NCBI GenBank assembly: GCA_021234155.1
Contig: JAJEKV010000062.1
Span: forward strand, 6,974,432-7,038,431
Direction of reading: 5' to 3'
Length of the DNA: 64,000 nt
Source of the DNA: Isoetes taiwanensis
Taxonomy: Eukaryota > Streptophyta > Lycopodiopsida > Isoetales > Isoetaceae
Shown here: one piece after another, positions 1-64,000 of the stretch
Layout of the letters: every line of letters begins with the position of its first letter
Numbering within the stretch: the stretch's first letter is position 1
Position numbers and translations under genes: made by a program
Notes under the pieces: generated by a model
Told to the model about the DNA's origin: nothing
Databases searched by the model: none
What the model saw: only the letters and a program-made list of their open reading frames with translations

Positions 1-553
1 CTAAGTCTTCTAGTTCAGACTCCAATTCATCCTGCAATATGACACAAGCCACGTAAGAAATTACTATCTAATAGGCAACACTGCAGAGAATGGGAAAATT
101 ATAACCTCATCAAAGTCAGTCGTTCCAAATGATCCGGTTAGTGCTTCCTGTATCTACTTCATATTTTATCTCTGCTCATTGATGTATTTCATGGTCTTGT
201 CAACGTCATTAATGTTGCTGAAGATGGATTGAACTCAGATAATCATTTCTTTAATGCACTAAAATCCCCTACTTACGTGTTCTGGTGCCTGGATAAGAGA
301 AATGGACAAGTTTAACATCAGAAATCACGGGTTAGCGGACAAAGAGCAAATCTGACATTAAATTTTCCCATTCTCGTAAAGGAAGTGAAATGCATTGGTG
401 GACATGCTCAACTAAGATTGCATGCCATAGAACCCACAAACAAAATAGCAATGCAGATCTACATTTGTCGGGATTCAATCTACATTCGGCAAGCAGGACC
501 CAAAGAAAAACACTTACCGTTAAAAGTATGAAACGGAAGGCTCTCTGGAGCTT
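1..553. other. No gene recognised
   Basis: No coding, RNA or repeat feature could be supported. The short open frames here are broken and resemble nothing known to me. Confidence 0.5.
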
Positions 554-563
554 GCTTTGTGCT

Positions 564-953
564 GGAGCGCCGTATTCCTACTTCGGGAAGTGGTAAACCC
601 CGGACACATGTCGGGTTTACCACCGCTTCCGATTTCAAGCTCAAGAACAACGGTTTCTGCATGTTTTTTCACTGATCTTGCTTGATCCATGCTCAAATCT
701 CTTGCTCTTTTGATAGAATGAGGTTTTTAGGGGCTGCCAAGGTGATTCCAATGGTGTTTGAATCGGATTGAACCGTTCAGTAAGCTGATTGCAAGCTCTA
801 TTCAAAGATTAGCATGCCAAAACACGGTCCACACTTTCGGTTCACCGCGTGGTTATCCCAGCCAAAAAAAAAGTGGTAAACCCGGACATGACAGTGGTAA
901 ACTCGGACATGTGTCCGGGTTTACCACTTCCCGGAGTAGGAATACGGCGCTCC
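564..953. mobile_element. Mutator-like MITE (390 bp) with long TIRs
   Basis: Arms of about 60 bp (564-623 and 894-953) are inverted repeats of each other, beginning GGAGCGCCGTATTCCTACTT. The element is flanked by an exact 10-bp direct repeat, GCTTTGTGCT, at 554-563 and 954-963. Long TIRs with a 9-11 bp target duplication are typical of Mutator-like elements. Inside the arms GTGGTAAACCCGGACATG recurs in both orientations (about 590-623, 873-890, 894-911, 908-927), giving subterminal hairpins. No transposase frame is present, so it is non-autonomous. The exact target duplication suggests a fairly recent insertion. Confidence 0.85.
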
Positions 954-963
954 GCTTTGTGCT

Positions 964-2685
964 CTATTGTTCAGAAGGAAACAGAAGCACCCTAGGAATC
1001 CTCCCCTACATTCTGTTCACAGAGGTTTCTTCTTTCTGATCGGCCGTCTAACAGGACCCACAAAAGAAAAACATCAGACCATGAGGCCAAGAACAATGTC
1101 CGAAAGGCCGATTCCAAACAATAAATGCCCGTCAGCCCCTTTTGACAAAGCCTAATACTGGGTCCAGACTGGAACTGTAACCCGCAGCTTGGGTCTTGCA
1201 GATTTTACTATACAGAACAGGTCTAGAAGCCCCAAATGACGAATTTCCTCCGCAATAGTGTGAAGATACTGTGCTGAGTTCCTTTTCTTCCTTTTGTATA
1301 GCCCTGTGTATTGCGTTCATTGCCACTGCGCCACTCTATCAATTCCATCGTAGCTCAAGATCAAGATGGACCAGTGAACTCAGTGAGGTTCAGGGAACAC
1401 TAGTCAGAGATGGATACCTATATGTAAGCGGCAGAATCTTTTGCAATCGCAGAGAATTTTATTGCTTGATCCGCGGATTCATACAGCTGACATTGAACAT
1501 CTTAAGCTTGGCCTCTTAAACAGATCTCAGATTTCTGGAAATTTATTTAATCCTGTGATATACAATAGGAACGGCTTTCAAAATGAGAAATTGTAAAAGC
1601 AAAAAGGTTTACCTTTCTGGGTTCCAGAAGAACGCACAAACCTTAGCAGTGAATTATTGCCGCGGTCACAAAGGACCATAACCCATTAGAAAATAGAGCA
1701 GAAATTCCGTGCCATAGCTGAAGGTTTCTTGCATATTGCAAGGAAGCCGAGCCCAATAAAACATGATTGAGGTGAATCGTGGCTTTAAAGCTCCTAATGC
1801 CAATGCCATATATGCTCGGTTTGTGTTTTGAAGCTCCCTGCCGTGATTAATGTTCCTGAAAAATCTTAGCTAGCTCCCTGGTTCACAGAACCTTAGTCGG
1901 CAATACGTTTCCACCTTCACAAAATCGCACGATTAACCGTTAGCAAATCAAATAGCTCCTGATTGGCGCTATACACATGAAATATTTGAGCAGACAAACT
2001 CAAGAACAGAAGCTTCAATCCTTGTGTTATGCAAGGAGGATAGATATAGCAAATTGCCTGTTATTATAAGCTAAACCCAAATCAAGGCATAGCCTAGACG
2101 GAGGCCATGCATGGTCCGCTTGTCTCAATAAGAAGACCCACGACATGGTCATCTTGCATGGACATGCCCAGCTTGCTATGGCAGCCCTGAAATGCACAGC
2201 CGAGGTGGCCTTGGAGCAGAGACGGAATGCCGAAGTCTCAGAACCCGCATTAGATAAGCCAAAGAATCGATTGCAAAAGCTGGCCATGGCAGGAGAGAAA
2301 AGAGTAATTAATGGGGGGCTGCAATTGTTAATTTATATGTTTATACGTCATCTTAAATCTAGAATTAATTCTAACTAGCTACCTCATCTCATGCATTATT
2401 GCTTCGACGGTCAAAATTAAGCTTCTGGTTTGATCCTACGGCGCCAAGAGCAGGGGCCAGCTTTCCTTGAAGTGACAGAATAGCCTTTACCCCACACGTC
2501 GTTATTAAAGCTCTTCAAAAGGTGGCTTGACATGGTCCATTGAAACGTCACAAAGGCATTAAATGTTCTTGCCACCTCATCAAATTTTAATAACACCTCA
2601 CACATAGCATTAAATGAGGTCAATATGTGTCGCAACATCTAGGCCACTGATCTAGCACATTCGATGGCTGAGAACAATTTAGAAC
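964..2685. other. No gene recognised
   Basis: About 1.7 kb with only short, unconvincing open frames. No repeat or domain was recognised. Confidence 0.45.
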
Positions 2686-2796
2686 AAGCTGCCCCCTTAT
2701 GGATAGAGATTTGGGTGTCACTGTGTGGACCGTCCATCTCGAATTTGGACGGTCCAGACGGTGACACCCAAATCTCTATCCATAAGGGGGCAGCTT
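2686..2796. repeat. 111-bp near-perfect palindrome (foldback MITE or hairpin)
   Basis: The sequence from AAGCTGCCCCCTTATGGATA to its reverse complement at the right end pairs over about 50 bp per arm, with few mismatches and a very short loop near 2738-2746. A transcript from either strand would form one long hairpin. It abuts the truncated left edge of a gypsy LTR. I could not find a clear target duplication. It could be a small foldback element or a young inverted-repeat small-RNA locus. Confidence 0.8.
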
Positions 2797-3046
2797 AAGT
2801 TATTGTATATATATAACAGATATATATATTTGTGCTGTGTGCTAACATGTATTCACGCTTCCGCGACGTAGGAGCCCCATTGAAGGCGTGGGCCGAATGA
2901 CCCCTCCGTGTCCTTCACTCGGGCATCTCTCCATAGATGGCCCGGGATAGACGGAGGGCCCTGCTCACGGCGAGATGGTCGCCATGGGAGGGGAAAGTCC
3001 CCGTATGTATACGGCCGGGGGTCGTATATATTCAGGGAGCGTCACA
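2797..3046 (+). mobile_element. Gypsy LTR family 1, 3' part (5' LTR, truncated)
   Basis: From about 2810 to 3046 this matches, in opposite orientation, the LTR sequence at 19116-19320 and 60701-60900. It ends GGGAGCGTCACA, the 3' terminus of a TG...CA LTR, and is followed directly by a tRNA-Met-type primer site. The left part of the LTR is missing and replaced by TA-rich DNA and the palindrome. With the PBS, PPT and 3' LTR start further right it marks a plus-strand gypsy element. Confidence 0.8.
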
Positions 3047-3047
3047 G

Positions 3048-3059
3048 TGGTATCAGAGC
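3048..3059 (+). other. Primer binding site (tRNA-Met type)
   Basis: TGGTATCAGAGC lies one base after the LTR end CA. It is complementary to the 3' end of initiator tRNA-Met, the usual primer of plant Ty1/copia and Ty3/gypsy elements. It fixes the LTR end and the plus-strand orientation. Confidence 0.9.
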
Positions 3060-3225
3060 CATGATTTTGGTGGACCAGATCATAGCACTGGCCATGTCAA
3101 ACTCGTTAGGTCGTTAGCTAGTGAGTGAGGATTTTGGAGTAGTATGAGAGTTGGGTGGTGTAGTAGATGTCGTCATGATTGACTTAATGTGGTTTAAGTG
3201 GGATTAAGAGGAGTGTACCCGGTGC

Positions 3226-3420
3226 AAAACCCTAACCCTAAGTGGCGGGGGGTACCGGGTGTTCTTGGCGACGGTGGCGACATCGAGGTGAGGGTGCCCG
3301 CCACCCTAATTTAAAAAAAAAAAAACCCTAAGTGGCGGGCGGGGGGGTACCGGCGCTCCCCGGCGGCGTGAGTAACGCCGAGGTAGGGGGTGCCCGCCAC
3401 CTTTAAAAAAAAAAAATAAA
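3226..3420 (+). repeat. Two GC-rich tandem hairpin units
   Basis: Two units of about 95 bp each begin ACCCTAAGTGGCGGG and end GGTGCCCGCCAC followed by a T/A-rich tract. Each unit can fold on itself because GTGGCGGG near its start pairs with CCCGCCAC near its end. They lie in the leader region of the decayed gypsy element. Confidence 0.6.
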
Positions 3421-3470
3421 AAAAATAATAATAATAATAAAATTAAAATTCTTCTTTCCTCCCCCCCCAT

Positions 3471-3834
3471 TTCGAACCCGTGACCTCCCACTTATAACCC
3501 AACAGTCTCTCCATTTTGCCAACTCTATTAATGTAGTACATATATGTTCTATCCCTTTGTTATACACATCTAATAATCTGTTTTGCCTAGTTAAACATCC
3601 TTTTTAGCAAAAGGTATATCCTAGGATTGAACCCCTGACCTTCTGCACCCAAGCCAACACCTTTACCAATGAGCCAACTTTCTTTTTATGTAATGTTTAT
3701 GTTTTATATCATTTCTTATACATATCTAATGTTTTATTTCTAGACCACAACTCTTTTTAAAAGAAAGGGGCATATTATGGGATTGAACCCTTGACCTCCT
3801 ACAACCAACTCAGCCCTTTTACCAATGGGCTCAG
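3471..3834 (-). repeat. Tandem array of three tRNA-like units
   Basis: On the minus strand three units (3471-3525, 3624-3678, 3779-3834) each carry an A-box-like run (best in the middle unit, TGGCTCATTGGTAAAGG) and a B-box-like run (GGGTTCGAAAT, GGGGTTCAATCC, AGGGTTCAATCC). Box starts are spaced about 153 and 155 bp, and the intervening DNA is also similar, so this is a tandem array with a period near 154 bp. Such A/B-box modules are the hallmark of tRNA-derived SINEs. No full cloverleaf is preserved, so function is doubtful. Confidence 0.6.
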
Positions 3835-6610
3835 TTCCTCTATCAAGAAATATAATAGTTCTCATTTTATTTATAGTGGCTCTGTTTTCTATTTAAATTA
3901 AAAGACTGCCTTCCATAGATCCAGGTTGTGGAGGCAACAACTCCACCGGAGCAAGCTCTTTTCGCCATAGCCACCGGAGCAAGCTCTCTTGCCATAGCCG
4001 CTAGAGTAAGCAGTCTTGCCATAGCCACGGGAGTCGACCTCTCTTTGCCATAGTCAACCGGATAACTGTTAACCATACATAAAGCTAGTATTCCCTAGGA
4101 ATAAACCGACCGAATGAAACGACGTAATCTAGCAAGTCCGGCCAACTTGTTATGATAACATCAACTCACTTAGTGGGCAACTCTCTAGGATAGCAGCATG
4201 TGTTATATCCTTGGATATTCTTTAAGCGACGATAATAATGTCCAGTTACCGGCGTTCCTCGACCTATATTTTTCCTTTGGTAGATGCCTTGATAACACAA
4301 TTTCTTCGGGCCTTGCCATGATTCAATCCATACTACATTCATATGCTTTATATTAGACCTTATTCGACGTTATAGAAGTAATGTTTTATACAACATAATT
4401 CTAATTAACGTTGCCTCTCTCTAGTGTCTAAACCTTGACTCGTCTCAGTTCCCAGAGAAAGGATCTTTTCGTCGTCCAACCGACTAGGGACTGCCATGCA
4501 GCACCCCTCTAGACCATCGGTTTGGATTCCTTTGATCCTACCACCCTTCAATATTCCTTCTCATTGGTCCTGTTCCTTTTATGGATCATTTCCCTAGATC
4601 ATGACACATACTCTGTAACACGTAGTGAGTCCTTGTGTTGGGTACAAACCTTGGTATCATTTTGTACCAAACTTCACCGCCTATATGGCTATGAGTAGTT
4701 ATCTGCGCCACACGCCTGTCAAATTGATAGCAGTCTACCCTCTTTTGGACTTGTTCTCCCGTACATTCCAATGGCCTCCAACCATTGTTGACTAATCACC
4801 CCCCCTTCTACGTTATCTAGATCGCGTTGGGCCGAAGTCTTTCCAACTATTATTTTAGTGCCTAAACGTCATTAAGTTCCGCAAATGAACTTACATATTT
4901 CAAGGGATTACGTGAAGATCCCAGGGGACCGTACCACCCAAAGACCTCTCTCGATAGGCCTCCTCTGTCCAGAGATCTTGTGTTCAAGTCTCTAGGGGTC
5001 TGTCATATGTCCTCATGGACGATGCCAATATGGCATGACGTACAAATGCTGTCTACCTATCTATCTGTTTATTAAAAATGTCCTTGGTGAATTCAATTCA
5101 CCATGTTGTCCTAGGACATGCAAGTCTTCTTCCCTGAGCCATACACCAAATCTTTAAAGAGTTTTTCAGCTCTTGCTGCCTTTCAAGCCGCAGGTATACC
5201 TTTGCATGTTAGCAAAGACTACCCTTCATGTTAGGAAATAACCTTCCTATCCAGATTGCTAAATATCATTCATAAGGATCCTTTATTCCTTCTCTTCTTC
5301 AATATGTTTTCTACGTCTATGATCGATTTTCAGTATACCGACCCTTACGCCTGCCACAGCGTACACATTTCACCGCTTGGCTGTGACCTTTATTCAGTAG
5401 AGTCACCAATCCATTTACTCCTTTACGTATTCATTAATCGTCTTGTGGCTTTTAAGCCGCTATTATATGTTCCATATATTGTTGACCCACCTATCATTGG
5501 GGGTTATGAGTTAACATTGTCCTACATCCTGGAAATGTTAATTATTACATTTCTCTGTCATGATGCTATCACATTGTTGTAGCATTCCCAATGACTTGGC
5601 ATCCTCGTTCAAGCCATAGTCATGGCCTAAGAGCGGGTGAGCCTTCGTATTAATCCTAAATTACCTGGAGTCATCAAGGTGCCTACCTTGTATTTTATGA
5701 GTCTTCCTACAATACCGACATTTGATATAACCTGGACTTGTATCCATGTTCGAGTCCTGTATATTCTGACTTACACCTCCATGTAACCCATGCTTTTCAC
5801 CTCTACCTGATCCAGGTATGGATCATGTGGGAAAGCTAGTTTTAGGTGTCTATTCAAGACACATTTTAACTTTTAGCATGTAACTCCTATTTGATACCTA
5901 TCCTGGAATTGTACTATTGTACTATTCAACCCCCTCATCTTAAGCTTCATTCTATTGGCCGTTGACATTTATTTCAGGTGCCAACTACGACATCCTACCT
6001 TAGCCTACAACAGAGTGAATGTTGTTTGCTCATCCCGAACATACTCTAAACCCTTCATCAGTAACTTTGGGATACACTCGTCTTTCTCTCCTTGTGTCGC
6101 CACTTAGATTACCTCTCCAGCATGTTTATCGTATGTGTACATGCTATGTACGTAATAAACATATATCCTCATACCACAATGCTAGAGCTCTGCTCTAACT
6201 TAGCTGAAATGTAACCTTCGTAGTTCTTATGATGTGGCTGTACCACCTACTTCCCAAATGGGCAGGGGCCAACTCTATGTTAGACTTGTACATGCTGATG
6301 TATTCACATGTGCAGGCCAGTAAGCAGTATGTGACCTGCCCATGTATAGAGGGTTGCTATCTTATTTACATCTCTTACCTTTTTGTTACGGTGATGTTTG
6401 ATATCGGACTTCGGTCCTTAAACCTTCTTATGATATGTATGTCAAATGCACCTTGGTGCTTAAACTCTTCTATGTTTTAAGCTTTCATGCTATTACCTTT
6501 GGAAATAAGGAATTACCTTCCTTTTTATGTATACTTCCTTCTATTGCGCTTTTTGATTAACAGTCATCCTGTTTAACTAACCCCAATCTTTGAGGACGAA
6601 GATTATTTCT
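3835..6610 (+). mobile_element. Decayed interior of gypsy element
   Basis: This lies between the PBS at 3048 and the PPT at 6611 of one plus-strand element. No gag, protease, RT or integrase motif could be recognised in any frame, and open frames are short. The plus strand is visibly pyrimidine-rich, unlike the A-rich sense strand of most plant retroelements. It may be heavily mutated, replaced, or a non-coding (LARD-like) interior. Confidence 0.45.
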
Positions 6611-6622
6611 AAGAGGGGAGAA
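6611..6622 (+). other. Polypurine tract
   Basis: AAGAGGGGAGAA lies directly before a 3' LTR start. The preceding TTTGAGGACGAAG matches in style the GAGGACAACATC-containing tail that precedes the minus-strand PPT at 23906-23925, which supports the family assignment. Confidence 0.7.
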
Positions 6623-6855
6623 CGTGGCGTTCCATGTATTTATACGGTATAATGATAAATAAGCTGATCGATCACCCCATAAAGGTGCGCCACCATGGAG
6701 TATCTTAACCTAAGGGGTTGACCTAAAGGGATGAATTTAAACTTATGGTACTTTAACCCCGTACATAAACTATAATTTTCCCATGGGATTATGCCATAGT
6801 TCCAAAGGTTTCTACCACAGTCCAAGGCCTTTTCTAAAGGTTCCTTCAATTAATT
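6623..6855 (+). mobile_element. Start of gypsy family 1 3' LTR (truncated)
   Basis: It begins CGTGGCGTTCC (family start TGTGACGTTCC) followed by ATGTATTTATACGGTATA. Stretches such as CCACCATGGAGTATCTTAACC and GGGGTTGACCTAAA match the reverse complement of 62120-62299. Homology fades near 6855, so the LTR is truncated or diverged beyond recognition there. Confidence 0.75.
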
Positions 6856-8690
6856 TGCGTTTAGCCATGTTTTGTCACACCTAACCTATTTTTTTTTCTT
6901 AAGTTAGCATGTCAACCTCAACTTTTGATCCCTTTGAATGTTGTCGTCTTTGGCTCCCTCATAATGAAGCGGAGGCACTAAAACCTCCCCGGTCTTCTAA
7001 TAGGAAAACCCAATGTTTCAATCTTAGTTAGTAACCCATATGATTATCCAATTCCTTACCCTCTTAAGGGTTTCAAAGTCATAATCTCTAACGGTCTATG
7101 TCAAAGCAAGGCAACGGATCCTCCAAATCTACTTCTTCGTACCTACAATTGTTCCCCCGAGTAGTAGGGTAACTCTTAGGATATATGGACTCTTGGTCTA
7201 TATAATCTCACCCCTTCTCGATCTATACCTCTCGCCTTGATTTTTATCTGGGACATGGAATTTCTATCTATTGCCCTCTTCTCGGTTATCCCTAAAGATG
7301 TAATCACCAAAGTCGTCAGTACTCCTTCTTCTCTTACTCATCAAGGGGACGCGATTTGATACATCTTTTTATTCCCAAAACCCAATAAATGCTCTCAGCT
7401 TATAACGTTGAAGTAATTCATTCATATCTGGAACCTTTGAGTAGTTAACCTCTCATTATCGGTTATTCCAATACCGTTCCAACCATCGTCGGGATGTTCT
7501 TCAATGTGACGTCACCGTATATGCTAGACTTACTCTAGCTATTCTCATTGATTTAAACTCTTCTCATCTCCCTTAGTAATAGCTTGAGTGCATATCTCTG
7601 GTGGACCATACCTTAACCCAATATCTTCGTATTTAAGCATATCATTATGCTTCTTCTGTAAACATTGTCACGTTACATGCCACCAGCCTTGTACGAATAT
7701 TCTACCATCTTCCAACATGACATACATCTGGATGTCACAATCGACATCCTTGATATCCTCGCTAGTGTAGTATTTGATACTACTAAGTCCTTCCAACATC
7801 CAAGACCGCTATGTTGTTATTATATGATATAGTAACATGTGTGCACCAACCTTAAGTCTATACTCATATGTAACTCGTTGACATAGGCATCTAGCTATAT
7901 TCATACTTGCGGCCAACTTATTTCCTCAACTTGGTTATCTAGTACCATACACATGTTGTGGTTTCGACACCACTAGCCTTAGTTTGCCTTCCTCCTCAAG
8001 CTCTAGTCATTACTTCCGTATTAATATGAAATGTGAACTAAAAGTTCTAGTATATATCCTATCTTCTTTTAGTTATATTTAACTATTAAATGGTCCTAGT
8101 ACATATATACCAACGCGGAATTACTCCTCGGGATACACACACGATACCAAGTCCAGAGCACATCCTCCTTGGTGAGATGTTCATTGGGCGCCTACCTTGT
8201 TCATACTCCAGACTTTCGTATATTCAACGTGTCATTCCAAACTCTCTATATTACGTGTCTCCCACTTGTCGTGTGGGTATATTACTTTCGTCGGTTGCGC
8301 CTGCCCCTACCAATTGTCGTCTTCTCTTCACCTTGTGTGCAACTACGTTCCACACTATTGTCCAGTCTTTTATTCGGCATTTTGATGCTCCCAACCGACA
8401 TAAGATGTGGCCATTTCCTTAATTTATATATCATGCATAATGCTCCTGTATTTAACCAACATCATTAAGCGTATCCACATCGTTACGTGGTCTTCTTTCT
8501 CGTCTATAATCTTGCGTCTTTATTGCACACCTCAGGAACAACAATCTCCTTGGGAAACACAATATATGCATAAATCCTTAATCCCTACTTTATGGATCCG
8601 CATCCTCATACCACATTATTCTCTACCTTTCCGCGCATCATACCTCCATTGATTTTAATTTTAAACTGGCAGCAAGTCGAACGTCACACA
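6856..8690. other. Pyrimidine-skewed DNA without genes
   Basis: The plus strand continues unusually C+T-rich to about 8650, like 4.1-6.6 kb. Open frames are short and unrecognised. It may be decayed retroelement interior, but I found no motif to prove it. Confidence 0.4.
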
Positions 8691-10872
8691 ACCATCTATG
8701 TAAGCGAGTCAGTAAAGAGAAATGTTCGAGGCGGCCTTGGCCGCCGCGATAAATTTCTTGTAATGTTTTAATGTATGTCGTGGATCAAACTCTAAAAGTT
8801 AACGGCTCAGGTTTGACTTAAAAGTTGGATGATCTAGCTAACTAACCCTATACATCTAACAAACCCTATATATCTAATGGCCGAGATAGCTTGGCCGCAA
8901 AATATTGGGGGCGTTAAACACCGGGGACAAAGAACTAATATATGAAGATTGTCTCCGCAACCTAGAATGAAAGATTACCTTATTTTATGTGGCATTTTTT
9001 GGGTTGGCCATAGGGAGGGCAACCATTTTGTTGTAAGGGCGGTTGAATTATGGAAGGCCTCGATTTTATTTGAGTGTAATATTCTATGGCATATCTAAAT
9101 AGATGGATGTGATTATTTGGGATTTGTTGCGTTTGTGACACTTTATGGTAGAGATTTCCTTGCAAATGAGTGGAAGGTGGATATGCAATTTGCATTTTTC
9201 GGTTGGCAGCAGGGGGAGAATCGGAAGTGCATGCAAACTTCTCAAAGGCTTTTGCAATTGTTCTAACACTGTTGAACCATTTCTTGATTTTAGTCTAGAG
9301 ATTGTGAGGGCTGACTCCTTGCCGAAGATATTGGCTAGGTTTACTGAAGTGGAAGTGTTAGATTCTGAAAACACTAGTTGAGAAGCTATGGATGTTCGTC
9401 CTCTTCTTCTGTCGAATAAGGTTATATTTTTTAAAAGATACTTGTGATTGTCATGTAGCTTATCCAGAGGTAAGTATAATGGCTTATTTATGGTTCTCTG
9501 ACCAATGCAAACAATAGGAATCTGGATAGAACATTTGAGGAACGAGAATTTGGGGAAACGTTAGGGATTATAGAAGTGCAGTCCCTAATTATACAGGTCA
9601 GATTAGATTTAATTGTAGTTCTAAGTGACTATCTTTGAGCAAATGCATTTAGGACCATCACTGGACAACATTTTTGTATCATTTTAGATACTTTGTGATT
9701 GTAGTTCAACTTTATTTAGAAGTAATTATATATTAAATGCATTTCTTCTGAATATTCATATTTGATATGAAGCTAGATAGATAATAACATACACATCTAA
9801 AGTTTTTATTCATAATGTCTCATACACTTTAGGCTGTCTTATCCATATTTGTGTGCCTAGAAAAGTATGCTGCATATCTCTAAAGAATATGGATTTTGCC
9901 AGGGACAACAAAGAAACTCGCATTATCAGCTTTCAAATCAGTCGAACAAACATTTTAATCTGTACAGAAGTCATCAAAACAACCCGGAAGAGCGTAAAAC
10001 CATTGCTTTCTAGATACCAGCATTGAGGTAAGGCATCATCTTCATGTCTTCAAAGTTGAAAAACTCCTATATTTGTTGTTCCTCCTAAAAGAAGAGCATA
10101 GGAAACTAAAATCAAGAAAGTCAATGCCAATTCACGTGGAAAGCAGATTAATGTGCGCATACCTTTACCTTGGTGTCTACTTTTGGACATTATTGCAACA
10201 AGATTACTACTCACATGGATAAATGAGCAGAGTCATGGCCCGCATGAATATTATCAGCAGACCTATGATCTGTTCATGTTCAACAATGCCCTCAAGAGTT
10301 AGGCGAATCGGCAAAGTTGCATTGCATAGTGCATCAAGCCTTGAGAAGCACATGGTCGATCTCAAAAAATGTTAGGTTAACATCTACATATTGGAGTCTT
10401 CATCATATATAAAGTTCTAGGCTTTTGTCTTTGATCCTACCGCATCCAAGTCTCCATCTCTCCTATTGTATTAAAAATGTAGTTCTCGAAGGGTTTACTA
10501 TAGGCCATGATCAGTAGCCCAACAATGTCAAATGCTTTATTTGACAAGTTTTTGTCTGGCCCTCCTTGAACTATACACATCAAGTTGTGAACATTACTAG
10601 ATCAATGCCCTCTGAATAAGATGGTGCATTAATTTACCTGTGGTTAGAGTGAAGTGGTATGCTAACCTAGTTCATGTTGAACATTTTTGAATATCAAGCA
10701 CATCAAGAGTAGAGGATGCTAGTTTCCATTATATACTTTTGTGGCTGCAAGAAGTTAACTACCAGACAAACATGGTTTTTCCTTATATTAAATGTAAAAG
10801 CACATCACAAGGTAGAGAATGCCAGTTTTTAACTAAGGATCTAGGCCAAAGTTGTTTTGTCGTGTTATCCAA
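8691..10872. other. Anonymous region
   Basis: A short GC palindrome-like run lies near 8730-8750. Frames near 9000-9380 are open on both strands for about 80-95 codons but match no family I know. The rest is AT-rich and without features. Confidence 0.4.
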
Positions 10873-11264
10873 GTATTACACAAACCATTACATTCCACAC
10901 TTAAAAATAAAATCCCCCCTTAAACCCCCTTTGGTTTGGGTGCATATTCACATAGGAGGTGACTCCGGGCATCGAGAGCTGTTGGATAAGCATATATGCC
11001 CTTTATTCCTCGATCTAGACCGTACATAGAGATCTTCGCCAGGGGTATGCATGTACAAGCTTTGGTATATCAGATAACACGGTTTATGAAAATACTATAA
11101 GATCCGAGACAATGTACTAAATGGTGTTGATTTTGTACATGTATAACATGATTTTAGGGGCTCTCGCCCCTGAGTCACCCCTATGTGAATATGCACCCAA
11201 ACCAAAGGGGGTTTAAGGGGGAATTTTATTTTTAAGTGCAAAATGTAATGGTTCGTGTTATACC
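10873..11264. mobile_element. MITE family M2, copy 1 (about 392 bp)
   Basis: Arms of roughly 88 bp are inverted repeats. The left arm runs through CACTTAAAAATAAAATCCCC, TTAAACCCCCTTTGGTTTGG and TGCATATTCACATAGG; the right arm carries their reverse complements to about 11264. The centre shares GGGCATCGAGAGCTGTTGGAT with the second copy at 47.4 kb. There is no transposase frame. I could not define a target duplication with confidence, so the superfamily is open. Confidence 0.8.
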
Positions 11265-12475
11265 TAAAAATATTTTGGCCCCAAGGCCTTCAAGACAAAT
11301 CATTACATTATACAGAATATAAAGGGGATTTTTATTTAAAAATGTTGGGTATATTAGTTTATATAAATTAATATTGATGGTTGTTACATCCTAGTTGTTA
11401 CATTAGAAAAAAATTGGGCCATTCGGGCCCTAACAAAAGCAATATGTAGACCAAGAAGTAGGACAATATATCATATTATAATAAAAATTGTGTGCCTATT
11501 AGCTAAAAATTAGACAAGAAAAAATATCTTTGAGATGAGAAGCAACTAGAAACAAAGGCAACTTTAGTGATGTCGTTATTTGAGAAACAAATATGCACTC
11601 TTATCTTTGCCAAAGAAATCTATGGGGTTTGAAGCCACAATGTGAATATACATAGTGCCAAAGCATATTTGTCCCATTGTTCCAACTTGCCTATCTATGA
11701 TTGTTGCTTGAGATGCTGCAGATGCCCATAATTTGTACTGCAAACGGGTTCATACCACAATAGAAGAGGACATGGCATAGGTGCCAGATGATGAGCAAGA
11801 AGTCAGTAGCATGTGCATCTCTAGCATCGTCAGCATGTTTGCTCTTCCCTAGCATCGCCAATATATTTGCTTCTCATAGAGACATGAAGAAATGCAAAAA
11901 ATCAAACATTAAAAGCTTCATACTTCAACTTCAGAAGACAGGCCACAATTTCATGCACAAAGATGAAGATGATCTTACAATAAGATGATGGAAAAGTATG
12001 CCCTTTTGTCCGATGAGATTTCAAATAGGTCTTCCAAAAGATTTAAAGATTCTCACAACTCCAATGTTAAGAATGATGCTTTATCATTCATATACACCTG
12101 CGATAAGCTTTTTTTTTTAGTCATGCTATCATATCGAAGAAATTCCATGATCAATACCATGATAGAATAATAACAATAAGAAAACAAAACCAGGGACATA
12201 CACGATATACTATTTGTTGTATGTAATATATTTTTCCAGCGCTACATGAATGCTTAACTTGATAATGATCATATATTGGAGGAAAGATACATTGTTGACA
12301 TGATCTAGATAAATGACAAGGACAAGGACATATTTTCACAGACAAGGAAAAGATGCAGGGATTTATCAACGAGTCTATTTCTTACGTATTCTCTCAAGTC
12401 TGTCATGAACCTACTCGAAAACAAGGAAAATACATGGAAAATACGCAAAAAATACGCCAAGATTGGCAAAGAATC
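11265..12475. other. No gene recognised
   Basis: AT-rich intergenic DNA. Short plus-strand frames at 11788-12170 are not convincing as genes. Confidence 0.45.
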
Positions 12476-12988
12476 TGATATATGAACAGGAATCAAGAAT
12501 ACAATGGCCCGAAGGCAAGCAGGAACACGAGACAGATGCCTAGAAGGCTCAAGACTGCCGTTGAACCGGAATGGTTCGACAAGAAGGAGATGCCTCCTTA
12601 TATATCTAAGCCGACGGTCAAGATCGCGCCACTCCAATGGATGAGATCGCGCCAAGTGTCGCGCATGCATTTAGGTTCTAGAATATTCTAGAACCTCCTA
12701 GAGATAGTCCCACATATGAGGAAGCTGTGAAGGTATGTCTTCAACAAAATATTGGTAGCGCACTTGGCAAGGGTATGTGACTCGCAACTGGAAGGTTGCG
12801 AGTTTAAACCCTGTCTTGTGCAACTACCCTTTTGCATCTGTGTGACGACCATCTTTTGTATATACGAGTATAATGATCGTATGATACGAATATCCATATT
12901 GTGACGCCTTTTGCATCTATGTGACGACCATCTTTTGTATATACGAGTATAATGATCGTATGATACGAATATCCATATGGTCGTCACA
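12476..12988 (-). mobile_element. 3' LTR of chromovirus
   Basis: On the sense (minus) strand it begins TGTGACGACC and ends TATATCA. It is about 90 bp longer than the 5' LTR because a segment carrying the GTGACGACCATCTTTTG run is duplicated in tandem (about 12841-12903 and 12922-12985). The segment 12750-12830 holds an antisense tRNA-like module. Confidence 0.9.
12750..12830 (+). repeat. tRNA-like module in chromovirus LTR (copy in 3' LTR)
   Basis: On the strand opposite to the element, TGGTAGCGCACTTGGCAAGG resembles a Pol III A box (TRGCNNARYNGG) and GAGTTTAAACCC resembles a B box (GGTTCGANTCC). The 5' LTR copy at 18041-18120 reads AAGTTCAAACCCC, closer to a true B box. Box spacing is compatible with a tRNA-derived sequence, but no complete cloverleaf is evident. 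Confidence 0.45.
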
Positions 12989-13295
12989 CCATCCCCCTCC
13001 TACGACGGCGACGAGTCCTCGGAGCTGGGGCCGGAGTACTCAAACTTGGCTTGTTCGGGTAACGTCGGTGAAACTCCGCAATTTTGTCAGGCGCATTAGT
13101 CAGATTCTCGGCAGGCTCCCAGGTTCTATCACTTGGCGAGTAACCTTCCCAATCAACAAAGTAATACAATCGTCGACGAAGAAACTTGGAGTCCAGAATC
13201 TCTTGAACCTCGAACTCCTCATGATCATCAATCTCGACTGGTGGTGGAGGTGGAGGTACTTGATCTGGAAATGGATTCGCCATATAGGGTTCCAA
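12984..13295 (-). pseudogene. Chromodomain at integrase C terminus
   Basis: A 103-codon open stretch contains a recognisable chromodomain: VQEILDSKF, then YYFVDWEGYSPSDRTWEPAE and an IAEFHRRYP helix. The aromatic residues (Y, W, W) that would form the methyl-lysine cage are present. In chromoviruses this module directs integration towards heterochromatin marks. A proline-rich stretch precedes it and an arginine-rich tail (RTRRRRRRG) follows. The stop codon lies a few bases inside the 3' LTR. It is out of frame with the preceding integrase piece, so the polyprotein is broken here. Confidence 0.85.
12989..13003 (-). other. Polypurine tract of chromovirus
   Basis: The sense strand reads AGGAGGGGGATGG directly before the 3' LTR start TGTGACG. 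It overlaps the last codons of the chromodomain frame, whose TGA stop lies inside the first bases of the LTR. Confidence 0.8.
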
Positions 13296-13618
13296 TCCAA
13301 CAAAGATACATGGAACACTGGGTGAAGCCGAACTGATGGCGGAAGCTCAAGACGGAAAGCAGCATCACCAACTCGTTCAATGATCCGATAGGGACCTAAG
13401 CGCCGGTAGTCGAGCTTGTTACAAGGGCGAGCTGTCGGCAAATCCTGACGCAAGAGCCAAACAAGATCATCAACTGCAAAATGAGGAGCGTCCAGACAAT
13501 GCTGATCTGCATGATAACGATAACGTGCTTGAGCCTGGAGGAGATGGTGCTGAAGATCATCCTGGAGCATGCGGAGCTTCTCGAGCCTGTCTTTGGCACT
13601 GGGATTGATCGAAGTCAT
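13100..13618 (-). pseudogene. Integrase C-terminal region
   Basis: The frame carries the conserved GPYRIIERVGDAAFRLELP and HPVFHVSLL motifs (GPF...YRL.LP, HPVFHVS) that link gypsy integrase cores to the chromodomain. Upstream is an RYHADQHCLDAPHFAVDDLV segment, matching the usual K.YAD..R....F.VGD.V pattern. It is separated by frameshifts from the catalytic core at 13762-14115 and from the chromodomain, so it is part of one inactivated pol. Confidence 0.85.
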
Positions 13619-13761
13619 ATCCGGGGAGCGATGAAAGACGAGTCCGCCCGTGGAGGCATGGATAGAATTATTGTAAGCAAATTACGCCACCGTAGCCAAT
13701 CAACCCAGGTCATCCCGGCCGATAATTGATGAAGCATCGCAAATCTTGCTCAACCGTTTGA

Positions 13762-14429
13762 TTAGTGCGCCCACCGCCCCATTGGTCTCCGGATGATGTC
13801 CAGAAGAGAGCGACCGTTCCATATACAAGAGTTGCAATAGACGCTTCCAAAAGCTAGCAACAAACCGAGGGGCCGCTGGCCACCGACAATGTTATCTGGT
13901 AAGCTATGGAGTCGAACCACCTCTCGAAGCAAGAGAACCATTGTGGCTTCACTGGAGATAGAAGTGCTGCAAGGAATGAAATGTGCCATCTTGGAAAAAC
14001 GGTCAACAATAACAAGGATGGCATCATGCCCCTGGGAGGATGGAAGCTCGACAATAAAATCCATCGAAATACTCTTCCAAGGACCGGCCGAACTGGTAAA
14101 AGGCCGGGCAGCCATGTGGGCCGATTAGCCGAAGCTTTTGCACGACAACAAATATCACGTGAGCGTACAAAAGACTCAACAGTGCGGCGGAGACCTGGCC
14201 ACCAATAATCTCGAGCAATAAGTTCCAGAGTCTTGGCAATGCCAAAATGGCCGGCGAGAGGAGAATCATGACAGAACTGCAGAACTTGAAGTCGAGGGGC
14301 ACCATCCGCAATATACAGGAATCCATCATGAAACAGAAGTCCATCTCGAACCTCAAAATGATCATAGTCCAACCTCATTTGTCGGGAAGATGGTGCTGAG
14401 CCAAGCTGTGATATTATGTCCTGCGCCAA
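13762..14429 (-). pseudogene. Integrase zinc-binding and core domain
   Basis: The H2C2 zinc-binding domain is recognisable (HDSPLAGHFGIAKTLELI, YWWPGL). Its expected C-x2-C appears as DICC. After a frameshift near 14100 comes the DDE core start, SISMDFIVELPSSQGHDAI, with the first catalytic Asp, then DRFSKMAHFIP. The region of the second Asp and the Glu is frame-shifted and poorly preserved. Strand transfer activity is therefore lost in this copy. Confidence 0.85.
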
Positions 14430-14450
14430 TGGGTCAGAAGGAAGAGATGC

Positions 14451-15146
14451 TCAAACAAACTCCAACAAGGATGTATCATGAGGCCTTTCGAACAAAGTGA
14501 TGGCCATGAGCTGTAAACGATCAGGTCCTAGAATAACCTGTGATTGCTGATCAAATGCTGGCTCCCCCGCCTTAGGTTCGAAATAAGATCTACGAGAAAG
14601 AGCATCTGGTTTTCCTTGAAGCGTGCCAGGCCGAAACTTGATGATGAAATCAAAGCGGGATAGCACCTGTGTATGCCACCGAGCCTGACGACGATTAAGA
14701 ACTCGAGCAGACTGGAAATACTCCAGATTGCGATGATTCGTATACACAGTCACCTTATGAGGATAACCCTCAAGAAATCGTCGCCACTCCTGAAAAGAGT
14801 CAACAATCGCCAAAAGTTCCTTATCGTAAATAGGATAGTTGATTTTTGCAGCCTGGAACTTTCGGGAATGATAGGCGATCGGGTGCAGCTCATGATCATC
14901 CCCCTCTTGCAACAAGATGCTGCCAAGAGCAAAATCTGATGCATCAGCTTCGAGAATATAGGGACGCGCAGGATCCGGGTGTGCAAGAACAGGTGCTGCT
15001 GTAAAGACATGCTTCAGAGTGATGAATGCTGATTCTGCTTCAATTGTCCACTTAAAAGGAACATCCTTCCTGGTGAGACGTGTCAAAGGCAAGACGATCT
15101 CCGAATAGTCCTTGATGAAGTGGCGATAAAAATTGGCAAACCCCAA
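14451..15146 (-). pseudogene. RNase H domain and RT connection
   Basis: A 231-codon open frame begins with GFANFYRHFIKDYSEI, the end of gypsy RT, and continues with W..E.E.AF..LK..... It then holds the RNase H signature EADASDFALGSILLQ, AYHSRKFQAAKINYPIYDKE (catalytic Glu) and TNHRNLEYF (family TDHKNLEY; the Asp is Asn here). KPDALSRR ends the domain as in other gypsy elements. This is the longest open pol segment of the element. Confidence 0.9.
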
Positions 15147-15179
15147 GAAGCACTGTACATCTTTAACCGAGGAAGGTGT

Positions 15180-15950
15180 TTCTCAATCAAGAACTGACCT
15201 TCTCTAGATCCATCGTAACACCCTGAGACGTGATGCGATAGCCCAGAAACTCGACATTGTCCTGCTCGAACTGACACTTCTCCAGCTTGGCATAAAGTCC
15301 ATGTTCCCGTAGCTTCTGAAGGAATGTTCTTCATGCTCCTCCAAAGTCTTTGAATAAATCAGAACATCATCTAGATAGACGATAACAAAAAGATCCAAAA
15401 ACTCTCGAAAAACATCGTTAGCCATGTCTTTGAAGGTCATTGAGCATTGATAAGGCCGAAAGGCATGACGGCATACTCAAAATGATCATACCGAGTTCGA
15501 AAGGTTGTCTTCCACTCATCACCTTCCCTGATACGGATAAGATTATAGGCACCTCGAAGATCAATTTTTGTGAAGTATCGTGCACCTTGGAGCCACTCAA
15601 GTAACTTTGGAATCAGAGGGAGAGGATACCAATTACGCGCAGTGATCTTGTTGAGGTCGCGATAAATCCACGACCAGCCGCAAAGAACCATCCTTCTTGG
15701 AAACAAAGAAGATGGCAGCTCCTGCGGGTGACTGGGAATGTCGAATAAACCCAGTTGCAAGATTCTCCTCGATATATGTCCACAAAGTCTCCATTACATT
15801 GGCGACAAGCCATAGATAGGGCCAAATGGCGGGGTCGCCCCGGCTTAAGATCAATGGGGCGCCATAAGGACGATGTTCTCAGGAAGCTTGCGGCTTTGAC
15901 CTTATCAAAAACATCGCCAAAATCCTTGTACTTATCGTGAACCACAGAGC
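15180..15950 (-). pseudogene. Reverse transcriptase, split by frameshifts
   Basis: Three frames hold consecutive RT motifs: [20 protein letters not shown] and [15 protein letters not shown] with [13 protein letters not shown] in one, and [12 protein letters not shown] in the next. YLDD supplies two catalytic Asp residues and IDLRGAY the first. At least two frameshifts (near 15440 and 15200-15340) break the domain. The order and motifs are those of Ty3/gypsy RT. Confidence 0.9.
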
Positions 15951-16341
15951 AGATGTTTCGACGTTTCTAGCGAGCTAGTCGGCGGATGGACTTGATTGCA
16001 AATGCCGACCGGGATCTTGTCTACCATCTAATAAACTGTGAAGAGAGATCTTCTCGAGATACCGAAAACAGGGCGAAGAAGCCTCTACGTAAGGTGGGAT
16101 CAAGAACAGAACGAGCAGAACAACAGCCAGGCGCAGGGAGCAACCGGGACAGAATTGGAGCAGAACCGATCAAGAACCGGAGCAGGGCGTGGACCGGAGA
16201 GCGAGCGTAAAACCGAACTAGAGCAGAGCCGAGCCGAGAGCCGGGCTGGGCGGGGGATATCATCAAGAACATAATCGAATCCGGGCATGAACCGGAGCGT
16301 AAAACAGAACAACAAGGACAAAGCATCAAGAGCCCACGACA

Positions 16342-16803
16342 TCATATGGACCGGGTAGATATTGGTGCAGAGGCTTGAACTACAGATGAACTGGAACTAG
16401 AGCTCGAACCAACAAACCGAAAGGATCTAGTACGCCAATCAATCTGTGGGTTATGTAGCTCGAGCCAGGGCAGACCCAAGACTACTGGCGCATGTGGGCT
16501 AGCAATGAGATTGAAGGAAATGCTACAAGAAGCTCCCTCGAACAAAACGTGAAGAGGTGCAGTACATTCTGTGACTGCGCCTGAAGAGATCTCACGTCCA
16601 TCAGTCACACTAACAGAGGCTGGATGCTCGACCCTGCTTCTAGGAATGGCGTGCTTAGTAGCGAACATACTATCCATGAAGCAGGCATTCGCACCACAAT
16701 CAAGTTGCGTCATCGTCTCTATCCTCCCATTCTCCGACTCCAATGAAATAGAGATAAAAAAATTCTTTACTGACCTTGTCCGAGGGAATAAAACCTTCGT
16801 CAC
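16342..16803 (-). pseudogene. Retropepsin (aspartic protease) of chromovirus
   Basis: The frame contains TQLDCGANACFMDSMFA, the D-[ST]-G-A active site in which Cys replaces Ser/Thr, and later VVLGLPWLELHNPQIDW, the LG.PWL motif typical of chromoviral proteases. It is in another frame than gag, as in gypsy elements that use frameshifting, or because of decay. The 16.0-16.3 kb linker to RT is arginine/glutamate-rich and not conserved. Confidence 0.8.
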
Positions 16804-16826
16804 ATGTGGGAGGAGTTGAAGGAATG

Positions 16827-17762
16827 TCAGGCAAACGTCGAGAGACTCCTAACTACTCGGACGGGGTTCGAACGGTTTTCCGACCGATTTGGGCGCTTCA
16901 CAGGGCATCCAAGAGCAATATGACCAGCTCCCCCACAATAGAGGCAAAGATTAGCTTCTCTCCGATGTTGCTTCTTGGCGGCAGATAAAGGTCCTCGAAC
17001 TGCCCGATCAATCTGCATAGGCTCAGGTCTGGACCTGTTGGATTCTACAGATGAAATCGAGGAAGGCGTAGCTACAGACGCTTGTGTGATTGGGAAGACC
17101 TGACTACGTCTCTCCTGCCTGCGTTCGAAGAGCCGATTATCACATCGAACCACAAATCTGATGGCTTCCTCCAAAGTCTGAGGGTCCTCCATAGATAACA
17201 GCATATCCTTGACATCCTCACGTAACCCCCTTCAAAAACAGTCTTGAAGTACAACATCATCCCAGGCAGTATCTACCGCAATTTGACGAAATTCTGATGC
17301 ATATACTGAAGCTGGACGAGAGCCTTGCCTTAGATTGCAAAGTTTTGTGACTGCTGTGCGCTGACGATCGGTGTCTCCAAAGCATGCCTCGAGCTCTGCA
17401 GTGAATAAAGCAAAATTTTGCAACTCGGGAGCCCCTTTCTCCAGCAAGGGGGCAAACCAACTCAAGGCTGATCCAGAAAGAAGAGAGCCAACTAGACCGA
17501 CCTGTTCTCGATCTGTAGGATACCTGTGAGGGTGGAGTCGAATAACAAGACGAATCTGGTTCAAAAAACCTCGAAGCTTGGATCTGGTGCCATTAAATTT
17601 TTTTGGCAGGCTGATCTTAGGTTCCGATGACCTCCCCCCGGAGCTAGAGGATGATTCATGAGAAGCTAGCCGTTCCTGGAGCTCCTTATTATTCAACTGC
17701 AACTGCTGGCATACTTGAACAAGTTGCTGGACCTGCTGTAATAAGGATGAAACCTCCTCCAT
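16827..17762 (-). pseudogene. Gag of chromovirus, one in-frame stop
   Basis: The ATG at 17762 starts MEEVSSLLQQVQQLVQVCQQ, a predicted coiled coil, and follows the LTR by only 21 nt. A capsid-like region (FNGTRSKLRGFLNQI, GSALSWFAPLL, ELEACFG) follows, then a CCHC zinc knuckle, CLYCGGAGHIALGC. The frame is open for about 310 codons except for one TGA at 17232-17234. There the context F*RGLREDVK suggests a former CGA Arg codon, a single C-to-T change. The start was chosen because the first in-frame ATG after the LTR lies there; the frame itself runs open through the LTR. Confidence 0.85.
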
Positions 17763-17783
17763 AGAGACAGGAATCGCCCAATA
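17763..17783 (-). other. Putative primer site and minimal leader of chromovirus
   Basis: Only 21 nt separate the LTR end (TATATCA) from the gag ATG. The sense strand reads TATTGGGCGATTCCTGTCTC. TGGGCGATTCC could pair with a tRNA ending GGAATCGCCCA, but it is not the initiator tRNA-Met site used by the other LTR elements here. Self-priming as in Tf1/sushi elements is an alternative. Confidence 0.45.
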
Positions 17784-18207
17784 TGATATATGAACATGAA
17801 TCAAGAATACAATGGCCCGAAGGCAAGCAGGAACACGAGACAGATGCCTAGAAGGCTCAAGACTGGCGTTGAACCGGAATGGTTCGACAAGAAGGAGATG
17901 CCTCCTTATATATCTAAGCCGATGGTCAAGATTGCGCCACTCCAATAGATGAGATCGCATGCATTTAGGTTCTAGAATATTCTAGAACTCCTAAAGATAG
18001 TCCCACATATGAGGAAGCTATGAAGGAATGTCTTCAACAAAATATTGGTAGCGCACTTGGCAAGGATATGCGACTTCGCCAATCGGAAGGTTCTTGAAGT
18101 TCAAACCCCGCCTTGTGCAACTACCCTTTTTGCATCTGTGTGACGACCATCTTTTGTACATACGAGTATAATGATCGTATGATACGAATATCCATATGGT
18201 CGTCACA
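17784..18207 (-). mobile_element. 5' LTR of chromovirus
   Basis: Sense strand TGTGACGACC...TATATCA, 424 bp. It matches 12476-12988 with few substitutions, lacks a 12-14 bp segment near the CATGCATTTAGG run and has a single copy of the sequence duplicated in the 3' LTR. The tRNA-like module lies at about 18041-18120. Confidence 0.9.
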
Positions 18208-19115
18208 AAGTCTAGGTATGGACTTGAACTTCCTAGCAGGTTGTAAAGGAAAGAGTTTTGTAGGAAATTGATCAGCATCAGTGCAAAGAGCTAAAGCAAC
18301 CTGGAGAAATGCAGACTTGAATTCAGAAGTTTGTAGCTTCCAAGCCATCTACGATAGCATGGAATATTAAAACAAGGTATGACAAACATTTCACATTGAA
18401 TCTCTGTTTGGGGCAAAATATTTTCTGGAGTAAAGAGACTTGCAGGATATAACAAGAGATGGATAGCATTGGCACTACCAGATGCTGCTAGTGGAGTATT
18501 ATCTACAAATGGCAATCAAAGATTAATGCTTTAGTTGTAGTACAAAGATCTGTGTTTTGTTAAATACTAAAGTATCTTCGCCTGCTTTGGTGTTGCCTGT
18601 TGCTATTAAACAGATGCCAAATCTGAAACCCTGGAACCATAATCGTGGAAAAAAGCAATACTGAACATGTAGCATAATAGGTCTGCTTTGGCTACCTTTT
18701 CTCACGTGAACATAAAAGCATATTGTAGCGCATAGAAATTGGAACCCTAAGTTGAAGGCCCTCTGGAATAACTAAATTGCTTGTAAGAGCTGATTCTGCA
18801 GTCAGCCTTGGTGAATTGGTTCAAAGGGAGCCAGAAGGAATCTCGCAGGGGCTGCCTTCCATGGAAAGAAAAACCGTATGAAGACTGGCTTACCGAGGTC
18901 TGGAGCCAGCCGAAAACAAGGTGTAACTGGAGCTTATAAAAACCAACAAGATTTATGAAATCTAGCTGCTGACAAATTCTTCCAGGACTGAGATATCTGG
19001 CTGCAGCCACCAGCCTTTGTCGAGCTTGATTGTAGAAGATATATGGCCAAGTAGCTTTTTGTTTTAGGGTTTCAATGCCCAAGTCATATTGAGGAATTAG
19101 AACCAAGAGGCCAAA
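18208..19115. other. No gene recognised
   Basis: A 146-codon minus-strand frame overlaps the gypsy LTR at its start and has no known domain, so I do not call it a gene. Nothing else is visible. Confidence 0.4.
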
Positions 19116-19315
19116 TGTGACGCTCCCTGAATATATACGACCCCCGGCCGTATACATACGGGGACTTTCCCCTCCCATGGCGACCATCTCGCCGTGAGCA
19201 GGGCCCTCCGTCTATCCCGGGCCATCTATGGAGAGATGCCCGAGTGAAGGACACGGAGGGGTCATTCGGCCCACGCCTTCAATGGGGCTCGCGTGAATAC
19301 ATGTTAGCACACAGC

Positions 19316-19320
<5 letters not shown>

Positions 19321-19364
<44 letters not shown>
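19321..19364. repeat. (TA)22 microsatellite
   Basis: Uninterrupted TA dinucleotides within the gypsy LTR. The 2.8-kb copy has a short TA-rich run at the same place and the 60.9-kb copy has none, so the array expanded here. Confidence 0.95.
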
Positions 19365-19369
<5 letters not shown>

Positions 19370-21889
19370 CCACCACGAAGGGTGGAACATCCATCCAAAT
19401 ACCCACGGCAAAGAATATGCATCTAATCCTAAGGAAAACACCCAAAACCCCGTGTTCTACCCCGGTTCGGACTCTGTGAGGATAGATCGACGCTCGACCT
19501 CAAGAGATCGCCAGACGAGGTATAACCCGGCGCTTGGGCTATAGAACATCGGCTAGGGTTGCCACTCCATCCGCCCCTCCCGTGCACACTTTGCGATGGG
19601 TCGATTCACGCTATGGCTTTGCTATAGCCTTCCCGAGACGTTAGGCTCGAGGTATCACCCCTCGCCGAGCCTACCTGTGGGTTCATGACGCCTCCCTCCG
19701 GACGAGGCAGGTCGGGGAAGTGTCCCCTTCCGTGATCACAAGTGGTTCCATGGGTGAGCTAGAGAATACGTGCGCATCAGCGACCCCGCATCCGTGCAGG
19801 CTTACTCACCCTAAATCTACTCAAAGTGCAAGGTGCCCCATACGTCACACACTCTACACCCGTGGAGTGTTAGACCCATACCGCCCTCGTGACCGGCCAG
19901 GGCCTAGCCCATCAGAGGGAGTCTCGTGAGCCTTTTATGTTCGTGCAAGACCCCACCCCCACTTCACCACTTGTCCCTTCTTTGGTGCTAAGCCAATCCA
20001 TAGCATCTATGACCCGTTGGTCTCTTGTACACAGGCCGCATCTAATGGGAAATATATGGATCTACCTAGGAGCATACTATAAAGACGGCTCAGAGGTCTC
20101 TACCCCCCGTAATTCCCCCATTTCAAGAGTAATACTATGCAAAGAACTATCAATCCATCATTTAAGAGCAAGTACAGAATCGAGATAAGGAGAACTCACC
20201 TTTGCAACCAAGGGGTTAGTTCCTACAGTAAAAGCATAGAGAACACGAGAAATGGAAGAAATACACACAACAAGTGCCCAAACAGGCGCTACCCTAAATA
20301 TAACACAGCTAAGCTACAGACTAACCGTCGAATCGGGCTTGGGATGGCTCCATCTCGATTTCTGAAGGGTGCCTGGCTGTTGCTCCTCCTCCCCCATCTC
20401 CAATTGCTCCTAATTCGAATTGGGGCACAAAAGCCCTAATTTGGGTGTCCAAAATGGAAACCCTGCCTTGCCCAATCGATTTGGGCCAGGTGGCAGCTCC
20501 GGGTTGGCTAATATTAACTAATTTGGTATTTTAGGCCCTTTTAATATTAGATTAAGCCCTAAATTCGAATTAGGGTTAGGTTAGGTTTCCACCTTTATAA
20601 TTTAATTATTAACATAGCTAACAATGTTTAAAATGAAACGCACTTATTTAAGAAGTGCGTTTGAAAGATTCCTTCTAAAAATTTACAAAATTCTAAAATA
20701 CCCCTAAAAAGGACTCTTTTACTATCTCGTGTCTAAAGATTTATAAAACTGCTCATGAAAACAGACATTTTAGGAAGACTTAACATTAAGGAGAAGAACA
20801 ACAAAGAAAAATATCTCATTTTAGAGGGGAAAAGGACCACTACGAAAGCCAAAGATTTATTATGGGGCAAACTCATATGAAAAAATTAGACGCTTTTGTA
20901 TCTTATCCCTTAGAACGTTTATATTGGCTGTTATAGAAGACAAAAAATTTGTTATTTCACAACCATTTTGGCCATTCACAACCTTAAAAGACATTGGGAG
21001 ACAGTTGAACAAACTGCTTGAATGAAAAATTATTGTTTTTGCATCATATGGTATTACAAATGATAATACATCCACGAAATCATGCGCTTAGTTGAAGTTC
21101 CAACCGACGATCATGCCGTATAAATTTATACCGAGGAAACAGAAGTTGAAGTAGTGAAGCTCTGTGATTACATGGCCTTCTTTGTTGTTCTCGGAGATGT
21201 ATTCATCATGTCTTTGGGCTTGCACAATACCAATCCACAATATAGTGATGTTGAGAAGATAGTCAAGCTCCTTGTCAATGTTGAGAGTCTTCAAAGACAA
21301 TTCCATCATCTCAGTAGCATGCCATGCCATCGCACATTTCTCCACCAGAGAAGTATTTGTCTATCTTGCTTTTTTTTGTCTGTTTGCAAAGAAATAGGTA
21401 AACTTTTGAGGGGTTGCTACTCCTCGCACCCCTATGGACAAACTACGTAGTTTCCTTCTCGTTGAACACATGTGTCTCCATAACATTTTGGGGTCCTTTG
21501 CCTTTAGAAGCGCTTTTGAGCCCTAAAGTGAAGTTAGCATGTGTGTAGAGAAAAAAAAAGTAAAAATAACAACGGATTCGACTAATTTATGCTCTAACAT
21601 TGCATTACAAGGTCAGAGAATTTAGAACTATTTTAGAACTTTTTGAACTAAAAAACTAAGAAAAACTCAGATAAAATTATCCCTTGAGTGTGTTATTTCA
21701 ACAAGATTAAGTTGCAAAACCTTTGGGAGCAAGAAAGACCCCACAAGATTTTTGCACGATATAAACTTATACTCCCTCGGACTACATATTTTATGTATAT
21801 ATATATCTATATACATCTTATACATGTTAATATATATATATACAAGAAAATTAATACGTCCTACGGCGCATTGTTCCAGGCTACTGAGA

Positions 21890-22440
21890 TTCTCTTGTGA
21901 TTCCTCTATATTCTTCAACATTCTATGTATTATATTTAGCATTCATGAAGATTCCCCTAGGTTCTCTTAGAATTTTCTATTTTGATTGAGGTGCTTACCC
22001 ATGAGCATTTAAAACCTTCTAAAATAATCTATTTTGGATCCATTGCAACATTTTAAAATATTTTCTATTTTTAGACTGAGGTGCTTGCCCTGAGCATCTA
22101 GAATATTTTTTTTTCAAGATTTATATTGTACACCTTTATTATGAAACATTTTAGAACATTCTATTGTCGCTCTTTGCAAAATCTTAAAAAAACTCTAAGA
22201 TTTATCAAGATTTTCTTAAATTCCCTTAGATATTATGAAGATTCCCTTAGATTCAATTAGATTTTAAGAGATTCTGTTAGACTTGTATATTTTCCTAGAT
22301 TCTCTTACAATTTATGAGATTTCCTTATATTCCCTTTAATTCTCCTGGATTCCCTTACATTCTAGAAATTTCTAGAACATTTTACAACTTTCTGAATATT
22401 TTAAAACTTTCAAAACATCCTAGAATATTATAGTCTATTT
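21890..22440. repeat. Degenerate short repeats (TTCCCTTAGATTC-like)
   Basis: Variants of GATTCCCTTAGATTC, ATTCTCTTA and TTCTAGAACATTTT recur about every 12-30 bp. They read like a decayed minisatellite within the TIR element. No coding content. Confidence 0.5.
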
Positions 22441-22500
22441 TATCTTAATTAGAACATTACCCTTAAGTATATTTGAAACATAAATTCTTCATAGAATTAA

Positions 22501-22563
22501 TGCTTGGTCTAGTGGTTAGAGTGGGGGGTTTGGGGGGTTAAGGATCAGGGTTCGAATCCCTCC
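22501..22563 (+). repeat. tRNA-like module with perfect B box
   Basis: GGTCTAGTGGTTAGAG resembles the A box and GGTTCGAATCC is an exact consensus B box. They are separated by a G-rich stretch instead of a normal anticodon arm, so it is not a functional tRNA gene. It lies inside the 3.2-kb TIR element and may be a fossil SINE head. Confidence 0.6.
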
Positions 22564-22614
22564 AATAACATAAAAAATTTTAAAAGCCTTTCCTTAAGGA
22601 ACGAGCATTCAATA

Positions 22615-22850
22615 TGAGCCTTAGGATCTTAGACTCGATCAACGATCAAGATCTCACCATATGAAAGCAATATGAGCCGTAGGATCTATTACATATAATT
22701 CCCAAAACCACGTGGACCGTAGGATGTGTCCCCTCAATCTGGACCGTAGGAGCGTGGTACACCTATTATATGTAAACTCCCTGGCCATCTGGGCCATAGG
22801 ATACGTCCCAAACCCACGTGAGCCGTCGAATCTCGGATGGACGGTCGGAT
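22615..22850. repeat. Dispersed CCGTAGGAT motifs
   Basis: Six or seven variants of (A/G)(G/A)(G/A)CCGTAGGAT occur about every 30-55 bp (near 22618, 22675, 22714, 22742, 22792, 22823). Similar GCCGTTGGAT-type motifs are common in plant MITEs and LTRs. Role unknown. Confidence 0.5.
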
Positions 22851-23070
22851 AAGCGCGACAAACATAAGAACATATATACATCAGATATATATTCAATATA
22901 TATACGTTCACATATTTGTATATATAAAAAAAGCAGTATAAATTTATATGCTAGGAAGTCTCACAGATAGATTTATACCTTAAGACTTCTCTTTTTTTCG
23001 GATATATATATGTAAATATATATGTTATATATATTATATATTTATATAATACACATATATATATATATTT

Positions 23071-23210
23071 GGTATAAATTTATACCGAGAAAACTCTTGC
23101 GGTATAAATTTATACCGCTCAAGTCTTCTTGCGGTATAAATTTATACCGTGCGAACTCTCTAGCATACTATGTCCACATATTACTATCTATTAAGGTATA
23201 AATTTATACC
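23071..23210. repeat. Cluster of four perfect 16-bp palindromes
   Basis: GGTATAAATTTATACC occurs exactly at 23071-23086, 23101-23116, 23133-23148 and 23195-23210. Degenerate copies lie at 21117-21132 and 22935-22950. Spacers share CTC/CTT-rich words such as AAGTCTTCTTGC. The cluster sits about 600 bp inside the right end of the TIR element, a place where subterminal transposase-binding repeats often lie. Confidence 0.9.
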
Positions 23211-23905
23211 ATCTTGAAATTTATTTGGAAGAAACTAAAGACTACAGAGAACAAATAAATTACAAAGTTTAAAAAAGTCCAGATTGGATACATACGTCGA
23301 CATCGCGGTATCTGAGTTCTATATAGCAAGTCGGAGGAGCAAATAAGAGCAAGTGTATAAAGCAAAGCCAGCATCATCTTCGACTTCACCTCGCGTGTGA
23401 GGCATACTTTAAGGTGACAATATTTGCTTCATATCAAAATGTGTTGCATTTTTTGCAATTTTGTTCATAATTTTGTAGTGAATTTATAAACTTTGAACTA
23501 AATACGTTTTTGGGCACTCTTAGCGCTTGCTGTTTTTTTTCAATGTCTATTTTGTTTTGTCCTTAAAAATATTACTATTTCTCAAACCAAACTAGGGGGC
23601 CAAAAAATGGTACCAAACAATTTTGAATGGAAGCTGAGTTCAAATTCCCCTCCAAAAATGGTGCCTAAAATATTCAAATTGTCACACTTGTCACAAATAT
23701 ACCAAGAAAAGGGCATTTTTTAAGGGAATTTTAGGGAATCTTTCAAAGATTCCTTTTGAAGTGCGTTTGCAGCAAATAAGTGCGTTTCATTTTAAACTTT
23801 GTTAGCTAACCTTAGCTTATGAATAATTAATGTGCCATTAATTATTCATAGTGACGTGTCACGTATTTATACTTAAGAAGGCGTATAAATATGTGGAACG
23901 TCACA

Positions 23906-23925
23906 TTCTCCCCACCTTAAAAGTG
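23906..23925 (-). other. Polypurine tract of minus-strand gypsy element
   Basis: The sense strand reads TTTTAAGGTGGGGAGAA directly before the LTR start TGTGACGTTCC, preceded by GAGGACAACATCAC. This matches the arrangement at 6590-6622 on the plus strand. Confidence 0.75.
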
Positions 23926-25926
23926 ATGTTGTCCTCAGCATCAAGACTACTCTTGCTGTGGGCAATACATTGTACATTGGAAGGAAGTCTCCCCTCCTTA
24001 AAGAGATAGCGTGAGATTATAGGTCACACAGACTTTGTCATGTTCAAAGTGATTAAGTTTGAAATGACTTGTAATGTGCAATTTACAACTCTGGGATATA
24101 AAAGGTAGAGGTATAGGTCAGACATGACCATCTTTTAGGACCGTCGGAAGTGAACAGTCAAGATGTGTGGAAGTCTCACTGTTTTCAGAGTATAGCTAAT
24201 TTTGAATTCATTCTTTCTATACACACGTATAATTGATTATATATTATGGACAGGTATAGACACAAGCAACTTCTATTTGTTCTTATATTATAATACGGAG
24301 TTATTAAGCTCGCACTGTTTAGTAGAAAGTGATTCTAATGATATTAACTTCTGTGTATATGTATTATATTCTCCCGTCGCTTTGCAATCCATTTAATTAC
24401 AGCCAGCGCTAATTTAATTTTGTATCAGAATTTTGTTTTCCTATTTTGTTATAGTTTTGACAACTCATAAAGTCCTATCCTCAGTATTTGACATGCCCCT
24501 CACATTTAGACTTACCCTTTAATACAATTATATCGTACTGTATCTGACACTTTTACCCCTATACTCAAATATGAACTACAGGCACACGTTCTTCATCAAC
24601 TACTATTCATAACCCTCTAAGATAATCTAAGTCTCGTTATTCTCTCAGAAGTTTGTGTAAGACATACATAATTATCTCCTTTTATTATGTTTGATTATGT
24701 GTTTAATTAGGTCCTTTTAATTGTCTTTAATGTTTTCTATACGCTCACTCTATTCTAGTCTATCTTAACCAGAGGTTATATTCACGTCGGTACACCTTTG
24801 AATTACTTATTCATATTATTATTATTTCCGTAAATTTATCACACATACAGATACTCTTATATTTACAGGTACATCTCACAGATACATTCGACGTAACTGG
24901 TACCACCCGGGTTGCTATCTGGCAGTGCTATGGCCATGCAATCCTCCTGTATCACAGAAGGACAGTTGTGACTATGGTGGCCACGGCAGAAGAGTCAAAG
25001 ACATGCCTGGTCCCGCTTGAGGCTATTATATAATGATGGATATTGCCATTCAACGTAGAAGGAGACTGGATATAGCACCATATATCTGATGGAGAAGTGG
25101 TTTATGATTATCTACTATCAACCCCGTTAGAGAGGTACTATACTAAGGTGGATCTGAATTATAAGTACCCAGCTCCTGAAAGGAAGACCACTTCAGAAGT
25201 GTAGGGTTCGACATTTTATAGCTATTGCTACTCACCAATGTTGCTTTTATTTTTTATGAACTAGTTGGAGGGGGGAGATGGGCTTGAGGTTGTTGGACAC
25301 AAACAATGAGGAGAGTTAAGAGTAAGCATATGTAACATAGTGGCATAGTGGCATGTGTAACAAAGTAAGATAGGATCATCTAAATAACAATTGCCCATTC
25401 TCACTAGCTTATCCAGTCCATCATATGATACAATAGCATCTTTATTGGCATCATTCCCACTTTAACTGCAGAAGCTATCACGTAATAGACTCCAAGATAG
25501 CTGAAGAGAAAACTAGTATTTATAGACACCATATCACTTGCGTTAATAAACCAAGAGCACTTTTGACAGATGTGATATTCGCAACCATCTTTAGACCACC
25601 CAACTTTTTCACAGATTTGCAAATTTTATCCTTCCACAGTTCCACCATCAAGTGAAGAATTGCAAATTTATAAAAGTAACTATTGGAGTCAGAAATTTCA
25701 ATACACTACATAAGCATACCAGCCCATCAAGAATGCAAACAGCTAAAAATTCATAAATTCAGTTCCATTTCTTCTCTATTCCTTGGTGGCGATAAGCAAT
25801 AATTCAAGCATGTGGCAGTTAAATAAAAAGGAGTTGTATTCAAGTTAAAGAATTATACAAGGCTCTTATACAAAAAGAAACCATCTAGAGCAGGATTTTT
25901 GTGGCAATGTGAAGAGGAAAAAGTTG
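23926..25926. other. Anonymous, possibly decayed gypsy interior
   Basis: It should start with the interior of the minus-strand gypsy element, but no pol motif could be read in any frame. The remainder is AT-rich without features. Confidence 0.35.
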
Positions 25927-26119
25927 GCGTAAATATGTGTAGAAGGATGGACAAGTTATACTGCTAACAAAATTAAAACTTTTAGATGGATTGCTGCACA
26001 TCAAAGTTTGCCTACAAATCAAAAAAGGTCCAAATATAACAAGACAGTTTCTAGTCTATACCTTCAATGTGGTGAAGTGGAAATTTCAAATCATGTGTTT
26101 ACATGTTCATGGCTGATAG
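25927..26119 (+). pseudogene. LINE C-terminal zinc-finger fragment (zf-RVT type)
   Basis: One frame reads KIKTFRWIAAHQSLPTNQKR, then LYLQCGEVEISNHVFTCSW. This matches the plant L1 tail pattern K.F.W......LPT...R......C..C....E...H.F..C. The first Cys of the pair is replaced and the frame is short, so only a fragment remains. Nothing of the RT is visible beside it. Confidence 0.6.
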
Positions 26120-27590
26120 AATTACGAGTTGGTCTTCCTAGATAAACAAAGGAGCTCAAACCGATCTAAATCTGCTAAGTTTCCGGATGCAAAGAGTAAA
26201 ATTAAAAACACCACAAGAATCTTGAGAGTCGTTGGGTGATCCGCTACACGTAAAACAGAGTAGTCATAAGCAAACAATCCCCTTCAATTATATGGCTAAA
26301 AACGGGCTTTCATTGATATCATACAAATTATTGCAATAGCGCAAAAATGTTAAAAGGGAAGAAATATGATCCAGCCTGGAATACTTTGGGGAAATTCTAT
26401 GGCTTGCATGATTTTTATCTAACTAATCTAATAATCTCTCATGATGTTTTACACAGATGCACAGAGGAGACTCAATAGAGTTGGTAGTATGGATCGAGCA
26501 ATGGGAGTAGCAGAAATTCGGATGATGAAGAATCCCAATTGTCCGAAGACTGAACTCGAAGAGATATTTATTCAAATTTTAAGCGGGAGGTAATACATGC
26601 CAAGGCAATTAAGAAAGTCCTGAAAAGAGGAAAGGTATGGAGATTCAATAGCCTTAAGCCATTTTTCACAAATCTTTACCATAAATGGCAGCAGAAAAGA
26701 GAAGCACATGTCATGTCCTTATCTTTGTCTTGCATGCATGTTCTAAGAAGCAAATTTGGCATTATTTTGCTAAACTGATCACATTATGCAAGAAACAAGT
26801 AGAAAGATCTAACAGCTAAGAAGAACATGGGAAAAGCAATTCTGGGATGGGATATTGAAAAAAAAACTTTGAAGTCAAGGATTTGGATTTGAAAATCATA
26901 GAAAATGCCCAGGAAAGCTTGAATGCTTTCAGTTTTCTTCCAAAAGAGTAGAGGTGAGAAAGAGTGCTGAGGACGAAAAAAATTTTGGCGGAAGTAAAGC
27001 GGCGTCATCTATATTTTCTTGGCAGAGTTCCTGCAAGACAAGTTCTTGTGGTTTCTTATGGCGTTGAGCGGCTTGCCTAGTTTAGTGTTTATTGTTGTCT
27101 TTTCAATCTTTTGTTAAATTGCTTTCATCATTTTTTTTTATCAAGATTTGTAACAACTACCAATTCCTCCAACCTAGATTAACCACATGCGCAAACTAGT
27201 TGAGGGCAACCCCTAGTGCGAAAGCACCTTCTTCTTTATATCATTATGGTTTTTCTTAGATTTCTCTTTAACTACATTTCATATTTTAATATCAAATGTG
27301 CCTAACAGGTTCAGAAAATTGATGCCATATCGTTTTCTTTATAGCTTTGCTTAGAATTCTCTTATATTGCATTTCATGTTTTAATATCTAATGTGCTTAT
27401 AAACTTCCACGTTTTTAGTTTGGTATTTGTGGAGGTGCTTGTGGCAATGGTTTGTGCTAAGATTTTTAGCCATCGTATTAGAAATCATATATTTGGAGGG
27501 ATTTGAGCAGCTTATTTGCATTTAGTGGTGATGTTTTTTTTTTCTTTGTATAATTTTTAGAATGTTTTTTAGGGCATAGAGATAAGAGTG
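26120..27590. other. No gene recognised
   Basis: AT-rich DNA with short frames. Nothing recognised. Confidence 0.4.
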
Positions 27591-28900
27591 CACGCCGCTT
27601 TTTTTTGGCGAAAGGCGGGGAGGGATTTTCGTTGAGGCAAACAGATCAAGGTTTTTTCGACCATAAGCCCCCCATTAGCTCTTGGAGCTCTGGTGGAGCT
27701 ATGGTTCTTGTGTTACGCTATCCATATTGATGCTTGAGCTTTGAATAGGAAATATATCGATTCTCTTGTTCTTTCTATCATTTTAAGCATCGTGAAGATT
27801 ATCTTAATGGGCACATTGAAAAATCATGGTGTGCTTGAATCTTCCGCTCCCGGATGATCGTGGGCTCGATTATTTGCAAGCACCGGGCTATCCGAGACAT
27901 TTATACTGCGGTTCTGCAGCTGGGGCGGTGGTTCACATCCGATCCAAAGATCGATTTCTTGATGTGTCTTCAACATAGCTAATAGTCTTCCGCTATGATT
28001 TGTAAGGCCCATGGGACGGGTTGATTCGCGACAAAGAGCCCCGAGTCGCAAAAACCCCGAAGCGGTGGGCCTTGTGGTTTACAGCTCCCAAACTTGTTGG
28101 GTCCGGTCGTCCCTCAACCATAACAGCCAGTGGCCGGCATTGCAATCGGTTTTTCTTCCGAGTTCTCGGTTCAAGTTTCGAGGCTAAGAGGCCGCCGTGG
28201 TGATTGCTTGGTTGTTTGCATGCGGTGGTGGAGCCGTAAGTTTTATTCCCAGATCCGATGTTGCATGGTTTCCGCTTCTATCTCCTTTGCCGCCATCTTG
28301 CGACCATGCCAGGCCATCTGCCGGAACCAACAAGAGGTCCGCAAAGATGTCGTTCGGGAATCATAAGCGGCCGTTCATTCGCGGCGGCTACCATTGGTTT
28401 TTATGTGGCGAATTTAAGCAATGGTGAAATTTCGGTTCTATTACTAAACGTTCTTATGCTTTTGTAATCATTGTTCCATGACGAGGACCGTGATATTTCT
28501 TCGTGCCAATCTCACATATGGCTATGGTGCCCGTGTAATGTTTTGCGATAGCATTTATAATTTAAACATAGATTGTGAAAAACGCGACTTTAATGTCAAC
28601 CAGTTTGGTATTTCTTTTCGTGTTCTATCCGAAATGATTTCATTTGTTGCAAGAAGATATCCATTTTTATAATGAAGTGGCAAAGACGCGATTACATCAA
28701 AAACATGCTATAGATGGTATAGACAAAAAAACTAAACCGATGAAGGGTGTCACTACTTCCATGCCATTACCGAAGCCCATGGCGTGTCACTAACAAAAAC
28801 CGCATGTAATGCCACTATGTTGGATCTTATATGCCGATAGGGTGGTTAGAAGAGGTGAACAATTGATATCCTTTCCCGACACTCGCCGATATGTTGGTTG
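27591..28900. other. GC-richer anonymous block with short frames
   Basis: The block 27.8-28.5 kb is visibly richer in G+C than its surroundings and carries several overlapping plus-strand frames of 60-80 codons. Further right, a stretch near 28670-28800 also reads open in pieces. This could be a decayed transposon or gene, but I recognise no domain. Confidence 0.3.
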
Positions 28901-30980
28901 CATGTTAAATCCATGATTATGGATTTTGCGAGCATGTTATTGATTTCATTATCAACCGCAACGCGTTGTCTTTGTATTATCATTTAATAACCGTGCGACT
29001 TCTATCAATTGTGATTGAATCTATGGCAAGTAAGTTATGACCTACAATGTTTGATGATCAGCCTCTTGCCTTAGAAGCACCAAAGTATTTTGATGAGACA
29101 AAGCAAGTAAAAAATTAGATGCTTCCAGCCAGACATATGCATCTTTGAAATACTGACTTCACATTTTGTATTTGTGCGAATAGAGGACACTTAACGACGA
29201 TATATACCGAGTTCATCATAATGTTTTTTTTTGTTCATGTACAACAAAATATCTCCGCTAATACATGTTTAAAATGGAGCAACCAATAGTATGGAAGGAG
29301 GATGTCCCCATTTTCTAACTTTCTTTCCCATAATTTCAAAAGCTTCCGCACTAAACTTGGTAGGCAACTTAAGACTTCATCGTACCGGCCGCATCGCCCA
29401 AATAAGTAAAATATATTGTTGCAAAAATAGCTCGACAAATTCTCTAAAAGGTACGCATTATCGCCTCAAGGCATGCTTATGCACTATGATGCATACATAA
29501 CAGCAGGAATGCAATAGGCTGCATGAATTGTGAACCCAAAATCTGCATTGAATGTAAACAGACTGATAAACAATCACAGCATGCAAGGATATTAATCTTG
29601 TTCACTCTTTGGGATGCCTTCGGTAGTAGTAGTAGTACATGCTTCGGTAGTAGTAGTAGTGGGATGCCTTGCATTTCTCCCAATAAAGGATCTTTACATG
29701 CAGACTTTTAAACTTTGAATATGTCCATTCTGGACTTTAATATCGCTCACTTTGAGGGTCATAAAAAATAAAGGCCCTAAAGCAACAAATTAAATACAGA
29801 ACCATTGCAAGAAACGAATAGCAAGACGTAAAACTTTTTCAAAACTTACTATAGATTAATAAAAGATAATATGAACGTTCCATTCTTGCAGCGTGAACTT
29901 GCATAGCATATTCACTGCAGTATAAGCCTTACAAATACGTTTAATGAAGTCTAATGACTTTTTGACAATGGAGAGAAGAGGAACATTTTGTCAAATTTGC
30001 TTTGCGATTGGCAGTCATGGGCCAGATATATTAAAACATGCTTCAATCGAGCTTCCTCTCTTCTAGATAGATGTGCAGCAGAACGTTTACTTATCCTGCA
30101 TTGCAGCATTATAAAATCCAAGTAAATGATACTCTAGGTGATGATAAATGTCATGAAAAAAAAGATTTTCACTATCATATTGCTAACAAATGCCTGCTGC
30201 TTATAAATGCACCAAGAACATCAGATACAGTTTCCAAACCTGTATGGACAAAAGCATCAAAGTAAATAGATGCAATAGATTTAACAACATGAAGCACCAG
30301 AAAAGGTTCAATTATCAGTTTCGTAAACTTGAAGGCTTTTGATTGAAGAAAGCAATTGGGGTACATAGTTCTAATGACAAATCAGTATGTACATTAGCTA
30401 CTAATATAACATCATCAACATTCCAGCATATAAAACATCCCAAGCCCGCTGTAAGATACATTATAGAAAACTTTACAGCAATGGCATTTATTTTATCCGT
30501 AAAAAGCAATTCCCACCATTTTCATTTTCCAAATCTACCTGTTATGAATCATTCTAGGCTCTTCAAGTTTTGGCTCACAACTCCACCCCCTGGCTGCTTC
30601 CAATCTTACGGACCCTAAATTTACATGAACAAAATTTAAAGAATAACACACATATCTGTGTACTAGCATAAACCCAAAATATGAATGATAGAACCATAAT
30701 GATTTGCTCCTTCTTCTGAGTGCCCCTGAACGTTTGCATAAAATGTTCTCCATCTTAACTTGATAGAAAAGCAACAAAATAATAAGCCAAAAGAAAATAC
30801 CAGAATTGAAGCAAATCGCTAATGTAGCCACCTGTATTCTAGAATGCCTTGTGCACAGAATAAAAATTAAAGATAAAATGGGCTCAGATAATATAAATTT
30901 GGTGCACACAATGGGTGAAATTTTGCTGCTTCACTTTGCTTGCAGATTTGTTCCTCTGCTCGCTGCTGAAGCACAACGAA
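28901..30980. other. No gene recognised
   Basis: AT-rich DNA with a small GTAGTAGTAGTAGTG repeat pair at about 29620-29665. Overlapping short frames on both strands at 30.3-30.9 kb have no known domain. Confidence 0.4.
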
Positions 30981-31543
30981 ACAACCTCTAAGTATGAGTG
31001 GGACCAATGCAATTTCTCAAGAAATTTTGTGGAGCTGACCAATGAAAGTTGCTAAATAACAACATGCCTCCTGATGCTTGATCTTCCTCTGCAGATCCAT
31101 ACAAGCCTCTTCCATTAGTTGACGACTTGGCAAATGTTGCAGCCTTCAATTTAGGAAGAGAGAGAACCTTATTGATACCTTGAACAGACAAGTGCCCATC
31201 TAGACATCCGTAAAACATCATGGTCGTGTACAAGAGCTGCACTTTCACCTTCTCCAAACTAAGCGGTTCCATCAGCTCCATGTGCCACAACCTTCTGATG
31301 CAACTTTAGGGTAGAATATTGAACCTTTACCAGACCTTCTGACAGCATCGTTGGAGACTTTCTTCAGTTTGGTACTCAGGAGGCGCTTGAGTTGCTTTTC
31401 ATTTACAAACCTTGCTAAATCCCAAGCAAGAGATGTTAGTTTGACTACAAGCTCTGCCATTCTGCTGTACATGAAATCTTGCACATCTTCCAAAAATATG
31501 AGGTCCAACCAAATCAACCTATTCTGCTGAAACCGTAGGATCA

Positions 31544-31845
31544 AACTCTGAAGCTCCTTCAGGAAATATTGCCTTAACAAGCGACCATTCTCATACAGTG
31601 TGCAAGCTTGCTTAAAAACCGGAATAAGCAGACCATTGATTGTGAACTACAATATCCTTCTGATGATGCAGTCTGATGCTGCCACTACCAAACTCTGAAG
31701 TTCCTTCAGGAAATATTGCCTTAACAATGCGACCATTCTCATACAGTGTGCAAGCTGTTATGTGAAACCCGGGAATAAGCAGACCATTGATTGTGAACTA
31801 CAATATCCTTCTGATGATGCAGTCTGATGCTGCCACTACCAAACG
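31544..31845. repeat. Tandem duplication, period 147 bp
   Basis: Two copies of a 147-bp unit (starting near 31544 and 31691) share AACTCTGAAG, TCCTTCAGGAAATATTGCC and TCTGATGATGCAGTCTGATG with few differences. It duplicates exon-like sequence of the minus-strand gene candidate, including one reading HHQKDIVVHNQWSAY. Confidence 0.85.
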
Positions 31846-32070
31846 CTTTACTTTTAGTAGTTTTCCATGGGAAAAAAGACGATCTCATTAGAAGATAATG
31901 CTTTGAAACCCTTATTGCCCCAATCCGATGTCCTAACCGGGTCTTTCAAGATGTGATTTTTCAAGAGCTTCTTAATAGATTTTGCATTGCCTAGAGCCAT
32001 TAGAAAGTCCTTGAACTTGGGATCTGCTTTTTCAAGAAATGCATTACTCCCGCTCTAGGAGCTTAATATG

Positions 32071-32215
32071 TGTGACTTAACCAAGGCTTATGAAATGCTG
32101 GTATGCTGGCTGTGTGACTTAACCAAGGCTTATGAAATGCTGGTATGCTGGCTTTATCCCGAGGAACCAAGGCTTATGAAATGCTGGTATGCTGGCTTTA
32201 TCCCGAGGAAGCATC
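32071..32215. repeat. Three tandem copies of a 42-44 bp unit
   Basis: CCAAGGCTTATGAAATGCTG followed by GTATGCTGGCT starts at 32081, 32123 and 32167. The copies are nearly identical, so the expansion is recent. Confidence 0.9.
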
Positions 32216-33610
32216 ATAACTGAGAAGCAAAAACATAGCCTTATGGTTCAAAGCTTCCGTCAGCAATTGGGGCACCAAGTTAAAGAAAAAGAAGAGCCAC
32301 AGTCCACGAAGTCATGCTGAGAAATTGAGGGGACTGCCCATGAGTATAGTAGACCTAGAGAAAAGCAATCAAACCATTAGAAAGGTTCACTGGAAATGTT
32401 AAAGAGGTGGTTCATGTAATATCCATTGCATTGATGCAGCGGATGACCAGATATACCACTGTTCTTTGGCCAGATATACGACATCCTGGATGGCTGTCCT
32501 ATTCTATCCGCCAAAAGATCAACTAGTATAAAAGTATAGATACCAAGTCTTCATTCTTGCACACTAACTTGCCATTCTAGTGCCTCAAAATGGACGTCTC
32601 ATCTGGATGCAGTTAGAAATGGCTTCTTATGACAACATGAGATCCTAAACTTCAAGTATAGAATGCAGTTTCTCAATTTTCTGTTGGGCAAGACATTTAA
32701 GGTTAAGGCGCCTCAACTAAACATAAACTTTACATCTCACATATAAATCCTGAGCATCATATTACCTCAGCAGAGTGCAAAACTAATCCTTCAGGGAAAA
32801 GTTCGCCATTAGAAACATAATTCATCAAAGAAAAAGATTGGCATCACATTTGACTATAGCTCGTTTATCATATTCATAGGATAGATGCGAAATAGAACAC
32901 TGCTCATCCTATCATCCAAGTCATTACAGTCAAGTTGCCAATCAGCAGCATTCAATATTCCTGCCTTTTGCCTCAATTATGGTGCAAAGATGTAAAAAAT
33001 CTGGACTCATATTTATACCAGTAAAAATCATTTTTCTAGATGATGCCACTCTGATGCAATTATATTCACATTTGACACCCTCTTTTAGTCACTTACATCC
33101 ACCACAGTGGTGAGACTAATTTTGAGGAAATTTAATCAAATGTAAAACATGTGGAAAGCTTAAAAGTCTTCTAAACCTGTGAGCTAATTCATGGTCGTTG
33201 CCTTGCCCTTCTTGCTCAAAGAATAAAATGGCCCTGAAAGAATTAATCCTTGGATGCTTGTCATATTTGGGTACAATCTTTCAAGATTTTTGTATCACGG
33301 ACAAATATCTTTTCAACCTTGGCCCATGGTTCCTATTAAAAGGCCTAAGCACAATAACAACAGTTTAAAAGAAATAAATTAAGCTAAATAAGTGAAGAAA
33401 AGCAGAATACGCCCAACTAACCTCTTCAGCTTTCCATTTAGACTATAACCTTCATCGAAATAAACCCTAAGCTTCCCATTTGAACTGCTTTTCACTGAGA
33501 AGCTGCTCCTCACGGAGAAACCTAGTTCAAGCACGAGATTAAAAAACAGCTTGAATTGATTGAAGGGGGCCGCGCGAACGCGAGCCCCCACTACCACAAA
33601 TTATGACGTG

Positions 33611-34840
33611 CACTCTCCCCTTGGGGAGATGCTAGAACGATTCACGCCCTAGTGCAATGGCGCAAACCATCCTAGGCCATCGACCTTCTGGATCATCGAT
33701 AGACCCCGCCCAGGTAAGTATGGTGCAGCGTGCCCTCTCTTTTATTTTATAATCTTCTCATGCCTTCTTCTGCAACTTATTCCTGTGGGATATCTATCCA
33801 TTCTTCTGCAACTTATTCCTGAGATCCCTCCCCGAACAACTCGGTTTCCTTCGTGAAGAATCGGAACCTGCCTCTCCACAAAACCTTCGTGCAAAAATTT
33901 TGGGCCTGCACATTGTCTTCTCTTGGGTACACATTGGTTTTCCTCCTATATTCCCTTTGCAATGATTCCTCTGAAGTTATCCTATGCTCTACCTCAGGTT
34001 TGATTCGAATTGCTACTATTCCCAGTGAAATGAAAGCCATTAGTTGAACTATAATAATCACCAATAGCCAAGCGCAAAGTCCAAAGAGAATGAAGTATGA
34101 CATCTGAAAGCATCTAGAAAGGTCGGATTCCTTGTTTTAGAATTTAACAAATGCATAAGATAGCAATGTACGAAACAATTGCATTGGTTTTAGTCTTAAT
34201 TCGGACGCGGCATTTATATCGGCATTCATATGTTTGTTTTCCTATATAATGACATTATTGTTTGTCCTTGTTGTGTACATTATATATGTTCAATATTAGA
34301 TGGACAAGGTGCCGAGCACTATGGATTGCCCCAATGCCATGGGCAATGTTCTGCTTTTCAAAGACAAGCTTTTGAAAAACGTGAACAAGTTTATGTTTTA
34401 TATGTTGCTTTAAGCATAGGATATTGAGAATTAATTGTGGTCTTTTCTAATATTGCAATCGGCCTCATATATTAAAGACAGCACCCATTATTTCTTTTGG
34501 CATCGATTCTTATAGCCATGCCAAAACATGATATAAATTGTTTTGATCTGCTCTTCTATGAGGGGTCAAGTAGTAGCACTTGGCCAATTTGTGGTGCTTA
34601 ACCGAGATAGAGAATTTTCTACAAATGTATAGCATTCCTTGTTAATGGGTGCTACATGACCCATTGATTAGCCGATTGCTATGCAAGGCCCAATTATCAC
34701 CCGCTAATGAATATACAGATCAACTTTAATGGTTATATAGAGTCTTATTATCAGCCCTCCCTTTCCTTATACATCTTCACCATTGTCATTTAGTTAACTC
34801 TTTGCTCCTCCTACTTAGGCACTCAACTAGCCACTACAAG
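33611..34840. repeat. Duplicated segment, copy A
   Basis: It starts CTCTCCCCTTGGGGAGATGC and is collinear with copy C (43510-44805) with small indels. The part from about 34360 is also shared with copy B (36871-37385). Shared words include ATAGACCCCGCCCAGGTAAG and TTGGCCAATTTGTGGTGC. No coding domain is seen. After ACTCAACTAGCC, copies A and B continue into the same PPR fragment, while C diverges. Confidence 0.8.
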
Positions 34841-34936
34841 AAAAAGGTACCTATAGTGTCTAAAGTAACATCAATATTTTTGACAATGATGTGCTAAACA
34901 TGGACAATTTTAGAACCTACTCTAATATTTGAGGAA

Positions 34937-35132
34937 ATGCCTCACGTGATAGAGAAGGATCTGATTTCATGGAATGCTATGCTTGGAGCATATGCTGAGG
35001 ACGACCAAGTACAACAAGCTCTTCAGCTTTATGAGCAAATGCCAGTCCATGATATGTCTTATTGGACAACAATGAACACATTGTATGTTGAGCAAGACAA
35101 ATTTGAAAATGATGTTATGCCCTCAGATAATG
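34937..35132 (+). pseudogene. PPR fragment, copy A, cut by an LTR
   Basis: The frame reads VIEKDLISWNAMLGAYAEDD then QALQLYEQMPVHDMSYWTTM, typical of the S and P/L motifs of plant PLS-class pentatricopeptide repeat proteins, which bind organellar RNA. It matches copy B at 37478-37690 almost word for word. The frame ends where the gypsy LTR begins at 35133, so at most two repeats survive. No start, targeting peptide or E/DYW domain is present. Confidence 0.8.
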
Positions 35133-36693
35133 TGTGACGCCCAAAGACGATACGGTCCCGTGATCTATACCATCGCCACGCCACGTACACGCCACCCCCT
35201 CAATCGACGCAGTAATGATGTGTAGCCAGGTGGGTAGCCCCTAGGGGGCAACTTGCTAGGTATGTGCATTTATCATTAATGTGCACATTTACCAATGTGC
35301 ACATTTATTAAGGTGCACACCTTTCCATGTGGGCACATTTTGCCACCTAGCCATTAAAGGCAAGTGGGCCCATTCCCAATTATCCCACATGCCTAAAGGG
35401 GATAATTGGAAACCCTAGCCTAACCCCTTGTCTATTTAGGAAGGGAACCCTAACTTGCCCATTTTTCGCTTTCTAGGATTTTAGAGCTTTGTTTTGGCTG
35501 CCCTGTGGTCAAAACAAACCTCCTGCACTGAGAGAATTGCACCATTAGTTTCCCTTGATTCGAAGCAGGTTCCAGATGGTCGAACTTCAGTCGAGGAGGA
35601 ACTCAAGGATCGGGGTTTTCGTCAATTTAATAGCCTAAACCATCTTCTAGTCATTGAATCAAGAGGTTTAGCCTATTAAATTGCCCATAGCAGCCCTCTA
35701 GATCTCTAGATATCGGGACTCTAACTAAAGAACCTAACTCTATGATATAGATTAGATATAGTTCTTTAGTTCTTCCGCGGATGTACATGGATGATGTATC
35801 TCATGAACTCCTTGTATTGGGAAGGGGGTAGAGACCCCAAGCTTGGTAGTAGATGCTCCTAGGATAGCCTCTCTAGCACACTATAGATTCGCCCTGTGGC
35901 CAAGAGCCCCACCGTTTGTGGGTGAAGGGGCGACCGGCTTATAAGGAGGTTCGTGTTCTGACTCTTGAATCGATCCCTATGGTGTGTTAGTGCTACCGGG
36001 ATCACTATGGACTAGGCCTAATGGTTTGCCCTTTAAGGTGTGGGCAAGGCATGGGCTCGACACCGTGGGGTGATCGTCACCCTCCATTGGGTTCAAGTCG
36101 GGCACGGCAAAGGCCCCTCTAGTCACCTTGAGTCAAGATGTAGATCTGGAGGGAGTGATCCCCCCCCGCCCCATCGGGGTGGGGAGATGCAACTTCGGGA
36201 ATAGCCCCTTGGCTATGCACCCTGAGGCTGGCTACGTCCCAACACTTTTTCACCTACCTACCGCAAAAGTGCACGTGAGGGGCGGATGGAGTGGACAACC
36301 CCAAGCCATGTTCTTATGCCGCCCAAATCCATTGCCATGAATTCTGCCCGCAATGAACTCGAGTCCCAGCCATCGGTCCATCCCTTTGAGTCTGAGCCTT
36401 GGGTAGGATTTCCCCATATGTATTGTGCTCATCTTTGTCTATACAGATGTGATGATCCACCCTTCGAGGTGGATATGTGATGATATTGTATACTGACTTG
36501 TATGTTTACGCTTCCGCAGCCTAGGTAGGCCCCGAGGGAGATTTGGGTAAATGACCCCTTCACTTTTCCCACTGAACCCGCCACGGTTCTGCGGTGGTCA
36601 TGTGGAGGGCCCCAGATCTACATGGAGCTGGTATGGGGAAGAACTCCTGCTTGTATACCGGAAGTGCACCGTGATATGAGCCTGGACGTCACA
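35133..36693 (+). mobile_element. LTR of gypsy family 2 (1.56 kb)
   Basis: It starts TGTGACGCCC and ends GGACGTCACA, and is followed by a degenerate primer site. Its 3' part (TTTACGCTTCCGCAG, GGGCCCCAGATCTAC, TATACCGGAAGTGC) parallels the layout of family 1 LTRs but is a different sequence, so they are related families. The flanks TAATG and AAGGG are not a target duplication. It interrupts PPR copy A. Confidence 0.8.
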
Positions 36694-36695
36694 AA

Positions 36696-36706
36696 GGGTA
36701 TCGAGC
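36696..36706 (+). other. Degenerate primer binding site
   Basis: GGGTATCGAGC follows the LTR end and resembles TGGTATCAGAGC with one base lost. It suggests the LTR was the 5' LTR of a plus-strand element whose interior is mostly gone by about 36860. Confidence 0.5.
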
Positions 36707-36870
36707 AATGTTCTTGGAGACCAAGAGCAAAGCACTGACCATGCTCTCAGTAGTACTAACTTGATAGAATTCTCAAACCTCGAAAAATGGGAAATTTTTT
36801 TCTCATTTTTGTAGTATATGCTAAGCTAGTAACAGTTAAAATGAATGGAAACATAAAAAGACTAAAATTA

Positions 36871-37477
36871 GTGAGCCAACACAAGCTTTTGAAAAACGTG
36901 AACAAGTTTATGTTTTATATGTACCTGATAGAGCAATATTGCTTTAAGCATAGGATATTGAGAATTAATTGTGGTCTTTTCTAATATTGCACTGGCCTCA
37001 TATATTAAAGACCGGCACCCATTATTTCCTTTGGCATCGATTCTTGCTAGCCATGCCGAAACATGATATAAATTGTTTCGGATCTGTCTTCTATGAGGGG
37101 TCAAGTAGTAGCACTTGGCCAATTTGTGGTGCTTAACCGAGATAGAGAATTTTCTACAAATGTATAGCATTCCCAGTGTTACCGGGTGTTACATGACCCA
37201 TTGATTAGCCAGATTGCTATGCAAGGCCCAATTATCACCCGTTAATGAATATACAGGGTCCCAGTATCAACTTTAATGGTTATATAGAGTCTTATTATCA
37301 GCCACTCCCTTTCCTTATACATCTTCACCATTGTCATTTAGTTAACTCTTTGCTCCTCCTACTTAGGCACTCAACTAGCCACTACAAGAAAAAGGTACCT
37401 ATAGTGTCTAAAGTAACATCAATATTTTTGACAATGATGTGCTAAACATGGACAATTTTAGGAACCTACTCTAGTAT
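36871..37477. repeat. Duplicated segment, copy B (partial)
   Basis: From CACAAGCTTTTGAAAAACG onward it is nearly identical to 34357-34925 of copy A and 44296-44803 of copy C. The left part of the segment is absent. It leads directly into PPR copy B. Confidence 0.8.
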
Positions 37478-37975
37478 TTGAGGAAATGCCTCGTCGTGAT
37501 AGAGAAGGATCTGATTTCATGGAATGCTATGCTTGGAGCATATGTTAAGGAGGACCAAGTACGACAAGCTCTTCAGCTTTATGAGCAAATGCCAGTCCAT
37601 GATATGTCTTATTGGACAACAATGAACACATTGTATGTTGAGCAGGACAGCTTGAGAATGATGTTAAGTGCCCGTATGCAATGTATGCAATATGTTGTCT
37701 CATGGAATGCAATGATTGCAGCATATGCCAAGAAGGAAAAGCTTGAGGAGGCGCTTCAACTTTTCAGCACATATCGCAAAGAGATCTGGTATTATGGTCG
37801 ATTATAATTATGCATATGCCCAGCATGGCTTTGGAAAAGATGCAATTTATTTTTTTGCGCAAATGCAATAGGCCACTGTGATGCCTAATGAGCTTACGTA
37901 CTCTAGTGTCCTTTCTGCATATAGTCGTGATGGGCTCCTTGATGAGGATTGTATTTATTTTCTCATTCTGTTGTG
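37478..37975 (+). pseudogene. PPR (PLS-class) pseudogene, copy B
   Basis: The main frame reads IEKDLISWNAMLGAYVKEDQ, ALQLYEQMPVHDMSYWTTM and YVVSWNAMIAAYAKKEKLEE, three to four consecutive PPR motifs of the PLS class found in organellar RNA-editing and processing factors. A frameshift near 37800 moves to YAYAQHGFGKDAIYFFAQMQ with a TAG stop, then PNELTYSSVLSAYSRDGLLD. No ATG-proximal transit peptide and no E, E+ or DYW domain are seen. Expected length is several hundred residues, so this is a broken fragment. Confidence 0.85.
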
Positions 37976-38311
37976 CCAGTGCTCATGTGGGATTTGGTGG
38001 ACAATTCAGAGACTTTGGTCAATAATATGCTAAAGGCATCCAAAGGCAAAATATAAAGGCCAAATCCAAAGGCATCCAAAGGCCAAATTCAAAGGCTACA
38101 ACCATAGCCGTAATGTAAACATGAGAAGAAGGCAATTGATGGGAAGACCGCAAAATATTTTGGAAATCAACATGGGGGCAAAAGAAAAGTCGACCACCGC
38201 CAAAACCAGATTAGGGTTGCCCACATAAACGTTTTAAGAAAAAAAAAGCTAACACCCCCACATGTCTCGCTAATCAATCAACAAAAGCAAAAAAAAAAAT
38301 GGAGGCAAAAC

Positions 38312-38780
38312 ATGCACTACGATGATGTACAAAGATTAAAACAAAATGTCGAAATCCCTTCGGATGCACCATGTAATCTACCAAAGAATTCATCTAACTT
38401 GACCATTATGGCATTGATCTTTTTGTTGCATTTTTGGTGTGCTTGGAATTCGGGATGTTGCATTTGCTATGTAGATCGTTGCATAATGACAAAGCCAAGA
38501 GGAGGACTATAAGACAGAAAGTAGTATCAGACTTGCTGCCAATATTTGAGTTGAAAGATGAAGAATCTGGAAAGGAAGGTTTAGAATGTGCAATTTGCGT
38601 GAGAGAATTTAAAGCAAGGGAATAGGGCAAGATTTTGCCAAACTGTAACCCTAGGTTCCACATCCAATGCATTGATGTTTGGTTTGAGTCTCATGTTACT
38701 TGCTCTTTGTGCCATTGCAAAGGTTCAATAGATAAGTCAAGGCAAAAACCTCTCAATTTTGACACTTGCAACTTTGGCGA
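38312..38780 (+). pseudogene. ATL-type RING-H2 E3 ligase pseudogene
   Basis: A hydrophobic stretch (MALIFLLHFWCAW) is followed, in a shifted frame, by VVSDLLPIFELKDEESGKEG and a RING-H2 finger: LECAICVREF, then PNCNPRFHIQCIDVWFESH and CSLCHCK. ATL ligases have this transmembrane-GLD-RING-H2 order and act in ubiquitination at membranes. The copy is dead: a TAG stop follows FKARE inside the finger, the first zinc-binding His (CxHxFH) is Pro, and the membrane part is out of frame. Intron absence is normal for ATL genes and does not prove retroposition. Confidence 0.8.
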
Positions 38781-39104
38781 CAACCAAACACTAGACACTT
38801 TCGTTGCAATACTTTTAGAAAAAGAAAGGAAACTGAAAATAGAGGGCATGTGGCAATGGTGCAAGCTCAAGAGGTCAATTGAATGTATATGAAAGCCAAT
38901 GTATAAATGCTGGAAATTCTAGTGGCAAATATATTGGATCAGTTAGGGGCAATTATAATGGCAATAATGGAAGCTGCTCTACAAATGATGCATATTGTAG
39001 TGGCAAATACAGGTGGGTCAGTTAGATGCAATTATTGTGGCATAACGTGATGTGGAATTGCCAGGTTGGCCGCATCTTGTTTTTTGGAAAGATGGCCATG
39101 GTCG

Positions 39105-39670
39105 CTCCAGAAGATGTTCTGGATTGCATACGACAGCCCGCTGTAAACTCCATAGGACTTTCTCTCTCCAATAGATATGCCGACAAATGGGCCATTTGTC
39201 TGACTCGTACTTATGATGGCCATAGAAAACAGAGGTGTCATCTCGTCCCTTCCTCTATAGGCTCCTACAAACAACGAAAGCAATATAGTATTAGCATCAA
39301 AGATAACATAACAATAGCATGATGTGTTACCCATGAGGTGCCACCCATCCAGCCATCATCACATTGGTGAATAACAACATGTTAACTAATATATAGCAAG
39401 GCATAGAACAATGGTTGGAATTGACCACTCCATCAGCCCTCCTTGTGTGTATTGTGTAAATAGGTTGAAGAGCATCGGGCTTGTCCAGTATACATCATGC
39501 TAATAACAGGCGACTGCAGGAAAATGCTTGCTCGTTCGTCAACCCGACTTAGATCCGCCAACGCACTAGGAATTATTGGACTTACACTGTCTACATAATG
39601 GTAGATTATTGAGCCTAGCACGTTAAGAGATCCCCCTCCCCCCTCCCCTGAGGGAAACTCTATACACAAA
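39105..39670. repeat. Duplicated segment D, matches 44855-45415
   Basis: GATGTTCTGGATTGCATACG, GCTGTAAACTCCATAGGACT and TTACCCATGAGGTGCCACCC occur in the same order in both places with small indels. No coding domain recognised. Confidence 0.8.
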
Positions 39671-40554
39671 GGGTCCAGCTACCATCAGACAAGTCCTACC
39701 TTATACATCCTTGTCAAATCCCGCTATTCGGAGCCAGGCGAGTTCTTATGCACATGCCACGTATTATTGGAGATTATTGGGTCTAAGCTAGAAGCATCGT
39801 CTACAATGGCTACCAGGTCTCTACCCCCCTTCCTCATACACAAGTGGTGCAAACAATGATCAACCATCATACAACATCCATAACTTGAGAAATAACATCA
39901 ACACAACCAATCCTAATCACATGCAAACTAACTTACAGTTAGAGTTCATTGATTAGGGTTCCTGGACTAGAACTGAGAGTTATAGAATAGCTATATATAA
40001 CATGCTAGTATTTGATATGATACATCCTAGATCACCTACCTACTTATCTACACCAAATGCCTATTCCTTGGCCACTGCCTCTCCTAGCTAGCTAGGTGTT
40101 TGGTGATGAGCTCCACTCCATTGTATGCATGAAGCTGGGCTCAAGCTTGCACGCACTCTTACCAACTATTGGTTTTAATTGCTAATTATTTATTACGCAA
40201 TGATTCTTAGCAATTCCAAACTTCCTTGGTGCAACGACTCCCTGATCCGGGCTTTGAGGTGCAAGTGGTGTCGGTTGCCAGTTCGGGTACAAAAATGGAT
40301 CTAGGTTAGGGTTTAGATCTAGTTATAGGTTTTACTTTTGGTAATTCCACATGGCACCAATGGAACGGCTCCGCATGGCAGGTCGCCAATGAGCCATCTC
40401 TACTTAGCAATGTGGGATTAGCTTGCCTAAGATGGATAAGTTGTATAAATAACTTGCCTCTCTCCCCTCCTCCCCTGTCAAATCCTTAAGATAAACCTGC
40501 TTCAAATCCGCTCCATACGGCCACAATCTAAAACAGAGATGTTTTTTAGACCTA
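39671..40554. other. No gene recognised
   Basis: AT-rich DNA with no supported feature. Confidence 0.45.
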
Positions 40555-40823
40555 ACCGTAGAGCAGTACATACTCTATAAAAAATTCTAAGCAAAACGTA
40601 ACAACAAGATAATGAAACATCTATGCAACAAACATGCCCATCATAACGAGCATCTAGCCTAGATTACCAATATCATATGATTATGAACATCCCATTATAC
40701 TTGGTTATAAGCAAAAAGCAAGTTTATAGCTTGTATTGTCATTACAGGATAATACCAAAAAACTCTATTACATACTCTATACAAAACTCTAAACAAATGG
40801 CAACAACAAGATAATGAAACATC

Positions 40824-40898
40824 TGTTGGAATAAGCAAGAGGTCCTGGATTCGATCCCCAGCCTGTCCACCCAATCATAGAATGCTCATTTCTCAACA
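40824..40898 (+). mobile_element. 5' LTR of short copia (internally deleted)
   Basis: It keeps the first 9-10 bases and the last 65 or so of the 177-bp 3' LTR, including the 3' half of the tRNA-like sequence (GCAAGAGGTCC to CAGCCTGTCCACCC). About 100 bp was lost after insertion. Confidence 0.85.
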
Positions 40899-40918
40899 AA
40901 TGTATCAGAGCAAGCATT

Positions 40919-42661
40919 ACGGCAACCCGCTTTGGAGCATCATTACTGAATGCTGTTGAGGTCTATAATGGTGGATCTGGCTTTCAAGTGTGGAAAGCCA
41001 AGATCAAGAGGGTATTAAAATCGGAAGGACTTTGGGATATTGTGAAGCCGCCAAAGGGTGCAGATAAGCTGCAAGAGGCGATGGCGAGGCTTGAAGAACT
41101 GAAATTAAGTGACGCGGGAATCAAGAAAGAGAAGAGTAAGGCGAAAGGCAAGGCTGGAACGTCTGACACGGAAGGAGTTACTTCAGCCAAAGTTAACGAA
41201 GCTAAAGGTATCATTTGTAGCAAAGTAGGCTCTAGTATTTTGCTGAAGTTGCAAGGATTGTCTCCGAAAGATATGTGGTTATATCTTTTAAAAAATTATG
41301 AAGGTAAATCCTCATCACAGATTGATGTTCTGGAAAAGGAACTAAGATGTCTTAAGTATCATGAAGGTGATAATCTAGAAGTTTTTTTTCAAAACTTGGA
41401 TATGATAGTATTTGATTTGAAAGCTGCTGGTGCTGTTCTTTCAAAAGAAGCTGAATTATTAGCTGTCTCAAGAGCATTCTCTGCTTATGAGCAAATTGCA
41501 ATTCTTGTGAGAAATGTAGCAAAGAGTCGTGAAGAGGCCGAAAGAATTGTTCGTATAGAAATCGAACAGAGAAAAGTTGTAAAGGATGAAGATGAAGGGG
41601 CTGAAATCCTATATGCTGCTGGTCGATCTCGAGGTCGAGGTAAGGAAGGTAAGATTGGTCCATGTTTTGTTTGCAATGAATATGGTCATGTAAAAGCTAA
41701 TTGCCCGAGTCTAGCAAAAGAGATATTTTGTTATAATTGCGGTGGGAGAGGGCATATCTCTTCTAAGTGTTCTAGTCCAAAGAATAGAGGGAGAAGAGGA
41801 GGACGTGCACGTGGGGCTATCAGAGGAAGAGGTCAATATAAATCCAGTGCTGTGAATATGGCTGTTGAAGCAAATAAAGAAGAAGAAGATGCTGAGGTAA
41901 TTCACAAATCTTTTCTTGCTATTAAACGCAACACACGTGCTAACTCTCTTGTAATAGATAGTGGAGCTGAGCGATCCGTAGTCAGCTCTTCAGAAATGCT
42001 TACAGGGTGCTCAAGTATGGGAACGAGACACATACAATTGGGCAATGGATGTCTGCAACAAGTTGAAGGAGTGGGTTTGCTGGAGCTATTTGATCTTAAT
42101 GGAAAACCTGTAAGCCTAAAAGATGTCTTGTGTGTGCCAAATTTAATCCGGAATTTAATCTCGGTTAGTCAGCTAGTAGATCTTGGATATAAAGTGGTGT
42201 TTGACAAGAAAGTTTGTGAAATATTGCGTAATAATAAAGTTGTGTTTCTAGCAAAAAGAAATGGTGATTTGTTTGAATTGAACAAGGATGAGGTAGTTAG
42301 TATGAATGCAGTAATACTTCCATCTGTTGAGTTGTGGCATGAAAGGTTGGCTCATACACATATCAAGAATGTTCAATTTATGGCTAAAAAAGGGTTAATA
42401 GATTGTTCAGCAGAGAAAAGTCAATTTATTTGTCATGGATGTATGCTAGAAAAGCATACAAGAATTCCCTTTAAAAAAAGTAGTAAGCGTGCAAATGATT
42501 TGCTTGAATTAGTGCACACGGATCTTTGTGGACCTATGAATATAAGAAGTGCAAGTGGAAAGAGATATTATATTTCATTTATTGATGATTACAGTAGAAG
42601 GGCCGAGGAGGGGAGCATGTGGATTGTGGTGAAGGCTGGAATGGATTGGTGTGCCCATTAA
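40919..42661 (+). CDS. Gag-protease-partial integrase polyprotein (copia)
   Basis: One 580-codon frame is open without interruption. By comparison with the second copia element it should start at 40919, where ATG has become ACG (context SI-T-ATRFGASLLN against SI-M-SSRFGASLLN). A downstream non-ATG start at 40988 or readthrough would be alternatives. Order: UBN2-type gag; two CCHC zinc knuckles at about residues 249-262 (CFVCNEYGHVKANC) and 271-284 (CYNCGGRGHISSKC); protease active site DSGA with Asp near 347; the integrase zinc region (LWHERLAH, CHGC); HTDLCGP with the first catalytic Asp near 535; FIDDYSR near 556. It then jumps to an unrelated 20-residue tail and stops 7 bases before the LTR. 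Confidence 0.85.
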   Translation, partial: TATRFGASLLNAVEVYNGGSGFQVWKAKIKRVLKSEGLWDIVKPPKGADKLQEAMARLEELKLSDAGIKKEKSKAKGKAGTSDTEGVTSAKVNEAKGIICSKVGSSILLKLQGLSPKDMWLYLLKNYEGKSSSQIDVLEKELRCLKYHEGDNLEVFFQNLDMIVFDLKAAGAVLSKEAELLAVSRAFSAYEQIAILVRNVAKSREEAERIVRIEIEQRKVVKDEDEGAEILYAAGRSRGRGKEGKIGPCFVCNEYGHVKANCPSLAKEIFCYNCGGRGHISSKCSSPKNRGRRGGRARGAIRGRGQYKSSAVNMAVEANKEEEDAEVIHKSFLAIKRNTRANSLVIDSGAERSVVSSSEMLTGCSSMGTRHIQLGNGCLQQVEGVGLLELFDLNGKPVSLKDVLCVPNLIRNLISVSQLVDLGYKVVFDKKVCEILRNNKVVFLAKRNGDLFELNKDEVVSMNAVILPSVELWHERLAHTHIKNVQFMAKKGLIDCSAEKSQFICHGCMLEKHTRIPFKKSSKRANDLLELVHTDLCGPMNIRSASGKRYYISFIDDYSRRAEEGSMWIVVKAGMDWCAH

Positions 42662-42668
42662 GGGGGGA
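42658..42668 (+). other. Polypurine tract of short copia
   Basis: TTAAGGGGGGA directly precedes the LTR start TGTTGG. It overlaps the stop codon of the polyprotein. Confidence 0.85.
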
Positions 42669-42845
42669 TGTTGGAATGTTGGAGTATGTGTAATGGGCAC
42701 ACATGAAGAATGATTCAGTGGAGGAGTGCCGAAAGCCCATCAAAGGGCCGGTAGCTCAGTGGTAGAGTACTTGGCTTGCAAGCAAGAGGTCCTGGGTTCG
42801 ATCCCCAGCCTGTCCACCCAATCAGAGAAAGCCCATTTCTCAACA
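42669..42845 (+). mobile_element. 3' LTR of short copia, 177 bp
   Basis: It starts TGTTGGAATG and ends TTTCTCAACA, followed by the target duplication ACATC. At 177 bp it is short for copia. A tRNA-like sequence fills 72 bp of it (42745-42816). Confidence 0.92.
42745..42816 (+). tRNA. tRNA-Ala(UGC)-like sequence inside copia LTR
   Basis: The 72 nt fold as a full cloverleaf: acceptor GGGCCGG/CCTGTCC (six of seven pairs, C5-U68 mismatched), D arm GCTC/GAGT with GG in the loop, anticodon arm CTTGG/GCAAG (G31-G39 mismatch) with loop CTTGCAA giving anticodon UGC, five-base variable loop, T arm CTGGG/CCCAG with loop TTCGATC. G3:U70, the alanine identity pair, and discriminator A73 are present. CCC follows, one base from CCA. 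A box TAGCTCAGTGGTAGAG and B box GGTTCGATCCC are intact. The 5' LTR carries the 3' half, so it belongs to the LTR. Whether it is transcribed or charged is unknown. Confidence 0.8.
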
Positions 42846-42999
42846 ACATCTATCCAACAAACATGCCCATCATAATGAGCATCTAGCCTATACCAAGATC
42901 ATATGATTATGAACATCCCATTATACTTGGTTATAAGCAAAAAGCAAGTTCATAACTTGTATTGTCATTACAGGATAATACCAAACAACTCTATTCCAA

Positions 43000-43509
43000 T
43001 GCCCAGCCAAATGTGGCATAAGCACGACATAATTAAACAAATAATCTGATAATTTTAAAACATCATTCTTGTTTGAAATAGCAACAAAATTTCTATAACC
43101 TGAGTATTTTCGGCTCCTACTACTCGTGAACAGCTATTACTCCTTTGTATCCTTACTAGATAGTCAGTTGGAACACAGAAGCACATGGATGTACACAATG
43201 CGCCAACAAGGTAAAAAATCCTAGTATGCATCCTGATCTTTGCCAAAATCTATCTATAGATTTTGTATCACATGAAAAAAAGCTCTGAAATGGCATGAAG
43301 TATTAGAGCAAATGCACAGCCAGCAAGTCGAGCAGTTCTGATATCAGAAACCACTTCATGTATAAATGCATAATGGTCTCTTATTTTCTTTTTCTAGTTC
43401 TGCTGATGTTCCCTTGCTTTTCATATCCATAACTAAAGAACCCAATGATACTTCAGAGCTAGCAAATATAATTTTAGGATATGCTCCAAGTGCATTCGGC
43501 ACTTTTAGC
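43000..43509. other. No gene recognised
   Basis: AT-rich DNA with short frames only. Confidence 0.4.
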
Positions 43510-44805
43510 CTCTCCCCTTGGGGAGATGCTAGAATGATTCACGCCCTAGTGCAATGGCGCAAACCATCCTAGGCCATTGACCTTCTGGATCATCGATAGA
43601 CCCCGCCCAGGTAAGTATGGTGCAGTGTGCCCTCTCTTTTATTTTATAATCTTCTCATGCCTTCTTCTGCAACTTATTCCTCAGATCCCAACTCATTGAA
43701 TTCGGTTTCCTTCGTGAAGAATCGGATGCCTCTCCACAAAACAGGAAATCTAATTCTAAAACGTGCAAAAATTTTGGGCCTGCGAATGTCCATAAAGACC
43801 TGTTATTCCACTAGCCCTGGGGAAATACATACAGGCCCCCAATTCATCCATTGGTTTTCCTCCTATATTCCTTTGCAACGATTCCTCTGAAGTTAGCCTA
43901 TGCTCGGCCTATCTCATCTAATACAGGTTTGGATTCGAATTGCTACCATTCCAGTGAAATGAAAGCCATTAGTTGAACCATAATAATCACCATAGCCAAG
44001 CGCACTTCAAAGAGAATGAAGTATGACATCCGAGCATCTAGAAAGGCCGGATTCCTTACTTTAGAATTTAAGCATTTACCAAATGCATAAGATAGCAAGA
44101 TACGAAAAAATTGCATTGGTTTTAGTCTAATTCGACGCGGCATTCATATGTTTGTTTTCCTATATACTGGACATTATTGCCTAGTTCAATGTTGTCCTTA
44201 TTGTGTACATAACATATGTTCAATCTTAGATGGACAAGGTGCCAGAGCACTATGGATTGCCCCAAATACAATGGGCAATGTTCTGTTTTCAGCACAAGCT
44301 TTTGAAAAACACGAACAAGTTTATGTTTTATATGTACCTGATAGAGCAATATTGCTTTAAGCAGAGGATGTTGAGAATTAATTGTAATCTTTTCTAATAT
44401 TGCACTAGCCTCATATATTAAAGACCAGCAAAATTCAAGGAATCCATTATTTGTTTTGGCATCAGTTCTTGCTAGCCATGCCGAAACATGATATAAATTG
44501 TTTCGGATCTTTCTATGAGGGGTCAAGTAGTAGCACTTGGCCAATTTGTGGTGCTTAACTGAGATAGAGAATTTCCTACAAATGTATAGCATTTCCAGTG
44601 TTACTGGGTGTTACATAACCCATAGATTAGCCAGATTGCTATGCAAGGCCCAATTATCACCCGTTAATGAATATACAGGGTCCCAGTATCAACTTTAATG
44701 GTTATATAGAGTCTTATTATCAGCCACTCCCTTTCCTTATACATCTTCACCATTGTCATTTAGTTAACTCTTTGCTCCTCCTGCTTAGGCACTCAACTAG
44801 CCTAC
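43510..44805. repeat. Duplicated segment, copy C
   Basis: It is collinear with copy A (33611-34840), beginning CTCTCCCCTTGGGGAGATGC, and with several insertions relative to A (for example near 43740-43840). It diverges from A and B after ACTCAACTAGCC, just before their PPR fragment. Confidence 0.8.
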
Positions 44806-44854
44806 ATCTTCTTTGACAAGGATTCACACACAATTTTTGGGTATGTAATCCCAT

Positions 44855-45415
44855 TGTGATGTTCTGGATTGCATACGGCAGCTCGCTGTAAACTCCATAG
44901 GACTTTCTCCCTCCAATAGGTATGTCGATAAATGGGCCCTCCGTCCGACTCATACCTAGGGTGGCCAGGGGAAACAAAGGTGTCGTCTCATCCCCTTCGC
45001 TATAGGCTCCTATAAACAACAAAAGCAATATACTATTAGCATCAAAGATAACATACCAATAGCATGATGTGTTACCCATGAGGTGCCACCCATCCAGCCA
45101 TCAACACATTGGTGAATAACAACATGCTAACTAATATATAGCAAGGCATTGGCTGGCATAGAATAATGGTTGGAATTGACCACTCCATTAGCCCCTCCTT
45201 GTGTGTATTGTGTAAATAGGTTGAAGAGCATCGGGCTTGTCCACTATACATCATGCTAATAACAGGCAGCTGCAGGAAAATGCTTGCTCGTTCGTCATAC
45301 CCGACTTAGACCCGCCAACGCATGAATCACCTAGGAATTGTTGGACTTACACTCTGCCTACATAATGGTATATTATTGAGCCTAGCACGTTAAGATATTA
45401 AGCACGTTTGAAATA
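44855..45415. repeat. Duplicated segment, matches 39105-39640
   Basis: Same ordered words as at 39105-39640 with small indels. Copies C and D-like segments are adjacent here but separated by PPR and RING pseudogenes in the 33.6-39.7 kb region, which points to a larger duplication with later loss. Confidence 0.75.
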
Positions 45416-45479
45416 GGAATTATTGACTCTTGGCTTCAAACAATTTGTTTGAATATTTATGTTACTAGTACTTTCCACA

Positions 45480-47065
45480 TGTATTGTGATGAGACAGATG
45501 ACAAAATTACTCTCATTCAAAATGATCTCTGAAAGGACGTCCTTGACTCCAACAGATCAAAGAAGTTCTGATTTTTCTTCACCACAAAAATCAATCAAGC
45601 TTTTCCCTGCTTTGCCCTTCCCTTTGATCAAAATTTTTGCCTCATTACTTTTCTTTTGTTGTTTTCTCCTGATCTTTCTGTCTATCTTTATGTATTCCTT
45701 ATGGCCCCTTAATTTACCCTAATAATTTAGCCATTCTTCATCATTTCACGAAGCTCAATCTCTTGGACAAATCAGCATCGATTGATCAGTTAAGTTCATT
45801 TGCATCTAAAATCTCTGTTTTTTTATACATTTCGAACAATTTTTCTAATCTTCTCTGTCAAGAACAGAAAATGGATCCTAAATATTCTAATGTACCTCAC
45901 TTGGATATTCTTTCCAAAGATCCTGACATGTATACACAGATATTTGACACTGATAACCTTGGTCGGCCTCTAAGTATACCCAGGGCTCATGGAGTTACTA
46001 GGACTCGGATGGCTTTGCACTCTGATAGTACCATAGATGAAATATTGACTTTCTCTGAACCTTTGATGGGACCTGTTCAAAAGGAATTAAAAGGTATTCT
46101 CTTGAATCCTTCTCTTGCTTCGTCAAATTATAATATGAGTGAGTTTGTGGTCATTATCAAAGTCAACAAAATTGGGGTTATGCCAGATAAACTAATGGGC
46201 TTTTCTTTTTAATATGATTAAAGGCTTCTTAGGTGCTCTTTTCATTTCTTTGTACCTTTATAATTAATATATTTAACTAGTTCTAGCTCTAAAAAAAAGA
46301 AGAAAAAAAAAAGAAAGAGAGAGAGATTAAAGGCATGTTAATCAATGCTCCCTACTGGCTCAATTATACCTTTCTTATGGTTGAATGTGGTTTCAAAAGA
46401 TTTGATGGTTTCATTTTTAAATCCGAAATCCTAGCCTTTAACTGCTTCCACCTATCCTTTTAGGCCGATTGGCCTCAGTGGACGATAAAAAATCATTCTC
46501 ATTCATTTATTAAATGGATCTCTCAAATTCTTGTTTAAAACATGGCCCGATATTGTGTTGCTTCTTTTTCTCTTCAAAATCTTAGTTCTCCAAGCCTTTT
46601 GGTTCCATTGGTACTTATATTGCTACTGAATATGTACCTTCCAGACCACCTCGAACTTTTGTCCAAAATAACCTCACTAAGCCTATTCCTACTTCCACAC
46701 CTTATATTGATTTCTTTGGTCAAAAAGATATCTCACATGTTAGTTGGGCTGGACTCCTATGTTTTTGTGATAAATGTGAGAGAAGACATAGCTAATTAGT
46801 ATCTTGTGAGGATAATATGAAGCTTCTAAATCTTGAAGAAAAAAAAAAGGAGATTACTCACTTCCTGCCAGATAATGACAAACATCCTATGTATTCTCAA
46901 TCTACAGTTCCAAGTAGAAATTGGAGTGTTATTAATACTGAAAATTATATTGCCATTATGAAAGGGAATGAGCTCAACCCTTTGAACCTTAACATTTGGA
47001 CTCATGTTAAGAAGAATGACAGTACTAGAAGAATACAAAAAAAAGGATTTACGGGTCAAGGAGGC
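45480..47065 (+). pseudogene. LINE 5' region and ORF1 (decayed)
   Basis: The frame at 45763-46212 (MDPKYSNVPHLDILSKDPDM, GRPLSIPRAHG) and pieces at 46330-46800 look like ORF1 of a plant L1. One piece reads INAPYWLNYTFLMVECGFKR, another FCDKCERRHS, a degenerate zinc knuckle. The style (Ser/Phe/Leu-rich, AT-rich codons) matches the LINE sequence at 51.7-53.8 kb. It is cut at about 47065 by a MITE. That it is the same element as the one at 51.7 kb is an inference. Confidence 0.5.
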
Positions 47066-47066
47066 T

Positions 47067-47700
47067 GCCTTAAACCCCCTTTGGTTTGGGGGGTAAAAGC
47101 ATGTTAGGGTGTCCCTTAAAAAGTATTATTTAGTGACTAAAAAGGTACCTAAAAAGGTAGCCAGGAATGGGTACTGGGTACCTGTATAATATCTCAATAT
47201 ACGGTATGTTTTAGAACTTTTTATATATATATTGGTCTCCGATAGCATTATCTTTACCTTAACTTTGAATATTACCATGTCCTTGACTTTTATTTTGGAT
47301 TTTTGTATTAGTTTTAATGAAAAGAAAAATGAGAAAGTACTCAGTTTAGAAGTACCTAGTGTATGTACCTTTGCAGGTTCCAAAAGTGGTACACCCTAAC
47401 ATGCTTTTACCCTGGGTGCATATTCACACGGGGGGTGACTCCGGGCAACGAGAGCTGTTGGATAGGCATATTCACCCCTTATTCCTTAATCTACACCGTA
47501 CGTAAAGTTCCTCGTTTGTGGGGTATGCAAGTACAAAATTTGCTATACTGTATAACAAGATTCGCAAAATACTATAAGATTTCAAGCAGAATACTATATA
47601 GTGTTGATTTCATACGTGCAAAATACAATTATGAGGGCTCTCGCTGCCCTACGTCACCCCCCGTGTGAATATGCACCCAAACCAAAGGGGGTTTAAGGGG
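47067..47700. mobile_element. MITE family M2, copy 2, itself interrupted
   Basis: The left arm TTAAACCCCCTTTGGTTTGG is broken at 47090 by another MITE and resumes at 47413 with TGGGTGCATATTCACACGG. The right arm CCGTGTGAATATGCACCCAA with GGGGGTTTAAGGGG ends near 47700. The centre (GGGCAACGAGAGCTGTTGGA) matches copy 1 at 10.97 kb. Its outer arm lacks the extra 30-40 bp seen in copy 1. Confidence 0.85.
47091..47412. mobile_element. 322-bp MITE nested inside the M2 MITE
   Basis: Ends GGGTAAAAGCATGTTAGGGT and its exact reverse complement ACCCTAACATGCTTTTACCC form TIRs of about 20 bp. TGGG flanks both sides (47087-47090 and 47413-47416), and removing the insert restores the TTTGGGTGCATATTC reading of M2 copy 1. 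No transposase. The superfamily is not determined. Confidence 0.85.
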
Positions 47701-48494
47701 GATTTTAATTTAAATGTGTTGGACCCAATGGTTGTGTTAATTAATGTCAATGGTAGTTATGTGTTGGTTGTTAATGTCAATGGTTGTTATGTGTTGGGGG
47801 TTTAATTTTTATATGTTGGATGTTAATGGTTTGTGTTGCAAAAAAAAATTTTCCCCTCGGGGCCTTAAGGACATCACAGCCCCCTCCCCCTGAAGACAAA
47901 AAATTTAGAATTCAAACCCGAAAAAAAACTAGAATTCATTTGAGGCTTTCATCACCAGTAGCTTTTGAATTTCATCACAATAAAACAAATAGAACATAAG
48001 TAAAAGTTACCATAAAGATAGAGCAGATTGATCCCATTATTCTCAAAGTCATAAAGTTTGCAACACCCATACACAAACATTTCTCAATTGGAATTTAACA
48101 AAGAACCTTTGGCCTCCATGGATTCTTGTGGTGAGAAACCAAAGTGGAAAACTTTTTTCGCTTGTTAGCACAAGGATCTAGAAGCTTCAAAATCTAAAAT
48201 GCATGGTAATTTTTTTGCAGGCTTCATTCGAATGAGCCATAAAACAATATCCAATAGCTAATCCTCAGATATTAATCACCGGTAGGATGTAAAAGCCTAC
48301 CAAACCCGGCCGGAAAATTGCTGTTTTAGCATATATAACTTAACCAAACATATCCATATCATACACTATCAAAAGATCTCGGAGAGAGCTTTCCAACGAA
48401 TAAAAATCATCTCAAACAGAGCTCTGATCAAAAAGTTATGATAAGAAATGTGTTGCCCGGGAGAAACCGCGACTACATGCGCCCTTCATGTGCC
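47701..48494. other. No gene recognised
   Basis: AT-rich DNA with small direct repeats of GTCAATGGTTGTTATGTGTTG near 47740-47800. Confidence 0.45.
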
Positions 48495-48680
48495 CATTAT
48501 GCACCACACACACAAAAAGAGGGCTTTTGTTGTGAGCCATTGGTTGTTGACCATTATGCACCACAATAACACGAAAAAAGAGCTTTTGTTGTGAGCCATT
48601 GGTTGTTGACCATTATGCACCACACGCACAAAAAAGGGGCTTTTGTTGTGAGCCATCGGTTGTTGACCATTGGAAAAAAA
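48495..48680. repeat. Three tandem copies of a 57-59 bp unit
   Basis: CATTATGCACCACA starts at 48495, 48552 and 48611, each followed by GCTTTTGTTGTGAGCCAT and GGTTGTTGACCATT. The copies differ mainly in the A-rich centre. Confidence 0.9.
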
Positions 48681-49114
48681 AAGCTAAAATCAATGGCTCA
48701 GAAATGGTGCACTCTAGATGTACGCATTAGTACATCCATTTGAATACATCACGAAATCATAGGAAAACCTTAGTGAAAAGCGTACAAAAACACAAAGAAA
48801 ACCCCCTGTTATTATGCTACATATTCATTTTGATTTCCATTCTAAGATTAAACTAAACAAGCCCGACTTTAGGAATTTGGTTAATAGGTTAATATGTTGA
48901 ATAGAGGATTATTTGTTGGTCCTTTAAAAAATTCTATCCAAAAATCTCTGAGGCTGATAGATACAACCTAAAAGGGACAGCCCATCTTGACGTCAAACTT
49001 TATTGAAACTCCAAGCCAAAAGCCAGATACAAAGGCACAGGCGGGAATAAAATCTCAGCGGGTAATCATGACCCACTGAGTAGAACCACTAGCCTATGCA
49101 TAAGATAATACACT
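48681..49114. other. No gene recognised
   Basis: Nothing supported. Confidence 0.4.
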
Positions 49115-49440
49115 CAAATGGAACTCAAATATCAACTGTCGCTTGGCAGGGGCAAAAAGAGCAATGGTAGGCTTTAGCAATTCTAGCTTGTGCGTCTTGG
49201 ATGATAACTGCTAGAGGAATATCCAAACCCTGAAAGACACACAATCTTCTGTGCTTCCAGATGGACCACAACAACCAACCTGATGCTAAATGAAATGCTT
49301 GGCCCCGCAACTTATTCCAAGTATCCAGATAAATAGCCAGGAGCATTTGCTGACTTGTCAATATCACATGAAAAAAAGAAAGCAGCCAAGACCAAACATG
49401 CTAGAGATGATCACACAAAAAGAAACAATGCTTCTACAAA
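49115..49440 (-). pseudogene. LINE C-terminal fragment, minus strand
   Basis: The frame reads HVWSWLLSFFHVILTSQQ, then LASGWLLWSIWKHRRLCVFQ and GLDIPLAVIIQDAQARI. This is the end of a plant L1 ORF2: the zf-RVT tail (H.F..C....VW) followed by the LLW.IWK.RN..VF.G segment. A stop lies within HL*HVW and the RT is not attached, so it is a 5'-truncated remnant. Confidence 0.7.
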
Positions 49441-49555
49441 TGATCTCAATCTTTCCTTGAACTCTGTTGTTAAGAGTTCTACTTTGAGCAGCAAAATTAT
49501 GATGTCTTCAATTCAGAGCAAGAGTTAGGCTAATTCAAAGGCTTACAAGACAAAT

Positions 49556-50070
49556 AATTCCTAATGATAAGAGAGGTTCACTAAATATGAAAATACAACA
49601 TGATAAAGAGATAGAGAAAAATAATGATAAAGATAAGATAAGATAAGATAAGAATTTTTACGTCCACGGGAACCCAACGGGTTATGGGACGGCACATGCA
49701 AGGGCAACAGCCCATCTAAAACCCTGGGGGCTAGGCCCCATCACCAAATACAATAACCAAATATTAAAAGGCTACCAAGAATAAGAGAAGATAATGCTAA
49801 TGCTAGTGGTAAATTTATGCTTCTAAAATTATCTAGACATAGCCAGTCCAAGGATTGGAAGGCCATTGATCTAGAATAATTGCCGCTACCCCGCATTAAT
49901 CGCCCATTTCTTTTAAGCAGCGGCTGCCCCCTCACCTTGCAGCCCTCCCACGGTTACGTTCTGAGAATAGAATAGAATAGTTTTTTAGCGTCAATTCCTA
50001 ATGATAAGAGAGGTTCACTAAATATGAAAATACAACATAATAAAGAGATAGAGAAAAATAATGATAAAGA
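49556..50070. repeat. 78-bp direct repeats around two LINE tails
   Basis: A 78-bp sequence starting AATTCCTAATGATAAGAGAG and ending AATAATGATAAAGA occurs at 49556-49633 and 49993-50070 with one mismatch. The first is followed by (TAAGA)n and a LINE 3' end, CGTCCACGGGAACCCAACGG on the plus strand; the second by (GAATA)n and CGTCCACAGAGACC. GAATAGAATAGTTTTTTAGC also precedes the second repeat. The pentanucleotide arrays look like minus-strand LINE 3' tails and the long repeat may be a target duplication. Confidence 0.75.
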
Positions 50071-50095
50071 GAATAGAATAGAATAGAATAGTTTT

Positions 50096-51690
50096 TTAGC
50101 GTCCACAGAGACCAATTGGCCTATGGGACCCAAACAAAAAGAGAGCAGCAAGCGTATTACTGACAGGATTAAAAAACCCCGCCCCGAAGGGTTTTCGAGG
50201 GAAAAACCTTAGCAGTAATAAGCGTGCTGGCACACTGTACAATTGCATAGGACAGTTCAATACCGTCCCGTAGGACACAAACGAGTCCGTGCATCCATAA
50301 CCTCCTGGAGGTATGACCCCAACAATCCCACTGACGCCATAATCAATAACTGATGCAACGGCTGGCCAGTGCACTAGCAATCGAACATATCGCCTTTGAT
50401 ATGGGCAAATGCCGGGCAGTTCGAGGGCATGACATTCATCCTCAATCGCGCCCGGTGGCAACACTGGCAAAGCCTTTGCTCGTGGGTTCCCGGAGCCCAA
50501 CGCCTGCTTCAATGCGGGGCGATGTGCACCCGTCGCGAATGGAAGCTATAAGTCTCCGCTTCTTCATGGGCAGTACCGGTGTACAAGTACCGGTGGGCCT
50601 CTTTGTGAGCCTAGGGATTGACTTAAGCGGCCGATAGTGTGCCATCTTAACGCGGCCGCCGAGCTTCGCATCCCGTAGCTTGTGAAGGAAAGTAGCATCT
50701 AGGTATAGTTTAAGTGCCTCGCGATCTTTCTTTGTCCCGACTTGACGATTCGCTTGTTGCTCGACACCCAAATGGAGAAACCACCGAGCTTGCTTGTCTT
50801 TTCCAGCAGGATTTTTAAAGCGCTGGGGACCCACGCCGCGGGCCAAAGCAAAGGTGGGGGCAAGCGTGTATCAGCCATAGCGACCACCTTTGAAGTAAAC
50901 GATGTGGCGCTCCAATGCAGCCCGCTGAAGGGTAGAAAGCCTGCTCTCGAGTAGGATCCGGTAACGAACTGTGAGTTCACCCCCCGTGGCCCGCCAAGAA
51001 GGCCTTCTGCACGCCGAGGTCATTCCATGTGTTGAGGGATATCACCGGGACCCACACTTCCGCCCCATACAAAGGACCGCTCAACCAAGGTCCAAAACAA
51101 ATGTGACCGGGTGGCCCCAGCATACAACTCGCCTTTGTGGCTGCTGGTTCCGCATGGCATATAGTGCTTTTCTCAACCAGCCGCGGACCGGCAACCTGAT
51201 GCTGCATCCCAATGAGTGGTGATCGGCAGAACTCAATCCCCTGGGCACTTGTAGGCCGGAGCCACCTCTACCTCCTCCCCAGTAAAGTGAATGGGAAGTT
51301 TTGGTCACTGATGATGCATCATGACACCCTAGTTTTGGCCAAGTTAACTTCATGCCCGTGAATTGGCAAAAAGTGTCAAGAGCATCCGGTGACGTTGCAT
51401 GTCCCTCCCGGAGTATAGGCCATGAGGTTGACATCACAAGATATATGAGATGCCTTAATTGTGTGATGTATGAGATGTGTGCCCGCACCTCCATGTTCGA
51501 GAGCCAATCTTCCAACCGATCAATGTATAGGCCAAAGAGTGTGGGGGAGAGGGGGGCAACCCCACGACCCAATGCTAACATCAATCGGTTGTGCCTAGCG
51601 TGATACGCCTCGAAAGCATGCCCCGCATGCCTATATATAATTTATCGCAAGTCCGGAGGGTCCCCAGCCCAAATCGTCTCCCAAGAAGAA
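50096..51690 (-). pseudogene. 5'-truncated LINE, RT end to C terminus
   Basis: On the minus strand a frame near 51.58 kb reads GRGVAPLSPTLFGLYIDRLE, matching the RG..Q.CPLSPTLF.LYID motif of a LINE RT (Gln and Cys lost). TFCQFTGMKLTWPK follows, which is the F....G..LN..K motif. Later frames give KALYAMRNQQPQ and, near 50.45 kb, PPGAIEDECHALELPGICPY, the C..C...EDE.H....CP tail. At least three frameshifts separate the pieces. Upstream RT and endonuclease are absent. It is G+C-richer than the surrounding plus-strand LINE and of another LINE clade. Confidence 0.75.
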
Positions 51691-51699
51691 CATAAATCA

Positions 51700-52540
51700 G
51701 ATATTGGCATCAACAAGAAAAATGAAGAAGTTAAAGGTTTGACTACTAATAATGAATTTGGTATATTTGCTAACATCTCTGATAATATTATAGATTCTAT
51801 AGAATCTAATGACCCTACAAGAGAAAACCCTTTCTATTCTGTACGTGTGCCTCCTCCTAATAATATTAATCTCCTTTTTGAACCTATGGAAAATATCCAA
51901 AATCAAGCATATCCATCTGATCTTATTGATCTCTCTTCTCCCATTGAGTATATTTTACCTTTTTTTACCAATGACTATGTTCATGCAATGATCGAAAAAT
52001 AGTTAGCTAGCTTGCAAGAAGATTTATTCATAGACAATAGTCCGATGGTGCAAAACTCTACGTTGGTGTTGGAAAGTAAGTCTGTCAGTGACTCTGTGGT
52101 CAATAGAGCAGATTTGGATCATGACTTTATAGCAGATGGAGATTGTGACTTTGTTATGGACACCCCTGAGAAATTGGTTAATTATGATATAGGGATGGAC
52201 AATCCTTTCTTGAAGAGTCTAACAACTCCCAAGCAAGTTCTCTCTCCAATTCAATCGCCTATTGTTGCTAATAATAATCTAATGTGAAGTCCATGGATAA
52301 TCAATTTGAAGACATGTGTTAATAAATGTTTGAATTTGTCTCTGGAGGCCTTTCCTCTTTTGATGAGAATTGCTCTTTAAATGTTCCCTCTTCTGCGATA
52401 AGGAAAATTGGGATAATGATTTATACCTCTTAGAGCCTTTTCATTTCAGGCCTGTTGGTAAATCCAAAGGTAGGGGTAAAAAGAAATATAGCCTGCTGCC
52501 AATATCAGAAGTAGCAAGAAAAAAAAAAGAAAAATCTCGT
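51700..52540 (+). pseudogene. LINE ORF1 C-terminal / ORF1-ORF2 region
   Basis: Frames MTTNNEFGIFANISDNIIDS (51739) and, after one stop, DLFIDNSPMVQNSTLVLESK run to 52287. They are Asp/Asn/Ser-rich and low-complexity, as between the zinc knuckle of ORF1 and ORF2 of plant L1s. A Lys-rich run (SKGRGKKKYSL) lies near 52470-52530. No domain can be named. Position directly before the endonuclease supports the LINE assignment. Confidence 0.5.
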
Positions 52541-52559
52541 TAGGCCTCTTCCTTCTGTC

Positions 52560-53830
52560 TTCTGATTCTCTGTCATCTACTTTATCCTGGAATTTAAGGG
52601 GTCTTAAGGGTGCACTTAAAAGGAGACATGTTATCTCCCAGATTAAACCTTATGATGCTGATATTATCATGCTCCAAGAGCTTAGATTTCCTATCTTTGA
52701 AAGCGCTAATTTAGTTGATTGGATTTACCCTGGTATCTCTTCTATCTGGATTGAAGCTAATGGTACCTCTGGAGGTCTTTGTATTATTTCGAAATCTATC
52801 TCTTAATCCCATTTTTATAATAGTGCCAGTAGAATATGGCAGATTGCTATTTTTGAACTCAATAATGCTTCCTTCAGAATTATCAATGTTTATGCCTCCA
52901 GTAATTCCTTCATTGGAAAGGATCTCTGGGAGGAGATAAATATATCCATTTCTTCTCAAATCATTGACAATTGGATAATAAAAAGGGACTTCAACAATGC
53001 TCCTAATTGGGATCAGAAGCTTGGTAATAATCTGAACATAAATTCGTTTGAAAGGGACAGATAGGATTCTTTGTTATCTGATAGTTCCTTTCACATACTG
53101 CCTTTCTCTACTGCAAAGTTTACTTAGTTTAATAAAAGATTAGGTAAAGATAGGATCTTCTATGCCTTGGATAGATTTTATTTGTCAAATCCTGCTAATG
53201 TTCTTTGGGACAACTATTATGTTACAAGTGATGAGGGCACTTCCATCTCAGATCGCCAACCCCAATTTCTCATCTCTGCTACTCTAGTCTTCTTGCCGAG
53301 ATCTTCCAATATTCCTTATAAATTCAATTGTTCTCTCTTGAACTCTAATTCCTTTTGTGCTGACTTTAGTAAGTTCTACTCTGATCTTCCAAGGGTTCAA
53401 GTGAGAAATTCTATAAATTCCTTCTATGCTAAGGCAATCAAGCATTGGATAAAAGGTTGATCAAAAGCTAAATATCTAGAAAGAAAGCTAGTAGGTCATC
53501 AGATCCGCCCTCCAAGATGAAGGTCATCTTGGAGGTCATTAGATAAAGCAAATGAAGGTCATTAGATCCACCCTCCAAGATGACCCTTTCAATGTGGACT
53601 TACAAGTGCATGAGGATAGATTAAAAGCTATAAAAAATATAGAGGAAACTAGAACTAAATCTGCTACTATTTGCTATAAGACATTAAGAATCTGGATCAT
53701 CGGAATTCAAAGTTCTTTTTCAGACTGGCCAAGAATAGAATTTTTAAAAAAAGCATCACTCAGATTCTTGATGACAATGATGCTTGTAACAGCAAATTTC
53801 TCGTTTCTTCCAATCTAAATACAATGAGCT
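52560..53830 (+). pseudogene. L1 endonuclease and linker of LINE ORF2
   Basis: TLSWNLRGLKGALKRRHVIS, IIMLQELRF (catalytic Glu), FRIINVYASSN, IKRDFNNAP (family GDFN) and ISDRQPQF (family SDHxP) trace the AP-type endonuclease of plant L1s. Replacement of the catalytic His by Arg, at least three in-frame stops and a frameshift make it inactive. The following NSKFFFRLAKNRIFKKS and ILDDND segment matches the NTKFFH..A..R...I..I.D linker. The LINE is interrupted at 53837 by the full-length copia. Confidence 0.85.
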
Positions 53831-53837
53831 TTTTTCT

Positions 53838-54672
53838 TGTTGAGAATTCAGCTAATAAGTCATCTGCATAGTCTACCTATGAGAAGCAGTGGCAGTAGGT
53901 TAGACCAACTTGTTCATTAAGTTATCTGCATAAGTTATCTGCATAGTTATCTATGAGAAGCAGTGGCAGTAGGTTAACTTGTAGATTATCATGTAACCTA
54001 AAGTACAGGAGAGACATTGAGTATATGTTAAGATGAGTAAATGTTGAAGATTGAATGTTCAATGTTAACATGGATGTTAAGGAAAAAGGAGTATTTTGTT
54101 AACATGGGAATTGTGGAGGAAAGTTTAAATGGAAAAATATGTTCAATGGTCGAAAAGCCGATTTCCAGTGTTTGTCCTGTGGGATATTATCGAAGAGATG
54201 ACAAACCGAGATTGGAAAGTAAATCCAATCCCATAACTGCCGGATTCATGCGTATAAGACTGATGAACTAGCAGGAAATGATTAGGTAGGTTGGATCGAG
54301 CTGTAGGTTCCGAAGTGGAGCCATAATCTCTCAGTCAAAGGATCTACAGTAATCAGGTCAATGCCCAATGAATAGTGCTTTATCTGCTTCAGTTTTTAAT
54401 GGTTTAGACCATTGCAATCATTATTGACAACAAGCTTATTGTCATAGGATATCTTTGAATGTATTCATAAGCTTTGATTGTAGTCATGAACTTGAAGTAT
54501 GATCATGAAGTATACATGATGATTATGATGTATACATGATCTAGTGAAAATTAGTGACCATATCTTGGCTTTTCACTAGATCATTATTTGTATTCTATTG
54601 TTCATAAGCTTGAAGAATCTTGCTAGACATCAATATTATATTTATTGAGTTTATTATTCTCAAGATCTAACA
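53838..54672 (+). mobile_element. 5' LTR of full-length copia
   Basis: TGTTGAGAATTC to GATCTAACA, 835 bp. AGAAGCAGTGGCAGTAGGTT occurs twice near its start. A 76-codon frame (54041-54271) is conserved in the 3' LTR but looks incidental. Confidence 0.93.
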
Positions 54673-54673
54673 G

Positions 54674-54685
54674 TGGTATCAGAGC
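54674..54685 (+). other. Primer binding site of copia
   Basis: TGGTATCAGAGC, one base after the LTR, complementary to initiator tRNA-Met. Confidence 0.95.
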
Positions 54686-54692
54686 TAGCATT

Positions 54693-55709
54693 ATGTCTAG
54701 CAGATTTGGAGCAAGCTTGCTCAACACTGTAGATGTGTATGCTGGAGGTCCTGGTTTCCAAATCTGGAAGGACGCTATAGTACATATCTTGGAGGTTGAA
54801 GACTTGTGGGATTTAGTGGATCCCCAAGGAAATGTTACTGCAGGGGTGCTGACCAGGTTTGGTTCTAATTCAGCAAGCTCTATTAATGCTGCAGATGCAG
54901 GTCAGACTTCACAAAGTGCAGGTGCAGGAGGCACAGCAGTGGGCAGTAGCTCTGGAGGTAAATCCTTGTATGCCAAAGCTAAGGAGGCTCAAGGAATCAT
55001 ATCTTGCAAGGTAAGTCCTACAATTAGGTTGAAATTGAGAGGGTTAAGTCCACGAGATATGTGGAAGTATATGCTTAAACACTATGAAGATAAAACATCC
55101 TCTCAAATTGATTTACTTGAAAATGAGCTAAGAGGATTAAAATTAGGAAAAGATGAGGATGACTCAGGGTTCTTTGATAGCTTTGATAACCTTGTAGCAG
55201 ACCTTGCTGGAGCAAATGTAAATATCTCAGATAGAAGTCAAGTATTGCAAATATCCAGGGCAGTGGATAATGAAAATCTGGCCTTGTTCATTAGAAATAC
55301 TTGTAGGTCAAGAGAGGAAGCAGAAAATTGTTTGAGAACCGAATGGGAACAAAAGAAAATATCAAGGCAACAGTCTAATGAACCTGACGTATTAGTTGTC
55401 AAGAAGAAAGTGACTTGTTATCATTGCCATGAGCAAGGTTACTATAAAAATGAATGTCCCAAATTGAAGAAAGAATTTAATTGCTATACATGTGGGGGAA
55501 GAGGTCAGGTAGCCTCTAAATGCCCAACTCCAAAGAATTATGGGAGGGGAAGAGGAAGATCTGATAGCAGAGGTGGCAGGTCTTCAAATAGAGGAAAAGA
55601 AAGAAGCTATAAAAAAGCTTTTGTAACTGAAGAACATGAAGAAAAGTCTAAGGCAAATTCTGAAGATGAAGATGATGAGGTATTTAATGAATTTGCTATT
55701 CTTGACTAA
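54693..55709 (+). pseudogene. Gag of full-length copia
   Basis: MSSRFGASLLNTVDVYAGGP starts just after the PBS. The UBN2-type gag is followed by two zinc knuckles. The first, CYHCHEQGYYKNEC, and the second, CYTCGGRGQVASKC, both lack the zinc-binding His (Tyr and Gln in its place; the shorter copia keeps CYNCGGRGHISSKC). An Arg/Gly-rich stretch follows. The frame stays the same into protease but is closed by TAA at 55707, 24 nt before MVVDSGAERS. That stop may be a nonsense mutation or, less likely, a programmed gag stop. The start was chosen by context and by homology to the short copia. Confidence 0.85.
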
Positions 55710-56414
55710 ACTAAATCTAACAAATCTGATTATATGGTAGTTGATAGTGGAGCTGAACGATCAGTAGTGCAATCTACTGATCTTCTGAAGAATCTTACAA
55801 ATGCAAATTCAAGAAATATACAAGTTGGTAATGGAGCTCTTCAGAAAATTCAGAGTAGGGGGTTGCTGCAGCTTGAGGATCTGAATGGTGACATTGTAAA
55901 TATACAGAATGTGTTTTGTGTGCCTACAATAATCAAGAACTTGATTTCAGTTAGTCAATTGGTTGACCTAGGTTATAGGGTCACTTTTGACTCAATGCAA
56001 TGTAATATTTTCCTCAAAGATGAATTGAAATTTCGTGCTACCAGAATTGGAAATCTATTTGCAATGAATAATGTTGTGAGCATCAATACAATCAAAGAAA
56101 AAGGGCTAGAATTATGGCATAATCGTCTGGCACATACTAACAACAAAAATCTCAAGCATTTGATCAAACAAGGCTGGATATTCTGTGACAAAAACTCAGA
56201 CCATTTTATATGTGAAGGATGTGCCTTGGGAAAGCTAAATAGATTACCTTTTACCAAAAGAAAGACCAGAGCAACTCAAGTGCTTGAACTGGTGCACACA
56301 GATCTTTGTGGTCCTTTGAATATTAAAAGCAGGACAAATAAAAGATACTTCATTACCTTTACGGATGATTACAGCAGAAAATGCAAAACTTATGCATCAG
56401 CAACCAAGTCATAA
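55710..56414 (+). pseudogene. Protease and N-terminal integrase of copia
   Basis: DSGAERSVVQSTDLL is the aspartic protease active site. ISVSQLVDLGYRVTFD and LWHNRLAHTNNKNLKHL with CEGCALGK form the pre-integrase zinc domain. LVHTDLCGPLN and FTDDYSRK hold the first catalytic Asp of the DDE core. The frame ends with TAA in ATKS*. It is the same frame as gag, so one polyprotein is inferred before the stops. Confidence 0.88.
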
Positions 56415-57195
56415 GCACTGTAAGCATTTAAACAGTTTGTAGTTGAATCTGAAAGACAAACGGGAAATAAACTAAAATGTATTAGATCAGATAGAGGTGG
56501 AGAATACCTATCTGATAAATTCAGTTTATATTGTTTAAAGCATGGCATTAAAAGACAATTAACATGCAGACATAGTCCTTAGCAGAATGGTGTGTCAGAA
56601 AGAAAAAACAGAACAATATTGGATGTTGTAAGATCTATGCTGAAGCAAAGTGGTCTACCTAGCAACTTGTGGGAAGAAGCATTAAAAACAAGTGTGGAAA
56701 TTCAGAATAATTTGCCCTAGCATTGTTGGAAACTTGCCTTGTTTGTTATGGAATCCTAATACAAAAGTCAATTTTGACAAGTACAAGGTATATGGATGTT
56801 TAGCATATTCTCACATACCCAAAGAACTGAGGAAAAAATTGGATGAATTGGATGATAAGGCTGAGATTGGCTTTGTAGTAGGGTACGATGAGGAATCCAA
56901 GGGATACAGAATCTACAATCCAGAAAACAAAACAATTACTATTAGTAGAGACGTCTTGTTTAATGAAAATGTAATCTACAAACATAGATATAAGAAAGGG
57001 CATAAGGTTAAGGAGGAACATACTGAAAATAAGGGTGTGAAATTTGACATTGAAGAAGATGCTGGGAATAACCAAGATGTTGATGTGCAACAAGAAGATG
57101 TACAACAGGAAATTGATCAACCTCAGCAGATTAATAATGAGAATCATGACAATAAGGAAACAACAGTCAGAAGAAAAAGGAAAAACACAAGTTGA
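56415..57195 (+). pseudogene. Integrase core and C-terminal part of copia
   Basis: FKQFVVESERQTGNKLKCIR with SDRGGEYLS (second Asp) and HSP*QNGVSERKNRTILD (catalytic Glu) are readable, with TAG in place of the first or second conserved Gln of PQQNGV, a C-to-T change. VYGCLAYSHIPKELRKKLDE and IGFVVGYDEESKGYRIYNP follow in another frame to 57195. At least one frameshift (near 56690) separates the halves. Confidence 0.88.
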
Positions 57196-58884
57196 AAGAC
57201 TTATAGAAGAAGCAAAGTTAGGAGATTTACCATATGGCAGGGATGAACAAGGGAGGAGTAGAAGAAATATTACTAGTGATGAACCTGAATTTGAACAAAT
57301 AATGGCCCTGCTAGAAGATGAAGATTTACCACAGATTTTTGAAGAAGTTCAGCAGAGTGCAAATAAAAGCAAATGGATAGCAGCTATGAATGAAGAGCTA
57401 AAGTCATTTACAGAAACAAAGACATATGAACTAGTTGACCTTGATAGCAGTAAAAATGTGATTGGAAGTAAGTGGTTATTCAAAATCAAGGAAAATCCTG
57501 ATGGCAGCAAAAGATATAAAGCTAGATTAGTAGCACAAGGGTATACTAAAAAAAAGGGTAAAGATTATGAAGAAACTTACTCCCCTATTGTCAAGCTCAC
57601 AAGTATTAGAATTTTGCTTGCTATGGCTAATGAAATGAACATGGAAATACATCATATGGATGTTAAAACAGCTTTTTTAAATGCTACTTTAGAGGAGGAA
57701 GCATACATGAGATAAGCTCCTGGGTTTGAGCAGGGAGAAAATAAGATTTGGAAATTGCACAGGGCAGTTTATGGATTAAAACAGTCAGTCCCCTAAGGAA
57801 TGATATCTCTGCATGAATCAGTTTCTACAAGAACATGGATTTGAAAAATTAAAAAATGATGGAAATCTTTATAGATTCCAACAGGAAGAATAATTTTGCA
57901 TTATAGCACTTTATGTTGATGATTGCATAATGATTGCAAACACCATGAATATTCTTAATGAAGCAAAAAGGATTCTGAAAAATAGGTTCCAAATGTCAGA
58001 TTTAGGAGAACTAAAGAAATTCTTGGGTATAGAAGTCATTAGAGACAGAGATCAGAAATATATAAAGTTGTATCAGAAGACTCACATTGATAATATGGTG
58101 AGAAGATTTAATTTAGAGGATGCTAAAGTAGTGAAGATACCTATGACACCTGGACATGCACTTACAGCAAATTCACAAGACATGCCAAGTACAAACATGG
58201 AAAAAACACCATACATGGCTTTAATTGGATGCTTACTGTATCTGGAAAATAACACCAGACCTGACATTGCATATGCAGTTAACATCTTGAGTAGAAGATG
58301 TCACAACCCTACAAAGAATCATTGGGAAGCAGGAAAAAAAGTGTTGAAATATCTCAAGGGAACATCCACTCAAGGTATATGTTATACTTCAGAAAAGTTA
58401 AAACTAACTGCCTATAGTGATGCAGATTGGGGAGGTGATCTAAGCACTAGAAGGTCAACATCAGGGTATGTCATATTCTTAGGGAACAATGCCATAACTT
58501 GTAGATGCAAGAAACAAGCAGCTATAGCAATGAGCTCTGCAGAAGCAGAGTATGCTGCTTCGTCATTGGTGGCTAAAGAATTAGTCTGGTTAAGGAGATT
58601 ATTGCAAGAATTAAATTGTGCACGTGATGGAGCCACTGAAATCATGACATACAGTCAAAGTTGCATAGCTATAGTGAAAAACCCTGTTCATCATGATAGA
58701 ACCAAGCACATAGAGTTAAATATACATTTCATACGGGATTTGGCAGTGCAAGGTATTATTCAAATGAGATATGTTGATACTAACAGTCAAATAGCAGACA
58801 TATTTACTAAGGCACTTGCAGAAGTTAAATTCAGTAAATTTAAAGAGAAACTAAATGTGTTGGACTTATAAGCTGAAGGAGGAA
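57196..58884 (+). pseudogene. RT and RNase H of copia, polypurine tract
   Basis: SKWIAAMNEELKSF, IGSKWLFKIKENPDGSKRYK, ARLVAQGYTKK and DVKTAFLNATLEEEAYMR are copia RT motifs. The frame is then stopped by TAA where Gln (family YMxQPxGF) is expected. A frameshift near 57790 precedes ALYVDDCIMI with catalytic YVDD. RNase H is open to 58871: TAYSDADWGGDLSTRRSTSG, IAMSSAEAEYAA and ADIFTKAL. AAGGAGGAA before 58885 is the polypurine tract. Confidence 0.92.
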
Positions 58885-59720
58885 TGTTGAGAATTCAGCT
58901 AATAAGCATCTGCATAGTCTACCTATGAGAAGCAGTGGCAGTAGGTTAGACCAACTTGTTCATTAAATTATCTGCATAAGTTATCTTCATAGTTTACCTA
59001 TGAGAAGCAGTGGCAGTAGGTTAACTTGTAGATTATCATCTAACCTAAAGTACAGGAGAGACATTGAGTATATGTTAAGATGAGTAAATGTTGAAGATTG
59101 AATGTTCAATGTTAACATGGATGTTAAGGAAAAAGGAGTATTTTGTTAACATGGGAATTGTGGAGGAAAGTTTAAATGGAAAAATATGTTCAATGGTCGA
59201 AAAGCCGATTTCCAGTGTTTGTCCTGTGGGATATTATCGAAGAGATGACAAACCAAGATTGGAAAGTAAATCCAATCCCATAACCGCCGGATTCATGCGT
59301 ATAAGACTGATGAACTAGCAGGAAATGATTAGGCAGGTTGGATCGAGTTGTAGGTGCCAAAGTGGAGCCATAATCTCTCAGTCAAAGGATCTCTAGTAAT
59401 CGGGTCAATGGCCGATGGAATAGTGCTTTATCTACTTCAGTTTTTAATGGTTTAGAGCATTGCAATCATTATTGACAATAAGCTTATTGTCATAGGATAT
59501 CTTTGAATGTATTCATAAGCTTTGATTGTAGTCATGAACTTGAAGTGTGATCATGAAGTATACATGATGATTATGATGTATACATGATCTAGTGAAAATT
59601 AGTGACCATATATTGGCTTTTCACTAGATCATTATTTGTACTCTATTGTTCATAAGCTTGAAGAATCTTGCTAGACATCAATATTATATTTATTGAGTTT
59701 ATTATTCTCAAGATCTAACA
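58885..59720 (+). mobile_element. 3' LTR of full-length copia
   Basis: 836 bp, the same termini as the 5' LTR, followed by the target duplication TTTCT. Confidence 0.94.
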
Positions 59721-59725
59721 TTTCT

Positions 59726-60695
59726 ATTCAACCTAAATCTCCTTCTGTCTTTGAGAATGCTGAAATTTTGTACCTTGATCAATGATACTTCAGCTTGTCC
59801 TGATCTTATGGATAATAACATTATTGCTAGTTCTACAGAAGGGGAAGCCTTTGCTATTATTAAAAGCTTTTTCAAAGGTAAATCTTCTGGTCTGGATGGT
59901 CTTCCTCCTAAATTCTAACTTCACTTCTGGAATATCTTAAAGGATGACTTTATTCTGTTTATTTTTTTTTTTTTGGACTACTAATCACTTGCATACCTCT
60001 ATCTCAAATGGTTTAGTCTCTCTCATCCCAAAAGTCGACTTCCCTTCTCATTTCTCTGATTGGAGATTCACCTTTCTATGTAAGGCCTCCTATAAAATTT
60101 ATGCCAAGATCATTGCTCTGAGAATCAGGCCCTTCTTGCAAGCTAATATAAGTTTGAATCGATCTGCCTTTCTTCTTAACAGATTCATTTTGAACAGCTA
60201 CATTCTTGCCATAAAAGGATTACATTGGAACAAAGTAAGTGGCCAAGACTATGTTCTTTTTAAATTGGATTTCAAAAGAGACTTTGACACTATTTCTTGG
60301 GAGTTCATTGACTTTGCTATGACTAAAATTGGTTTTGCTTTGAAGCTCAGGCAATTAATTATTGGTCTCAATTCTAGAGCCAATTCTGCTATTTTGATTA
60401 ATGGATCCCCTTCCAACTTCTTCCGTCTTCAAAGAGGTGCGAGACAAGCATGATCTTTAGCTCCTTATCTCTTTTTAATTCTTGCTGGGCTTCTAACCAA
60501 ATCAGTGCTATAACATAAACATCATGGTAATGTTGAGTGTCAAAAGTTGCCAGATTTTGATATCTCTCTCTATCCTTCAATATGCTGATGATACTTTCTA
60601 TTTCCTCAAGACTGATGATGCTAATATGAATTCCTTCATGGGTATCCTCAATCAATTCTCTAATGCTTCTGGTGTGTATATGTTGTCTTCACGCT
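59726..60695 (+). pseudogene. RT domain of the plus-strand LINE
   Basis: After the copia the LINE resumes: SLIPKVDFPSHFSDWR, SYKIYAKIIALRIRPFL, LFKLDFKRDFDTISWEFIDF (family LD..KAYD.V.W.F), FRLQRGARQA* (RG.RQG, stop in place of the next conserved residue) and LQYADDTFYFL with catalytic YADD. These are RT motifs of plant L1 ORF2. Two frameshifts and two or more stops show decay. It is cut at 60700 by a solo gypsy LTR. Confidence 0.88.
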
Positions 60696-60700
60696 GTTGC

Positions 60701-62299
60701 TGTGATGCTCCCAGAACATATACGGCACCCGGCCGTATACATACGGGGACTTTCCCCTCCCATGGCCACCATTCGCCATGAGCAGGGCCCTCCGTCTAAC
60801 TCGGGCCATCTATGGAAAGATGCTCGAGTGAAGGACACAGAGGGATCATTCGGCCCACGCCTTCAATGGGGCTCCTATGTCGCGGAAGCGTGAATACAAG
60901 GTTAGCATACAACATAATCATATCATAAATACCACCACGAAGAGTGGCACATCCATCCAACTGATAACAACAGAGAAGATACATTTAATACTAGAGAAAA
61001 CACCCCCCAAACCCGTGGTTCTACCCCTACCTGGACTCGGTGAGGATCGATTGATCTGGCTAGGTCTCAAGAGATCGCCAGACCGAAGCTTGACATGGCG
61101 CTATCGGCATAGAACATCTACTAGGGTTGTCCACTCCATCCGCCCCTTTTGTGCACACTTTGCGGTCCGGTCGAATCATGCTATGGCATCACTATAGCCT
61201 TCCTCCGAGACGCAGACTGGGTATCACCCTTCGAGCCCGCTCCGGGGTTCATGAAGCCCCGTCCGATGAGAGGTCGTGGAAGTGTCCCCTTCCGGGATCA
61301 CGGCCCATGAGTGAGCTAGAGAATACGTGCCGCATCACGACCCCCGCATCCATACGGAAACTTACTCACCCTAAATCTACTCAAAGCACAGGGGTGCCCC
61401 ATACGGGTCACACCTCTCAGCACCCGTGGAGTGTCGGACCCATACCCGCCCTCACGTGGACCCGCCTATCGGGCCTAGCCCACTGTAGGAGTCCCGGGAG
61501 CCTTGTATGTTCGTGCAAGACCCCACCCCCACTTCCCCCACCCGGTCCCTTCTCGGTGCTAAGCAATTTCATAGCATCCACGACTCGGTGGTCTCTTGTG
61601 TGCATGTGCCACTTTAATTGGGAATTAAAGGAGCTACTAGGAGCATACTAAAGCATAAGGCATAGGGGTCTCTACCCCTCTAATCCCCTCAACTACGGAA
61701 GGCTAATTGTAAATACTTTCATAGATTCATCCATCCATAATAAACATAATCCATAATTGAAATGTAGTCCTAATTATCAAAGAAGGGTTAATCCTAAGCT
61801 AGAACAACCAGAGAAGACTCAGAGAACTTGACTAAAGCGCTAGCCTTAGAGATATCAAACTAGACTGTCTACTAACCCGAATTTCGACTTGATCCATTAT
61901 CATGGGGTGGCTCCATCTTCTAAGGCTTGGGTGTTTAGCAAACTTGGGCACTCACAAACAGCCTTGACAAACTTGGGCGCCAAATTGCTCCTCCCCGCTC
62001 GATTTTGGGGTCAAATGGGACAAGGTTCAATGTTGATGCCCCAAGTTAGCATCCCCATCTTTGGCCAATCGAGTTTGGCCAAGTGGCTGTTTCCTAATCC
62101 ATCCATTATCCTAATTAATCCAATTAGAGATTAATTCCTTAATTATAGGTAATTAACCTTTAATAATTAATTTAGCATAGCTAAATTAATCCCTTTTAGG
62201 TCAACCCCCTAGGTTAAAATACCCCATGGTGGTGTACCTCTACTGGGTGACGTGTCCGTATATTTATGCGTATACCGTATAAATACTTGGAACGTCACA
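60701..62299 (-). mobile_element. Solo LTR of gypsy family 1 (1.6 kb)
   Basis: Plus strand TGTGATGCTCCC...GGAACGTCACA with exact target duplications GTTGC at 60696-60700 and 62300-62304. No interior is present, so the element was reduced by LTR-LTR recombination. It is the most complete uninterrupted LTR of the family and serves as reference for 2797-3046, 6623-6855 and 19116-23905. The LTR termini form an inverted repeat of about 7 bp (TGTGACG/CGTCACA). Confidence 0.93.
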
Positions 62300-62304
62300 G
62301 TTGC

Positions 62305-63670
62305 AAATGCTTCTTTCTCTTGATCCCAATCTCAAAAGTCTATGGTCTCCTATAGTTGACAAAATTAGGAAGAAGTTAAATCATTATAAAGGTTGCCTTA
62401 GTTTTGCTGGGAGAAGTATAATTGCTAATTTTGTTCTTGCCAGTTCTCATGTCTTCTATTCCTCATCTATGATTGCTCCTAAGATTGTTTATAATAAAAT
62501 AAAAAAAATTATCAGAAACTTTGTTTGGCTCTGGTTAACTAGAGTACTACTACTAAAAACAAAAGGAGTGGTGGTATTGCTTGAAAAAATCTTCATGCTC
62601 GAGTTTGTGCTCTTGGTGGTAAATATATTTGGAGAGCCTTGATGTGTCTTGATATGCCAATGTCCTATTTTATCAACCATTGATTGAAAAAAAAACCATG
62701 TGGCTAATCATCCTTCTATTGATCACTCTCTGCCAAACTCTATTTTCAACAACATTTATCCAGCCAGTAATACCTCTCCTATCATGAGAAATCTAATCAA
62801 GGCTTGGAATCTTATTCATCCCGTCGTTGATTTCACTCATGTGACTGATTTGCACTTGATATTTCTATTTTCTGGAGCCCTCTTTTCAAGGATCATCAAT
62901 ATCACTGCCTGGCTATTAGGCATCCTAGAATTTATAAGAAATGGTCTACTAAAGGTATCTCTTCCATAGGGATAGATAAGTGTCTTGGACTGCTTTAAGA
63001 AGATTGGTTGCTGGTGTTTCTACAACACTTATTTGTATATTATGAATATTATTCAAAACCTTGTCCCTAAACATATCTATTTGACTGCTCTAGACTAGAA
63101 ATTGGATAATACGAGCTCTTATATGGTCAAGAAGATTTACAACTTCCTCAACAACTCAGATACTAGAGGTGTCTCGAAGTGGAGACTTTCCAATAATAAT
63201 ATGCTTAGATTGTTCTCTAATATCTGGAACTCATACTGTCATCCTAAGGTCAGTTACTTTATGTGGATCATTTCCCTTAGCAAGAGGAACCCTGCTATTT
63301 CTCCCTTGTGTCCCTTCATTGTAACCAAGGGTAAGATATGGAGCATATTTTTTGTTGTCCTAAACTTGTCTATTTTTTGCAGTGGTTTGATTCTAACTTC
63401 AATATTATACATGGCAACTCTATTTTGAGTTATATTCAAAATGATGATCCTTTCAAAAATACCATTATATTTTTGGCCATGTGAAATATTTGGAAAGGTA
63501 GAAATAGAGTGCTTTATAATAGAAAAAACCTTTCCATTATATGGATGCTTCATTTTCAATTTGATGTTGAATTGCTGACCACGGCTCATAAACGAGAATA
63601 GGGAGACAAATATGATAGAAAATGGAACTAGCATGGAATTTTTACAGGTTCCTTTCAATTATACAAATCT
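62305..63670 (+). pseudogene. C-terminal part of the plus-strand LINE
   Basis: IVDKIRKKLNHYKGCLSFAG, RSIIANFVLASSHVFYSSSM and IKKIIRNFVWLW follow the L1 pattern after RT (W....LS.AGR..LI..VL.S...Y). Later SKWRLSNNNMLRLFSNIWNS and KVSYFMWIISLSKRNPA match the zf-RVT region. Joining across the solo LTR restores continuity. Frames are short and broken. No poly(A) end could be fixed. Confidence 0.75.
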
Positions 63671-64000
63671 ATTTAAATGTTGCTGGTACTAATATTGATT
63701 TTTTTGCTAATAGAATACCTGAATTCTTGTAAGTGCAAAGGAAAGTTGAGCATAAAATTTAGTACATATGTCCTAAGTATTTTCGTGTTTTGGACGCCAA
63801 TTTTTTTTATGGTGATCGGAAACTCATTTTTGCCCCCTTTTTTTAGACAAATAGTTTTTGTTACCTTTAGGTCGAGTGCTTTTTTCTTTTCTTTTCTTTT
63901 CTTTCCTTTTTCTTTTTTCTTTTTTTTTTCTTTTTTTCTTCAAAACGAGGCTGAGCTTTTTTTAGAATCTATCCCCTAATATAAATTCCCGAGCTTTTTT
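63671..64000. other. T-rich tract, no gene
   Basis: TTTTCTTTTC-type tract at about 63880-63945 and T runs to the window end. It could be the complement of a poly(A)-like tail of another minus-strand retroelement. Confidence 0.4.

Follow-up and report, generated by a model that had tools for sequence, protein, structure and literature searches.

The Isoetes taiwanensis genome holds an LTR in which a sequence resembling a whole tRNA is embedded, and this LTR closes an element that encodes Copia proteins. To which kind of element does such an LTR belong, and how did it come to stand next to a Copia coding region? The first-pass annotation had read it as the LTR of a Copia element and as a case not described so far. 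Here we analyzed the LTR within its window (the whole 64-kb stretch of DNA under study, located in contig C1070) and searched the genome for it, covering 1,658,258,908 bases in 1110 contigs. The tRNA-LTR belongs to a 547-bp, non-coding, multi-copy TRIM of the Helenus type, and the element in the window is one of several loci in which this TRIM is fused to Copia parts.

The LTR occupies 42669..42845 (plus strand, as do all features of the element given below) with exact boundaries, 177 bp reading TGTTGG...CAACA, as had been proposed, and by genome search and LTR pairing it is the 3′ LTR of a Helenus-like TRIM family. The only tRNA of the window was detected in it by ARAGORN, a tRNA-Ala(TGC) at 42745-42818, and the Rfam tRNA model matches 42745-42816 with 62.3 bits (E 4.2e-11 for the whole window). 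The 72-nt tRNA-Ala(UGC)-like sequence at 42745..42816, which was also checked for its stem pairs, is thereby confirmed. By the usual consensus, we take TAGCTCAGTGG at 42752..42762 for the A box and GGTTCGATCCC at 42795..42805 for the B box. The alanine features pointed out earlier, a G:U third acceptor pair and an A as final base, are both present. The description as a full cloverleaf holds for the tRNA models, and 19 of the 21 stem pairs are standard (the exceptions are C5:U67 and G30:G38), but the minimum-energy fold is a different one (-20.5 against -18.7 kcal/mol for the cloverleaf) and the sequence folds no better than shuffled sequences (z +1.2), so the case for the cloverleaf rests on the tRNA models and not on thermodynamics.

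Most copies of the LTR keep this sequence, since ARAGORN reports a tRNA in 35 of 38 near-full LTRs. The Rfam scan, done on 19 loci out of 70, gave 33 tRNA matches above threshold with 32.8-62.3 bits; in these 19 loci some LTR copies have no tRNA match and others go down to 33-47 bits. A recent copy of an ordinary tRNA-Ala gene was considered as the source and rejected, the LTR tRNA differing by eye from the plant-type tRNA-Ala query. The start of the ordinary plant tRNA-Ala (33 nt, up to 3 mismatches) occurs at 201 places in the genome. Many closely spaced tRNA-Ala-like starts were also seen in C66, C232 and C926, where they represent arrays of tRNA-Ala genes or a repeat containing them.

Searching the genome with the LTR gave at least 41 matches (best 40 of 504 candidate places scored), many of which form pairs 370 bp apart and so delimit the 547-bp TRIM. 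Between the LTRs lies an internal part of 193 bp with the PBS TGGTATCAGAGCC, which we take to be of the usual initiator tRNA-Met (iMet) type, and the PPT ATTAAGGGGGAA, and the insertions are flanked by 5-bp TSDs. A 50-nt pattern of the tRNA was found at 222 genomic places with up to 3 mismatches, and the reversed control at none. The search for LTR pairs with TSDs, which the first-pass annotation had suggested, covered 25 pairs in the loci examined, 17 of them with exact 5-bp TSDs and 7 with identical LTRs; among the 8 pairs lacking an exact TSD, 4 sit in three-LTR arrays at C1077 and C944. Half of the ten distinct single-LTR loci are solo LTRs with a TSD, within the sequence stretch retrieved. 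The tandem array at C944:1669900-1670880 has three LTRs and matching outer flanks (CCGCT) and is perhaps the product of a TRIM-TRIM switch.

The supposed novelty of a tRNA in an LTR did not survive the literature search, as tRNA-bearing TRIM LTRs have already been published as Helenus (TRIMp3). In the accessible parts of that work (Kojima 2024, PMC10886601), Helenus comprises TRIMs with tRNA-derived LTRs, with one plant family, in Selaginella; the author's first screen was restricted to elements below 1000 bp, conservation is described at the boxes, helpers sharing long stretches of the LTR are thought unlikely, and fungal Helenus families are linked to Copia. Helenus as described there and the Isoetes TRIM have in common a length of at most about 1 kb, tRNA-derived A and B boxes in the LTR, PBS, PPT and, in plants, 5-bp TSDs. 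In the Isoetes family, which is non-coding and shorter than about 1 kb, the LTR contains both boxes, the two LTRs enclose a PBS and a PPT, and the TSD is 5 bp long; the window copy, a 2.0-kb coding chimera, falls outside this description. By these described features the Isoetes TRIM fits Helenus. It differs from Helenus, as far as the available portion of that account goes, in its nearly complete tRNA-Ala(UGC) cloverleaf and in the presence of coding chimeras; the available text of PMC10886601 has no mention of template switching or chimeras. As far as the literature searched shows, Isoetes is the second plant and the second lycophyte genus with Helenus. The open-access literature searched gave no report of Helenus and Copia chimeras or of Helenus in Isoetes.

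The likeness to Cassandra, the TRIM with a 5S rRNA sequence, was upheld: both have a small RNA gene in the LTR and form tandem arrays, going by the accessible parts of PMC10886601 and PMC7215508. Unlike Cassandra in these accounts, the Isoetes TRIM carries a tRNA in place of the 5S sequence and no terminator was seen in it.

The element of the window has TRIM ends and a Copia body. It is flanked on both sides by ACATC, the left TSD copy being at 40819..40823 and the right one, recognized by flank comparison, at 42846..42850, and the adjoining host repeat unit in the window contains the insertion-free site (near 40612). Alignment of the LTRs places the 5′ LTR at 40824..40898; it is of the tRNA type with an internal deletion of 102 bases, and its 75 bp are 93.9% identical to the 3′ LTR over 66 bp. 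Only the first 9 and the last 66 bases having been retained, it has the B box without the A box. Hence the tRNA is a part of the LTR which was copied with it, as had been stated. A decayed PBS and the beginning of a Copia leader follow at 40901..40911, resembling the leader of the Copia copy in C1055. Pfam identifies Copia gag with zinc knuckle, Pol_BBD and a part of GAG-pre-integrase at 40961..42601, truncated in pol, and an open frame extends over 40835-42661. The Copia pol is joined, near the start of the integrase part, to the 3′ part of the TRIM internal region at 42603..42668 (PPT at 42660-42668), of which 42603-42666 is identical to the TRIM at 64 of 64 positions. Since the last 66 internal bases are those of the TRIM, the window copy is a recombinant of Copia and TRIM with TRIM LTRs.

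Side features of the window include a full-length match to U1 spliceosomal RNA at 33563-33721 (minus strand, 134.6 bits) and local segmental duplications around the element with 90-98% identity (36877-37380 with 44290-44802, and 39113-39541 with 44858-45297). By eye, a remnant resembling a RING-H2 finger gene with an internal stop was seen at 38580-38720, and PPR-like remnants near 35000-35100 and 37480-37780.

The gag/pol region of the window element has at least 80 matches in the genome (best 79 of 16135 candidates scored); among the matches listed, about 27 places are 68-94% identical to it and 4 of these have open frames of 1400-1439 aa. The six closest Copia relatives among these matches showed no match to the tRNA-LTR in the stretch of about 600 bp upstream, from gag to the PBS. 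All six differ from the window element upstream of gag, so the tRNA-LTR is not that of the window's Copia family, and a Copia family possessing its own tRNA-LTR was rejected as a candidate. The first-pass annotation had also considered that other family members might lack the tRNA; this is the case for the window's Copia family and not inside the TRIM family.

Fusions of the TRIM with Copia sequence were found at nine loci (the window, C963, C1051, C1081, C976, C1038, C907, C918 and C1045), and at least three Copia lineages take part in them; the count leaves out C109, C1000, C1034 and C1046. The clearest order is found at C963:10554-15763, where a tRNA-LTR is followed by Copia gag-pol, a PPT, 269 bp of another LTR, the whole TRIM internal region and a second tRNA-LTR. 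Its outer tRNA-LTRs are 99.4% identical, the TSD is GAATT and the Copia body shows frame decay; the locus is duplicated in C109, flanks included. The inner LTR sequence occurs at 15 places in the genome, including pairs 4-5 kb apart, and the 5′ LTR of this family in C1059 is followed by the same leader (98.6% over 73 bp) and has about 160 more bases before the PBS, which indicates a truncated inner LTR in C963. Thus C963 has the inner LTR, the near-identical outer LTRs and the single TSD of a template-switching complex, with an inner LTR shorter than its relative's. The junction of C963 recurs in diverged form at C1051:6933200-6933559 (82% alike over the LTR, then the TRIM leader), so the fusion itself has probably gone through further rounds of copying. 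Compared with C963, the window copy, which lacks an inner LTR, is a simpler recombinant.

The order of C963 was found again at C1081:234381-244851, with other DNA in the middle (by eye) and ends 10.5 kb apart; the TSD is GCGCA/GTGCA (4 of 5 matching) and the outer LTRs are 98.3% identical, and we infer that this is a single element. The inner LTR of C1081 is a member of a large family, in which pairs lie about 4.8 kb from each other (best 40 of 678 candidates scored). The 5′ LTR of this family in C1061 is 64 bases longer and is followed by the leader which stands behind the 5′ tRNA-LTR of C1081; the inner-LTR family is therefore the Copia parent, and the inner LTR of C1081 is also cut short. 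At C976 a Copia RT meets the TRIM leader at TGGTATC. C1038 has an LTR of the Copia family of C1081, complete to the PBS, then the start of the TRIM internal region, a tRNA-LTR and Copia gag, and the order at C907 is tRNA-LTR, PBS and Copia gag. At C918 and C1045 an LTR of the kind of the window's Copia, complete to the PBS, precedes the TRIM leader. As these two loci are 92% alike, and C963 and C1051 share their junction, the chimeras are not all independent and each pair possibly goes back to one event. A further locus, C1034 (L035 7357-8230), has about 22 TRIM bases and the 3′ LTR joined to an open frame with no Pfam match and is possibly a fusion with another kind of element.

There are 74 exact TRIM leaders. 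A tRNA-LTR, recognized from 11 bases in most cases, stands before 68 of them, and the other 6 have different sequence in front at the PBS (C918, C963, C976, C1000, C1038 and C1045). The pattern of LTR end plus PBS gave 169 matches with at most 1 mismatch, 78 of which were exact; a TRIM-like leader follows in 70 of the 78 and another leader in 8. Four of the 8 were examined, and C907, C1038 and C1046 (position 2696578) lie behind a tRNA-LTR and C916 does not. LTR ends and PBS with the leader TGTAGG (4 places) were set aside, the one examined, C916, having no tRNA-LTR.

We consider it very probable that these loci reflect a TRIM promoted by Pol III and mobilized in Copia particles, where the template is switched mostly at the PBS of the TRIM. 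The tRNA part would serve as an internal Pol III promoter, as suggested by its boxes and by the parallel with Cassandra, and the TRIM RNA would be packaged, primed with initiator tRNA-Met and integrated by Copia proteins. Only the PBS and the LTR ends TGTT...AACA are clearly common to the TRIM and the Copia elements. For C963 and C1081, first-strand synthesis may have copied the TRIM from its 3′ LTR back to the PBS, where the template ends, and then continued on a co-packaged Copia RNA, entering its LTR short of the end, as a switch to the 3′ end of the Copia RNA would predict. The Copia would then be copied to its own PBS, and the second strand would bring the TRIM LTR to the opposite end by pairing at the PBS, giving a Copia body between TRIM LTRs. 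Ahead of the PBS, about 160 and 64 bases present in relatives are missing from the inner LTRs of C963 and C1081, so neither of these two switches took place at the PBS of the Copia itself; the joins are at that PBS in C918, C1045 and C1038, at a chance TGGTATC in RT in C976 and in pol in the window. The window element would be the same kind of product, with the switch in pol instead of the PBS and with later decay.

The TRIM has no TTTT terminator, a lack shared by 37% of base-shuffled sequences. No additional constraint on the tRNA part could be detected: the conservation comparison gave 1.9% for it against 2.8 and 3.7% elsewhere in 70 copies partly picked by tRNA match (30 loci by exact match, which favours the tRNA), 5.4% against 5.8 and 5.0% in the 19 most divergent copies, and 3.7% for the A-box stretch. 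This test is weak because the TRIM family is young.

A Copia family with an LTR of its own built around a tRNA gene would explain why the window element encodes gag and has the tRNA, whole or partial, in both LTRs, but it is hardly credible, since the sequence before gag is unrelated in all six of the close relatives that were examined, the tRNA-LTR copies examined are mostly TRIMs, and the Copia bodies behind tRNA-LTRs differ strongly (36-37% protein identity between the window and L031 or L032), yet their LTRs are 94-97% identical to the window's. It is also very improbable that the TRIM arose by internal deletion of a coding tRNA-LTR Copia with the long elements as ancestors, which is the scenario of Gao et al. 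for rice. The long elements do carry the LTR and a part or all of the internal region of the TRIM, but they carry several unrelated bodies, and in C963 and C1081 a large part of an unrelated Copia LTR stands directly before the complete TRIM internal region, which deletion leaves unexplained. Recombination at the DNA level between neighbouring insertions could draw on the tandem and damaged copies of the genome and would suit the incomplete inner LTRs of C963 and C1081; the single TSD around the whole of C963, its 99.4% identical outer LTRs and the recurrence of joins at the PBS of the TRIM make it improbable.

That the LTR tRNA is a working host tRNA gene, or the primer of reverse transcription as the first-pass annotation had suggested, deserves almost no credence. 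Such a role would agree with its score of 62.3 bits, its anticodon UGC, the G:U at the third acceptor pair and the A at the end, but there are two stem mismatches, some LTR copies score only 33-47 bits, and the start of an ordinary tRNA-Ala (33 nt) is matched at 201 genomic places with up to 3 mismatches. A priming role is unsupported, the PBS TGGTATCAGAGCC being presumably of the usual iMet type.

Beyond the preferred reading of Pol III-promoted TRIMs switching template in Copia particles, a wider proposal seems to us evenly poised between right and wrong. By this proposal, TRIM RNA made by Pol III enters the particles of several unrelated Copia lineages, with which it shares little beyond the PBS and the LTR ends, the PBS of the TRIM is the usual switch point to Copia RNA, the tRNA-LTR would thereby be handed to coding Copia bodies, and some of the fusions would be copied onwards.

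Complexes formed by template switching are known from Sabot and Schulman 2007 (PMC1950507), and like the Isoetes chimeras they contain a third LTR on the inside, have two internal regions between outer LTRs that are nearly identical, and are flanked by one 5-bp TSD. Those complexes join related elements and are explained by an R-R jump, whereas in Isoetes the TRIM is joined to unrelated Copia at its PBS and the inner LTR is shortened in two loci. In rice, OsajLTRA10 is a long Copia with the LTR and part of the internal region of the TRIM OsajRetroS10 and has a duplicated 25-bp stretch ending in TGGTATCAGAGCC, according to the accessible parts of Gao et al. 2016 (PMC4717578), where it is taken for the progenitor of the TRIM; it could instead be a chimera like those of Isoetes. 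For wheat, the available text of PMC9744471 lists the PBS and the LTR ends among the features expected to be common to partners, and it mentions that partners may be changed by template switching.

The finding is a Helenus-type TRIM new for Isoetes together with an instructive set of Copia fusions, and the earlier claim that the LTR represents a new type for Copia was not borne out. With 222 tRNA-like matches in Isoetes taiwanensis the family may inflate counts of tRNA genes; for the related I. sinensis 8,975 annotated tRNA genes are given in the accessible part of PMC10541799, and this number may be linked to the TRIM family. A longer relative is given for just 11 of 289 TRIM subfamilies in the accessible parts of Gao et al. 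(PMC4717578), and for Cassandra no mobilizing element is indicated by Kojima in the portion available (PMC10886601). Joints made during reverse transcription point directly to the helpers and can be searched in any genome. If the proposed reading is true, the helpers of TRIMs in general would become visible through chimeric joints, and 'autonomous partners' described in the literature, e.g. that of rice, may be chimeras.
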